64,000 bases of DNA from Craspedostauros australis (lineage: Eukaryota > Bacillariophyta > Bacillariophyceae > Mastogloiales > Achnanthaceae), in contig JAMXDE010000046.1 in the NCBI GenBank assembly GCA_026770025.1, forward strand, positions 490,953-554,952, given 5' to 3'. The notes beneath the pieces were generated by a model. That model made no database searches and was not told where the DNA came from. It saw only the letters and a list, made by a program, of their open reading frames with translations. Shown in pieces: positions 1 through 64,000 of the stretch (position 1 is the stretch's first letter; every line of letters begins with the position of its first letter). The position numbers and the translations under genes are program-made.

Positions 1-365
1 TGCATCTTGCTGTTCGTCTTGTCGTTGATTTGGTATCGTGATTCTTTTGCGTGTGCTGTCTTCTTGCTGCTGTATCGTCCAATCGACTCAACGGACTAAC
101 ATATTGACTATGCCGACTAATATGTCAAATCAGACTCAAGCGATTGAGACAAATACGTTTTTTGTTGGCGGGATGCGAGGGAAAGATCCATCTCGACCCT
201 CGCCACACTTTCGCCACAAGGTGGGCTCCCCACAAGACGACGGCAACCGTGACACCATCATCATCGGAAGGCACCCATACATGCGATACGGATACCTTGG
301 AAGAGATCCACTGACTCCACCCCACTCGCACAACTACATACAAGTAGAGCACACAGATCTGCACG
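1..365. other. intergenic, 5' flank of DoxX-like gene
   Basis: I see no convincing gene here. Open frames on both strands are short and have no recognisable motif. The last part must hold the promoter and 5' UTR of the gene starting at 366, but I recognise no specific element. Confidence 0.4.
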
Positions 366-1474
366 ATGAAAGTCTTCGGAAACCAGCGAAATGCTTCCGT
401 GATCCTTGCCGGACTCTGCCTGTTGATGGCAACATCCAACGCCTTCGTGACGCCAGGCAACGGCAAGGGTGCGACGTTCGTGTCATCGCCGCAGCAACGG
501 CCGTCCTCATTCCTGAAGAAGAACATCCACGATTCTGCGAACCAACGAAGCGACGGCGTGAACTTGCACTTGTCCGATGACGGCAAGGAGACTACTTGGG
601 ACCGCATCACTGGTCCAAAGCTGTTCAAGACAGTCACCAACTGGCAGGGGATCCACTCCGTGCCCCTCGTCCCGCTGCGCATCCTCACGGGGTTGCTCAT
701 GATCCACCATGGATCCGAAGGTGGCGTGGGTCCGGCCAACTTTGGTGAGTTCGTGCATTGGATTCGATCTCACGGATCTGTTGTATTGCGTGCATGCATG
801 CATGCATGCTGGGTTCATTTGCTTGGATGGGACGGGCGATGCATCATTTTACAGCGCACCACTCTACAACTCGAAATCAACACTGTTCAGCGCAACTTGC
901 TCAACAACGAAGCACTACGACTCTGCCATTCACAACTTGGATCATCGAACTAACCAACTGCTCTGTCTTGCAATGCTCGAACACAACCGTATGAATCTTC
1001 ACATCCATCGGGTTGGTGATAATGGCCATGTTGTGTCCCACCATTTCATTGGTCGATTCATTCGTATGTAATATGAATGCATGACCGTCCTCAGGCACAC
1101 CCGAATTCCAAGGATTCATTGACTACATCATCACACCGTACTTTGGCTTCCTCCCAGGACCGCCGGAACTGTGGTCGGCGATTCATGATTACGTCGAGTT
1201 CTTCGGCGGTGCATTGTTCGCGATTGGATTCCTGACCCGCCCAGCGGCCTTGTCGCTGTTCGTCACCATGCTGTCCGCTGTGTACTTCCACCTGTCGGCC
1301 GCCGGAGCGCAGGGTTTCCCGCTCGGACACGTCGCCAACTATTCGTACGATTTTGAGGAGCCTCTGCTGTATGCTCTCATCTTCCTCATGTTTTGGTTCA
1401 ACGGCGCTGGCCCACTATCTGTGGACTCCATCATCTACAAGAGCATCTCCAACGAAGATGAAGATGGTGCGTAA
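366..1474 (+). CDS. plastid-targeted DoxX-family membrane protein
   Basis: Two exons, 366-744 and 1095-1474, joined through a GTGAGT donor and a CTCAG acceptor; the frame closes to 252 aa. The N-terminus has a hydrophobic signal peptide ending SNAFVTP. An Ala-Phe at the cleavage point followed by a Ser/Arg-rich stretch is the diatom plastid-import signature, and LHLSDD near residue 67 may mark the mature end. The rest has about four hydrophobic segments. The sequence LRILTGLLMIHHG, followed by FFGGALFAIGFLTRPAA, fits the DoxX/SURF4-like membrane family. DoxX proteins are linked to respiratory or redox membrane functions, but the plastid members have no settled role. The intron carries a (GCAT)n run. 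Family call is from motif memory, not a search. Confidence 0.75.
791..809. repeat. (TGCA)n microsatellite inside intron
   Basis: About five tandem TGCA units lie within the single intron of the DoxX-like gene. The run is self-complementary and could form a cruciform. Confidence 0.8.
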
Positions 1475-1594
1475 AGCGGAGTGAAAGAAGCAGGTGCTGC
1501 TCTCTGATGACCCTCATGCTTTTCGCAAGAGCTGAGGACACGGCAATCAGTTCCAAACCTCATTGTTTCGGTACCTCCACTTGTGGGGAGAAAC

Positions 1595-1625
<31 letters not shown>

Positions 1626-2421
1626 CGCATACTCACAAGAAAGAGTTCGGCCATGCTACATTGATCATCTTTACTGCTATTCACACCATGTACTCAGAGA
1701 GTACCAGAGGATGTATTCATGCTATTCCGCTCTATTTTATTGCTGCGGAGCGTTCTCGCGTGCAGAAGCAAAGTTGTAATCGTAGAAGGCCAGTGTGGTA
1801 TGGTAAATGTGCAATGTTCCAGGATGCATCATGGTACCTGTAGATTGCCTCATGGATGATGCTTGTTGGTGTTGCACAAACTTAGAATGACCGTCGTCTG
1901 CGTTCGAACAACGTATGGCCTAGACTGCTCCTCTCTACTTGTTTCTGTGATCCTACGCTGTTGGATGTCGATTGAGCCTGAGTTAGAGCCTTTTTGACAT
2001 TGTGGAAGATCGTTGAACCGAGGATACGGCACATCAACACGGACTTTCTCGTGGGCGTCTCGCCATCACTGTCGAGTTCGTGTCGGCTTCTCCACATCCG
2101 CGGAGCTCCTTTCGTTCACCAGATGTCAGACACCAACAGGAGGGAGAGACGCAGCCAGGAGACGGCGGAAAGAAGCAGAACGAAGGATCTCTCACAAACC
2201 CCCCAAATTGTCCAATCCACATCGCGAACGGTTGTCAGCACAATCCATCAGAGGCATCACACACTTTGGCTATTCCATCCATCACAAAGCAACATCGTTG
2301 CGTGTTGCATCGCATCATACTGCATAACATTGCATCAACACATTACCAAACCAAAGCTGGTCTTCCGATCGACCATCTCCTTCCTCAAGCTTCGCAGCAT
2401 CCAACGAAGACGTTTCAGACG
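1475..2421. other. intergenic, with (GA)n microsatellite at 1595-1621
   Basis: Convincing coding sequence is absent. A pure GA run of about 13 units lies at 1595-1621. The stretch from about 2200 to 2421 is CA-rich and is probably the 5' UTR and promoter of the ERO1 gene. Confidence 0.5.
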
Positions 2422-4247
2422 ATGATCCAGCTGCTGCTCACAACCGCGCTGTCTCTTCTCTGCGTCGCAGAAGCATGGGCCTTTTCGGCTTCGGCAGGAG
2501 GGAGAAGATCAGGGCTGCAGCAGCAACTTCAGCTGCAACAGCAGCAGTGTCACCGATACGGCATCGCACCCTTGCAAATGGTGGAGTCATCCTCGTCCAC
2601 CAGCGACCATCTGTCACCTGGCGTGCAAAGCATTGAAGAGGCCAACGCGGACCTCCTCCAGATTCTCGGTCGGTTGCGCCAGAGCTCGTACTTTCGATTA
2701 TACAGCGTCGACATCTTGGCCAGCTGCGAGTACATGCCGCAGGAATTGTTCGAATGCTACAGCGAGACCTGCGAGATCTATCCGGTGGACGATGAAGAGG
2801 TAGGCCATCATCAAGGGTTCTGCACTTGCGTTCGCAGTGAGGTTGCTTGCGGCTTGCGAGGAGTGCTGCACCGCGTGATCGGGTATACAAACCGTGCGGA
2901 CTGGCTGATTGACAAGTTGCTTCGCCTTTGGCATGGGGTGTTTCATGATGGTGATCGATCGACCGCAGCATGCATGCTTCGCTTCGCCACAATACTTCAT
3001 TCCTTGGTGGAATGGCGGACGAGCCAGCGAACTTTGCTGGTGATGTGCTCTCGCGATGCATGCTTCGCGATCATGCCAATCGCATTCTATGCTTCAGTCT
3101 GTGCTACATTCTGAGCGTGTGCAGAATATGGGTACAGGACGTATGTATGTCTGTCTCTGTCCACCTAAACCCGTATCTCTTGATTGTCACACAATGCTCA
3201 ACTTCTGTTGTCGTCCTCACAAAATGGCTCTTGGTCTGGCATGGGCAACAACACAATGGGATGCAATGCCATACAATCGCATCCGACACATTGAAATGGT
3301 TTCCATTCCCCATCAACATGTGCCGCAAAACACACCACATCATATCACATCACACAACATCGTGCGATGCCGCTCAACACATGTCGCGCATACGTTGACA
3401 GGTCCCAGCCAAAATCAGGGGCATAGATCACTTCGAGCACGAATTCGAAATTGATGGATGGGCACGATGGGACATGCCGAGCAACGATTACTACGACACT
3501 GAAGAGTTCCCAGAGGATTACACAGGATACGACGGGGCGGAGGTGTGGAAGTTTATCCACAACCGTTTATGTTTCAGCGAATACGGCTACGATGACGATC
3601 ACTGGAAGGCAGATTTCAACAAGGCCGTGTCCGGCCTCCATTCCGTGATTTCGGCGCAGGTCGTCCGAGGCATCCGAGACAAGGCAGACAGGGGCGAGGC
3701 ATTCGATGCCGACGAGGTGTGGACGGACGCCGAGTTGGAGTACCAAAGACGGCTGAGCCCCTCCGGCGAAACGCCCAAGGCCTCCGAGAATCTATTCTTC
3801 GCCTACATGCTGGCTTTGACCGCCGCAACCAAAGCGAAAGACCGACTGCTGGAGGATTGCGACAATGCTCGCATCGATGCCGAAGTCGTGGGCGACATCC
3901 AGCTGCTTCTCAGCCATCCCATCTTCAGCGACGCAAGCATCGGTGTCGCGGCCGAGAAGCTGCATGCGGACGCCATGAAGGACTTGGAGTCCGACAATGC
4001 GCTTTGGGAGGCCAGGATGCGCACCCGAGAGCTGCTGAGGATAATGAACTGCGTGCAATGCAACAAATGTCGGTTGCACGGCAAGATCTCCATGATGGGC
4101 CTATCTACGGTATTCCAAATACTCATGGGCCGATCGGGCGAGGGCGGTGACCCCAACAGAGTCCACCGCGTGGAGCTTGCAACGCTCATCTCCACCCTCT
4201 ACAAATTCTCCAGAGCCGTTGACCTCTGCAGCCAGATGAAGAAGTAG
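2422..4247 (+). CDS. ERO1: ERO1-like thiol oxidase with plastid-type leader
   Basis: Two exons, 2422-2799 and 3402-4247, with GT-AG ends and phase 0, give 407 aa. ERO1 is a FAD enzyme that reoxidises protein disulfide isomerase and passes electrons to oxygen, normally in the ER lumen. Visible hallmarks are the shuttle pair in ECYSETC followed by DDEEVPAKI, spanning the exon junction; W-x-F-I-H-N-R-L-C-F; and the catalytic CxxCxxC as CVQCNKC followed by RLHGKISMMGL. The protein is shorter than animal or plant ERO1 (about 460-470 aa). The leader is unusual: a signal peptide ends AWA-FSAS, followed by an Arg/Ser/Gln-rich, acid-poor stretch and APLQM, like diatom plastid precursors. The enzyme family is clear; the location is inferred. 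Confidence 0.85.
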
Positions 4248-4379
4248 AGGGCAGCGTGTACGGAGCGATAATACTCTGGAGCAGAACGGAGTACTTTAGT
4301 AGTATTCAAATTAAGAACTGCATCTGGATATCAACAGAACGCGGCCTGACTGGAACGATACCGCGCCAACGCTCCTCCC

Positions 4380-4553
4380 ATGGAAGATTCTCGTGGCACG
4401 TTCGATTACTATTATGCGCAGACCTTCCTGAAGCATCGCAAACGTCTGAAGGCCGAGGAAGCAACAGCACGCTCCATGGAGTACTTGGAGAAGGTGCTCA
4501 AGGCCGCCGCAGAGAATCCGGGCAGCAATGCCATTGACTACAACATCGCATAA
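4380..4553 (+). CDS. possible 57-aa small protein
   Basis: This frame opens with ATG and runs 57 codons to TAA, with an in-frame TGA upstream that fixes the start. The product is charged and predicted helical, with Tyr-rich DYYYAQTFLKHRKRLKAEE near the N-terminus and a second Glu/Lys helix after it. I do not recognise it. It lies between ERO1 and ELP5 on the same strand and could equally be a 3' UTR frame open by chance. Confidence 0.25.
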   Translation: MEDSRGTFDYYYAQTFLKHRKRLKAEEATARSMEYLEKVLKAAAENPGSNAIDYNIA

Positions 4554-4885
4554 CTCTCAGATTGTATGTTAAGAAGTAGCATGCTCGTACACATGTGTCT
4601 GCGTACTCGTCGAGTAGAGTGGTTGAAGTCATGTCATCTGTCCTCCGATCATCCATGCTCTCTGCACTCATGCGTAGTAGTTGATGAGACCACTCGATTT
4701 CGTGAGGGATGGCTTCCACGTGGAAGTTGAGATCAACCAAAACACGAAGACGAATCTGCCTCATTTGTTCCACACTGATTCTGTGTTGCGAAACCACGTT
4801 CACGATCGCACAACACTCATCAACACCCATCAACAACACCCAATCAACATCACTCCACCACGCCCGGGCAGTTCACCACAGCACA

Positions 4886-6076
4886 ATGCCATCGGCCAAA
4901 CTGATGCCGCTGGAGTCGTTGTTCCGCCAATGGTTCCTGACGCAATGGAGCGAAGGAGACGGTGACAGCCGCAGAAGCTACCGCATCGTCTTCCAACGTC
5001 CGCTCGCGTCCTTTCCTGTCCGTACCGCATCCGCGCACGCCTTCCTGGAGGAGAAGCAACTGTACCGTCGTGCTGGGTTGCGCACGCCCGGCGAGAATGC
5101 GACGAGGGATATGCTGGGGAGTTCCCTTTGGCTGCACGAGTTGCTGCGGCTCGTTCTGAAGGCATCGTCGGTCAAGGATCATTCTGGGCATGATGCGGAC
5201 GGCGATATGGAGAACAATCATGGAAGGAGCTTGATTTGGATCCCAACGTCTTCCGCATCCACAATCACCAACCTGCCAGACGATATCACCAGCCATGATG
5301 CATTCGGTACCGTTCCCACAAGTTGCATACCATCAGGATGGGACGACAACGACGACGAAGGTGGCGACAATGCTCTTCCATCATTGGATGATTTGGATAG
5401 CATCCTGCAGGCCATCGAGCGGCAACTTGCCAACGACACAACAAGGAAGATGTGCATCGTCTTCGAGTCACTCTCCCCCATCCTTGTGCGACATGGATTC
5501 GCTCGCACGATGCACTTCCTTCAGAAGATCCCGCCTTGCATGATGATACTGCCAGTCCAGCACGATAGCATGACGCCCAAGCAGCACGCCTTCCTCGAGG
5601 ACGTCTGCCAGGCCCTGCTGTGTCTGCGGCAAGGCGACATGACCATGGTGCGTCAGGGCGTCCGCGAATCCGGCAACATTGTGCGCGCGGCGGTGCCTTT
5701 CCGAATCGAATCGCGTACATGGGGATACGAGCTGCTCCAGGCGGGGTCTCAGTCAGATAAGGACGATAACAAAGGGAACAGCAGCCATGCAGCATCCGCG
5801 CCGGCCGTCAGCGCGCGCACATCGGGGCAAGTGGATGGAAATGATAACCGATCGCAGGTCTCCAGTCTTCGTGGCGCCAATTCCAAGGCGAAGAAGATAT
5901 CACTGAAACTGGAGGAAGATGCGGAAGATAATATTCATCATGGCAATGCCGGCAGCAAAGAGCAGAGCAATCCGTCAGCGCCGGTCGTCGTCAAGCCAAG
6001 GATTTTCATGCAAGACGATGATCCGGAATTCGACGATTTCGATGAAGAAGATCCTGATGATGATTTGGATCTGTAA
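4886..6076 (+). CDS. ELP5: Elongator complex subunit 5 (ELP5-like)
   Basis: Single exon of 396 aa. The start chosen is the ATG in CACAATG, because upstream in-frame codons are low-complexity. The clue is the acidic C-terminus, PEFDDFDEEDPDDDLDL, which closely matches the conserved ending of Elp5/Iki1, a RecA-like subunit of the Elp4-5-6 ring of Elongator. Elongator modifies the wobble uridine of tRNAs. Also consistent are a RecA-like strand pattern (CIVFESLSPIL near the middle) and HSRSLIWIPT-type segments. No Walker motif is visible, as expected for Elp5. The middle is Ser/Lys-rich and probably disordered. The call rests mainly on the tail motif and general architecture. Confidence 0.6.
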   Translation: MPSAKLMPLESLFRQWFLTQWSEGDGDSRRSYRIVFQRPLASFPVRTASAHAFLEEKQLYRRAGLRTPGENATRDMLGSSLWLHELLRLVLKASSVKDHSGHDADGDMENNHGRSLIWIPTSSASTITNLPDDITSHDAFGTVPTSCIPSGWDDNDDEGGDNALPSLDDLDSILQAIERQLANDTTRKMCIVFESLSPILVRHGFARTMHFLQKIPPCMMILPVQHDSMTPKQHAFLEDVCQALLCLRQGDMTMVRQGVRESGNIVRAAVPFRIESRTWGYELLQAGSQSDKDDNKGNSSHAASAPAVSARTSGQVDGNDNRSQVSSLRGANSKAKKISLKLEEDAEDNIHHGNAGSKEQSNPSAPVVVKPRIFMQDDDPEFDDFDEEDPDDDLDL

Positions 6077-6311
6077 ACACATGGGAACGCCACACTCATC
6101 GAGTGCAAGTAGAGGGCAATTCTAATACTAATTGAAGAGTAGAATAGAGAAGCCCCATCGTCCAATGGTTTGCCAGTCGCTCATTGTTTCAGGTCACGCC
6201 AAGGGTCGATGCGCCATCAGAATCCAAAAGGCGAGATCCTTGCAACGGCTCCAACGCATAACTAATTCATTTATCCATACCTTGAGTGCGACGCCAGGAT
6301 GCCGCAGCTCG

Positions 6312-7316
6312 TCAGCACTTTAAGATCTCTTCAACGATCGACCAGCCGTTGCTTCGTTTTTTGCTCTGCCACTCCATCACGCATTCTTTGGCGGTGCGTC
6401 GGGAGGACATGTGCGGCCCATTCTCATCGCCAATCCCGCCGCCATGAGGATCGATGCTATTGATGTAGCGGACACCGCTGCCAACAGCACCACCGTCGAC
6501 AACTCCATCCTTACATCCATTCGACTCGTCCTGCAATCCATCGTAGGAATCGAACAGCCTTTGAGCGAGAATCTGTTTTCGGAACAATTCTTTAGACGTA
6601 TGCGCGAAGATGCGCTCGCAGTGGCTTAGGCGCAATCGGTAGTTGGCCGCGCTGCCAGGCGGAGCTTCAATGTTGCCATGGCTTCCATCATCCATGAATG
6701 CGGCGCTTTCCATCTCAAAGCTCATCCATTCATCCAACCGACGACCCATGGCATCTTGAATCTGCGATAATGAGCCCATCTGGCTACGTAGCAGCGTGAT
6801 CATTCGCTCATGACGTCGCAGATCCGCGTTGTATGCCATGCTCACATCATCTTCAGTCAACACGGTTGGGGAGATGTCATTCGTTGTGGGCCGCTGCGGA
6901 GTTGACGACATAACTGCCATGGCGTTGGCTTGAAGGAACCCGTGACACGGCGGCGTTTCGTTCGTTCTCGTTCCTGCCACTGCTTCTGCTGGAAGTTGTT
7001 GCGCTGCCGTGGACATCAAGCTTTGCACCCGCAGCTGTTTGAGCTGCTGTTGCTCCCATGCCAACCTCGTCCTCAGGTTGTGAATTGATTGAAGGATGTC
7101 GAACATTTGATCATCGAGCTGCGTCCATTCCTCCAACCTGCCGATGAATGCCTTGAATACCGACCCCAGTTGCTTCTGGTTGCGCTTGCGTTGTTGTTGT
7201 TGGCGATTTGCTGAGGAAGAAGGACTTGGCAGCGACGTGGATACTGCAGGTGGTGATCCTGGTGCCGACGAACGGCCCAGCATGAAGTCTTGGAAGGATT
7301 GTTGATAGTCTGCCAT
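6312..7316 (-). CDS. hypothetical coiled-coil protein, 334 aa
   Basis: Single exon. The start is taken at the ATG for MADYQQSFQDFM, because upstream codons read as non-coding. Features visible: a Pro/Ser then Gln/Arg-rich linker, a Leu-rich helical stretch (residues about 55-105) with a coiled-coil pattern, a second helical block with LRRHERMITLLRSQMGSL, and a Gly-rich loop before a basic C-terminus. I recognise no domain. The gene converges with ELP5. Confidence 0.6.
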   Translation of the reverse strand: MADYQQSFQDFMLGRSSAPGSPPAVSTSLPSPSSSANRQQQQRKRNQKQLGSVFKAFIGRLEEWTQLDDQMFDILQSIHNLRTRLAWEQQQLKQLRVQSLMSTAAQQLPAEAVAGTRTNETPPCHGFLQANAMAVMSSTPQRPTTNDISPTVLTEDDVSMAYNADLRRHERMITLLRSQMGSLSQIQDAMGRRLDEWMSFEMESAAFMDDGSHGNIEAPPGSAANYRLRLSHCERIFAHTSKELFRKQILAQRLFDSYDGLQDESNGCKDGVVDGGAVGSGVRYINSIDPHGGGIGDENGPHMSSRRTAKECVMEWQSKKRSNGWSIVEEILKC

Positions 7317-7699
7317 GTTGGATACTGTGTATGTGTAATCGATGAAGACGGTGTCATCGAGGACAAGCAGAGTGTTGATACAGAGCGTTGATACAGAGTG
7401 GCTCGAATACTCGATGTGCCAGCGCTTCACCCTGTTGCTGCGCATGCACCTACAATCACGCATGCACTCGTCCGAATGGCACAGCAACATCATGACGACG
7501 ATGGGCGGCATACAGGAGGAAGCATAGCATGGTAAAAACAGAAGCGAAGAGGCAATGGCAGTTTATGCTGTGAGAAATGTTTGTGGCTATATTGGCGCAA
7601 TCGGACGTGTTGCTGTGGGCGCGCGATCGCTCATTGGTGATGCAGCAATTCAACGGCGATGCCACGGAAAATAGAAAGACCATACTGCTTCGCGGCACC

Positions 7700-8104
7700 T
7701 CATTTTGTATCCGTCTTGAATTTATCCAGCTCGTCCTGATCTCTCTCCAGTTGCGCCCGGCGTTCCTTGATGAGACGTCTGTACTCCTTGCGCTTCGCCT
7801 CCTGCGCTTCTCGGATGGCCTCTGGCTTTTCGGAGCTGAACAGATCATGACCAGGCCGGGTGTTAATGGAGTACACGGGGTAAGCACATGCGCCGATGAG
7901 GCTGATGCTGCCGACGGCAACCCAAACCTGCTGCGGCACCTTGGAGACGACTGGGGGTATCGCAGTGTCGTCGTCAACGCGTTCGTCATCGCCAATGCCA
8001 TCATCGTGGTGAAGAATATCGTGCCGGAAATTGCAGGCACGGTGGTGTGTATTGCAGAACGGAGCGAGATGATCGCGTTCGGCGGCGTACGGACGGGCGG
8101 TAGA
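7700..8104 (-). CDS. small single-pass protein, SMIM20/MITRAC7-like (5' end unresolved)
   Basis: The recognisable part, encoded by 7939-7700, reads VPQQVWVAVGSISLIGACAY followed by PVYSINTRPG, then a charged helix to TAA. A single membrane span followed by SLIGA-x-x-YP-x-Y resembles SMIM20/MITRAC7 (DUF4538), an inner-mitochondrial protein of cytochrome oxidase assembly. The frame is open upstream to 8104 but has no ATG, so a 5' exon is missing from this model; a separate frame with an ATG at 8216 is one candidate. The similarity is from memory and short. Confidence 0.4.
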   Translation of the reverse strand, partial: STARPYAAERDHLAPFCNTHHRACNFRHDILHHDDGIGDDERVDDDTAIPPVVSKVPQQVWVAVGSISLIGACAYPVYSINTRPGHDLFSSEKPEAIREAQEAKRKEYRRLIKERRAQLERDQDELDKFKTDTK

Positions 8105-8216
8105 TTAGCAGCAAGAGCAGAACATGGTATGGAATGAGATGGCGTGCGGTCGTGATGTGCGAGCACTCGTAGAAGACAAGTTGGATGGCTCGGAATGTCT
8201 CAGAAACGAAGCTCAT

Positions 8217-8850
8217 GTGCTTGATGCAGCAATGCTCTGTGGTGCCAAGCGCACCAAGTGAACTCGAATCGAGTGATGCCGCAAGTCAGGCAAAGATCCA
8301 AGTAGTCTCGTGATCCACCATGAGCGTGCATTCTCATGGGACGCGAGTAGAGAGCGGGCGGTTTCGATTATTCGGTGCGTATGATGGATTCGTTGGCTCT
8401 GGAGAGAGAACGCGTTGGCAGTTGCCATACTCACTTGATTGAATCATGGTGCGCGTGGATCTTCTGAATGATCTTTGATTGGGTCTCTCTCTCTCTCTCT
8501 GGAGTATTAGAGTATTAGTAGCTCGCACTGGTGCTGTTGTGTTCGCTGGTTGTCAATTGAGAAACAGATGAGCCGGTGGGTTGATGGATGTGTGGATCGA
8601 TGGAGGGATGACTTCAAATAGTGCAGTGAGAGTAGATGTTGGTATGGCCAGGTCCGCAGATAGAACAACTCACGTTTGATTGCCGACAGGGTGTTGTGTT
8701 GTCTTCGTACTCCTTGAGTGAGGATGCTTTCCAAGCGATGTGTTGTGATCCGAAACGAGTGTTTGTGCACGTGTGCACGTTGATGTCGGCAGGATGAGGT
8801 GGTTGGTGTCGTTCTTTGTTGGTCAAACCGAAGGATGATGTGTTGTTGTT
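8217..8850. other. intergenic, left flank of foldback element
   Basis: Protein-coding signal is absent. A short CT microsatellite lies at about 8485-8501. The last nine bases, GTTGTTGTT, are the left copy of a target-site duplication. Confidence 0.5.
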
Positions 8851-11122
8851 GAGGAAATTCATTAACCAGCCCTTTTGAAGTGCCGATTTGCATCAACCAG
8901 CCTGTTTTTACAACACTTAGTGGCACAAAACGTCCAATTGTCCATGCGACATCCCACGGACACAGGGATTTCGCATCGACTGCCATGGTTAGTGTATAAA
9001 TATAGACTACCTGTACCACACAGGAAAAGTTCAAGCCACATCATATTATACATGTTTATCATCAGCTTCATATTGCCAGTATAGTCCACACGAATGTACA
9101 TCGTCCAATGAGGGGAATACGTGACTACTTTAGTTGTAGATATGTACATCATCCATCTGTTTGCCCCAATTTCTTGCGTTGTGGATCGTATTCTGACGAC
9201 ATCTTCATTGCAAAGGACAAAAACAGTACAGTTTAACAAATTCAGCGCATCGAAGGTATTCCAATGGGTATACAAGTAGCTTGTGAGTGACTGGATCCAT
9301 CTAGAAGGTGTTGCGTATTGTACGCGGCCAAATCACGGGATACCGCACGGTGGCAGTGTGTGGTGTGCAGGGTGTTGACCAAACATTCATATGAAAGATT
9401 CAACAAATACCATTCCACCAATGCCATCAAAGCAACGGCGCTTCTATGGGTATGGGGGTGGCTTGGGAGGATCTGGGTCCTTCTGGAAGGAGTGCTGGCA
9501 CCCAAATCTATGAATCTCGTGATACTGTGCGGTACTCATGGCGCTGTACTGTACTCCACATATCTATGCATTCGGCAGGCCGTTTTGAGAGGTCCAACCA
9601 ACCTCACTACTCCAATCATACTCCAGAGAGTACAGACATGAATTTTGAAGTCTTTGATCCATCAGGAACGGATCCAATTCTATGGATGCAGATATCACAC
9701 AGTAGTGATTGGTACGCATCGCACTGTACAGTAATTTGGATGTTTGTACTCAGGAACTGGCAATCGTATTCCAATCCAACGCTCCGACCACTCCAATCAT
9801 ACGCCAAAGAGTATGAAAATGAAGTTTGAAGTTCTTTATCCATTTGGAAGGGATCGCAATCTATGGATGCTGATATCACACTGTACTGAACCGTCCGCGT
9901 CATGCTATATAGCGTTCTGAGAATACGTGCATATAAAATGTTGGCCATATTGTAATCGAATGCATGGATGACTCCGACCACACTCCAATGGGTGCGGCCA
10001 TGAAGTTTGAAGTATTGGATGCATCTGGAAGCGATCCAAAGCTGGGGATAGGGATATCTGGTGATGCTGTTTGGGAGGGGGCTTTGCGATGTGCATTGCG
10101 CTGTGCAGCCTTCTGCGGACATCTTCATTCAGCCGGCTGGCTTGAGAGATCCGACCAACCGCGTTGCGTCAAGTAGACTCCAAAGGCTGCGGCCATGGAG
10201 GTTGAAGTCCCATATCCGTTTGGAAGGAGTCCATTTCTACGGATGCTGAAGTGGAGTGTCACTGAGCGGCGTCATGACATGTGGATCACCTGGGTGCATA
10301 CCGATACGTCTTCCTGGAGGATTCACAGCTTCAAACCCCATGTCCGTGCTCTGTGGAATGCGTTTGGAGTCACCAAAGTGTTGGATTGGAATATGACCGC
10401 CAATGTCTATGCACATATTCTGAGACCACTGTACAGCGTGACACGTACTGTTCAGAACTGCGTGATATCAGCATCCGTAGAATTGGATCCCTTCCTGACG
10501 GATCAAAGACTTAAAACTTCATGTCCTTACTCTTTGGAGTGTTCTTGGAGTGATGTGGCTGATCGGATCTCTCAAAATGGCCTGCCGAATGCATAGATAT
10601 GCAGAAGACTGTACAGTGCAATGCGCACCACACAGTATCACGCGATTCACAGATTTGGATACCAGCATCTCTTCCAGATGGATTTAGATACCCACAAGCT
10701 AATAATATACCCATTGGAATGCTCTCCATGCTCTTATCTTGTTAGAATGTAATATTTTTGTCCTTTCCATTGAACGTGTCGTCAGAATACGATCCACATC
10801 ACAAGGAATTGGAGCAAACAGATGGATGATGTACACATCTACAACTAAGGTAGCCATTTATTCCTTTTCTAGATGCATTAAATTTTAATGGACTATTTGA
10901 TTGCATTCTATGGCAAATATGTTAAACATGTATGATGTGGCTTATACTTTTTGTGTGTAGTGCAGGTAGTCTACATTTATACCTAAACTTACGAGTCGAT
11001 GTGAGATTTTGTGTCCATGGGACGTCGCATGGACATTTGGACGTTTTTAGTCGCTAAGAAACGCAAAACAGGCTGGTTAGTGCAAATCGGCACTTCAAAA
11101 GGGCTGGTTAATGAATTTCCTC
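8851..11122. mobile_element. 2.27-kb foldback transposon, non-autonomous
   Basis: The element starts GAGGAAATTCATTAACCAGC and ends with its near-perfect reverse complement, flanked by a direct GTTGTTGTT at 8842-8850 and 11123-11131. The terminal 65 bases match with about two differences, and weaker inverted similarity continues inward for several hundred bases on each side. No open frame in it resembles a transposase. Long inverted termini plus a 9-bp duplication are typical of Mutator-like or foldback elements. The duplication is itself a simple GTT repeat, which weakens it slightly. The element is more AT-rich than its surroundings. Confidence 0.8.
9470..10720. repeat. about 185-bp degenerate repeat array, inverted about its centre
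   Basis: Inside the foldback element a unit of roughly 185 bp recurs with phrases such as 'ATGAAGTTTGAAGT...ATCCATCTGGAAG...ATCCAA' near 9650, 9830, 10000 and 10200. In the right half the same phrases appear reverse-complemented (near 10480 and 10670). The copies are diverged. Confidence 0.6.
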
Positions 11123-11131
11123 GTTGTTGTT

Positions 11132-11443
11132 TCTTGTTACGGAGACGCTATCAGAGTACCTGGCTTCTCCTTTTTCGGAGACTGCTTTCTGGTTCCATCA
11201 GACAGAGGAACCAATGTGAGTATTCAAAATCGTGACGGTGATACACCATTCCATGTGGTGAGTAGGAATGCTGAGAAGGGGGTGGTGGTGATGCTGCTCA
11301 ACAGTAGGAACGTGACGATCGATTTGGATATCAAGAACAACGCTGGCGAAACTGCGCTGGACGTTGTGAAACAGAGGGGGCTGGGAGACATTGTGCAGTT
11401 GTTGGATGGAGGACATGAGAAGGAGCGCATCAAGATGAAGTGA
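11132..11443 (+). pseudogene. 3' fragment of an ankyrin-repeat gene
   Basis: The frame ending at the TGA of 11441-11443 encodes VSIQNRDGDTPFHVVSRNA and then IDLDIKNNAGETALDV. It aligns without gaps to the last two ankyrin repeats and basic tail of the gene at 59668-62034. Weaker similarity reaches back to about 11150, almost to the edge of the foldback element. No upstream repeats exist on either side of the insertion, so only the tail remains. Divergence from the intact paralogue is moderate, so this is not a recent copy. Confidence 0.7.
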
Positions 11444-12557
11444 CGTGCGTGATATTGTGTCCAGATGTCAGCACAGTGATACCGGCGTGTGCAGTGGTGA
11501 GATCGTGGGCTCTGGCTTGGAGGTAATTGTAATCGTTAGTTGTCGATTAGTTGGTTGTAGAGTTGATTGAACCCGCGAATTATGAGCTGATGATGAGGTG
11601 TTATTCTGTCAGATTGCAAGTTGCAGGGTCAGCAGCATCTCCCGTGACATCCGTCGTGATCATCATCCTCATTCGACTTGGATCATCGCAATACACTGTG
11701 TTGTACTTCATTCGGTGTTGGGTTGCGATGGCGCTCCGAGGTCGTGCTCGGTTGGTCGATAGTTATCCAGATCTGCGATCGATTCAGATTGCTCGCCGTG
11801 TTTGGTTCCAACACGACACACAAGAAACATTGTTGAAAATATGGCGCGCAGCGTTCCCAGGCTCGTGACTGATTTGATTCCGGAGCAAAATTCATTCACG
11901 ACAAGGTTTGAGCACTTTCATGGTCACGGGGTATGCGGGTCATTGGAATATTCCCACAGCGCGCCATTTTTGTTCTTGTTTGGTCGTGTCCAAATGAGTC
12001 CCTAGCTTCCACGACCGAAGTGTGTGATCCATTCAAATGAGTCGATAAAAGTATCCACAAAGATCCGTCACAACCACCAAACCGCGTCTCCAACTCCTCT
12101 CTCTTGTGCACATCTCATCCGAGCAACATCATTGAACCACTGGATGAAGCAGGTCCGAAGGCATCCATCAAACTGAAGTATTATGCGCTATCAATACAGC
12201 AAGCGAGGCAGCATCCAGCTTCGAACCAAAGGGTGCAACGATGGAGTGGAGTTGAGTTGAGTGCTCCTTCGTGTTCGTAGAATTGGCCAAACCGGAATGG
12301 TGTCAAGCCAGGATCTCTGCTGTCCCCATGAGCGCGGTGGACGCCTCGACCATTATCATTCGCACGCTCATGGTATTCTATTGTTTGGTAATCTATTGTA
12401 GGGTATTCTATTGTATGATATGTTTGTGTATGGTGAAAATTGTGTGCGTCTGTATGCAGACGGGCAGTGTGATGCTGTGGTATTCATGGTTGCGTACTCG
12501 TTCGGCGATTGACTGCAGCTGCATCTGCGACTTCAAGTCTAAGCGCAGGCACGCAAA
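11444..12557. other. intergenic, including left copy of a segmental duplication
   Basis: No gene seen. Bases from about 11959 onward match 63351-64000. The stretch includes the phrase TTCTTGTTTGGTCGTGTCCA, also present at about 50430, and a TATTCTATTG-rich patch at about 12375-12425. Confidence 0.6.
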
Positions 12558-12596
12558 CTACTGAACCATCATGGCTGGCAGCACCTTGTGCAGAAC
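11959..12596. repeat. segmental duplication, copy 1
   Basis: Nearly identical to 63351-64000, with scattered substitutions and one 12-bp difference (an extra AAGCGAGGCAGC-type unit in the second copy). It spans the intergenic DNA and the last codons of the lipase-like gene. Confidence 0.9.
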
Positions 12597-13873
12597 AGGG
12601 CTGAACCATTGCTGGACGATGTCCTTCGATCCGTACCATCTTGATTCCGAGGCTTCAGATGTGGGAGATGTGTGTTGATCGTGCTCATGTTGATGTCGAT
12701 GTTGGTTCTGCAGCATGGAGGTGTGGTACACGTTGTCCAAGGTGATCTGGAGATTGGAACCCTCCAGATGCGCAAGCGGCACAGGGACGATGCCATCACC
12801 GTCCTGGTGTCCTTGACCAGACAGCAACTTGTACGATTGGTACGCAAGCATGTGATCAGCATCTGGCTGTGAGGTCATGGTGTTTGGAGAAGGGATGTGC
12901 GCTTGCTGCTGCTCGACGTTCAATGCGGATCCGGCAGCAGACACGTAGAAGAGACGGTCGTTGAAGAAGGCGCCTGGGAAGGTGTCGTGAACGATGCGGA
13001 GTGCACCGCCGGTGATATCAACGGATCCCTTGGGGCATGGGATATGGGGAGACCCGAGCGTGACGATTCCCAGAATGCTGTCGATGTCAATCTGCAGATC
13101 CTTGCTGTTGGTTTCATCCATTCCGTATCCGACAGCGGCTCTGTTGATTGGACGGAGGCGAATGATAAATGATGAAAGATGCATGTGATGATGCATGGGG
13201 GGAGAACGCGGGTGTTGATAGTGTGAGTGAAATGGATGGAGTAGAGCAGAGTGGATGGTTGAAGCATGCACAGGAGCAGTTGCACAGGAGCAAAGCGGCA
13301 CCAAACTCACCTTGCGAGCCAGCCACCAGCGGAGTGTCCCACCAGGATGATCTTGGCGGTCGTGCCTTCCTCCTTGGCGACATCCTGGATTCTCTTGACC
13401 TCTTTCGCCACCTTCTGAAGGTACCATCGGTACGCCCACTTGGTTGCTGGTGCCTTGAAGGTCATGAAGTCGAGATCGCACATGCCAAATGCGATGGTCT
13501 GTGCCCAATCATGTCGCTGGAGTGGCAGGACGTGGATGTGATCCATTGCGTTGGTCATGTCGTCGTTGTTGTTGCTGTTGTCGTTGCCCCACCATCCAGC
13601 GTCGATGGCTTGCTGTGCGATGTTGGGAACCAGGTCATCGACGTAGTCGCTGGCTGCGGTTGCGAAGCCTGGGAGAACGAGGACGTGTGTTTGCTGTGGA
13701 TTGATGTGAGTTGCCGTGGCGGCTGGTGGCGGTCCTTGTCGTGTGTGTGTGATTGATGTTGTTGACGCCGATGGTGTGTTGTGTGTCACCCACGCTTGGC
13801 AGTTTGTGATTGAGTTGCACAGACACAGCAGCGTGAGTGCGATGAGTGCCGTCGTGTTGTTGTATGCTGTCAT
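12558..13873 (-). CDS. secreted or plastid alpha/beta-hydrolase (lipase-like)
   Basis: Two exons, 13873-13311 and 13140-12558, spliced at CAAG|GTGAG and AACAG|AGCC, give 381 aa. An N-terminal signal peptide ends near TNCQAWVTH. The core shows HVLVLPGFATAASDY (oxyanion strand), the nucleophile elbow GHSAGGW, DGDGIVPVPLAHL with the likely catalytic Asp, and YHTSML with a possible catalytic His. This is the Ser-Asp-His layout of esterases and lipases; it loosely resembles plant PGAP1-like chloroplast hydrolases. The intron falls two residues after the GHSAGGW elbow. The C-terminus is His/Gln-rich. The last codons lie in a segmental duplication whose other copy is at the right edge of the window. 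Substrate unknown. Confidence 0.75.
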
Positions 13874-14705
13874 TGCGGTTGCTGTTATTATTGTTGTTGC
13901 TGTTGTTGTTGTTGCTGTTTGTTGCTGTTTGTTGTTGTTGTTGTTGTTGCGGTTTGTGGAGTGGATGGGTTTGTATTTTGTGAGAGGAAGGTCAAGGCGC
14001 TTTGTTTTGCTTTGTTTCTCACAGACGCCACAGAGAGGACGAAGAAGGTGCCAGCTTGCCGATTCAGGAGCGGCAACCTCTGCAATCTGTCATACAGGTT
14101 CTAGTCATGGCGGAATACATGCGAGTGCAGAGAACACAACTCCTGGAGCAGTCTCAGCCACACTTCCATCCCCAAGCATTGGTCTTGTTCGGCACACAGG
14201 AAATACAGGTGGGTCCACAAGCAGCGAGCACCCGCAAAGCACACGAAGTTGTGGTGTTGTGTGGTGAAAGTGAGCCTTGGTGCAAACGTGTGGAAACAGG
14301 AACACCGGTTTGTCATGAATTCGTTGCCACGTCTATCCTTGATGGCCAATCAGAAGCCTCTATAGAGGCTTCCGTCAACACGGCTTCAATGATCTCGCAC
14401 CCAACCACGAACAACACGTTACGAAAGACAACATCCCTTCTCCCCTCCCCACACAACAACAACCCGAGATGCACAGTTGGGCGTGCTGGTTTCGAATGAC
14501 TTATCCTGCTCATTCCAACTGTTAATTGGTTCTCGGAGAAAGGCCCATAAATCCGCAAATATCATCATCATTGCGCTACAAGTACTCAAGAGAACAATAA
14601 CAAGAACAACAACGGGCCCGTCACGACTCAACCAGTTCACATTTTCACCAAACAAGACGGAGCAAACTGGTTGCAGAGCAACTGCAGAGAGGAGGATGGA
14701 TCGCC
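13874..14705. other. intergenic, GTT-rich microsatellite at about 13876-13955
   Basis: A long imperfect GTT/GCT run lies just upstream of the hydrolase start, probably in its promoter or 5' UTR. I see no gene in the rest of this stretch. Confidence 0.5.
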
Positions 14706-14710
14706 TGCAT

Positions 14711-14864
14711 GGTATGCATGGTATGCATGGTATGCACGGTATGCACGGTATGCACGGTATGCACGGTATGCATAGTATGCACGGTATGCATGGTATGCAC
14801 GGTATGCATGGTATGCACGGTATGCATGGTATGCACGGTATGCATGGTATGCACGGTATGCATG
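14711..14864. repeat. 9-bp minisatellite, about 17 copies
   Basis: The unit is GGTATGCAY. After a first block of CAC units, CAT and CAC units alternate strictly for much of the array. The + frame reads as Met-His-Gly repeats inside a longer open frame (14477-15097), and the - frame as Cys-Ile-Pro repeats. I think neither frame is a real gene, because flanking codons look random. Confidence 0.9.
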
Positions 14865-15933
14865 GCGAAGATGACGTTGGTTCGTATGATTGGATCTGTA
14901 TCACCATGATGATGACGACGATAGTGAGCACGCGAGATGTTGCATTGTCGCCAGTCTATCACTGTGTGCGGGTCTCTGTTCTCGCTTTTGCGGTTGCGGA
15001 TGCTGCCGCAGTCGCCCGCCACAACTGTACGCCATACTCGGACTCAAATAGCGAGGCACACAGAGTAGCTGGTCTTCAAGTGTCCCACGATTGGTGACGG
15101 TGCTCAAGTTGATGTTCCCTGTCAATGTTGCATCATCACGAAAGCTGCTGGACTACTGGGTTGCATGTACATGCTTCGACCATGTGTAGGTCGTCTGTGT
15201 GGATGATGAGACGTGCGCATCTGTCGGAGTATGAATACCTGTTGAGAGAGAAGAGGAGGAAGGATGGCACGATCAGGAGGATGTCCATGGTTCGGACTTA
15301 CAGCGCGCGAGTATCCCTAATGATTTTGGCCTGGTACTGGCCTACGTAGCTTGCGTCCCGACGCAAATTGGAGGTGCAGTTTGCGTCCCCACTCTGCCGT
15401 TGCTTGGACCAAAGTATGTGGTATGTGGTATGTGATTTGATTTGGGATTGGGATCACCACACAAGACCAACCTCTCCCCACTCACCGGTGTTGTTGCATC
15501 ATTGCTCTTGCCTTGTTCGGGCCTGGTTGAATGTTTGTGTGTGGACAGCGAAATGTTCGCCGCTGGCATGAACTGATGGATGACGTGTTTCGGCAACCAA
15601 CCAGGTCGCTTCTCCACATTTCGGGATTGGTAATTGAGTTTCGTGGGGAGAACGGAGACGATAAGTGGGGACTGATCAAACTGGTGACGTTGCTGTGAAT
15701 GGCGATTCTGCATGGAGTATCATGACTCCAACACCCACGTGTTGTTCTTCTCCCTCTGTACAGTCTTCTCCATTGTGGTTGTGTTTGTGGATGTGTGCAA
15801 CTGTGCGTTGGTGTGGATTCTTCCGATGTCCATCCTCTCCTCACAAAATCAAAAGCGACACAAACACAACAGCCACAACATCCACAACAACAACAAAAAC
15901 AACAGCAATACACACAACACACACAATACAATC
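14865..15933. other. intergenic, 5' flank of DUF2358-like gene
   Basis: I find no supportable gene here. The final 100 bases are CAACA-rich, as in other 5' UTRs in this window. Confidence 0.45.
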
Positions 15934-16821
15934 ATGATCATGAACAACAACAGCAAGCCAACCACATCCAGCATCAAGCTCTCCCTTTTCCTTGGACTCC
16001 TCGTCCTCGCAGCACCATACGCCAACAACCAAGCACAGGCATTCACCACAAGACAACCAACATCAACCAACACCCAGCTCTTCGCCACCATGTTCGAGCC
16101 CGAGCAACCATCGGCATCCCGTTTCGCATTCCTCCAGAACGCCAGACAAGCCATCGCATCCAACGTGCCACAACAATCATTCCAGGATGCAGCCACACCT
16201 GCCGATCCTCTCTGGAGCGCCACCGCCAACGCTGACGCCACACCATCCCTGCCATCAACGTCGACATCCCGACGTGCATGGATGCATTCCATGGCCGCCT
16301 TGGCCGTCGCCGCCACATGCACAACGGAACAGAAGCAGCTCAACCTGTCAGACGAGCAACTGGCACAGATCATCATCAGCGACATCGTCAACAAGAAGTC
16401 GCTCGTCACCGCCGATGTCACCAAATCCATCTACGACGAGCAGGCCACCTTCAAGGACGGATCCGACCTCGACGGCAAGTACTACCGCGAGCAATGGGTC
16501 CGCGGCTGCCGCATGCTCTTTGACGCAGCTGAATGCGAGTCGCGACTCATCGAGGACACCCTTTCGGTGACCAAGCACGCCGTGACCTTCCGCTTCGAGG
16601 AGGACTTGACATTCCGTGGTCCATTCTCGCCCAAGTGCTTCCTGAGCGGAACCGTCGTCATGAAGCGCTGCCCAGTGTCCGGACTGATCAAGTCATACGA
16701 GGAGATCTGGGACAAGGATGTGTCAAGCATCGTGAAGTCTGCGAAGCTTCAGGGTGGCAACCGCATGACCGACCTCTTCATGGCTCGTCTTCAGTCTTCG
16801 GATGACAGCGTCATGGCATAA
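15934..16821 (+). CDS. thylakoid-lumen DUF2358-like protein
   Basis: Single exon of 295 aa. The start is the first ATG of ATCATGATCATGAAC. Three targeting parts are visible in order. The signal peptide ends QAQAF (Phe near residue 37). A Ser/Thr-rich transit region follows. A twin-arginine lumenal signal reads SRRAWMHSMAALAVAA at residues about 112-127. The mature domain begins near LSDEQLAQIIISDIV and contains SIYDEQATFKDGSDLDG and FRGPFSPKCFLSGT, like DUF2358/SnoaL-type plastid proteins of unknown function. The twin Arg suggests Tat export to the lumen. Domain call is from memory. Confidence 0.7.
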   Translation: MIMNNNSKPTTSSIKLSLFLGLLVLAAPYANNQAQAFTTRQPTSTNTQLFATMFEPEQPSASRFAFLQNARQAIASNVPQQSFQDAATPADPLWSATANADATPSLPSTSTSRRAWMHSMAALAVAATCTTEQKQLNLSDEQLAQIIISDIVNKKSLVTADVTKSIYDEQATFKDGSDLDGKYYREQWVRGCRMLFDAAECESRLIEDTLSVTKHAVTFRFEEDLTFRGPFSPKCFLSGTVVMKRCPVSGLIKSYEEIWDKDVSSIVKSAKLQGGNRMTDLFMARLQSSDDSVMA

Positions 16822-17174
16822 ACAAATGCGCTACAACACCACGAGGCTTGCTGTGAATCCTCGCGCATCCTCGTGCACATTTTCGCACATCTCCACACAC
16901 ACACACACAATTTTTCACGCAAGGAAGTGAATCTCATCACGACCGAGCATCAACACCAATACAGCAACCATACAGCACCCCATACACCATAGAACATAGA
17001 ATACAATAGAATACATGCAATAGAATACAACAAAGAATTCAATACACAATCGACCACTCTACAAACATCATCTTGTACTCGCAGAGCATTGAGCAGTCTA
17101 CTCTCTGGTTTGATGTCAAATCCACAGCGACAAGAAGCGACAACCATCACCAACTCATCCCCAACCAAGTTACC
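16822..17174. other. intergenic, upstream of silicon transporter
   Basis: CA-rich, with the phrase ATAGAATACAATAGAATACA near 16995, the reverse of the TATTCTATTG patch at 12375-12425. No gene seen. Confidence 0.5.
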
Positions 17175-18823
17175 ATGGATCCGCTTCAGCTCATCAAGTC
17201 GGTGTGTACTCCACCGGACTCCTCATCTTCTCGATCACCATCGTCTGTGGACTCATCTTCAATGAGCAGACCAAGGTCTCATCCGAGGTCCACCCAGTGG
17301 TCGCCGTCGTCATCATAATCGCCGCCCTCGTCTGGCTCAACATGGTGGAGGGAGGACAGGGGTCCCTCGTCAGTCTCCCACCAGTCGACCGCGACCTCTA
17401 CGTCGAATCCCACCCAACCGCCCACCAGTGCACCTCCCTCGCCCACAAGGGTGACAACCTCGACCGCCACCTCATGGGACGTCAGTTCATGGTCCTCCTC
17501 ATGGTCTTCACCATCAACCAGTGCGGTGCCCCGCTCGCCGATGCCGAAGTCTTCGGACTCCCAGACATCATCATCCAGATCTTCCTCGGATCCGGAGCCG
17601 CCATGATCCTCATGACTGCCCAAGCCGGACAGCTCAACTCCCAAGTCAATGCCTCCCTCTGCATGCTTGACTACATCATCAACTTCTTCGCCGTCTTCAC
17701 CCTCTATGTTGCCCTTGCCATCGACTTCTCTAGACTTCTGCATTCGTGCTACCTCGTCCAGATGTTCTTCGTCTGAGCCTCCGGCAAGGAAATCGAGCCG
17801 AAGGAACCACCACGTGACGGTGCCCAGAACCTCTTCTACTGGGGCTGCATCCTCATCTCCCTCGCCATCCTGTGCTACGCCATGGTCGTCACCCTGATTG
17901 CTCTCTTCGATGGAAAGACCACCATGTGGGCCGGAGTACCAAACGGAGTCGCCGTCATCCTCTTCTTCCTCTTCATGTCCATCGTCGGTATGCTCGAGGG
18001 TATGCAGATCGCCTTCTTCGCCGTCGCCAAGCTTCCAAAGGAGGACCGTGGAGACCACCCAATGGCCCGCAAGACCTGCGAGCTCCTCTTCCGCGGTGAC
18101 GGACGCAACCTTCCAGGATTCATGATCGGGCATCAGATCTGCGTCATCATGTGCTTCTTCATCATCGCCCGTGTCACCACCCTCGATGTCGAGGTCGGAA
18201 CTGGCGAGAACATCTTCAGAGTCTCCGACAGCACCCAGGAATTCTTCAACACCAGACTTCTCGGAGCCCTCATCACCACCATCATCGCCTCCATCACATG
18301 GCAGCTGGTCGCATCCGTCTTCCCCATCGCCTTCCTCTCCAACCCAATCGTCTACATCTTCCTCCAGTTCTGTCTGTTGTTGGAAGCCACCGGCATCTGC
18401 TCCGGAGCCTGGGTCCTTGCCTCCGTCCACAAGGCCGTCTCTGGCTTCCAGCTGGATGAGGTGTACATCGGCATCCCAGAGGAGCGCGCCGCCAGCATGA
18501 AGACAGACCACAAGAGCAACCGCAACCTGCACCTTGGAACCAATGTGCTTGTCGGCGAGGCCGGTTCAACCGCCGTCCCACGCGAGTACCCCGAACTCCA
18601 GAAGGCTCACGCTGCACAGAATGAGCCGTACTCCGTCCGCCGCGAGCGCATCCTGTCGAACATCAAGGGACTCCGCGAGGAGATCAACGCCTGCAGCAAC
18701 GAGGATGCCGCCGTCTTCGAGTCTGCCCTTCGCATGGAGACTGCTGCCATGAACAAGCTGAACCAGGAGGAGGGGAACGACAGTGCCGCCGAGAGTGACG
18801 AGGAGATGGGTGTGCAGAGGTAA
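17175..18823 (+). pseudogene. SIT: silicon transporter (SIT) with frameshift and in-frame TGA
   Basis: SITs are sodium-coupled ten-span carriers that bring silicic acid into diatoms. The locus has the full expected length (about 549 codons) and the paired family motifs: EGGQ (about 17348), MGRQF (17474), the CMLD motif (in ASLCMLDYI), EGMQ (about 17996) and a second GxQ as GHQ (about 18128). The C-terminus is a charged coiled coil ending at TAA. Two lesions break it. After ATG GAT CCG CTT CAG CTC ATC AAG TCG the frame must shift near 17202 to reach VYSTGLLIFS. An in-frame TGA lies at 17774-17776 in QMFFV-stop-ASGKEIE. The frames on both sides are otherwise clean. It may be a young pseudogene, contain sequence errors, or be recoded. 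Confidence 0.9.
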
Positions 18824-19260
18824 GCACGTTGACACTTGGTGCATTGAGGTGCAACTACATCGCGCCGTACCAATCCATCAACACACCCTCACATCCACAC
18901 ATACATCACGCCGTCATCGGTATCTTTGAGATTCATCGCGAATCTCAGACCACGGCGCCGCTTGTTTCCAAGAGAGGAAAAGCGCAATCGCATGCCATAC
19001 ACGGAATCCGCCACAACACATCGCAACACAGTACAATGCATGGGTTAGACAGAGGTGCCATGAACTTGCAACACGAAGTGACGTTGAGCACACAAAAGCA
19101 TACCATCTTCTCATAGTGCAATATGTGTTGTTCACTGAACATTAATAGTAACACGACTGATTTACATCAGCGATGGATGTGAAGCACTTGACAGCTGCGA
19201 AGCGAGATTCCATTGACGGGTGGGTGGTTGGTTCTTGTCCAATTTGAATCCATGCTCTCT
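18824..19260. other. intergenic between converging SIT and ankyrin genes
   Basis: No gene seen. Both flanking genes end here. Confidence 0.5.
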
Positions 19261-21435
19261 TCAAGCAAGAGTGGTCACGTAGTCGACAACATCAGTGTGG
19301 CCCCATTTTTCCGCAATGTCCAGCGCAGTGTCGCCATCGATATTCTTGATGCTGATGTCTGCGTTGCACGATTCCACCAAGTACTTGACGACCTCCAATC
19401 TACCATTCCAACTTGCCCGCCAAAGTGGTGTACTGCCATTCTTGTTTTGAATGTCGATTTCTGCGTTGCCTTGTTCAACTAAATACTTCACGACCTCCAA
19501 GTTGCCATGAATGCTCGCAAGGTGCAGTGGAGTGCTGCCATACTTGCTGGTTTTGATGTTGATATCGACCTTGCCTTGTTCAACCAACGACTTCACAACA
19601 TCGAGATGACCATCAGCACTGGCGCGATGGAGGATGGTGGAGCCATCCTCGTCTTTCACGTTCAAATCGACATTGGGTGTTCCGATGAGATACTTGACAA
19701 TGTCGACGTGATTGTTATGATATGCCTTGAAGATTGGAGTCTCGTGTTTGTCGTTCTCAGCGTTGATATTGGCCTTGCCGGATTCAACCAGCCACTTCAC
19801 AACATCGAGATGGCCATTGCCACTTGCGAGATGGAGCACGGTGTTGCCATCCTCGTGTCGGGAGTTGGGATGCATGCTTGGTGTTCCGATGAGATACTCG
19901 ACAACGTCGAAGTGGCTGTTGCGATATGCCTTGTAGAGTGGAGTCTCGCACTCATGATTCTCAGCGTTGATGTTGGCTTCGCCTTGTTCAACCAGCCACT
20001 TCACAACATCCAGATACCCATTCTGACATGCGAGATGAAGCACGGTGTTGCCATCCTCGTGTCGGAAGTTGGGATATATGCTTGGTGTTCCGATGAGGTA
20101 CTTGACAATGTCGAAGTGACTGTGACAATATCCCACATAGAGCGGAGTCTCGCACTCATGATTCTCAGCATTGATGTTGGCTTCGCCTGATTCCAGCAAA
20201 TGCTTCACAACATCGAGATGCCCATGCGCGGCTGCAAGATGGAGTGCAGTATTGCCAGCCTTGTTCTCGGCGCTGACTTTGATGATCGCTTTGCCTGAGT
20301 CCACCAAAGGCTTCACCACATCCAGACGACCTTCAGCACTTGCGCAGTGAAGGGCAGTGTTGCCGTCGTTATTCTTGGCGTTGCCATCCACCTTCAGATC
20401 GTCTGACTGTATCAAGTACTCCACCACATCCAAATGACCTCCAGCACTTTCGCAGTGAAGCAACGTGTCGCCATTCTCGTCTTTGGCATTGATGTCCACC
20501 TGACCTGACTCCACCAACCATCTCACAACATCCAGATGACCTTTGGAATATGCAGACTGAAGAGCCGTGCCGCCAGCTTCATTCTCAACATGAACATCTG
20601 CCTTGCACGACTTCACCAGATACTCTGCAACATCCATATGCCCATTTCTGTAAGCAACATGAAGCGCGGTATCGCCGTCATTGTTCTGGACGTCGATGGC
20701 CACAGTACGAGCCTCCATCACATACTTCAAGATATCAAGATGACCCTTCAGACACGCATTGTGGATCGCAGTATTGCCAAATTCATCTTGAACATTGATT
20801 TCCACTCCACATGATCCAACGAGGTACTCCACAACATCCAAGCGTCCATGAAGACATGCGGCATGGAGGGCATTCTCACCCTTCTCATCTTGCACGAGAG
20901 CGCTTGCAGAATATGACTCGATCAGAGTCTTCACGATGGCCACATGACCCTCGGTACATGCGTCGTGGAGTGCTACCTTGCCGAAGTTGTCCTGGAGGTT
21001 AACATCTGCAGCATGCGACCCGGCCAGGTATTCCACGACATCAAGGTTGCCCTGTGCGCATGCATAGTGTAGCGCAGTCTCTCCATCCATGGATTGGGCA
21101 TTGACGTCTGCTCCGCATGACTCCATCAACTGTTGGATCGTTTCAAGCTGGCCGTTGGAGCATGCGAGGTGGAGCGAAGTCTTGTCGCGGTCATCCTTGA
21201 TCGTGTCGATGAAGGTTTGTGGAAATGCTGTCTTCCATGCGGTGAGGATGTCCACATCTCCTTGTTCTGCGGCGCGCAGAAGATCCTGGTCGGTGACGGT
21301 CGGGTTGGATGCATCACCAGGGGTCGACTTGAGCGAAAGGAGAGATGACCATTTTGCGGTTTGTGTTGACGAAGCCCGGAGGTTGCGCAATGGTGAGGTG
21401 GACAGTATAGCGAGTCGTGGAAGGATGAAGACCAT
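19261..21435 (-). CDS. large ankyrin-repeat protein, possible mitochondrial leader
   Basis: Single exon. I choose the ATG at 21435 (724 aa) because it opens MVFILPRLAILSTSPLRNL, an Arg-rich, acid-free amphipathic stretch typical of mitochondrial presequences; an in-frame ATG at 21639 would add 68 basic residues. After about 60 residues come roughly 19-20 ankyrin repeats of about 34 aa, each with the G-x-TALH-A-x-x-G-H-L-D-V-V-x-x-L-V-E-S pattern, up to the C-terminus. Neighbouring repeats such as NINAENHECETPLYKAYRNS occur almost identically two or three times, showing recent internal duplication. Ankyrin arrays bind proteins; the partner is unknown. Confidence 0.8.
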   Translation of the reverse strand: MVFILPRLAILSTSPLRNLRASSTQTAKWSSLLSLKSTPGDASNPTVTDQDLLRAAEQGDVDILTAWKTAFPQTFIDTIKDDRDKTSLHLACSNGQLETIQQLMESCGADVNAQSMDGETALHYACAQGNLDVVEYLAGSHAADVNLQDNFGKVALHDACTEGHVAIVKTLIESYSASALVQDEKGENALHAACLHGRLDVVEYLVGSCGVEINVQDEFGNTAIHNACLKGHLDILKYVMEARTVAIDVQNNDGDTALHVAYRNGHMDVAEYLVKSCKADVHVENEAGGTALQSAYSKGHLDVVRWLVESGQVDINAKDENGDTLLHCESAGGHLDVVEYLIQSDDLKVDGNAKNNDGNTALHCASAEGRLDVVKPLVDSGKAIIKVSAENKAGNTALHLAAAHGHLDVVKHLLESGEANINAENHECETPLYVGYCHSHFDIVKYLIGTPSIYPNFRHEDGNTVLHLACQNGYLDVVKWLVEQGEANINAENHECETPLYKAYRNSHFDVVEYLIGTPSMHPNSRHEDGNTVLHLASGNGHLDVVKWLVESGKANINAENDKHETPIFKAYHNNHVDIVKYLIGTPNVDLNVKDEDGSTILHRASADGHLDVVKSLVEQGKVDINIKTSKYGSTPLHLASIHGNLEVVKYLVEQGNAEIDIQNKNGSTPLWRASWNGRLEVVKYLVESCNADISIKNIDGDTALDIAEKWGHTDVVDYVTTLA

Positions 21436-21639
21436 GATGGAGCTGGCGTGTTTCGAGATGGAACGGCTTGTTGCTGAGATCAGATCAATGCGACGGTTTT
21501 TTCGATGTGATTTGAATGATTGTTTGGCTGGTCGTAGTCGCTTGATCGCATCTCTGTTTGCCTTTATGAGGCTGGTGGTCTGTTTCATGGTCATTGCTGG
21601 TGGTATCCCGTGCTCCGTTTCACCCAGCGTGCATGGCAT

Positions 21640-22745
21640 TCCGTTGATGACTGTTTCACGATGTTTTTCGTTTCACATTGTTACCGTGATGTCGCTGTGA
21701 TCACCCGATCTACTTTGGCATCAACGTGAACATCAGCTTGAGCATTGGCTTGAACATTGTCTTGAACGTGATCGTGGCCGTGGCCAGCCACAGAAGGAGA
21801 AAGTTGATCGTGGGCGCAGGTGTCGGAAGTCATCATTGTCCCAACATCCTTGGAACGTGGAGACGATCGAGGATCCTGCGAGCGTGGTACGACTATGTTG
21901 CAAAGAATGCGAGTCGACACGAATCTGGAGAAACCGCTGGTGTTCCGTGTTGGATCGTGCCCGCTCTGTGGCGCCGAAATTGGTCACGGCCATCTTCGCC
22001 ACTGCTGCTGTTGTTGTTGTTGTTGTTGTTCTCATCTGTTTTCCAGGAAGGTACGATGGATCGGTTGCGTCCTCATAATAGTGCCATGGCGACTGATGTC
22101 CCTCCTGAATGTAATTCTCTGCGTTTACCTGGACGAGAGGAAGAACACGGCGGAACTGCTCGTGCCGTGGGATCTCCGGGTGCTGATGCTAATACTTCGA
22201 ATCTCTCTACTCGGAGGTCGATACTTCTACTGGTATCACTTCTGTTGGTACCACTTCTACTCGTATGCACATCATCATTGTATTTGTTGCAGCGTCGTCA
22301 GTTCCGTGGCTGGTGGTGCAATGGGACATCCATGATCGTCAGACGAGTGCTCATCCCACGCCACGCTTGTCCTTGCTCTCGGTGTCATTCTTGTTCTCAC
22401 GATGTTGTTGTCGGGTCGTTCATTCACGAATCCGTTTCTCTCTTCGACATTGAGTCACGCGATGCACTCAATCAACGTTCACCCAACGGTCGCTGCGAAT
22501 CTGGCCACTGCCGCCATTTCCATCATTGTCATCATTGCCGTCGTTGCCATCATTGTCATCATTGCCATCATTGCCATCACTGCAGTCATAGCACAATACC
22601 AGTCAGTGCCGAGGCTGGTGCCAATCAAAGGCACGCGCAAGAGGAAGCGGTATCGCACCATACCATACCACACCACACCACACCACACCATACGTACTTC
22701 ATCCTGATCGCAGTGGTGTGCGCACTGCATTGGCTCAACAACACA
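21640..22745. other. unresolved stretch with GTT and ATC repeats
   Basis: A long + frame is open across this region, but its protein is low-complexity (poly-Leu from GTT repeats at about 22010, CHH repeats from CATCATTGC units at about 22500-22590). Short hydrophobic stretches exist in other frames. I cannot support a gene here. Confidence 0.35.
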
Positions 22746-24386
22746 ATGGCAGATGGCAGCCCACTGCACAAACACGATGGATCGTTCGCGCGAAAGATGA
22801 TGGCTGGCATTTTGGTGTGCTTCATGCTTCTGCAAGCCAAGGGTCTGTACAATGTATCGAATCATCCCTGGTTTCTGGACTCTTCAATTCCACTGGACGG
22901 TGCCGACTATGCCACTCACATCGATCTGGCTTCTCCTCGTCGGGATGCACACACGGATGGTTGGAACGACATGACGACCACCGCATCCGCCTAGTCATTG
23001 GTGCAGTCATTGACTCAGGTGCCAACGGCAACACCAGCGAATACCAGACTACGAGTGGATGGAACACTGCAATCCTCTCATGCTCATCGCATTCAACAGG
23101 AGATGCCGCAACTCGTCCTTCATGTTGGACCGTCGAAGACAGCGACATCCACCATGCAAGCCAACATGCAAGAGCTCAAGCAGAAAGGGGTTTTCGAGCA
23201 GGACAACTACGTCTACTGGGGGCGGGAATCTTTTGATGGAAGCTATGGTGGGATCGAACTGAACTCCATTGGTGAGTTATGGAACGTCACCTGCATGCAC
23301 AAGGGGTACGCAGACTATCTCCAACGGAAACGGCATTCCGTCGATGCCAGGAACACCAACAATTTGACGATTTCGTCCACTGAATTCGATTCAGCGGCGT
23401 CTTCGCCCACGCATGCTGTTCCGGCTTGCATACGGAACGTCAAGAACCTTCTGGATTCATTGAGGCAGGATGGTATGTCCTTGATTGTGAGCGATGAATT
23501 GTATTCCTGGAGAACACGATTTCGAAACAGGGGGATCTATCACAAGCCCATGTTCTTTGATCACCTCCAGGACTTGCTACAGGGATGGAATGTGACCGTC
23601 GTCGTCACCTATCGCCGTGTCTTCGACTGGATGCTCAGCAGCATCAAGCAGGATCACTCCCGCAAAATCGACAAGGCGTTTGCGATAAGCCAATGGTCTG
23701 CCGACGGCGGAAAGCCTCAAGAACGGACCTGGCCCATCATTTGCGGCTGGGTCCGCCAGAGCTTGCCTCTTGCGCGCGATCCCAACAGGCGCAAGACGGT
23801 CACAGGGACGTACGTCTTCATGGATGGTTCCATACATCTCTGGAATTCAGGCGGCTTTGCAACGCACATCCTCAACATGCATTCTCAACGCCACATCACG
23901 CAGCAGCTGATTTGCGATTTCATCCATGATGCGCCCCATTCCTGTCGGTATCTGGAGGAGAAAAAAGACAACCCACCAAGGAATGTTCGCAACATGCTGT
24001 GGTACAAGCACAACGACATCGCCTTCTCAGCCGCGGAGCGAGGTGTGATTCCCAAAAACAAGCAAGCCCGACGATCAAGGGTAAGCTTTGCGAATCTACT
24101 GGCACTCTACCATGGTCACACATGCAACAAGACGATGGCAGATCTGCCATTGGTTTGCCCTTCCGACGATCAGCTGGAGCACTTTCTCAACATGTCGCTG
24201 AGTATAGAACGCCAATTGATGCCTGATTGGTACGCTTCTCCAGAGGGCGAATCGCTGCATCGATCAGCATTTCAACACACCGCGTATGGCAAACGCGAGT
24301 TTTGCGAAGTGGACTTGGACCGACTCTTTGAGAATGTCACATCCTGGGATGGCCTGTTGCGAAACCTCAATCGGACCTGGAATTGA
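22746..24386 (+). CDS. type II membrane sulfotransferase-like protein
   Basis: The catalytic part (23103-24386) begins PQLVLHVGPSKTATSTMQ, the PAPS 5'-phosphosulfate loop (GPxKTxTS). Later VVVTYRRVFDWMLSSIKQD fits the 3'-phosphate-binding region. The C-terminal half has N-glycosylation sites (NVT, NMS, NRT). Upstream in the same frame an ATG at 22746 starts a short cytoplasmic tail and the membrane anchor MMAGILVCFMLLQAKGL, the standard Golgi type II layout. A TAG at 22992-22994 lies between the two parts. An intron ending at ACTCAG (about 23018) or TTCAACAG (about 23100) would remove it, but I cannot fix the donor. The likely role is sulfation of glycans or other Golgi substrates. Confidence 0.65.
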
Positions 24387-25010
24387 GGCGAGGCTGCAAG
24401 ATCCTGCAATTGCTATCCGTGCGCAAAGTCGCAACCAGCAATGATGGGCTTCTGCGCTGTTGTGGGTTCCGACATGCCATTGCATGTCAATAGAGTAGAG
24501 TACATACCCATGCATTGTAAATGAATCAATTTGATGAACAAGGAAATGAGTTTCGTCGATCATATGGTACAGTACAGTGTTAGGATCTACGGAAGGTACC
24601 ATGCTGTCGAGAGTAAACACTCTGTTTTATTTGCAGAGATAATAGGTTGGAAATGAGATGGCTTTCCTTTTCGAAATCACGAGATTACTGGTACAGTCGT
24701 GCGTAGATACTCCATGGTCTCGACTCGAGACTGTAGACTTCAGTTGATTGCATGTACATACGGACAGACGATTGCAGTGTCGGACAGAGATGTGAACTCG
24801 GGATTGTCGCACGACTGAGAACACAATGGAATTCGATCGAAGAACACATCGAGAAATTCTCCGAAAATCGATCAGGGATGTCACAACTTGTGACAGAAAC
24901 ACAAACCTCCTCCACAACGAAATCGTCTCACAAAATGCAAGCAACAACACACAAACCACAACCCACAAACAACAACCCACGACACACAAGCAACAACAAA
25001 AGACACGACA
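24387..25010. other. intergenic
   Basis: Nothing gene-like was found. The last 120 bases are ACAACA-rich and probably form the 5' UTR of the next gene. Confidence 0.5.
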
Positions 25011-25921
25011 ATGATATTCTCACCTTCACCATTCGATACCTACGACGGCGAGTACGAGCCGTACTTTCGCCGCAGTCAGCCGCAACACTATACGACTATG
25101 AACGCCGATGAGATGTACAATCGGAGACACGCGGCCGCTGCTGCTCGCAGAGAAGCGCAACGACGGGCGGAGATCGAAGACTACTACCAACACAAGCAGA
25201 TGGAAGAGATGCAGGAAGCCATGCGACAGCGCCGCCGCCGCCAGGAATATGAGCACTACGTCGCAGAACGTCAACGTCAACAAGAACACGAACGCATGGT
25301 GGCAGAGCGTCGTCGCCAGGCTGAAATGGAAGCAGCCATGAGGCAGCGACGCCGTCAGCAGTTCAATTCATGGTTTGCTGACCATGACGATGAGAGTTCC
25401 GGCGATGAATCAAGCAGCCAACGACACTCTCCGATCTTCAACCGTCATCGTCGCCGCAGCCAGCAACGACAGCAACGACAGCAGCAACAACATGAGCATG
25501 AGGAGGAGGAAGAACAACCATCATACCAATTGGTCCGTGGTCTTGACGGACGAATCTACAAGCTCCCAGTCCAAAGTGTGAGTCCGAAGGAGAAGCGATC
25601 ATCCATCCATGAGGACCGCCGTTCGGGGCCATCCAATCCGTCCCCAGCACGTGCGAAGCCCACCGATTTCTCGGAGACCGATACTGAAAGAAAAGCCCAC
25701 ACTGCAACGCTGATCCCCAAGATGCTACGCCAAGCATTGAGGGACACCAAAAGGACGCAGTCAAGCGAAGCAGCAAGCAGAAAAAGAACAAGAAGAAGCT
25801 CATCACTGTGATTGTGGAAGACGCCTCCGACAGCGAATCCGAGGATGACATCAGAAACTCGGTATGGCGCAATCGTCGACCCTCCCCAGGACAATGGATG
25901 GAACCGGTCGAGGGGTTCTAA
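25011..25921 (+). CDS. hypothetical charged protein, two exons, 265 aa
   Basis: Exons 25011-25577 and 25691-25921 are joined across a 113-bp intron (GTGAGT donor, TGAAAG acceptor), phase 0 on both sides. Exon 1 encodes a Tyr-rich start, then a long Arg/Gln/Glu single helix (about residues 40-120) with repeated RQRRRRQEYE-type units, an acidic Ser stretch, poly-Gln/His, and SYQLVRGLDGRIYKLPVQ. Exon 2 encodes a Lys-rich block, an acidic SDSESEDD block and PSPGQWMEPVEGF. Without the splice the frame runs to a TGA at 25811. I do not recognise a family. The charge pattern suggests a nucleic-acid or chaperone-associated factor, but that is a guess. Confidence 0.6.
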
Positions 25922-26475
25922 TTGAGCAGCGTCTATGATCGTCGACATTCTTGCCAAAGTGGTGGACGGATTATCCTGCTCCAAATATGGCAACCATCTT
26001 CGGCAGCTTTCTGCTGAGTCCGGAATGGAAGATGATGATGCCCTTATTGGAATGAAATACTCCAATGTAACACACGAATAGAATCACCATTTGAATCTAG
26101 AGAGAGAGAGAGAGTGGCTCAACGGAGCATATTACATAACACATATTGATCTACGATTGATGCAATGTACTATTGTACTGTTTGCGCGAGTATGTGACTG
26201 TTTTGGAACGATGAAGGTATGTTCCTCTTTCGTACGACTCGTCGAACCTGCCTTATTATGATTCGTGTGGTGCAACGTGTGATAGTGGGGACGGACGCGA
26301 GCCAACACTCGAACCCACAATCGCAACATCGACACGGCCGTGCCGGATGACAGGAGGAGCCATCGCTCTCGATCTTCAATTCCCAACCTGATACCCCAAC
26401 GATTAACAACAACAACATCCATGGGAGGAGTAAAGAAGAATCAAACACCACAGCGGACTTGTATTCGAACCAACG
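25922..26475. other. intergenic
   Basis: Gene-like sequence is lacking here. A short GA run lies at 26099-26115. Confidence 0.5.
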
Positions 26476-27385
26476 ATGATGTGAATAACGTTGCTCTCTC
26501 TTCTGGCCATCGCGACTTGGATCTATGTATGTGATGGGCTTCACCTTGGTACGCATCAGACAACTCCAATTCCGTCATCGTTCTCGCTATCGTCAGCACA
26601 GCATCCATCATCACCACGAGTGTCGCAGCCATTGCCAGCATCATTGGAGAACAGCAGAAGATCTTTCTTGCAGCGCACACCAGCTACTATCGCATCATGC
26701 ATTGCCAGCACCGTGCTGATATCATCGCCATCGCCTTCCTGTGCCATAACCGCGCCTGTGGATACGACATCGCGTATGGTGGATGTTGGTGGTGGCTTCG
26801 ATCTGCGATCCGGCAAGCAGCTCAAGACGATCGACGCAGTATTCCCAAAATCGATGGAAGGAACATGGAATTGCGAACGTGGTCGTGTCATCGGAGGGAG
26901 ATGGTTTCCAAGACGAATCAGCGTGGAAGGCACTTGGCGGAGGAAGTAGGAATAATGGCAAGCTCAAGGCGCCCGAACAGTACCAAGTCAAGTTCATCCC
27001 ATCCGCACAAATCGGCGACGTCGAAGGTGTTGTGATGGATCGAGCATTCGAGATACAATCTCGGGCAGGCGCGACCAAGATCTTCTGGGATGCGGATTCT
27101 CCAAATGTGTTGCGTTACGATGGGAAGATGATCACTGCCGTGCAAAGATCTGTGGAGCTTCCAAGCGACAAGGGGTTTGGTTCTGCCGAGCTGTTTCTGA
27201 TTGAGGAAGGTCTGTTCGAACGCGCCGCGCAAGTCAAACGCAGATTCCGAAGGGGATATGACGATGGCGGCAATCGAATTGTAGAAGGCTTGGAGATTAT
27301 GAAGACGTACCGTGTTTTGGATGGTGTTGCTGGCACGGAGATGCCGACATCCACAACCAAGTCGATGATCCGATTGACTCGGTAA
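26476..27385 (+). pseudogene. thylakoid-lumen DUF6816-like gene with stop and frameshift
   Basis: The frame from 26491 has a hydrophobic leader (LLSLLAIATWIYVCDGLHL), a Ser/Pro-rich transit part, and a lumenal signal with twin Arg, SRRSFLQRTPATIASCIAS. It then reads EGTWNCER and slips near 26880 into another frame that continues VVVSSEGDGFQDESAWKALG to a TAA at 27383-27385. The joined product resembles plant and algal DUF6816 lumenal proteins. The only upstream in-frame ATGs (26476, 26479) are followed directly by TGA at 26482. So there are two defects: no usable start and a one-base shift. A missed 5' exon could explain the first but not the second. Confidence 0.6.
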
Positions 27386-27641
27386 TCGTCACGGTCAGTA
27401 GAGAGGCAGCGTAAAACAATAGCAATTTCGAAGGAATCTTCCTCACGCTGTTAGCATTGTCGTTGCACTCTGCATCTGTCAAGCTCGTGCAACTACTCTC
27501 TACAGCTCCCTATGAATGGAAATACTCTGCATCGTCGCTGCCGCACTTGTAGGTATGGCAGAATAATGGGGCAGAATACCTTCGTCACACGAGTAAATCG
27601 AATTTCAATCAAGAATGGCACCACATGGAGAGATACGTGAG

Positions 27642-29444
27642 CTACCGCAGCGCCTCGGTTATGACATCGCGATTCGGCGCACCCCACACATCTTCGACCT
27701 TCAGATCGCCGCTGCCGCTTACTTCCTTCGTGTGCGCTCCGACGCTGGCCAACGACAGAACGGAGACGGCACTTTCGCCGCCCGCTATGGCTTCTTCCGG
27801 AAATTGGACCCCGGCCTGCACGTGACCGGCGAGGACTGCGCAGCAAAACGCGACCACACATTCACCGACGCAGGGTTCCAGATTCTCATGCGCGTAGAGG
27901 GCCGTAGCTCGGATGGATGAATCCGAATCGCACGTGACATCGCATCTCATGGCGTTGGTGGCGCCGGCAAAATAATCGACGACGCGGACGATCGGCAGCG
28001 AGAAGACTGCGAGCTTGGCCATGATCTGTTCGTTGGCAAGCAAGGATGATGGCAGCTGCGCCATGACGCCAAGCAACGTGTTCCAGAATCCTGGTGCGAT
28101 TCCGAACAATGACTTGACGCTGCCGACTCCCAGAACGTCATGGCTGTTGATTCGTATGGTTTGGTTTGGTGTGGTTTCACGTCGTGTCGTGTGCATGATT
28201 GGTTGGCAGTATTTCGAGAAGGAACAATCCAAGAATTTGCAGCGAAGCAGCGCAGAAGTCAGAGGATGAGTGTATGATTGTGATGCGGATGGATATAATG
28301 GTTGCGAACCTGGGTCATTGACCAGTACAAAGTGCTCAGTCAGGATTGGGTAACGAGAAGCAGCATGAAAAGACGAACACTTGCATGAAGCGATACAGCG
28401 CTGCGCACTTTCAAACGAGACCATGAAACGGAGATACGACAGTCTCCACAATTCTCTTCATCCACCTCATCTCCCCCCGAATAGAACCATGCCGATCACT
28501 CGCACGGACGCGCTCTCCAATAGATTCAAAGGGGCGATCGGCTTGTCCCCCACGATGGAACCGAAATTGACCGTCTCGTAGTCCTTCATCGCCGCGACTG
28601 GAATGCGGCGACCTTTGACGACCGTCAACGCTTCTTCTGCCAGAATGAGGAACGTTGCCACGAGCATGATTGCTCCGGCACCGCCCGATCCCGCTGTAAA
28701 GAACCCGAAATCGACATTGAGATTGGCCGGCTTGAGGTTCTTGGTTTGCTGCAGGACTTGCCGCACGAGCTACTTGGCCATGAGACTGGATATGCCTCGC
28801 CAGCATCCGGTGCTGATGATGCAAGGGACGTTGGATTCGATGGCCTTGGCATTGTACTTCGCCTTGGCGGCAGAGCCTGTGCAATAGTCATCGCAGACGT
28901 CGATGTAAGCAACGCTGTTGGACACGCAGGCCGCGATAACACCGTTGGGTGTCTTGACCTTGCCTTGGAAGGGACCGGCCGTGTGGACACACATATCGTA
29001 GCTGCCCCGCTGCAGCACCGATGCGACGGATTGCTCCTCCTCGCGGTCCAGAGCCTGGAATTACACATCGTCCACCAGCAGGTTGGGGAAGCTGGTGCGC
29101 CAGCGTTGCTGCGCCGCGAGGAAGGAATCGACGCTGGTGCCACCCACGGTGGCCGCCGACCCTCGCTTCAGCAGCTGCGCCGCGACGCTTCCGCCCACAC
29201 GTCCCGATCCACCGACCACCAGGACATTCTTTCCGTCCAGCGCATCAAAGGTGATCTCTTGCTTGGCTGCCAGGCGCAACGAAGGAAGTCTCCGAGCGGC
29301 GCAAGCACCAGCATCCCCATGAGCCTCGTGGCCTACTATCGAAGCTGATGAAGGCCATGAAGGCAATGAAGGAACGAACGCAATGCTTGTTGAAAGACAG
29401 CATGCGAACGCATAGCATGCGACGAGGCAATGCGATCTGATCAT
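27642..29444 (-). pseudogene. plastid saccharopine-dehydrogenase-like oxidoreductase, decayed
   Basis: The leader starts MIRSHCLVACYAFACCLSTS and reads on into IAFVPS, a plastid-type signal. The Rossmann loop follows: KNVLVVGGSGRVGGSVA. Next come YDMCVHTAGPFQGK and AYIDVCDDY, as in saccharopine-dehydrogenase-like (L-x-DH) proteins. One frame runs from 29444 to 28470 but is broken by TAA at 29061-29063 (DDV-stop-FQALD) and TAG at 28770-28772 (LMAK-stop-LVRQ). A second segment from about 28138 to 27642 continues in homologous order (SHDVLGVGSVKSLFGIAPGF to the TAG), implying an intron; I found an acceptor (AACAG) but no donor that keeps phase. Neither internal stop is explained by splicing. Confidence 0.65.
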
Positions 29445-29873
29445 CGTCGAGCAAGGGAGTCGTATGATGTTTACTCTCGAGAAGAGTACGTATTGTGTTT
29501 GGGTCGAAGTTTGTGCAATGTGTGTTCCTGTCTTCTCGAGGGAGAATCTGAGCGAACGTAGATGGCGAACATTTCTGAGTCAAGGATACACACACACGCG
29601 ACAAAGTGGAGTCGCGAATCGCTCTTCACTCGTACGACTCGTTTGAGTGACGGGACCTCGGGATCGCATTCGAAACACCCACGACAACACACACCATTCA
29701 CTCCCATACTCGAGCACATCAGCAACAGACATCGAGATACCACACAGTGCATGGTACGCATCCAAATACTAATACAACCTATTGAAGACACATGATCGAT
29801 ATCTCGGCCATAGATAGCTCAGACTACGCGCTTCCTCAACAGCCAATCCAACGCCATCGACCATCCCCTCAAA
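29445..29873. other. intergenic, shared upstream of two diverging genes
   Basis: No gene seen. It separates the oxidoreductase relic (minus) from the short ankyrin gene (plus). The last 60 bases are duplicated ahead of the second ankyrin gene. Confidence 0.5.
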
Positions 29874-30176
29874 ATGCCGAATGTCACAGACCAACAACTC
29901 ATTGATGCTGCCAGGGCAGGTGACTTGTCGGTGTTGAAGGAATGGAAGAAGCAGAACGAGGTGCAGAATGAAGGAGTTGGCATCAACAAGGTTACACAAT
30001 GGAGTGGTTGGATTCCCCTTCATTGGGCATGCAACAACGGCCACCTGGAGTGTGTCAAGTACCTCATCAAATCATGTGAGGCGAACATCAACTGCCAAAA
30101 CAGCTATGGTTCCACTCCCCTTCATTTCGCATGCCGCAACGGCCACCTGGAGTGTATCGAGTCCCTCTGTCAATAG
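29874..30176 (+). CDS. short ankyrin protein, truncated duplicate (100 aa)
   Basis: Opens MPNVTDQQLIDAARAGDLSV and contains two ankyrin repeats (GWIPLHWACNNGHLECVKYL and GSTPLHFACRNGHLECIESL), then stops. The start, 5' UTR phrase CAGCCAATCCAACGCCA and first repeats match the gene at 31261-31965. Compared with that paralogue it appears to have lost the middle repeats: its last repeat joins to a segment like the paralogue's final repeat and ends after ESLCQ. It could still make a stable two-repeat protein or be a relic. Confidence 0.6.
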   Translation: MPNVTDQQLIDAARAGDLSVLKEWKKQNEVQNEGVGINKVTQWSGWIPLHWACNNGHLECVKYLIKSCEANINCQNSYGSTPLHFACRNGHLECIESLCQ

Positions 30177-30567
30177 GACTGAGTGAGTGAATCAATGTTG
30201 TTCGCTAATATTTATGAGAGATGGTATTGATTAGCGCTGGAGTTGCGGAAAAGATTCCTGATCGTAGCTTGCCTGTCTCTAGCAGAAAAGTGGGCGCGAG
30301 GTGCATTGCGTTCTGGGACACCCAGCAAAAAGCAAAGGAAACGGAAACTCGACTAGTACGACTAATTCGACACCCAAGAACGATTTTGTCACCCAGACAC
30401 GAGAAAGCCACATTCGACATTTCGCCGTTGACGAAGAACGAATCTTCTTTCAAAGAACATCGCATGAAAGTCTGTTGGTCCTAGTCCGGAGAAATGCAAT
30501 AGGACATCAAAACCGCTTGCCTGCTTGATCGAGTCCCGTCAATTTCAATGACACGAAAATCCAGCAT

Positions 30568-30725
30568 CTAAATAAATCGAATGACGACTATTTAATTCGG
30601 GTGACGTCTAAATAATTCAAATGGTGTCTACATAAATCAAATGACGAGACTATTTAAATCGATGCCGTCTAAACAATTCAAATGACGACTAATAAATTCG
30701 AATAACGTCTAAATAAATAAAGGGT
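30568..30725. repeat. 20-bp AT-rich tandem repeat, about 8 copies
   Basis: Units follow CTAAATAAATCGAATGACGA with substitutions and one 2-bp insertion, e.g. CTATTTAATTCGGGTGACGT at 30588 and CTAAATAATTCAAATGGTGT at 30608. The spacing of 20 bp is nearly two helical turns. Confidence 0.85.
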
Positions 30726-31070
30726 CTCTCTGTGGCACGATTGCCCGGGAATAAATCGAGACGACGCGTGTGGAGGCCATTTTCGGAGTTTTCCTCAAAT
30801 ACCCCTTAAATGAAATTGGCGTCTGTGACCCACGAAGAGTTCCTGAGAACGAAAGTAAGAGTCGAGAACGTTCTTTTCGCAGAAACGGTTGTCATTGTCA
30901 ACACAACATGCTTTGATTGGCTGGATCAGTCAAATCGCTGATTGACTAATTCGACCCATTTTGCCGGGTGTCCCAGACTGCTATTTCCACTCCCGCTAGT
31001 GACTCACCAGTCGGACTCACGAACCCAAAAGATGTGAGCCGAACGCAGAAGACTTCCGAGCGAGCCACAG

Positions 31071-31126
31071 CTCAGTGGCAAGTTTCGGACACTCCAAGCT
31101 CAGTGGCAAGTTTCGGACACTCCAAG
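31071..31126. repeat. 28-bp perfect direct duplication
   Basis: CTCAGTGGCAAGTTTCGGAC plus eight further bases (ACTCCAAG) occurs twice head to tail, 31071-31098 and 31099-31126, followed by a degenerate third start. It lies 135 bp upstream of an ankyrin gene start. Confidence 0.9.
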
Positions 31127-31260
31127 CTCATCGACAAGTTCTCATAATTCTTGGCAAACAACACCGATTCACCCACACAGTCCTATTAGTACGAACTGCA
31201 CACTTCCTTGACAGCCAATCCAACGCCAAAAGACCATCAACCATCGACCATCCTCTCAAA

Positions 31261-31965
31261 ATGCCGAATGTCACAGACCAACAACTCCTTGTTGCTGCCT
31301 GGGAAGGTGGCTTGTTGGTGTTGAAGGAATGGAAGAAGCAGAACAAGACGCAGAATGAAGGAGTTGATGTCAACAAGGTCAGTGACTGGTATGGTCGGAC
31401 TCCCCTTCATGTGGCATGCAACAACGGCCACCTGGAGTGTGTGAAGTACCTCGTCGAAGCATGTGAAGCGAACATCAACTGCAAAGACAACAATGGTTCC
31501 ACTCCCCTTCATGTGGCATGCCGCAACGGCCAGCTGAAGTGTGTGAAGTACCTCATCAAATCATGTGCGGCGAACATCAACTGCAAAGACAACGATGGTT
31601 CCACTCCCCTTCATGTGGCATGCTGCAACGGCCAGCTGAAGTGTGCGAAGTACCTCATCGAATCATGTGAGGCGAATATCAACTGCCAAGACAGCGATGG
31701 TTGGACTCCCCTTCATGCGGCATGCCGCGATGGACAGCTGGAGTGTATGGAGTACCTCATCCAATCATGTAGGGCCGACGTCAACTGCACCGCCAATGAT
31801 GGTGACACTCCCCTTCAGTATGCATGCCGCAACGGCCAACTGGAGTGTGTGGAGTCCCTCATCCGAGGACTTTCACCTTCACCTTCAGCTCACCCACAAC
31901 TGCAACAACTGCAGCAACACTTACAACAAAACGAACAAGAGAATGGCAACAACAAGAACAGCTGA
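31261..31965 (+). CDS. Cys-rich ankyrin-repeat protein, 234 aa
   Basis: Single exon. After MPNVTDQQLLVAAWEGGLLV come about six ankyrin repeats of 33-34 aa. They are unusually uniform and Cys-rich: each has TPLHVAC-x-NGQLKCVKYLI-x-SC, then NINCKDNDGS. Four Cys positions recur in every repeat, which is rare for ankyrin arrays; they could bind metal or form disulfides, but no known motif fits. The C-terminus is a Gln/Asn-rich tail. It is the second of a tandem pair with 29874-30176, and its DNA-level repeat similarity points to recent expansion. Confidence 0.75.
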   Translation: MPNVTDQQLLVAAWEGGLLVLKEWKKQNKTQNEGVDVNKVSDWYGRTPLHVACNNGHLECVKYLVEACEANINCKDNNGSTPLHVACRNGQLKCVKYLIKSCAANINCKDNDGSTPLHVACCNGQLKCAKYLIESCEANINCQDSDGWTPLHAACRDGQLECMEYLIQSCRADVNCTANDGDTPLQYACRNGQLECVESLIRGLSPSPSAHPQLQQLQQHLQQNEQENGNNKNS

Positions 31966-32605
31966 GACAACAGTTGAAGCGAAAGAGGCAAGAGAATGAA
32001 CACAAACACAGCAGCCACAAGCGGACCAACATCAGCATTAGAGAAGACCGACTCAAGTCCTTCTAAACTGGGAACAGGACAGATTCCGTCTTCTTGTGTG
32101 GACAGGACGACGAACAGTAACCAATCAAGGCAAACTCCGAAGTCCTAATGATCACCCTCCCATCCATTGAGACACTGATCGACATAGGAATCCAACACCA
32201 GCACGCGAATGATGGCACTGAAGACTACGTGGCCCCATGTGCGTACAGCAATCGAATCCATTTTTCCTTACTCTATTCTATTCTAGTCCAATTCACAAAA
32301 CATGCATGCGTAGTTTCCATACAGACAATCGATCCCATCTGCCCCACCTGCCCGATACTTTCCTCCTTGTTGATGTGGGTTTGTCGTGTTGGCCTCGACC
32401 TTTGTTCATAGACCCTGCGAGTTGTTCATCGCTCCACCATCGTTTCACGAATCATCGAGTCGTGTTTCGGTCTCCCGCCATCGTCGATCTCTGCAACCAA
32501 AAGGTTCGCAATCCCCACAATCACGACCTCCATAGTCGTACTCCATCACAATCACCATCGCCATCGCCATCTCACCAACTACTGCCACTTCCACGCAACT
32601 CCAAG
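31966..32605. other. intergenic
   Basis: No gene seen. A + frame is open from 32237 into the LRR gene, but the upstream part lacks protein-like composition. Confidence 0.45.
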
Positions 32606-34378
32606 ATGGGCGAGGGACTGCTGTGCATCAACGGATCGCTGAATCAGCCGATGGCGATCTGCAAGAAGCTGGAAAGATGCTGCCAGCTCATCAGGCAGCC
32701 TCAAACGCGATCGCGGTTGTCGCCTTCATCATCATCATCATCATCATCTTCATTTTCTTCTTTGAGTTCGGGATCATGGGATCATCTGCTTCTCTCTGCG
32801 GTGCACGTGGATGCTGCCATCGCATCATCGCTGCGGTCGCTCTTGCTATGCCAGCGCCATTGGAAGCGCCTGACCTTCTCACACTGCACAGGCCACTTGA
32901 TTTCGTTGCTGCAGTCCCTCGTCTTTGTCGCAAGTACAGATGGTGAACCCCAAATCACGCAGAAGCGAATGGCCCAGAAGCCGCAGACGAGATTGAAGGA
33001 CGACCCTTCGAAGACACCATCACTCACAGAAACATCGATATCGGCGAGCTTGCGATCGTCCATCATCATCAAGGAGTTGGTGCTGGTGAATCCAACCCCA
33101 TCCGTCGCGTGCTGCGTCGTGCGCAACTTCCGCCACCATCAGTCTCTGGTGCACCTGGAATTGGCCGTCGAGCTATCGCATTCCATTGTGAATGCCTTTG
33201 CCGAAAGCTTGCAGAGTCATTCAGCGCAATGCATGAATCAGAGTCAGCACAGCCACGTGCAAGCGAGAACATTCAAAAACGTGATTCCGTTGCGGTCGTT
33301 GGATCTCTCCGCCAGCAACTTGCCACGATGCAACCCAGACGATCGGACCGCCATCGTGTCCAAGCTGGCTGCGGCTATCGCTCATCTCACTCAATTGCAG
33401 AGCCTGAGGTTATCCTATTGCGGCCTGGATGATGAGCATATGGCGCATCTGCTGACATCCGGAGTCTCTCGGTTGGAACACCTGCTATACCTGTATTTAG
33501 ACAACAACTTAATCGGTCCCAAGAGCATTCATTCTATCGCGGATATTCTGAGCGGCAACCAACAATCATCGGCGCAGTCGTCCTGTGCGCTGCCATCCCT
33601 TCTCCATCTCGATCTGCACAATCAGGACGTGTGGGACGGTCGGGATTACTACGCCATCTTCTTCCGCGCCTTGTCCCACAACACCTCGTTGCAGTACTTG
33701 AATCTGGCCGGCAACTTTCTGCACGACGGATTGGCGCAATCGATGGCAACATCCTTGGTCTGCAACATCAGCCTCAAGGAACTCATCCTCTCCGACAATC
33801 TCCTGGGCGACACATTCGCGCACACCCTCGGTTGCTCTATGCAACAGATACAAGGATTGGAATCATTGCATTTGATGTTCAACTCGAGGCTCAGCAAGGA
33901 TCTCGGATGGGCGGCGCTAGCGCAGGGTCTGTGCCAGAACTGGTCCCTTTGCCGCGTCTTGCTACACGAGATAGACAGCGCCGAACATGAAGCGCGGTCT
34001 CGCTGCCGTTGCGAATTGGCACACGATCGTGATGTTCTCGAAGCGTACACGGCGATTCGGTACTACACCCATCTGAATCGATGTGGGCGGCGGGCCATGC
34101 TCGATGGTGGGGCGGCGCAACATAGTGCTGATGTAACACAGTCACTGGCCACCTCGCCGGGCACTCGCTTGCCTGTTGCCCGGGATGCCAACTCCCTGCC
34201 AACCTCATTGTGGCCACACATTTTTGCATATGCCGGCTCAGCTGAGAACCGCATCCTCGCGCTGTGCTTGAAAGAAGTTGGTTTTGAAGTTGAGAAAGCG
34301 GAGGAACAACAGCAGCTCCTCCAAGCGAATGTGCTCTTCTACTTCCTGCGAGAGAGATTCTTACATGCTTATGGATGA
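32606..34378 (+). CDS. leucine-rich-repeat protein, ribonuclease-inhibitor type
   Basis: Single exon; the chosen ATG (MGEGLLCINGSLNQP) gives 590 aa. A poly-Ser stretch from TCATCATCATC repeats lies near residue 45. From about residue 220 there are five or more LRRs of 28-29 aa: LRSLDLSASNL, LQSLRLSYCGLDDEHMAHLL, LLYLYLDNNLIGPKSIHSI, LQYLNLAGNFLHDGLAQSM and LKELILSDNLLGDTFAHTL. The L-x-x-L-x-L-x-x-N/C-x-L form with an alternating helix is the ribonuclease-inhibitor/NLR-like class, a protein-binding horseshoe. No nucleotide-binding or membrane domain is present. The C-terminal helix region (SLWPHIFAYAGSAENR) is F-box-like in tone but unproven. Confidence 0.75.
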   Translation: MGEGLLCINGSLNQPMAICKKLERCCQLIRQPQTRSRLSPSSSSSSSSSFSSLSSGSWDHLLLSAVHVDAAIASSLRSLLLCQRHWKRLTFSHCTGHLISLLQSLVFVASTDGEPQITQKRMAQKPQTRLKDDPSKTPSLTETSISASLRSSIIIKELVLVNPTPSVACCVVRNFRHHQSLVHLELAVELSHSIVNAFAESLQSHSAQCMNQSQHSHVQARTFKNVIPLRSLDLSASNLPRCNPDDRTAIVSKLAAAIAHLTQLQSLRLSYCGLDDEHMAHLLTSGVSRLEHLLYLYLDNNLIGPKSIHSIADILSGNQQSSAQSSCALPSLLHLDLHNQDVWDGRDYYAIFFRALSHNTSLQYLNLAGNFLHDGLAQSMATSLVCNISLKELILSDNLLGDTFAHTLGCSMQQIQGLESLHLMFNSRLSKDLGWAALAQGLCQNWSLCRVLLHEIDSAEHEARSRCRCELAHDRDVLEAYTAIRYYTHLNRCGRRAMLDGGAAQHSADVTQSLATSPGTRLPVARDANSLPTSLWPHIFAYAGSAENRILALCLKEVGFEVEKAEEQQQLLQANVLFYFLRERFLHAYG

Positions 34379-34696
34379 AACGTGACCAGTGAACTTACAG
34401 TCACAATGCCCGCTCTCCTCATGGTGATCTGCGTGGAATGTATCAATAGTGAGAGAATAGTGTGTACTAGATTAATTTGTACTGTTTTGAACGAGTGCAT
34501 TATGCTGCACCTTCATGCCTTCGTGTGTGTCGTTAACGCCATCCCATAACCGACATTCCGTCTGTCGTCGAGGGGCGCAGTGTGCAGGTGTCCGAAGTTG
34601 TGGCCTCTCGTCTCTATGCATTGATGAAGACCACGATGGATGGAGTGGAGGGAAGCCGAAAGAGTCACTCTACTCAAACGAGGGTGCAGTGTCATT

Positions 34697-36820
34697 CTAG
34701 ACGGAATCGCCTGCATCCGCTTTGGCGTCCGCGTCTGCGTCCGCATCTGCGTCGACACCAGCGATAGCTTCGATCTCGGATGCTGCTTGTTGCGCGGAGT
34801 TCTCCTCAATCTGAGACAAACGGAGAGAGAAGCGACGGGACAGACGTTCCGCCATCAACATGCGATCGTCACGAGCATTGTCGTATTCCTCGTGGCACTG
34901 CAGGTTTGAAAAAAGTGGAAGATGATGAATGGAAAAAGATAACGTATCGGTGGATGGGTGAATGGATGAGTGACAAAGGCGTCATGCCATGAAGAATGGT
35001 GCGGGATTGACTGAACCATTCGTTGCACCATAAATGCGATGCACGCATCATAACAAAGCACAGAACGGAACAGCGCCACGTCGAACATATCATCGAACTC
35101 ACTTGACCCATGAAGGCGCAGAACTCAAGGAAGTCCACGTATCCGCTACCATCAGCATCCATCACCGCCCACAATGCTTCGAAGTCATGGCGGTTCATCT
35201 CGACCGCCTTCCCAGAGCTCAAAAACTCCCACATGCCTTCTTTTGTGATGTTTCCCACTGAACTCGCACGCCGGTTGCTGCTGTCGGCTGCGGTAGTTTG
35301 AGCATCGATCTTCTGGAACTCGCGAGCCAATGCGACGGCGTCCATGCGCCTGGCTGGAACGCGGATGCTCATGGTCTGTGCGACACGAGCAGCGAAGACA
35401 GTGCGGTATCGTTTTGCTTGCTGCTTGTTGTAGACGTATATTCCGACGGAGACTGCGATGAGGAAGACGAGTACGCCGCCGATTGCGAATCCAGCGATGA
35501 CACCTGGTTTGACGGGCGTGGTTGGTTCTTGGTATGGGTTTGTGGCGCAATTTGGATCGAACTGCATTGGCGAAGAAGTGAAGATCATTGGATGAGTGAG
35601 CGAGCAAGAAAAGGAATGTAACGAACCACCAAAAATGCCACGCCTTTGCTTCGCAACCACCACAGATCCATATCTTGGACAGCAATCAATCCATGCCTAT
35701 ACGTGATCGTGCTCGTACCTTGCACCATTCCTCCTCGCCAGGAAAAGAGCCGGACAGAGATGAATCCGCCATCGGCACGCTGACACGGGCTGTTTCTGGC
35801 ACCATGAATTGCTGGTATGTGGCCGCGATGCCTTCGACGAACTCCTGTTCGCTGATGCGTTGATTGGTGCACCCCTGCGAGGGCGTATGCTGGAAGTTTT
35901 GATAGATCGATGCCAACTCGCGAACGGTGTCGCAATCTTTCTTGAGACAGGTTTGACTCGTCGTGAGAAAGGTGCCAGGCGTGGCGTCGCGGATCGTCTT
36001 GGCGAAGAGCGTGTCATTTCCAACTTGGTACGTCACCGTCACTTCATCATCCGTGAACAGGCCATCCGTGGCGTTGCTATTCGCCTGGTATGGCAAGGTG
36101 ATGAACCTCCCATCCAGCTCGAAGGTCGATGTTGCATACAAATCGAAGCCTTGCGAGATCCCAAAAGGAGCACCTCCAGGAGCAAGAACAGGAGGAAGGA
36201 TGTTGTATCGATGAGAGTAGCTTCTAGTTCCAGCCACCGTGTAATTGGTGAAGATCTTGTACGGAAATGTGCCGAATGCCAACAGTCCAACACCGGGAAC
36301 GTCCACTTGACGACTCTGCAACGGCTGACCATCCGGTCCGTACGTGTACATGTCGCACACGTAGTATCCCTGAAATGCTTCCTGTGTGATCAAAGAGTAA
36401 GTAATGCAATGGCGCCAGACAGATGATGGACGGATGAATGAATGAATTTGTACCGTATGTTAGAATGCTCGTGGGATTGCGCAGGGCGGAGGGGCCGCTC
36501 CGAGACAAACAGGCCATCAATGATTGAGAACGGTTGGTTCTCATCGCACATATTGTGCAACGGCGAGCTGATATCCGTGCATGCATGATCAACCCAACTG
36601 AATCCTCAGAGTGACTGGGCAATGATTGACCTACCGCAAGATCGCTCTGCGCTTCGATATCATAATTGCGGTCTGTTTTGTATCTGGCGTCGGTGTCGCC
36701 GAGACACGGTTCGCGCCAAGGATCGCCGCACTTGGCGGATGCCACATGCCTCACGTTGACGATACCGATGATGGTTGCCAGGAACAGCGGAGAAGCTTGG
36801 TTGACGATGGGGAATTTCAT
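34697..36820 (-). CDS. single-pass membrane protein with EF-hand-like loop
   Basis: Four exons, all phase 0: 36820-36635, 36381-35719, 35561-35103 and 34897-34697 (502 aa). A signal peptide (MKFPIVNQASPLFLATIIGI) leads into a large ectodomain with paired Cys and N-glycosylation sites (NYT, NDT). The membrane span is VIAGFAIGGVLVFLIAVSVG, followed by a basic cytoplasmic part with ARVAQTMSIRVPARRMDAV. Then comes a calcium loop, DADGSGYVDFLEF, which matches EF-hand spacing (D-x-D-x-S-x-Y-x-x-x-x-E), with a weaker partner before it. The tail is an Arg-rich helix and an Ala-Asp run. It looks like a plasma or endomembrane receptor or sensor whose inner side responds to calcium. A further small exon near 36450-36560 is possible but does not keep phase. 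Confidence 0.65.
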
Positions 36821-37511
36821 GGTATGAACGCCGTTGTGAGTTTCGAGTTGCGAGTTGGTCGGCGGTCGTTGATTGATGAGTGGAAGAAGTCGAGATTATG
36901 ACATCAATGAAAGCTGCACCATGAATCCGTATCTGTCGTAAGCGTGTATGGTACCATGGCTGCCCAACCATTCATCATCCTTGCACGAGTAGAGTGTGCA
37001 CGCGTCCAGCTCTCCCGATGCGCACTGCGTGGCCGTTTGATGTTGAGGAGGTTTGTTCTCAATGTCGATCTTGATTTCGCAATGCGACAGGATTGCAGCC
37101 GGTCAAAATATTTACACCGGTGACTTTCATGGTTTGAAGTTTTTGCTCATTCACATCTCATTTTGTTGTCTGTGATGGTAGGTCAACCGGTGTCACCGGT
37201 GTTGAAGATGCAGCGGCAATCCAGGAGCCATGGGCCATGGTCGTTTGATTACTTGCAACAGCGGTGGAGTGGTGGCGACTCTCCCTCTATCGGTATCTCT
37301 CTCCCAAGATCTTCATCTTGTCTTCCCATCGAATGGGTGGTTTGTGATGGATGTGGTGCGCTGTGTATCACAGTTGTTGTGCATCACGGTTGTTGTGCAT
37401 CACGGTTGTTGCGCATCACTGTCACTGTCACTGCTGGATTGTGGACATGGCACTGACAAGCGCACCTACAGATGGGTCTCTGCCAGCCATCACCGTTGCC
37501 ATAGGACCCCA
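36821..37511. other. intergenic, with 16-bp tandem repeat at 37366-37413
   Basis: No coding region could be supported. Three head-to-tail copies of CATCACGGTTGTTGTG (first and last with one or two changes) lie at 37366-37413. Confidence 0.6.
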
Positions 37512-37657
37512 CTTAGTGAGTCGACCTGCACTTTGTTACGGGACTCCAGAACTTTTGTCTCAGATATCCAAGCAACGTACATATTCGTATTCTCCTACCT
37601 CTCCTTATAAATAATTAACCATTACATTTTTGAGATAGATCCTATTTTAAGTTTTAT

Positions 37658-39355
37658 GGACACGTCAATGTGCGCATTTTTAGACTGCTTTAGGGACTCG
37701 GCCGTCTTCTCCCGACTACATCGATCCAATTTAACCCTTTGCTGTTCTTTGTTTCAGCGACTTGGTTCCGATTTTGAATTGTTTAGTCTCTTTTTCAGGT
37801 GTTCGGATGAGACCATCCAACAGTCCATCCACGATAGCACTAGTTGTAGAATGTTGGGGGAAGCGGTGAACACGCGTTTACATTCATTCCATCATGTGCT
37901 TGTCCAATCCGTCATCGACGTCACGAAACTGGATACTTCGTCATCAAACACCAATGATATCACGATGAGCAATATCATCAGGTCTGCTTCGTCGTGGCGA
38001 AGTGGTTGAGTGGGGTTGGTACTCCTCGAGTGTTTTGTGTTGTGGTCTTTTTGGACATTCGGTACAATTGGAGGTAAATCTCCACATCCCCCAACATGTG
38101 AGGCTGGTTGAGAGTGGCAAACTCGACACACCAACATGGAAGTGGAGCAACACCAAAAAAATACCACAATGGCCGTCGAACGGTATGCTTGGCGCCGCAA
38201 CAACCAGCCGGCCAATTCAAGATCCAAGCACATCGCTGTCATCTCCACGCAACGTTTGATGGGTGTACGAACGGAGGTGGGGAGAGGGGTTGATTTGGGG
38301 CCGTCGTAGGCCCCAGAAATACGATCACAATTTGGCCCCAAATCGGCTGGTTGGTTTTGGCCGACGTGTGGCACACACAGGCCATATCAGCGCCTATGGA
38401 TGCGCAGGATGCCTCAAGAAGGCCAATATGAAGGCACCCTCGAAGTTTGAGGGTCGCGGAGCACCGGGAAGGTGTCCGCGCAGAGGCAAAGGTGGTTTTG
38501 AGGAGTTTTGGTTGGGGCTCGCGCAGCACCGGTCGCGTGGCTTTGGCAGTGAGGGGCGATGGGACGACGCCCCTCAATCGTCAAGCCACCCATACAAGAT
38601 GCGTGCGGCATCAATTGAAGATGCACGTCGTGAAGCATGCTCTGCTCAAGTTGTCTGGAAGACGCTGCAGCCAACCATATCTGCGGAATGGTCATGTTCG
38701 GTTGGAGCAAGAAATGCACCACCACATCATCATATGGAGGTGCATCACGTCGGCCATGCACTCCCAGCCCAGTCTGGATGCATCCGCGTGTCGCCATGGA
38801 GTGTGGTAATGCACGAGGAGCGCTTGGAGGGGGTGAAAGGATCGTATGGACGAGATACGGATCCATATCTGAACTGCATCCACATCGAAAATGATTTTTC
38901 GAAAATGCTCTGATTCAGTGTGTGGATGCATTGCTGCATGCAGAGCCAATATCTGTGGCCATGCTTCATGGAGCGGATAGCTGGGAGGTATGCAGAGCGA
39001 ATGGTATGCACATTTTCTGAAATACAAGGATGATGATGATGATCATGTGTGCTCATTGGAGGGCAACATTGTGGCATCAACAATTTTTTCTCGAATCCAC
39101 CACACAACACACAGCAAACCAACATGACTTCCAAAATATGTTCTATATTCATTTAACTTCGATATTCTGATTAACAGATAGCCATCCGTCTGAATGCAAT
39201 GTTTAGATTTAATTTTAAGCGATGTGTTGTTGAGATATAGCATGATAAGCCGATATTTGGATGTGTTTTTTGGATGGCCTCTAGACTCGTTGTAGTAGCA
39301 TGGTATGCCACCCACAAAACTCCACAACTCGTGTTATCGCGGCGATGCACACCCC
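37658..39355. other. non-coding left half of the 6-kb transposon
   Basis: Frames here (for example 38263-38913 plus) are open but have biased, repetitive composition and no motif. I do not support a second gene. Confidence 0.4.
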
Positions 39356-42300
39356 TCACAAAATTTTCGTGCCATCATCATCCAACACAGCCTCACTTTC
39401 TGCATTCGCCTTCACTGTGTGAGCATCACACCACCTCTGATTCTCCAATTCCTCTTCCTCTCTCTGCAACTCCTCTTCGATTCGTTCCTCCTCTGTTCCA
39501 TCTGGCACATTATTGATGGCCACGATTGCAGATGCTGTTCCTGTTGCTTTGCTTGTTGTGTTGGTGGTGGTGGTGGTCAGTGTTGTGGTGGTTTCCGTCT
39601 TGATGAGGGCAGCCTGCTTCTTTTCTTTGCGTTGTTTGGCACTGTACGCCGCAAACAGCGACGATTTGACACGCATGGGATTTGCGTGCAGTTGCACGTA
39701 CCAGTCAGTTTTGGTTCTTGCGTTGTTCATCAGTTTCTCGTGTGCGTCGTGCTCCGATGGCCTGTTTTTTGGGTCCTTCGCGGACGCTTCACAGATGTCC
39801 TTCAACTTGTCCGCGATGTAGTCTGGTAGTTTGGCGTTGGTCCGTGTTGTTTTGCTTGCCCAGCCGGGCACTGCAAGTGGTGGATGTTCTGTTTCCGCGG
39901 TCTGGTCTTGTAGTGCTGTGGTGTGATCGGATGGTAGATGTTGTTGTCCGTCTTGGAGGGCTTTGCCAATCGCGAACGCCTTGCTCTCTGTTGCTGTGCG
40001 CCCCATTTTGCGCGTCTTGTCCGTTTTCCTGGACGATTCGGACGTGATCGGCAGCTTGTCGGACGTGTGCGAATTGGCAGGGACGACACCCAACTCGTTG
40101 ATGATCCACCCTTCCCATTCAGCGCTCTGGACCACGACGTCTTCCGTGATACCAGATGCAGCCACCAACCGCGCCTGGTCATCATCATACTTCACCTCGT
40201 GAGTTTGACATACTTGTTGCCCATTCGCGCGGAATCGTCTTTTTGGTGCGCCAGGAAGCGTTGTGATGTTGCCTTGGAGGGACGACGCGTTGGCAAGTAC
40301 CGTGGTTGTCCCCGCGATGCTGCCGGCTTGGAGCGCGAGGAACAGTTGGAAAGGGGTCTTGATATCCTTGCCACTTTGCACGTATTTTTGCAGTACACGG
40401 GTGATGTACGCGAAGTGGGTGTCCAGCATGCTCTTACCGGTTTGGGCCTCCGTGTAGATCCACGCGATGATTTTAGCTGCTTTTCGTGTCGCAAGGTTCT
40501 TGTTGAGTTTGGACGTGATGAGCGCGATGTGCTCGTGACTGGCAAAACAACACGCATTATCGCTCTGTAAGATGATTTCAGTCACGGATGGGTGAATGTC
40601 TTTGACCTTTTTTTGCACGATCTCCAGCAGTCCACCAACTTGAAGAGTGTCTTGTGTCGGTCTTCCATCGACCACAATGTCGATGAACCGATAAGTAAAA
40701 ATGTCATTGCGACATGTGATGACCATCGCCCCAAGCAGTGACATTCCCTTTTTTCCCCAATATTCTTGTTGGGCTTCGCCTTGGCCTGTCGGTAGAATTT
40801 TTTGCTTATGGTCGAGTACCACATAGGCTCTTTCAGGCTTATCATTGAGCTCGGATTGATAAAAAGCGATTTGTCGGAATTGCACTTTGGCACGCACTTT
40901 GTGAGCCATGTAGTTAACAATTTCATTGGCGAATCCCGGTGCCGCCGCAAGCATTGATTGCAATTCGTCCTTGTGTTCTGCGAGTTCGTTGTCCTTAAGC
41001 ATTTCGACAAAAGGGACAAAACGATCGTTCACAAATCGCATTGCTGATCCACAACGGTTGCATACTTTACAGGGTTGGTCATTTGTAGTGGTGGGAGAAT
41101 TGTCATTTGTGACGTTTGGAGTGTTGTTTGTGACAGAGGTGGTCTTCTTGCGCCTGTGCTTGTTGGTGCGTGGATTGCGTTGATTGGTTGATGTGGTTGT
41201 TGCCTTCTTCTTCTCCTTTTTGGTGGTGAGAGCGAACGTGGCCGAGTGCATGGGATCGTCACACTGAAGCTGCATGTGGGAGGCGGTGAATTCCCATTTG
41301 AGGAACACAACAAGCAGTTCGAGTGCATGCAAGAGGGAATCGGCTGTGCGCACATGTGGAGCGATGACGTCATCTGGCTCGTCGTTGTGGTTGTCGCTCT
41401 CGTCATTGGCATTGTTTTGTTCCTCCCCGTCTGTTTCATACTTAGCCTTCAGTAGGTCTACTAGGCGCGAAATCGCCTGTTTGAGTTTCTCCGTCGCCAT
41501 CCAGAAGTAGCTTTCGAAGGAAGAGAGGCCCGTCTTGATCTTGCTTTTGCGTGTGAGTAGGTTGGTGATGAGGGTGAAAGCGGGCATTCCCACTGGGTTG
41601 TTGGTCGTGGATGAGTACATGCCGAATAGTTGTTCGATGGTCGTGCTTCCGCGATCGAACACGGGGACATTTTCAAATTTGACACCTCCAAACTGTACCG
41701 TGTGACTCAACCCTGCCTTGTACGTAGTGGTGGTCATGAGAAACGACGTCACACCAGACAGGTTGCAAGCACGCACACGATACTGTAGAACCTTGGGCGG
41801 AATGATTCCGCCACAGCTGAATATGTCGAAGGCGCGTCGCAACGTTGTTAGTTGACTCCTAGTGTTAGTGGCGCGTGCTGGTGCGACACGAATACGTTGT
41901 TCCTCCGGCATGATTTCCACATGACGAGACAGGATTGCAGTGACGTTGTTGCATGAAGTAGATGCAGCGAGAACGGCTTTCGCCACGTTAGCAATTGTCT
42001 TTTCCCCCCTCACACACAGGGTGTACAGATTTGAACCGAGTGCAGGCGGCGGCAGGTCCACGCGAGCGCGGACAAACTCCACCACCTGTTTAATCTGACG
42101 AGTTGGCAACTCCTCCTGAGGGAGCAAGACACCCCAGAGCGCAGTAGCCACAGTGACCCACACGCGTGTCAAGTTCCACCATGTTGTCCTATCACCGTTG
42201 CTGTCAAGAACGAATCCTGTTTTGGGCATGTGGTACAACAGTTCAGGATCTAGGTTAGATCCAAGCACTGCCATGACACGAACAATGGCATCGCGCCTCC

Positions 42301-42904
42301 AGTTTCCCGCCTCTTCCGGATCAAAACCGAACTGACCTCCTCTCCTGTTCCTGCTGGCACGCGTTCGTTCACCCCTGTCGTTGTCGTCGTAGGTGGTGTC
42401 GCTGTCATTGGAGGTGTCTGCGTAGACACCAGCAACAACAGCATTGCAGCGACGAGGGAGCCTCGCCGGTGGGACAGGCTCGGCAGGTGGTGCAACATCA
42501 GCTGCAGCAGGCGGGGGTGGCGCGTTCACGATAACGCTCACCAACGTACCATCGCCAACACCTCGTCCCTCCGAACGCACCCTGACATTGGAGTCGTCGA
42601 AGACGCCTCCGTTGTTGTCGAGGATGTGAACGTACACATGCAGCTCGCGAGCGTGCGCATGCGTACTGTTCGGGACGAGGCTGCCATCTGCTGCGAGCAT
42701 CGGCTTCACATCGATCACTTGCGTGATGATGCTCGGCTTCCTCAACGTAGCAGAGGGCTTGTCAGGCAACAGTTGCTCCGCAGTTGGCAGCAGGAACCCC
42801 TTCGAATCGAAGGGAGGAGATACAGGGTAAGGAGAACGCGGTTTCTTACTGGGGGAGGGGTTGCCATCCTTGGAGAGGGCCTTGGCAGCAGCAGAGGGAA
42901 ACAT
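39356..42904 (-). CDS. transposase-like protein of the 6-kb element, 1182 aa
   Basis: One uninterrupted frame; the start is taken at MFPSAAAKALSKDG because the upstream 74 codons look untranslated. N-terminal and central parts carry Thr/Asn-rich spacers and a possible zinc-binding pair in QPCKVCNRCGSAM. The C-terminal third has a likely DDE core: FRFIDIVVDG or nearby acid, then ILQSDNACCFASHEHI, then TGKSMLDTHFAYITRVLQKY. The SDNA-x-C-F and GK-x-x-x-D motifs recall a group of large eukaryotic transposases with SDNAGCYH and GKGPCDR motifs whose superfamily name I cannot give. An intact frame of this length suggests recent activity. Confidence 0.65.
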   Translation of the reverse strand: MFPSAAAKALSKDGNPSPSKKPRSPYPVSPPFDSKGFLLPTAEQLLPDKPSATLRKPSIITQVIDVKPMLAADGSLVPNSTHAHARELHVYVHILDNNGGVFDDSNVRVRSEGRGVGDGTLVSVIVNAPPPPAAADVAPPAEPVPPARLPRRCNAVVAGVYADTSNDSDTTYDDNDRGERTRASRNRRGGQFGFDPEEAGNWRRDAIVRVMAVLGSNLDPELLYHMPKTGFVLDSNGDRTTWWNLTRVWVTVATALWGVLLPQEELPTRQIKQVVEFVRARVDLPPPALGSNLYTLCVRGEKTIANVAKAVLAASTSCNNVTAILSRHVEIMPEEQRIRVAPARATNTRSQLTTLRRAFDIFSCGGIIPPKVLQYRVRACNLSGVTSFLMTTTTYKAGLSHTVQFGGVKFENVPVFDRGSTTIEQLFGMYSSTTNNPVGMPAFTLITNLLTRKSKIKTGLSSFESYFWMATEKLKQAISRLVDLLKAKYETDGEEQNNANDESDNHNDEPDDVIAPHVRTADSLLHALELLVVFLKWEFTASHMQLQCDDPMHSATFALTTKKEKKKATTTSTNQRNPRTNKHRRKKTTSVTNNTPNVTNDNSPTTTNDQPCKVCNRCGSAMRFVNDRFVPFVEMLKDNELAEHKDELQSMLAAAPGFANEIVNYMAHKVRAKVQFRQIAFYQSELNDKPERAYVVLDHKQKILPTGQGEAQQEYWGKKGMSLLGAMVITCRNDIFTYRFIDIVVDGRPTQDTLQVGGLLEIVQKKVKDIHPSVTEIILQSDNACCFASHEHIALITSKLNKNLATRKAAKIIAWIYTEAQTGKSMLDTHFAYITRVLQKYVQSGKDIKTPFQLFLALQAGSIAGTTTVLANASSLQGNITTLPGAPKRRFRANGQQVCQTHEVKYDDDQARLVAASGITEDVVVQSAEWEGWIINELGVVPANSHTSDKLPITSESSRKTDKTRKMGRTATESKAFAIGKALQDGQQHLPSDHTTALQDQTAETEHPPLAVPGWASKTTRTNAKLPDYIADKLKDICEASAKDPKNRPSEHDAHEKLMNNARTKTDWYVQLHANPMRVKSSLFAAYSAKQRKEKKQAALIKTETTTTLTTTTTNTTSKATGTASAIVAINNVPDGTEEERIEEELQREEEELENQRWCDAHTVKANAESEAVLDDDGTKIL

Positions 42905-43618
42905 GGTGGAATTGTTGGTGGAGAGTGTAGTTGTTATTTGGTCGGATGTGATGATCTGCACAGGTCTGAGACGAAGTGAGGAAGGAGAGCATACGATGAA
43001 AGGCCACCATTCATTGACAGCCACGGCAACTATTACTACTACTACACTACTAGAGCGAGCACAAGCATGGAACACAACAGAGAGTACACATGACATTGGC
43101 GAAGAAAGTTGCGAAATGGAGCGCAAGTGTGGCGATGATGCCTGAATTTGTGAACAGATGCCGATGATGTGTGATGTGTGATGTGTTTTGTGTGATGTGT
43201 TTTGTGACGAGCAAAATGTGAGATCATGTCGCAGATGCTAACGTGTATTTAACGCGTACCAAACGAACGACAATCCCGGCGTCTATTCCATGATTGGATA
43301 CCATACGATAAATGCATGAGAACATGATCGAACTTTCTGCGAAACAACTAGGAATTTCATGGGGATCGACCCATACGACTTCAGAAAACCTTTGAATATG
43401 CATAAAACTTAAAATAGGATCTATCTCAAAAATGTAATGGTTAATTATTTATAAGGAGAGGCGGGAGAATACGATTATATGCTTGGTTTGGATCTACTGA
43501 AATACTGTTCTTGAGTCCCGTAACAAAGTGCAGGTCGACTCACTAAGGCGGCTCATAGCAACTGTCATGATCGTGAACTCCGCGCTTCATCAACGCTCGT
43601 CAATGGAGGTTTTTGCGA

Positions 43619-45600
43619 GACTCATAATTTCATAACTGGCAAGGCTGGCGCGCCCCTATCCCGAGTCACGGTCATAGTCCCGTTAAGGACATCGACTCGA
43701 TGGATCGTTTTTGAGTCGTGTATAATATCCACGTTTCGATCTGGATCTTGCTCCTTTTGCGCAATCGTGCTCTTTACGGTTGTACAGCCTCCAATTCTTG
43801 ATATGCTTGCCTAACTGCTTCGGATTTTCCTTCATATGCTTCCAACTTGCTGGTGTGCCCCATGCGCCAGGGTGTCTTTTGATAGTCTATGCACTGCATC
43901 TTCCCTGCATTATTGGTCTTCATCGTGAATATGCATAGTGCGGATGCGTTGGAGATACTTCAAAACAATTACAGTCACATCAATATGCATGAATCTGCGA
44001 CGTGCCAGATCACATCAACATGGGGTCACAGATCATTGATTGGCAGGAAGAGCCTTGATGGATGGCTTCAAGACGGCAGCGAGTTGGATGAAGGACTCTC
44101 TGGTGATGCCAACGAAGTTGTAGAACTCCATAGCATCACCATGTTTGAGAATGTTTGCCAGAAGGTACAAGTGTCACGAGAGAAATCCCGAGCTCTAGTA
44201 GTGGCCTCTGCGCAAAGCAGTAGGCAAGCCGCTGTGGAGGTAGTCAGCAACAGCAAACATGAGAAGACGCTGCTGTGCCATAATTAACTCAGTTATTTTG
44301 TATCACAATGATTATAACTGTTAAGTCATGTGCCGACGGTGCTTTGATTCCACCTTGTTTATTCAACGTGATAGCACGCTGCGGGAACAGAGTGAAGCCA
44401 AGTGATGGCTAGGGTGTGCAAGGTGATGTTGTGGGACTGTTGGCTGCTGTTGCAGACAGGTGGTCCGATCGCGAGCTGGGGTCAGCGTCCTTTCGCCGAT
44501 GCAACTGGATCATCCAATTGACGAGCACTTTCGGAGCTTGGGGGCGGCGTCTCCAAGGCCTGATCTCATAGCTTGGGTCCAGTCAGACAGTGCTGCCATT
44601 TGATGTGAAGGGGGAGGCCGCTCCCAAAGGGTTCGGAGCACCGCTGGGACGTCCGCAGGCGGTAGTGCTTGGAGCTGTAGGGCCTGTTCCTGGAGGAGTG
44701 CAATCATGTCATCAGCCATATGCTCCGTCTTTGCTGAGTTGCGATCTTCCATTGCTCCAGGGCTGTGTGCCAGAGTAGATTAGTAACACTGGCCTGCCAG
44801 TCACATAGAAGGTAGGGTGCTCGTCAGTGCGCTTGCTGGCCCATGGGAAGCGCATGCTCATGCCAAAGGGAGGCCCATCTGCCCCATACTATGGCCGTCC
44901 ATCCTACTGCTGCCTACTGTAGCTGAATATGTTTGGTGGGCGAATCACGGATGCCGGAAGGGGGGATGCCACCTGTGGAGACGCGGACGAGCGCTGTGCA
45001 CAGAAGCTGGGCAACTGGAGAAGGAGTGGTGGACAGTCGCACGTGTCATGAGTTGCTCAGTGATGATGATGAGGATGGTAGAGGTGGCTACCCCGTGGCG
45101 GCGTTGGAGGAAAGAGGAACAATCCATTGTGATAAAGCAGATGACAATACTATAAAAGGAAACGCTAATCATACTACAATTCTAGGAACAAGCTATATGA
45201 CAGAAGGGCACAGCGTGCATGAAAGGAGATGGACAAATTACACATGTCGATGGTAGAAACAAGGGAGGAAGTAGAGGGTAGCACGACGATACATGCACAA
45301 CAGAGGTTATGAAAACTGATGCCAACGCATGCGAGGGAGGAAATCACAAAAAACTCCCAAATTGCCGTTGGAGGAGCGATTTGAGAGGAAGACACGAGAT
45401 GAGATCTCGACGAAAAGTGAGAGTTGAGTTATGAACGCTCTTTTTGGGGCGTTCATAACTCAACTCCAGGATTTCATAATTTTTTCGATTGACGTTATAC
45501 GCTCGTTTCGGTCCTGGTCACCCCCTGTTCGAAAGGTATCTTGTGTTCATAATGGAGTGATCTGATTGGCTTAGAAGCCGATATTATGAAATTATGAGTC
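43619..45600. mobile_element. 2-kb element with 17-bp terminal inverted repeats
   Basis: GACTCATAATTTCATAA at 43619-43635 and its exact reverse complement at 45584-45600 bound about 1.98 kb. Related TTCATAA or TTCATAACT phrases recur inside near the right end (about 45450-45475), like subterminal repeats. No target duplication is obvious. No intact transposase is present, though minus-strand open pieces at about 44720-44910 and 44510-44752 have protein-like composition. Probably non-autonomous or decayed. Confidence 0.5.
45421..45466. repeat. perfect 18-bp hairpin with 10-nt loop
   Basis: GAGTTGAGTTATGAACGC at 45421-45438 is followed by TCTTTTTGGG and its exact reverse complement at 45449-45466. 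Confidence 0.95.
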
Positions 45601-45900
45601 ACACAACCACGTCCAATTGCATTGGTTGCTGATTCCACCGTCATCCGCCCGCTGCGTCCCATGACACATGCTCATCGCATCTCCATTCCGGGAGTTGAGG
45701 GAAATTGGCATCCGTGACATATCTCCACCCGTGATTCGACATCTCAGAATCGGATCGAACAATCTCGAATGTTTCGCAACACAACACAACACAAATCAGC
45801 TGTCTCGATCTCACAAAACTGGTTGTTGTTGAGAACTACTACTACTACTGTTATGTTTGGTGTTGATGTTGGTGCAAGATGCAATTGTGCACTGTTTGCA

Positions 45901-47588
45901 CTAGGATGTGGCTTCATTGGGATGGATGGACATGTCATCCTTGGTGATGTCCTTCTGCTTGTGCGCTGCAGCACGTCGAGCACGTCGCACCTTTTTCTTC
46001 GCAATTGGCGTCGCCTTCACCTTCTTGGTATCGCGGACACAAAGAGCAAATGCATACATGACATAGAAAATGGGCATGTCATCATCATCAGAATCATCCT
46101 CGAAGACCTTCACAACACGATCAGGGTCTGCTTGAAAATGAAGAAGAGTGATGGGATCCTCATCCTCGCCAACCTTGGCGTACCCGTTTTCAGGATCCAC
46201 AAAATCCAGCTCCACCTTGCTCGGAAATGAGTCCGTGAGACTGACCGCATGTTTCTCAGTGTCATGCTCAGCCTTGAAGTGGCCCCAGAAGATGTCAAAG
46301 TAGCTTTGGATCTGGGGGTCCAGATTCCCAACCTGGAGGTGCTCCTCCGTCACCCTGTATTTGGTGTTGTAGTTGCGCACGTTTTTGGCGTAGCTGACGC
46401 TGATCGTGCTCTCATCAACGATCTTGAATTCAACAGAATCCATTGTCACTCCAAAAGGAACCTCGAAGTACACGATGTATCCAGTTCGCATGCTTGCGTG
46501 GGTTGCAGAAGAGTTGGGATCTGGAACCTGGATTGGGATGAAATGCAATCCAGGGATCTCAGTTGAGATCTTCCCACCGCAGCTCTGAACCTTCTGAGAC
46601 ACAGCCAGATTCGTGTCGTTGTTCTCGACGGGCTTCTTTGGGGCGGCCTTTTGTGCAGGCATCTTGGCGTCTTGTGTGCTCGTTGTGGGCTTGGACTGGA
46701 GAGGGAGCTCTGTGAAGAGGACGCGAGGAGGTGGTGCCGATGTAGCAATGACCTCGACTCCGTCGCTCGATTCGATGGTCTCGAGCGTGTACTCGTCGTC
46801 GTCTTCGCCACTGCTGTCGATGGGCTCGTTGGAAGCGCGTGGCAGGCGGGCGACTGGACTGGCGTCTTGAGTGATGGCAGGGATGTTGTCTTGGCGTTGG
46901 CGGCCGTCCTCGCTTTCGATGGTGTCGTACGACTCTGTTGTGATCAATGATTGATCGTCGTCGTCGTCGCCAAGTTCGAAGTCTTCGTCTTCACTGCTTT
47001 CGTCGGCGTTGGCGGATGGTGCGTTGTTGTTGCTTTGATTTTCCGTGTTGTTGTTGTTGTTCTGTTCGTTTCCACGTGGAGGACTGCTGTCGCTTCCTGG
47101 CTGGAGGGAGAGCTGATCGAGTCCCGGAACGTCTCGATTGCGTTCGGGTGTTCCCGGCAATCCAAGACGTTGTCGGAATGTCTTCTCAAAGGCTGAGAAA
47201 GAGAAGCAGGAGGGATGTGAGTGGCCGCCACAAAATTCACACCGCAAGACAGGAAAATCACATCACCACACAAATGATGCCATCATTCATCTCATCACTG
47301 TTGGCACTTACGTTCTTGCCGAGACTGATGCTTGTTGAAGCGATTGACACAGCTTTTGAAGTTGTTTGCGAGGTTGCGGCGGAGGTAGTTCTTGCCCTTT
47401 GGATCAACCCAGTCGGTGTGTGTCTTGATGAACTCGCTGAAGGTCTGTGGGATGGAGTTGTTGATGAGACCTTTGATGATGTATACGGCGTCGTCAGAAT
47501 CTCGGTACCATTTGCGGAAACCGGATTTGTTGAAGATGGGATGTGTTTTATGCCGAGTTGGCTTGTTGTTGTTGTTGCGAGGTGTCAT
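45901..47588 (-). CDS. hypothetical acidic two-exon protein, 522 aa
   Basis: Exons 47588-47312 and 47192-45901, spliced GAAC|GTAAGT to TCTCAG|CCTTTG, phase 1 on both sides. Exon 1 encodes a basic aromatic domain: FRKWYRDSDDAVYIIKGLIN and then THTDWVDPKGKNYLRRNLAN, which could be a small DNA-binding helical domain. Exon 2 starts with an acidic, Asn/Ser-rich spacer (about 180 aa), then a globular beta-rich domain with GLHFIPIQVPDPNSSA, YIVYFEVPFGVTMDS and YNTKYRVTEEHLQVG, ending in a Lys/Arg-rich tail (KKKVRRARRAAAHKQK), a likely nuclear signal. I do not recognise either domain. It lies between mobile elements and could itself be transposon-derived. Confidence 0.6.
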
Positions 47589-47871
47589 TGTTGTTGTGTT
47601 GTGAGACCATCCCTCACACCACAAACCAAGCATGAGAAAGCAGCGTATGAACGGGAAGAATCGCAACAAGTCAAGCAACTTGCAGAATTTGCTGCAACAT
47701 CATCGCAAATTTGCCGTTGTCGTGGCACTTCAGAAGCAACCATCCCACCAAGTTGAGCAAACCCAGGTGAGAACTGAGCAGGCATTGATTAACTAACATC
47801 AGAAGTGTAGCACTATCCAGGGCACAGTACATGGTTGGCAGGAAGCATTGTTGCAAGGGAATTCCCAGTGT

Positions 47872-48207
47872 CGTAGGGGAAATTTTCTAGATTGCAGGGG
47901 AAAGATTGGGGGTCGCAGGGGAAATTATGAGAATGCAAGGGAAATTACAGCATCGCAAGGGAAATTTTGGAGTTGTAGGGGAAATTCTGTAACTGCAATA
48001 ATATGATGATGTCAACAATCACACGTAAATGTACGAGGCCAACGACATATTCGTGAGGGAAATTGCAAGGGAATTTTATTCCCCAAAACTCCCTGACGAT
48101 GCACAAATTTCCCCCACGATGCAGTTATTTCCCTGATGGTGTTGTTTATTTCCCCTACGGACCCCGTTTTTTCCCCCACAAAAGCGTTTTTTTCCCTCAC
48201 GATTGTG
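47872..48207. repeat. 20-bp repeat arrays in inverted orientation
   Basis: The left block (47872-48000) has about six units such as GCAAGGGAAATTACAGCATC. The right block (48054-48207) has the reverse complement (GATGCACAAATTTCCCCCAC, GATGCAGTTATTTCCCTGAT and so on). The AGGGGAAATT core is conserved and the other ten bases vary. Together they form an interrupted palindrome with about a 50-bp centre. Confidence 0.85.
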
Positions 48208-48965
48208 TCATCGAACCGGTCTTGACAAGTAACGGTCTCTGTCATATTGACTAACGCCTGGACACGAAAATAGATATACCAAACATTCACTAATTCCGTT
48301 GTGAGAGCACAGGCGCTCCACCAAAGACAATACCGCGCACCGGACATGAGTAACTAATCTGGTTCATACGAAGCAGTCGTACTAATTATATATAGCAGAG
48401 CACATGAGACAACCGTTGATTGCAGCGTTCGAAACAATTTAACCACACACATCAACGTCATTTGTTTCCATGTACAATACTGCATTTGAATGATGCATGC
48501 GCCTGCCATACTACAGAAACATAGATACAATAGCTTCGTCACTGCAGTTGCGAATATGTGCTGGCGTGAAAATGTATCCGCCAAGCCGAGTCAGCAGGGC
48601 AAGCTCCGGGCTTGAACGCTCGAGAGCAAGAGGGAAGACTGTGATTTGGCGAGGTTGCTGACCGATGGTTGACAACAAGCCAAAGAAGCGACAGCACAAG
48701 GACTCTCCACACGTTGTATTGGCGCGTGAGAACTGATGCGAGTCGTTTCACTCGCTGCACTTCGCAGTACAACGTGAAAAAACTGTATCGCGAATCATGA
48801 CATCAGTTGGCAGTGTGTCACACTCATGCACCACCATCGACGACAACAGTCTGCTCACAATTTCAATTTCCTCCATTGCCATCAAACCAAAATGGCATGA
48901 TCACCAAGCGCCGCACCTTCGCAACACCAAGGCAATCAACCGAGGCATCACCACCAGTTCACACG

Positions 48966-49002
<37 letters not shown>

Positions 49003-49114
49003 CACACACACAACCATCAGCATCCGCAATCGATCAGAGACGTGCTGCTCCATCCAACGCACACGGTCTTGATAACAATGCCCATTGGCTGGTTCGTCGT
49101 CCATCGCCATCACC
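48208..49114. other. intergenic, with (AC)n microsatellite at 48968-49012
   Basis: No gene seen. An AC run of about 20 units lies ahead of the Harbinger transposase gene. Confidence 0.55.
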
Positions 49115-50169
49115 ATGACCTGCAACAGCATCTCCGCCAGCAAGGCCGGCAAGCCAAGAAATGGAAGATCAAGGCTGAAGGACAAGAATGAGACCATGAG
49201 GATGACAAGGCAACAACAACAGTTGCTTCGCTCCAAGCATTCTTCGGCTGACTTCGAATCCATCGGTTTCTTTCTCATGGGGAGCCTGCCCCCCAAGAAT
49301 GGGGGATCAGAAACATCAAAAAGAGCATTCGTTGCATGGTTCGGCGTCACGCCCAAGCTCTGCAAGGAGGTCTGGGATCGATGCGTTCTGCCTGCCAAAG
49401 CAAAGCCAAAACATCTATTCTGGGCTCTCCACTTTCTCAAGAACTACCCCACCTACGATGTATTGAAGGCAACTTTCGGAGCAGATCCACACACACTTCG
49501 AAAGTGGATCTGGCAAATGATTGCCTGCATTCAGCAATGTTACAAAGAAGTGGTAAGTGATTTTGTGTTGTGCTCGTTCTGCCTTCTGCAATGTGCTCAA
49601 TGCCTGTATTGCATTCAACATCTTCTCACCTTTCCTTCCAGATCAAATGGCGCAACCGCTTAAATTCGTCTAAACCTCGAACTTGCCATGTTACTGTGGA
49701 TGGAACTGACTTCCGCATCCGTGAGCCCACACCATTCAGCTCAAAATGGTACAGTCACAAGTTCAAGACATCGGGGCTGAGATATGAAGTTGCGATCTCG
49801 ATCCAAACAGGCCACATTGTTTGGGCAGTCGGACCTTTTCCCTGCGGCAGGTGGTCGGATCAAAAGATATTCAATGCCTTCCTCGCAAAGCGACTGATGG
49901 AGGGAGAATGTGTTGAGGCCGATGGGGGGTATGGTGGGCCCCATGTGCTGAAGCCAACCAGCTATGTGTCGAAGTCAAACAAACGAGCTAAGTCCAATGC
50001 TCGTGCGCGCCATGAAACGATCAATCGGCAATTCAAGAGATGGGCGATCTTGGGGAGCACATACAGGTCAGATAGAGAACGCCATAAGGCGGTGTTCAAA
50101 ACAATTGCCTTTCTCACACAACTGTCTATTCAATCTGGAGGCTTCAGTCCATACCAAGTTAATTACTAG
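49115..50169 (+). CDS. PIF/Harbinger-type transposase, apparently intact
   Basis: Exons 49115-49552 and 49642-50169 are joined by GTG|GTAAGT and TTCCAG|ATC, phase 0, giving 321 aa. The DDE_4 catalytic core is complete: CHVTVDGTDFRIREP (first Asp), GRWSDQKIF, VEADGGYGG (second Asp) and ARARHETINRQFKRWAIL (Glu). The N-terminus has a helical region with AFVAWFGVTPKLCKEVWDR, usual for this superfamily. There is no partner Myb/SANT gene nearby. I could not define the element's ends. GAGGGAAAT near 48054 and ATTTCCCTC near 50368 are inverted but too short to rely on. Confidence 0.85.
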
Positions 50170-50379
50170 AGTCAAGAGTGATCCACATCCTATTGAATGC
50201 CACAATCACTTCATCGTGTCGTCAACAGCTGCGCTGCCTTTTCGCAGACTACAGTATGCGTTCGACATTGGACTGACGAGCAGAAATCAAACACGAACGG
50301 GGTTTGTTGGTAGAACAGTGATACAACGTATTTTCCATATAAATGACATATATGCATATTTCCCTCAACTCCCCGGCGA

Positions 50380-50520
50380 ACAAGAAGAACAATCACAAGT
50401 TTGGCGATCTCGCACGCCATTTCCATTCTTGTTTGGTCGTGTCCAAATGAGTCACGTCTTTCCACGATCGAAGTGTGTGATTCACTCCTGCGAATCGAGA
50501 ATTCTCCATTTGTGGAGATG
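50380..50520. repeat. third partial copy of the duplicated intergenic block
   Basis: GGCGAACAAGAAGA...TTCTTGTTTGGTCGTGTCCA...CGATCGAAGTGTGTGAT matches 63313-63430 and 11965-12040 with more divergence. It begins shortly after the Harbinger transposase gene. Confidence 0.75.
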
Positions 50521-50769
50521 AACTCCACACATCACAAAAACCCAGTTCCTCGTGTTGGTCTCACTTCTTTGCGCGCTTGTACATCTCCTTCCTTGTTGGT
50601 TGCTGCCTTCCTTGTTGGTTGCCGCCTTCCTCTCCACCTTTCTTCCCTTGGTGTGCTTGGATGGTGCGATGAGACAGGCCATCAAGAGGAATGCACACCA
50701 ACAGCATTTCGTGCCAAGGAATGAGACTCAACTGCTCTGTTCTACTATATCATCATCCACTCTACTCTG

Positions 50770-50968
50770 CAGAACCAACCATCTTGACACAGAACAATTC
50801 ATCCAGAACATTGATGGCGATCTGCCGATACGGGAGAGACTTTCGGCGGTGAAGGTCGCGGCAGAAGCCGACCAAACCAAGGCAGTTTGCAACGCAGCCG
50901 GCGGAGGGGATTGTACGTCCCTCCACTCGCATGCCAAGCCAGAGGCGCTGCTGTCTTGGAGCACATGA
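50770..50968 (+). pseudogene. degenerate ankyrin-gene fragment
   Basis: The frame reads NIDGDLPIRERLSAVKVAAE, then DQTKAVCNAAGGGDCTSLHS. This aligns to NHNGDMPIHIACANRDLCAL and DRTKTVCDTTDRNGRTALHY of the ankyrin gene at 59668. The repeat consensus is mostly lost (HIACAN became RERLSA), so it is not a functional repeat. It sits downstream of the partial duplication at 50380, as part of the same ankyrin-linked block. Confidence 0.55.
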
Positions 50969-51059
50969 TCCCGGACAACCACACCGATAATGAACAAAGA
51001 AAAATACACTCTATTGGATTGGAGAATTGTGTGTACTTCAAGTAAGATTTGATGACTGC

Positions 51060-54020
51060 TCATGTCCTGGTGACGCCGTCAGAGAGCAGCAGCGGAAAGC
51101 TGGATTGCAAGCGATTGAGATTGCCGCCAGCATCGGTGACCAAGTTGTGTGCTGGGACGCCATGGATGGCAGATCCGATCAGCAAGGTCGATCGTTCCAT
51201 CTTCTCGATCGGATTCACGTTGTCCTGGATGACGGTGCCCATAACATCGTTCTCGAAGCAATGCGTGACGCAAACGAGGACGTGCAAGGACGAGCAATCG
51301 ATGGACAGCGAACCGCTCCGGCTCAGCGCATCGAGGAGGTCGAAAGCCTTGTCCTTCTCCGTCTTGATTTCTGATGAAGTTAGGACCGATGATTCCGCTT
51401 TCGTCAGGAGGTTGGCCTTGCGCTTGCGAGTCCACGAGGCGGATGTCTTGATGATCGTGGATCGCAGAGCGTTGTCGGGATCGTACTTCTCCATGGAGTC
51501 GTCCAGCATCTTCGGGATGAGAGTGAAGTCGATTTGCGTCGATGATGGTTCGCTGCCGCCTGTCTCCCCCGTGCCTTCGCGAGCATCGGCAGATACATCG
51601 ACGCTCGCGTTTGCGTCTGTAGCCATTTGTTGTGTTTGGTCGAGGGAAGTGATTTGTTGTTGGACGCCTGTTTCTGCGAACAGAGGAGGAGGAGCGGCAG
51701 AAGGCTCCATGGCAAGGTTCATGGCGTCCATGGCGACTTCTGGCATGGCCGCCTGGTACGACAACATGACAGGCGCCGACATCTTCATCATCCGCGGTGC
51801 AGCCATCCTCGCGCCCCCCTTCTTCCTCATCTTCATCCCTCCCCTCCCTCCAAAGGCTCCTTGCTGTGCTGCCAGCGTTGGAGGTGCGGCTGCCGCTGCT
51901 CCAAACGCCATCGGCGTTCTAGCCTTTTGCATCTCCAGCTCCATTTCGGCCTTCTTCCTCTCCTCGTCAAGTTGCTTCTTCTTCTCGGCTTCGATCACAG
52001 CCATGACGGCCTTTACGTGGGCCTTTACATTGCCGACCTTACTGCGGACATCGGCGGTCGGCAACCCATCGAACGACAGCAAGTCGGACGGGACCTGGTA
52101 CTCGATGAAGAGCTTCATGAGGTCCTGCATCATTTGCATCTCCTTGGCCAGGGCGTCGGTCGGCAATCCCAACAGCTTCTCGAGCTGCGGCTTGATCTCG
52201 ACGATGCAAACGCCGAACACGGAGGACTCCAGCTGCATGCTGCGGAATGCCTTGGCGAAGCGTTGTTGTTCCGGTGAAAGCGACTTGATGGCATCCTTGA
52301 ACTCCTTCGCGGTGGGGAGCTCGTCCAGCAGCAGCGGGATGATCAATTCATCCTTGTTTTGGACGATGATGGCGTCCTTGGGATTGAGCTTCGTGGGGCC
52401 CGCCATGTTGCCGACGATGAGGATGAAGGATGAGAACTGGCGGGCGCGGGCGATGAGGTCGTAGCTTTTCTTGGTGTCTGCGAATCGGTGCTTCACCCAC
52501 CCATGCAGGTTCATGTCACCGTTCAATTCGAGGGTGGTGGCCGCATTCAGCGGGATTTCCAGCACGCTGTCAGTCTCGACCTGCCGGCACAGAGTCTCGA
52601 TCGATTCCATCTTTCCGTCGCTGTCGGGGGCTTCGATGCTGAGCTGGCCTTCCGGCGAATGCTCCGGGCGTTGGATGGCGTGGCAGAAAGCTTGCGGTGG
52701 TCGGCTCAGAAGCTTGGCGTTGTGGTAGCTCATGAATTGGTCCAGATCGTGCGACTCGACGGTCTTGCCGATGGCCGCCACCAGCTGGTTCTTCAGCATC
52801 TCCTCGATGAAACCCATGCCATGCACGTATTGCTGTTTCAGCAAGTCAACGTGATGGCAGAGCAAGACGACTGTTGCCTCCGAAGTTGATACCAATCGAT
52901 CCAGCGTTTTTGCTGGGAACTGCGATGTCAATTTGGCAATCGCCTCCGTGATGGTTCTGATCTGCTCGTTGATGAGCTTTTGCATGTCCACGCTTGATAG
53001 CATCGGAGATTGTTTGCTGGCGCCGCTGCTGTTATCGACCTCCATGCCGTCGTCGGTGGTAGCAGCAGCAGCAGCGTCTGTGGATGATGTTGTAGAAGTA
53101 GCCGGTTTCATGGAAAGCATGGATTGCTGTTCTGCGCCGCTGGGGTCGCTGCCGTCCGCGACACTCCCAGTTTCCTCCATCAATGGGAGAATGGGGCAGA
53201 AAATAGTGGACACGTCGATGGAGCGGAGCATGTTGATGTTGCGTGGCTGTTCTTTGGCGGGATTGTGCATGGTGATGAACTTCTCCACGCGATGCTCAAA
53301 GTGCGTGCTGACCTTGTGACACCAATCGCACAGTTCATCGAAGAACGCGAATGCGTCCTCGATCTGGGTGTTGCGCCGCGGCGTCTTCGTATCCTTGGAC
53401 TGACGATCGACCTTGAACTGTGCCGCCAGCAAATTGGTGTCGATCATCTTGAGCAACCAATTCAAGGAGATGTCGATTGGCGAATGATCAGTGCGGGGTG
53501 AAAGAGAAGGATCCTTGGTCTGCGTGACGATCATGATGGTGCTTTTGCGTGATTTCAAGGATGTCTTCGTGCCGGTAGCATCGTTTCCGGAATACAGATA
53601 GATCTCCCACGACACTGTCACCCTCCAATGATATTCCTTGACCTTCTTTACGACGTTGTGAACGGTGGTCTTTTCAGTGGCTGCGAACATGGATCCTGAT
53701 GTCTTGGTAGTCTCCTTGGTCTGGAAGGTCGTGTTGGATGGTATCTCGACGAGCTGCTCGCTGAGGAACTCGGCCGAATCGGATGCCTCGAATCGCAGAG
53801 TGGTCGTCTTGGACGCATCGATTGCCTTGAGGATTTCCGTCGTCAAGCCAAGTCGCTCGAGGACGTTCGTGAATGAGATGATGGTGGTATTGGTGAGCAG
53901 ATCGGCCATTTCGTACTTGTTATCGTACTCATGGTCAACCTCATCGGCAAGATGGGGGTTGCGATCGACGTGAAGAATCCTTTCGACCGACTTGAGTGCT
54001 TTGCCGACTACACAATGCAT
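51060..54020 (-). CDS. large conserved protein of unknown function, 986 aa
   Basis: One uninterrupted frame from an ATG in a clear context (MHCVVGKALKSVERILHVDR). Features: an N-terminal domain with YHWRVTVSWEIYLYSGND; a region with DELCDWCHKVSTHFEHRVEK; an Ala/Thr spacer; a domain with FAKAFRSMQLESSVFGVCIV and PQLEKLLGLPTDALAKEM; a Met-rich RMAAPRMMKMSAPVMLSYQ segment following a Glu/Lys coiled coil; and a C-terminal domain with KTEKDKAFDLLDALSRSGSL and VIQDNVNPIEKMERSTLLI. I recall this architecture from other protists, without a known role. Some parts look like von Willebrand or vault-associated proteins, but no MIDAS motif is visible. Probably a real, highly conserved gene. Confidence 0.75.
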   Translation of the reverse strand: MHCVVGKALKSVERILHVDRNPHLADEVDHEYDNKYEMADLLTNTTIISFTNVLERLGLTTEILKAIDASKTTTLRFEASDSAEFLSEQLVEIPSNTTFQTKETTKTSGSMFAATEKTTVHNVVKKVKEYHWRVTVSWEIYLYSGNDATGTKTSLKSRKSTIMIVTQTKDPSLSPRTDHSPIDISLNWLLKMIDTNLLAAQFKVDRQSKDTKTPRRNTQIEDAFAFFDELCDWCHKVSTHFEHRVEKFITMHNPAKEQPRNINMLRSIDVSTIFCPILPLMEETGSVADGSDPSGAEQQSMLSMKPATSTTSSTDAAAAATTDDGMEVDNSSGASKQSPMLSSVDMQKLINEQIRTITEAIAKLTSQFPAKTLDRLVSTSEATVVLLCHHVDLLKQQYVHGMGFIEEMLKNQLVAAIGKTVESHDLDQFMSYHNAKLLSRPPQAFCHAIQRPEHSPEGQLSIEAPDSDGKMESIETLCRQVETDSVLEIPLNAATTLELNGDMNLHGWVKHRFADTKKSYDLIARARQFSSFILIVGNMAGPTKLNPKDAIIVQNKDELIIPLLLDELPTAKEFKDAIKSLSPEQQRFAKAFRSMQLESSVFGVCIVEIKPQLEKLLGLPTDALAKEMQMMQDLMKLFIEYQVPSDLLSFDGLPTADVRSKVGNVKAHVKAVMAVIEAEKKKQLDEERKKAEMELEMQKARTPMAFGAAAAAPPTLAAQQGAFGGRGGMKMRKKGGARMAAPRMMKMSAPVMLSYQAAMPEVAMDAMNLAMEPSAAPPPLFAETGVQQQITSLDQTQQMATDANASVDVSADAREGTGETGGSEPSSTQIDFTLIPKMLDDSMEKYDPDNALRSTIIKTSASWTRKRKANLLTKAESSVLTSSEIKTEKDKAFDLLDALSRSGSLSIDCSSLHVLVCVTHCFENDVMGTVIQDNVNPIEKMERSTLLIGSAIHGVPAHNLVTDAGGNLNRLQSSFPLLLSDGVTRT

Positions 54021-55411
54021 GGTGTGGGATATAGGGTGATGGTTGCATAAGGTATGCGGAAGATATTCGGAAGGTATAGAGTGGAGTGTTCGGAAGGATT
54101 GTGTCGGTGACAGGTGGCAGGTAGCAGGTCAGTCGAGGACATGATGTCAAGGGGTGCACAGTGCGGACAAGTTGGAGAATGACACATTGAGAAACGCACA
54201 GTTTCGGCAGCATTGTGGGTGCGATTGCTTGTAGCATCATCGTGAAGGCATCTGAAAAGGCATGATTGGAGGCAAGAACGCCTTCATGGTCGCTTCCATC
54301 GATCGCAAGAGATCCATGCGAATCGACAAATCGACAAATCACCAACCGAAGAAGTGCGACCAACTGCCCCATTGCAATTTGCAACCGCTGCTTTGGTGCT
54401 GGCATTCATGCCACCACTACGATGGTACAAGTATTGACATCAGTGCACCTTCACTCACCATCGCGACGGAATTGATGATCGTAATACTCGTTGTACTTCA
54501 TGGTGCTCGAGCTTGAAGGTGTTTCTGGTTGTGGTGGAGTCGTGGTGGTGTTGTGTTTGAGTTGTTCGGTCTTTCGATTTGTGTGGATGCTCCTCTCGTT
54601 CTCTGTTTGTGGTGTCAGTATGGGTGAGTGCAGGTTTCGTCGTCCCTGTCGTTGCTTCTCTCTCTCTCTCTCTCTCTCTGCGTGCGGTGCGTTGCGTTTG
54701 GTTGCCTTTTGACCATCTCCTCCGTCTCCTTTCCTCTTCTTCTGTCGTGCTTTTTTAGGATTCGTTTTGTTCCTCACGGAAGATGATTTGGATCTCGAAG
54801 ATCCACGAATCATCCCACGGAGTCGTGGCTCGTTGTCACGATGGCGGGTTTGGGAATGCTTGTTGGTGGTGTCGCTTCCTTCGGGTGGACATCGTGGAAG
54901 TTGTGAACATCGTCATGGCCTCATGCATTATCGTTTGTGCACGACATGGCTTGCACGAGTACGCGTGTCAACCATGTTGAGTGCGAGGATAGTAGTCGTA
55001 ACTATCATTCGGGCTGTACTTATTCGTATGATACGAGAGCATACGACTGCGGGCAGAGCAAATCGCTGCCAAAGTCAGACGTGGTTCACGAATGAATGAT
55101 CCAACACATGAATGGCTGCTCCCTCCACCCAGCACTCTGACACCATTGGCTTCTCTGGATTGCAACATTGCGTCCTACACAACCGACAACTCGTCATCGA
55201 TTTGTGTAAATCACGCCTTGCCATTCTCTCTCTCTCTCTCTCCCACTTCACCCCATTCGTCACCCAACGTTCGATGACAAGAGAGACCCGTAGAGTACGC
55301 CCATCCATGCAGCCATCCATACCGCACGCACATCAGTACCTCCGATCCATACCCCCCATCAGACGATGCGTCTGCCGCAGCAGAATCTGAAATGCCCGAT
55401 ACGTTTCCACC
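54021..55411. other. intergenic, possible orphan exon and CT microsatellite
   Basis: On the minus strand, an ATG at 54501 opens MKYNEYYDHQFRRD and runs into a good GTGAGT donor near 54458; this may be a first exon, but I could not find its continuation. A CT run lies at 54657-54679. No other gene seen. Confidence 0.4.
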
Positions 55412-56451
55412 ATGTCCCCGGTGATTGCGGACAGAGGAATTGTCTGCGTGGATGAATTCGACAAGATGGGAGAGAATGACAGAGTTGCCATCCACGAGAC
55501 CATGGAGCAGCAGCCGGTGACCATCGCGAAGGCGGGCATGCACGCCAGCCTGAATGCCCGATGCTCCGTGCTTGCGGCTGCCAATCCTGTGTTCGGGCAG
55601 TACGACAAGAACAAGCGAATGCAGGAGAACATCGGCCTGCCGGACTCGCTGTTGAGTCGATTCGACCTTCTCTTCATCGTCCTGGATCTCGTGGATCCAG
55701 AGACAGACAGGATGATTGCCAACCACGTAATTCGCAGCCATCAATACCGACCCGGTCGCGGCGACGACAAGAATGACAGCGATGATGACATGGACGACTC
55801 CGACGATGAATTCGAGGATGGCGCTCAACGCAACCAGTCGATTTGGCAAAAGAGTCGGCTGGCCGGTGATGGCAGTCACAGATCATCCACAGCACATGAC
55901 ACCCTGCAGCACGATTTCCTGCGGAAGTACCTGCGCTTCGCGAAGCGCTTGGAGCCGGAGCTCTCCGAAGAGGCCACGGAGTTCATTGCCAAAGAATACG
56001 CGGAGATGCGATGTCGGCAGGATGAACGCACGTTGCCAGTCACCGCGCGTACATTGGAGACGGTGATCCGATTGGCAACGGCGCACGCCAAGCTCCGTCT
56101 GAGTCATATCGTGGAACCGACTGCGGATTGCGAGATCGCGATGGAGATCCTCAGCTTCGCCCTGTACAATGCTAACCAAGTCCGTTGTCGCAGAGGGAGA
56201 AGCCCTCCGCGGAGGTTTCCGACGACGGAGAACCTTCCGATGCCGAAGCCGAAGAATCGGCACCGAACAGCGCAACAGATGCGGGACTCATCGCGAGAAT
56301 CAGCCAGGAGCTGGGCGACAATGATGGTCAGATGGAGCTATCTGAACTCTGCAGCGACATCCAAGACCGAGACCAGATAGAGCAGATAGTCGAGCGAATG
56401 GAGCAAGATGATAAAGTGATGGTGAGCGAAGGGACTGTCATGAAGATCTGA
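55412..56451 (+). pseudogene. MCM3: MCM3 helicase, C-terminal piece, frameshifted
   Basis: MCM3 is a subunit of the MCM2-7 replicative helicase. The piece starts inside the AAA+ domain: VIADRGIVCVDEFDKM (Walker B), NARCSVLAAANPVFGQYD, LPDSLLSRFDLLFIVLD (arginine finger) and the lid helices to ALYNAN. Upstream there is no N-terminal OB domain and no Walker A (GDPSTAKS) in any frame. Near 56185 the frame must shift by one base to reach the true MCM3 tail (LSQREKPSAEVSDDGEPSDA to KVMVSEGTVMKI). A spliced intron there would be only about 14 bases, so I read it as a frameshift. The result lacks ATP binding and cannot be a working helicase. Confidence 0.8.
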
Positions 56452-56861
56452 TGAGTGTGGGGGCCACCAATCAGCAGTGTACTAGTACCGTTACTGTATT
56501 CTATTCTACCATACTATGAGAGTTAAAGTGTCCGTCCATCATGACACTGTCATACTTCGAGTATGCTTGTCAAGGATACTCTCGTGAGCCCAAGCGCGTG
56601 ATTGTCCCTTGCCCGCGTACAACACCGAAGGACTGTTTTTTCGTGTCTTTCGATCTATCGTAATGTGCGAGGATCTATGTTATGCAAGTGCGGTATCTAT
56701 CTATGGTTGGACTGATGGATGAGAGAGTGCGTGAGTGATCGTCGTGATTTGTGTTGTTCCGCCATCGCCACCAAACTCTTGAAGATGATGCGTATTCTAT
56801 CCAACTCGGCAGTCGCAGCCGCTTGGACAGCAGGTATGGCCCCATTCGCTCGCAGAAGAGC
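56452..56861. other. intergenic between converging genes
   Basis: Coding signal is missing. It holds the 3' ends and terminators of the MCM3 piece and the membrane-protein gene. Confidence 0.5.
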
Positions 56862-57935
56862 TCACACCTGCTCCTGCTCCTGCTCCTCATCCATGGAATC
56901 GTTGCGATCGTCCTTCGATGGATCGGTCTGGTCCAAACCGTAGTAGTCCGCCGGGACGCTCTCCGGAGTGCTGCGCATCTTGAAGTCCAAGTACGCAGGC
57001 AAGAAGTTCAATCCCAACGTCAGCATCGTCGCGGATGGGGCGCGTGGGGCAGCCATGCCCGCAGGTGCGTACGCCACCTGGACCATGATCTGGAGCGTGA
57101 TGACCATCAGCCATTGGACGAACAGCGTTGCCTGGAACGTGTGGTTGTCCTTGCCGTTCCACAATCCGAATCCACGGGCAAAACCGAAGATGGCATTGAG
57201 CACCTGCACCAACCCGACGGCGATGGCAATCTCTGGGAAGTTGATGAAGTACATGGCGACGGCGACTGGGCCATTCTCAAGAGGTCCGCTTCCGAAGCGA
57301 TCCAGCAGGAACGATCCCAGCAGCAGCTGGCTCAACCCTGCCAGCAGGATGGTGAAGGAGTAGAAGTGCAGTCTGCCTCTGTAGTAGCTGCCTGGTCGGG
57401 CCTGCGGCTGACCGGATTGGAAGCTGTACAACGCAAACGCGATGAATGCCAGACTGCCAAGGAGCGCCGTACCGTAACCCAAGACACCCATCATGCCCAT
57501 CGCACCGACGAAGCGAACATCCCCTTCGTTATGGTCGTAGTTTGGAGGGAAGAAGGCATCGCCGCTGCGAGCATCGCGTCCCACGGCCGTCAGATCAGTG
57601 ATGAAGGGCACATAGGCCAGCTGGATGAAGAGGATGCAGAATCCTGTGAGGTACTTGTGGCCAAAGTCGTGGACCGTTTGGAGATATCCGAGGGTGACCC
57701 CCATGACTCCCATGAGGATGGTGAAGACGGAGCCGACCAAGGAGGAGAGGGGGATGCCTTCGGAGGCCGTGGTGCCATCGGGACCGACGAGGGTGGCGAG
57801 GTTGGCCATGGGAAAGACGAGCGCGGTCATTCCGTGGAGCATGAGGAGTCCGCCGAGCTGACGCTTGTCGCTCTTGAATCGTTCTTGGCCGATCATGTTG
57901 CTGGTGCTGTTGTTGTTGGTATTGCTTTTGTTCAT
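56862..57935 (-). CDS. polytopic membrane protein, unknown function, 357 aa
   Basis: Single exon. An Asn/Ser-rich start is followed by about eight hydrophobic segments: GLLMLHGMTALVFPMANLAT, LVGSVFTILMGVMGVTLGYL, YLTGFCILFIQLAYVPFI, GAMGMMGVLGYGTALLGSLA, FYSFTILLAGLSQLLLGSFL, YFINFPEIAIAVGLVQVLNA, and then FVQWLMVITLQIMVQVAYAP with ATMLTLGLNFLPAYLDF. The C-terminus is acidic and Glu/Gln-rich. Conserved polar residues inside spans (His, Glu, Gln) could suit a transporter or channel. No family recognised. Confidence 0.65.
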   Translation of the reverse strand: MNKSNTNNNSTSNMIGQERFKSDKRQLGGLLMLHGMTALVFPMANLATLVGPDGTTASEGIPLSSLVGSVFTILMGVMGVTLGYLQTVHDFGHKYLTGFCILFIQLAYVPFITDLTAVGRDARSGDAFFPPNYDHNEGDVRFVGAMGMMGVLGYGTALLGSLAFIAFALYSFQSGQPQARPGSYYRGRLHFYSFTILLAGLSQLLLGSFLLDRFGSGPLENGPVAVAMYFINFPEIAIAVGLVQVLNAIFGFARGFGLWNGKDNHTFQATLFVQWLMVITLQIMVQVAYAPAGMAAPRAPSATMLTLGLNFLPAYLDFKMRSTPESVPADYYGLDQTDPSKDDRNDSMDEEQEQEQV

Positions 57936-59667
57936 GTTGCTGGTGGTGGTGTTATCGATGATGATATTCGTTGCTTTGCTTTGCTAGTTGCTGAGTTGCT
58001 TTTCTTAGTTGATTGCTTTTTAGTTGTTGCTGTTGCTGATTTGTGAGATGAAGAATGGCAGATACGAAGACACTTGAGAATCTCACACGATGGAGATGCC
58101 ACGAGATGAATGAGGATTCATTGTCAATGCAGAGAGTGGCACCCTCTTGCAAGTAGAGAGTGGGTGCTGCAATCTCTCGCACTCGTAGTTGTACGAGTAT
58201 GTTACGGTAGTCGACCAAGGATCAGCAAGGAACGATGCACCATGCACCATTCACAATCCAAGATACAAGATGCTCCTGATGCATGTGAAGCATGATGCAC
58301 ATGTGCATGATGTATCTGTATATGTATGATAGATCGCATTATATGTTCATGGGAGCACCTTGGCACGATCGTTTTTGATACTGCGCAGGCATTCGACAAG
58401 AGGGATCGGCTTTGTTCGGCATCTTCAGGGATGTCGCAGGTTCTCAAGTCACCGTTTCCCTTGGTGGAGGGATCTTTACGGTCTTCGAAGTATCCATAGG
58501 TATTGGTCCTCTCGTTCATCGATGATTCATGATGCAACCACCGCAGCCATGATGATCACGATGGTCAAGAGGGAGAATCGGAGTTGACCCGAGCATGATG
58601 GCGATGTGCGTGCGGCGATGTTGTTGTTGATGACATCTTGCCCTCTTCCTGCTTCTCTCTGTTGTTCTTGGTCTGTTGTGGCGACACTTTTGTTCTGTGG
58701 ATATTAGCGTGTTCTACTTGAGTCAATATGAAGCGGTTCAAAGAGTGTTCCGATTTAACAAATCAACCTCTGTTATTGTTGTTCGTGTTCGAGTCTGTCG
58801 AAATCGAACATTCTGTGATATGCGGTAAATACAGACATGTCAACATTCCAATGAATACTGTGTCTCAAGAGTGTCCGATTGCCAACAAACAAACAAGAAG
58901 CAGACGCCAGTTTGACCCATTCGATCAAGTTGCAGAACATCACAGAAACGGCGGGAATGAATCCTTTCGCCCAACAACAACGCAACAGCGCAACAACGCA
59001 TGGAAGCTGACCGCAGAATTCCCAAATCGACACGACAAGGAACAAGCAACAGAACCGCGTCTTAGTCCTCCGACTGTTGCCACCACCGCGATGATGGCCG
59101 TCCACAAGAGAAGATGATGTGGGCGTCCACGTGCGAATACTCGCACCATCATGGCGACCCACATAACCAATATAATCCGCACCATCAATAGAAAGAACTG
59201 CAGGAGCAGCGAAGACAGAGATTTCCCACAGTGATTTGCGAGGTCAGCCGCGAACATCACATCACATCACATCACATCACATGACAACAGGACACTGGTG
59301 GCGAAGAAGATCAGGCACGGCACTCTCCTCTTCGGCGGTCTCCCTTCATCCCACCAGCAGGATCAAGCAAGCAAATCTTGTCCTCCCTTCCAGCTTCTCC
59401 CGTCATCTTCGCGTATCGTGGACGTTTCTGATCGCCGTGAGCACACCGCCACTATCCTCCGGACGATACACAAGTGAGTGACGGTCCTCATCCACTCTTG
59501 CCCAATTGATTGGTTGTTTGGTCGGAGGGAATGCTTCCATGGTTCCGATGAACAGGGCGATGAATGATTCATCATCACCAAGGCTAACACCACTGCCTCA
59601 TCGCCTTTGTCTCGTTTATTTCCATTCATCGACACGAACGCACTGTGTTGGATGAGGTTGTGCAGAG
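57936..59667. other. intergenic
   Basis: No supportable gene. A frame at 58728-59117 (129 aa) is basic and Thr-rich without motif. A self-complementary TGCACATGTGCA lies in a longer imperfect palindrome near 58290-58312. An ATCAC run lies at about 59256-59280. Confidence 0.45.
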
Positions 59668-62034
59668 ATGTCTGATCTGGGCCGAGCTTCGCACGGCGCC
59701 AACAAAAAGGTTGGTCATGAGACAGACCGATCGAATGGACCCGACGATGATCTCCCACGGGACGGATATGGACGAACAGAGCTCATGCGGGCTTGTCGTG
59801 ATGGAGATGTTTGGAAGGTCGAGATTCTGATTGAAGCAAGTCCCTTGCGTATCAACGGCAGTCTCACCGACTTCAACGGCTTCACGCTGTTCCATCACGC
59901 ATGCTGCAGCAAAAACTTAGACGTTGTGGAGTACTTGGTTGAATCCACGCAGGTCGATATTAACCCAAATGCGCAAACCAGAGACATGTACACGCCATTG
60001 CACTTTGCATGCCTGTACAAATCTCTCGACGTGGTCGAGTACCTCTGTACAACGAAGGAACTTCGCATCGATCAGTTCCTTCGTGACCATAACGGTGACA
60101 TGCCAATTCACATCGCGTGCGCAAACAGGGATCTTTGTGCGCTGAAGTGCCTGGTGCAGGCTGACCGGACGAAGACAGTTTGCGACACAACGGATAGGAA
60201 TGGCCGGACGGCACTCCACTATTCATGCGGATACTTCAACAAATCGATGGCGGAGTGTCTCATCAATACCTGCCAATCTAGTCTTGATGTCAACATTCAA
60301 GACAAGGACGGCCGGACACCAGCCCATCACATGTCTCAATTGATGGATGGCCAGTTGATGGAACTTCTGCTTCGAAAGGATCAAGCCTACGTCGATCTCA
60401 CCGTCGCGGACAACAATGGCGAGGCACCGTTCCACCTGGCTTCCAAGAGTGCACCGAGAGAGGTGATTGAGCTCATGATGACATCGACCAAAGCGAAGAC
60501 CGACCTGGAAAGAACGAACGAGTCCGGTCAAACGCCATTCCACTGTGTGTGCATGAATTATGATCGGGGTGTGGCTTTTTGTTTCGCCCAATTGGACCTC
60601 GCTTCCATTGATTTCAGCGCACAAGACAAGCAAGGCAATACTCCGATCCACTACGTGTGCGAAAGAGGATTTACTGGCTTGATGAGAGGCTTGGTGGCAC
60701 TCGCATTGGAGCAACTCAACGACGCATTCAGCATTCAAAACAACGCCGGTGAGACGCCATTCCATTGTGCGTGTAGGAATAGAGGTGATGGAGAAGATTT
60801 CATCCAGTACCTCATGGAATCGGACCAAATCAAAATTGATTTTGATATCCATGACACGAACGGCAATACACCATTCTATTCCGCCTGCAAATATGGCAGT
60901 GTGGGCGTCGTGAGCTACTTGATTGAATCGAGTGAAGTTGATGGCAGCGTCTATACAAGAGACAGCACCGGTAACACACCGCTCCATAGTGCATGCGCCA
61001 GATATGGTGAAGACTTGGTGGAGTACCTTCTTGGGTTGGACGAAGACAACATCGGCATGACATTGCAAAATGACGATGGCAATACACCTCTTCATCTGGC
61101 GTTAATGGAAGACAGCATTTCTTTCCTTTGGTGCATCAACGAGAACGAAGATACGTATTTCGACATGGAACTCCAGAACAACGATAGGGACACGCCGCTT
61201 CATCTGCTGGTGCGATCCGGCTTTCCCAATCATGCGGATTGGTTGGCTGATATTGCGTCTCGTGATATCGATGGTACCATCCGAAACGACAACGGCAATA
61301 CTCCGCTCCATCTCGCGTATATGAACGCCAGACCTTACATGCTCGACGCGCTGCTCGAGTTGAACAACCTGAAGGTGGATGTCAATGCACAGAAGAATGA
61401 TGGCAACACCGCCCTCCATCTTGCATATCAAAATGAGTCATTGCATTTCCTCCAGGATAAGTACTTGGATGGATTTCACGAAGATTGTTTTGATATTACA
61501 ATTCAAAACAACCATGGCGACACCCCAGTCCACTACTCCAAGAAGGATCACAGAGTGCTTGCCGTCGACCAAGAGATGAAGCTCACGAAACTCTACGATC
61601 AAATCCAAAAGGAGATAATTCCGAATCGTAACTTGGATCAAGGCCGCACCGTCGAAAGGGGAGATGCGATAGATCGCTTAATCACATCAGCACAACCATT
61701 GGCCGATATGAAGAACAAGAACGGCGACACACCAATGCACCACGCAGCCAGCAACGGGTTTCTCAAAATGGCAGTGTCTCTGATTAAATCAGATGGAGGA
61801 GTGGATGTGAGCATTCAGAATCGTCATGGTGATACACCGTTGCACGTGGCAAGTTGGAATGCTGGAAAGCGAGTGATTGAAGCATTACTCAACAGTGCGG
61901 GCGTGATAATTGATTTGGATATCAAGAACAACGCCGGCGAAACTGCGATGGGCATCGCGAAGACGAAAGGGCACAGTGACATCGTTGCATTGTTGGGAGG
62001 ACGAAGGCGGAGAAAGCGCATCAAGTTCATGTGA
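59668..62034 (+). CDS. large ankyrin-repeat protein, 788 aa
   Basis: Single exon. After an acidic leader (MSDLGRASHGANKKVGHETD), about 20 ankyrin repeats fill the protein. The first is RTELMRACRDGDVWKVEILI. Later ones alternate canonical (GNTPLHLAYMNARPYMLDAL) with longer, irregular spacers, so units are 34-38 aa rather than 33. The last repeat (NNAGETAMGIAKTKGHSDIV) is followed by a basic tail, GGRRRRKRIKFM, a likely nuclear signal. Fragments related to its 3' end (11132-11443) and N-terminal third (50770-50968) lie elsewhere in this window. Unlike the gene at 19261 there is no targeting leader. Ligand unknown. Confidence 0.8.
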   Translation: MSDLGRASHGANKKVGHETDRSNGPDDDLPRDGYGRTELMRACRDGDVWKVEILIEASPLRINGSLTDFNGFTLFHHACCSKNLDVVEYLVESTQVDINPNAQTRDMYTPLHFACLYKSLDVVEYLCTTKELRIDQFLRDHNGDMPIHIACANRDLCALKCLVQADRTKTVCDTTDRNGRTALHYSCGYFNKSMAECLINTCQSSLDVNIQDKDGRTPAHHMSQLMDGQLMELLLRKDQAYVDLTVADNNGEAPFHLASKSAPREVIELMMTSTKAKTDLERTNESGQTPFHCVCMNYDRGVAFCFAQLDLASIDFSAQDKQGNTPIHYVCERGFTGLMRGLVALALEQLNDAFSIQNNAGETPFHCACRNRGDGEDFIQYLMESDQIKIDFDIHDTNGNTPFYSACKYGSVGVVSYLIESSEVDGSVYTRDSTGNTPLHSACARYGEDLVEYLLGLDEDNIGMTLQNDDGNTPLHLALMEDSISFLWCINENEDTYFDMELQNNDRDTPLHLLVRSGFPNHADWLADIASRDIDGTIRNDNGNTPLHLAYMNARPYMLDALLELNNLKVDVNAQKNDGNTALHLAYQNESLHFLQDKYLDGFHEDCFDITIQNNHGDTPVHYSKKDHRVLAVDQEMKLTKLYDQIQKEIIPNRNLDQGRTVERGDAIDRLITSAQPLADMKNKNGDTPMHHAASNGFLKMAVSLIKSDGGVDVSIQNRHGDTPLHVASWNAGKRVIEALLNSAGVIIDLDIKNNAGETAMGIAKTKGHSDIVALLGGRRRRKRIKFM

Positions 62035-63350
62035 GGTATCGGTGTCAACAACTGCAGGGCAAGGCAGATCGAGCCACGCCGGTGTTGGAACACTCGAGTA
62101 CTGTAGTCTCGCAATGATTCCTTTTTCTGTTACTGCTCGTCATTGTCTTCGTACGTAGTCAAGTCCACCGCTCTATGCCGATCCTACTCTCACGCAGTTG
62201 ACGCAAGGTGGTTGTCGTTACCACCAATCGGGAAAATGCAAAGGGTGTATGGAAAAGATATGTAGCGCAGCGCATGGTCTCCGGAGACGGAGCAGCATCA
62301 GGCATTCTTGTCCTTTATGTTTCAGACAGTGGGTTGGACCTATGCCGCGATGCAATTGGAGCCTCGACGGTGATGACATGAATGACCCTTCGCAACATGC
62401 TGATGCGTCCTTCACCTTGTGCAGTGTCTTGAACACAACCCATCGTGCGTACCTGATAGATGGCGCACGAGTTTCAATCATCGTCGCTCGGTATCGAGTC
62501 GTTGCCTTGATTGCAGAACTGATTGTGGAGTCGGTGGAGACAATATCTCTGCTTTTCGATGTCTCTGCCTCTGAGTTCCAAACCCATGGACGTTCAACAT
62601 GCGGACATGCTTGCAGCGCCTCGTTATGTCGTGCTGTGCCGTGCACATGTGAAGTGTTCTGCTCTTGAGCATGTCGAGCAATCGCTGTTGCCGAAGCTTC
62701 GCCGACAACCAGCGTATGTGGTACGTGTTGCGCATGCGTGGTCTTCTTGGATACTGCGATGCCGGCTACTGATCGTATCCTGCGATGGTACCCAACCATC
62801 GATCTGCGTGGCGCAGGAGCTGGCATTGATAATGCAGCTGACCATGGTGGCATGAGCTGCATCCGCGGACGTTGACATCATGATCATCGTGATCATCGTG
62901 ACTTCATTCGTGGTGATGGAGTCGTCATGAGATTGTTGAATGCGTTGCTGGCATGCTTGGAGTAGCAATGGTGTGTTCTGCGTTTCTCCATCTCTCTGTT
63001 TCGCATCACCTTCTCCTGATCATGGCCGTTGCTTGTCGTCCCATCACGTCCCGTCATGCTCGGTTACGTTCATACCTCATCTCTTCTCTTCTCTTCACTG
63101 TTCGATGGATGTCTGTCAACGCGATTGTCATGTGGTCATCATTGGGAACGCCGCGCTTCATCGGCGCTCATCAATAGCAGTGGCACTTCAGTCCACCTTC
63201 ATCTGCCATCCTCGTCCCACACCACACCACACCACACCACACGACCATGTCCATTCCTCCTCATGCCGCCCCCACCGCTCCAGCCTTTGCCTTGTCTCGT
63301 GTCTGCCATTCTGGCGAACAAGAAGAGAAGCCACAAAATTTGGTGATGTT
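62035..63350. other. intergenic
   Basis: No gene seen. An ACACC-type run occurs at about 63220-63241. The stretch at 63155-63190 matches 43572-43608 (CCGCGCTTCATC core). Confidence 0.45.
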
Positions 63351-64000
63351 GCGCGCCATTTTTGTTCTTGTTTGATCGTGTCCAAATGAGTCCCTCGCTT
63401 CCACGATCGAAGTGCACGATCCATTCAGATGAGTCGATAAAGGTATCCACAAAGATCCGTCACAACCATCAAACCGCGTCTCCAACTCCTCTCTCTTGTG
63501 CACATCTCATCCGAGCAACATCATTGAACCACTGGATGAAGCAGGTTCGAAGGCATCCATCAAGCTGAAGTATTATGCGCTACCTATGCAGCAAGCGAGG
63601 CAGCAAGCGAGGCAACATCCAGCTTCGAACCAAAGGGTGCAACGATGGAGTTGAGTTGAGTTGAGTGCTCCTTCGTGTTCGTAGAATTGGCCAAACCGGA
63701 ATGGTGTCAAGCCAGGATCTCTGCTGTCCCCATGAGCGCGGTGGACGCATCGACCATTATCATTCGCACGCTCATGGTATTCTATTGTTTGGTGATCTAT
63801 TGTAGGGTATTCTATTGTATGATATGGTTGTGTATGGTGAAAATTGTGTGCGTCTGTATGTAGACGGGCAGTGTGATGCTGTGGTATTCATGGTTGCGTA
63901 CCCGCTCGGCGATTGGCTGCAACTGCATCTGCGACTTCAAGTCTAAGCGCAGGAAAGCAAGCTACTGAACCATCATGGCTGGTAGCACCTTGTGCAGAAC
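63351..64000. repeat. segmental duplication, copy 2
   Basis: Matches 11959-12596 in the same orientation with about 95-97% identity by eye and one 12-bp gain. It runs off the window edge, so its true length is unknown. Both copies lie between an ankyrin gene 3' end and a lipase-like 3' end. Confidence 0.9.
63962..64000 (-). CDS. partial second lipase-like gene, C-terminus only
   Basis: The minus strand encodes VLHKVLPAMMVQ then TAG, the same ending as the hydrolase at 12558-13873. The gene continues beyond the window. Only substitution-level changes separate the two copies here. Confidence 0.7.
   Translation of the reverse strand, partial: VLHKVLPAMMVQ

Follow-up and report, generated by a model that had tools for sequence, protein, structure and literature searches.

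Erv1/ALR and QSOX are thiol oxidases with FAD; they belong to family PF04777 and differ in this from ERO1. In plants, ERO1 is assigned to the ER and LTO1 to the thylakoid, and further disulfide-generating enzymes, yet to be identified, are considered possible; Arabidopsis LTO1 is described as a thylakoid membrane protein that serves lumenal proteins (review PMC3800646). In yeast, Ero1 can pass electrons to Osm1, with fumarate as the final acceptor in place of O2. The two proteins bind only weakly (Kd about 150-200 uM), and the authors regard direct flavin-to-flavin transfer between them as controversial (PMC6242907).

The window analysed here, 64,000 nucleotides of the diatom Craspedostauros australis, forms the terminal part of contig C44 (490953-554952) in an assembly of 74.8 Mb and 90 contigs, and it contains an ERO1 gene. 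Its product resembles yeast and human ERO1 in family, in the Cx4C shuttle, in the CxxCxxC active site and in many aligned core residues, but it differs from them by a plastid-type leader, by an Asp in place of a conserved Arg and by the lack of a counterpart to the human regulatory cysteines. With LTO1, a plastid VKOR-thioredoxin oxidase that has a probable representative in this genome, it would share the role of a disulfide-generating plastid enzyme, although the two belong to different families. A second ERO1 gene, on contig C48, recalls the yeast Ero1-Osm1 pair by combining ERO1 with an Osm1-like fumarate reductase; the yeast proteins are separate, whereas the C48 protein is one chain that also includes a cytochrome b5 domain. 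ERO1 itself is known, and the compartment and the fusion in the paralogue are the part that looks new. Among the matches listed in the PMC literature, no paper describing an ERO1 in plastids or a fusion of ERO1 with fumarate reductase came up. None of the diatom-related ERO1 papers in PMC, judged by title, deals with a plastid ERO1, and nothing in this literature was found to combine ERO1, fumarate reductase and cytochrome b5.

Read without splicing, the frame that starts at the first base of the gene is interrupted by stops. Joining the two exons (Table 1) yields a single frame of 407 amino acids with its sole stop at 4247; the splice is deduced from the frame, which is kept by three GT-AG donor-acceptor pairs, and the canonical donor was picked. 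In the spliced protein, Pfam ERO1 (PF04137) covers residues 79-400 with 148.3 bits (cut-off 27), spanning positions 3-352 of the 354 in the profile. It is the only Pfam family in the protein, and a VKOR domain is absent. Exon 2 alone matches ERO1 with 118 bits and exon 1 alone with 24.3 bits (E 7e-4, below the cut-off). The exon 1 match and the leader share one open frame, in which no Met lies between the preceding stop and position 2422; the leader therefore belongs to the ERO1 gene. All PDB matches at E up to 0.001, six distinct sequences, are ERO1 of human or yeast, and viral, bacterial and archaeal contig collections held no relatives of exon 2 or of a four-sequence ERO1 alignment. Folding of exon 2 alone without an alignment was uninformative (mean pLDDT 38).

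Table 1. Features of the window and of the C48 paralogue; unprefixed positions are those of the window, and arrows mark cleavage sites.
Feature	Position	Strand	Basis
DoxX-family gene, exons about 366..744 and 1095..1474, leader MATSNA↓FVTPGN	366..1474	+	Pfam, sequence
ERO1 gene, two exons, 407 aa	2422..4247, stop codon included	+	spliced translation, Pfam
Exon 1: leader and first ERO1 segment (structural Cys102, shuttle Cys112/Cys117)	2422..2799	+	frame, Pfam, alignment
Putative signal peptide, residues 1-20, end A-W-A	2422..2481	+	by eye, rule of PMC4329603
Transit-peptide-like stretch, residues 21-52, F at +1, zero acids, 3 Arg	2482..2577	+	rules of PMC4329603, PMC12136025
Stromal-processing-type site L51-Q52↓M53-V54-E55	2572..2586	+	consensus of PMC3774753
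Intron GTAGGC...TTGACAG	2800..3401	+	inferred from frame
Exon 2: bulk of ERO1 domain including active site	3402..4247	+	frame, Pfam, alignment
D165; Arg in yeast, human and C48 paralogue	3516..3518	+	alignment
C343-V-Q-C346-N-K-C349: active-site CxxC with structural Cys before it	4050..4070	+	aligned with yeast, human ERO1
C48 fusion gene, 1256 aa, single open frame, no intron	L004:4213-7983 = G000:C48 about 255212-258982	+	Pfam

Precursors of diatom plastid proteins carry F, W, Y or L at +1 behind the signal peptide (PMC4329603), and plastid leaders are distinguished from periplastid ones by a start of 15 residues free of acids, the first three of them being uncharged (PMC12136025). Stromal processing follows a pattern of Leu at -2, a small or amide residue at -1, Met, Ala or Ser at +1, Met being followed by Ser, Ala, Val, Thr or Gly, and acids downstream; stromal transit peptides are 12-42 residues long, with a mean charge of +2.6 and on average 18% Ser and 14% Thr (PMC3774753). 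The leader of the window ERO1 reads MIQLLLTTALSLLCVAEAWA↓FSASAGGRRSGLQQQLQLQQQQCHRYGIAPLQ↓MVE, i.e. signal peptide, transit part and mature start, with the signal-peptide cleavage site AEAWA↓F set by eye. It has F at +1, and the transit part begins with FSA, which is uncharged. The putative transit peptide of 32 residues contains three K/R (all Arg), no D/E, three S/T and nine Q, and is thus net positive and free of acids in its early part. The acid-free run that follows the signal peptide extends over 34 residues, for which the chance at this given place is 0.0011 at the acid content of the mature protein, a value to be read with the caveat that the mature ERO1 part has itself one acid-free run of 36. 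The site L-Q↓M-V-E agrees with the stromal processing pattern and departs from it in a Pro at -3, where Ala or Ser is usual; by eye, no hydrophobic thylakoid signal lies behind it. In Ser/Thr content the transit part falls far below the published mean; a high content is a statistical trait of such peptides and not an absolute one.

From these properties the leader reads as a bipartite leader of the plastid (stromal) type. The sequence-only reading had proposed an ERO1 with such a leader, and gene, family and leader were confirmed at the level of sequence. It had further described the transit part as an acid-poor Ser/Arg/Gln stretch with APLQM; the acid-poor character and APLQM stood, whereas Ser makes up only 3 of the 32 residues. 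A related reading would place the enzyme in the periplastid compartment or between the envelope membranes, where it would oxidise factors of protein import in a role comparable to that of mitochondrial Erv1/Mia40. An oxidase makes more sense there than in a reducing stroma, and plastid and periplastid precursors share a common route. The two signals are also close, because the exchange of one amino acid was enough to redirect a protein from the periplastid space to the plastid (PMC12136025). Still, F at +1 and the acid-free first 15 residues are plastid and not periplastid marks according to the same source, and a motif of the stromal-processing type is present, so that we consider this location decidedly unlikely.

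Leaders encoded in the same genome served as controls. The light-harvesting family PF00504 has 61 matches, exon pieces included, and the one protein tested is of the diatom type, being nearest to FCPI-17 of PDB 6ly5. At 21 of the 30 loci read a leader was found, and in all 21 the signal peptide ends at an F or close to one. For L024-L027, L030 and L032 the best site of the script lay four residues further on and the AAA↓FAPA site was picked by eye; for L023 the script gave both sites, from different starts, and in L017 the script site and F are separated by seven residues. Of the 43 places of the thioredoxin family, 30 were read by eye, 18 of these also by script, with intron links deduced. 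At +1, nine carry F and four carry R, R, Y and T; seven others are F-less leaders of the secretory type, and the remaining ten places lack a usable leader. Where the script offered several starts (L041, L046, L047, L049, L053, L064, L065), the one with the best continuation into the thioredoxin domain was picked; L047 and L064 were counted as secretory, and for each of them a rejected script start had F at +1. Peptidases of the S10 and C1 families, selected by family alone, contributed ten upstream stretches and six leaders (four S10, two C1), none with F at +1. L081 and L087 had no leader, L088 and L089 were dropped for doubtful sites, and for L086 one of two frames was taken.

Thus, 13 secretory controls (six peptidases, seven thioredoxin-family proteins) could be compared with 18 plastid-type leaders (eight distinct light-harvesting proteins, LTO1 and nine thioredoxins; redundant copies and L017 excluded), both sets being partly circular because the sorting of the thioredoxin family, including seven of the 13 secretory leaders, leaned partly on the leaders themselves. 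F at +1 occurs in none of the 13 secretory leaders. The acid-free run behind the site measures 0-15 residues in the secretory and 3-46 in the plastid-type set. In the sets that were labelled without regard to the leader, the ranges of light-harvesting proteins with LTO1 (3-17) and of peptidases (0-15) overlap, owing to the short transit peptides of light-harvesting proteins; the 34 residues of the window ERO1 exceed both. A home-made matrix of 25 positions was built from the 18 plastid-type leaders, with positives scored leave-one-out. On the full matrix the window ERO1 scores -3.1, where positives range from -15.0 to 29.0 and secretory leaders from -28.4 to -1.9. It thereby exceeds 12 of the 13 secretory leaders but only two of the 18 plastid-type ones. 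Over the 20 residues behind the site it scores -2.1, above all 13 secretory leaders (maximum -3.6) and three of the 18 plastid-type ones. The motif L-x-M-[SAVTG] within 52 residues of the site is present in the window ERO1, in two plastid-type leaders (L019, L049) and in no secretory leader, two of the 13 being covered for 43 and 35 residues only. Taken alone, the predicted plastid address of the window ERO1 is likely.

A family search of the genome yielded three ERO1 matches at two loci, the window gene and C48:255590-256939; no third ERO1 locus was found in this search. The C48 protein contains the Pfam domains ERO1 (residues 127-576), FAD_binding_2 (688-1137) and Cyt-b5 (1183-1240), and its middle part has yeast fumarate reductase 5glg as best PDB match (E 1.4e-76), i.e. 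it is Osm1-like. Counted from the Met at residue 48, the leader reads LIRA↓LDSPTRL; a start at the first Met would instead turn the N-terminus into a signal anchor. ASAFind accepts L at +1, but D at +2 and the low matrix score of -27.4 make a plastid address of the C48 protein unlikely. Its presumed shuttle cysteines, C206 and C221, form a Cx14C instead of a Cx4C motif. The sequence-only reading had asked whether the genome has a second ERO1 with an ordinary ER leader. A second locus exists: C48 is without a plastid-type leader, but it encodes an ERO1-fumarate reductase-cytochrome b5 fusion and no ordinary stand-alone enzyme.

These data also bear on the view that the window ERO1 is the ordinary ER enzyme, with an accidental F at +1, and the C48 fusion a specialised second enzyme of the ER. 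ERO1 is assigned to the ER in PMC3800646, and an ER whose other ERO1 has a Cx14C shuttle might need one of normal build. The four WCGHC proteins among the 30 thioredoxin-family places read (of 43) all look ER-type, and no plastid-type PDI with WCGHC was found among these places; L047, whose rejected script start was mentioned above, is one of the four. Against this view, no secretory control shares F at +1 with the window ERO1, and acid-free runs in those controls end at 15 residues, as compared to 34. A genome without any other ERO1 would also speak for the ordinary enzyme, and this does not apply because the C48 locus was found. Overall, we regard an ER location as unlikely, and the plastid reading as partly supported by the sequence.

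When the window ERO1 is aligned with its paralogue on C48 and with partial ERO1 sequences of human and yeast, Cys102, the shuttle cysteines Cys112/Cys117, Cys343 and the active pair Cys346/Cys349 are invariant. The window ERO1 therefore possesses the shuttle Cx4C, the active-site CxxC and the structural pair C102/C343 of the family. The conserved FAD contacts of ERO1 are presumably those known in yeast as R187, W200, S228, G229 and H231. W175, S203, G204 and H206 are invariant across the window ERO1, C48, human and yeast proteins, while D165 occupies what we take to be the position of the FAD contact R187. A search of PMC6238587 for FAD-contact residues gave no hit. One could conclude that the window ERO1 is plastid-targeted yet not an O2-dependent oxidase, but a thiol carrier or a decaying protein with weakened FAD binding, as D165 and an identity of just 23% with the C48 paralogue might suggest. 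With its catalytic and structural cysteines and the four invariant residues kept, and with an intact spliced frame, this is very improbable. For the human enzyme, we assume Cys104 to be a regulatory cysteine. Nothing in the window ERO1 could match Cys104 or Cys131 because the stretch from C117 to C183 is devoid of Cys; Cys131 is described as regulatory in PMC3800646.

We propose that the window ERO1, an ERO1-type flavoprotein thiol oxidase, would enter the ER through its signal peptide, would then be imported over the remaining plastid membranes, and would be cleaved at L51-Q52↓M53 to act in the stroma of the complex plastid. Cys112/Cys117 would take up electrons from a thioredoxin-fold partner and hand them on to Cys346/Cys349 and FAD and then to O2, with production of H2O2, which would supply disulfides in a compartment that produces its own oxygen. 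Candidate partners are the thioredoxin-like proteins L059 and L061, which have plastid-type leaders and the active site WCKSC, not WCGPC. Plausible uses are stromal thiol oxidation in the dark or in high light, or the folding of imported proteins. Location, FAD binding, partner, acceptor and physiological role are all properties that we infer. Taken as a whole, the proposal of a thiol oxidase that works in the stroma with O2 and with thioredoxin-like partners has in our estimate a probability of roughly 0.58. The stroma is reducing in the light; this and D165 make us less confident of the oxidase chemistry in vivo than of the plastid address. If correct, the stroma-addressed ERO1 is a concrete candidate for a further disulfide-generating enzyme.

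In the C48 protein, two partners known from yeast to bind weakly are naturally fused, and by analogy it would represent the Ero1-Osm1 pairing made permanent. It predicts an ER able to form disulfides with fumarate as acceptor. A tentative and rather doubtful extension is that the two ERO1s serve two acceptors: the stand-alone plastid enzyme would use O2, and the ER enzyme, fused to fumarate reductase and cytochrome b5, would form disulfides without O2 and keep oxidative folding running in the dark when oxygen is lacking. The plastid copy would then be an ERO1-based disulfide source, perhaps kept from the ER of the red-algal endosymbiont.

Other thiol oxidases are encoded as well. VKOR has three matches in the genome, and one of them, L005 (on G000:C18, strand -), combines VKOR with thioredoxin behind the leader AAA↓FAPASS, and looks like an LTO1-like enzyme with a plastid-type leader. 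The window ERO1 was considered as a replacement of LTO1, and this was rejected in view of L005; absence of another plastid oxidase is not the explanation because this LTO1-like protein is encoded. The Erv/ALR domain (PF04777) has six matches, none at the window ERO1 locus: one on C35, three on C53 and two on C50. The C35 match and the three on C53 look like QSOX because their open-frame lengths equal those of thioredoxin matches, and the two on C50 are pieces with no thioredoxin match nearby. The three C53 matches lie within 20 kb (G000:C53:178365-199644, strand -) and probably form a cluster of three QSOX genes. Among the thiol-oxidase leaders read, a set outside which the C50 gene and most QSOX lie, LTO1 and the window ERO1 have a plastid-type look.

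Pfam matches were obtained for six of the 20 window frames that were run, and 14 had none. The DoxX-family gene lies about 950 bases upstream of ERO1 on the same strand and has a plastid-type leader, MKVFGNQRNASVILAGLCLLMATSNA↓FVTPGN; it is a neighbour of ERO1 and at most a putative member of the same system. Directly downstream of ERO1, 4380..4553 (+) is an open frame of 57 amino acids without a Pfam match, either a gene or a product of chance. Two long open frames with ankyrin repeats are located further along the window, at 19261..21672 (-, 803 aa) and 59656..62034 (+, 792 aa).
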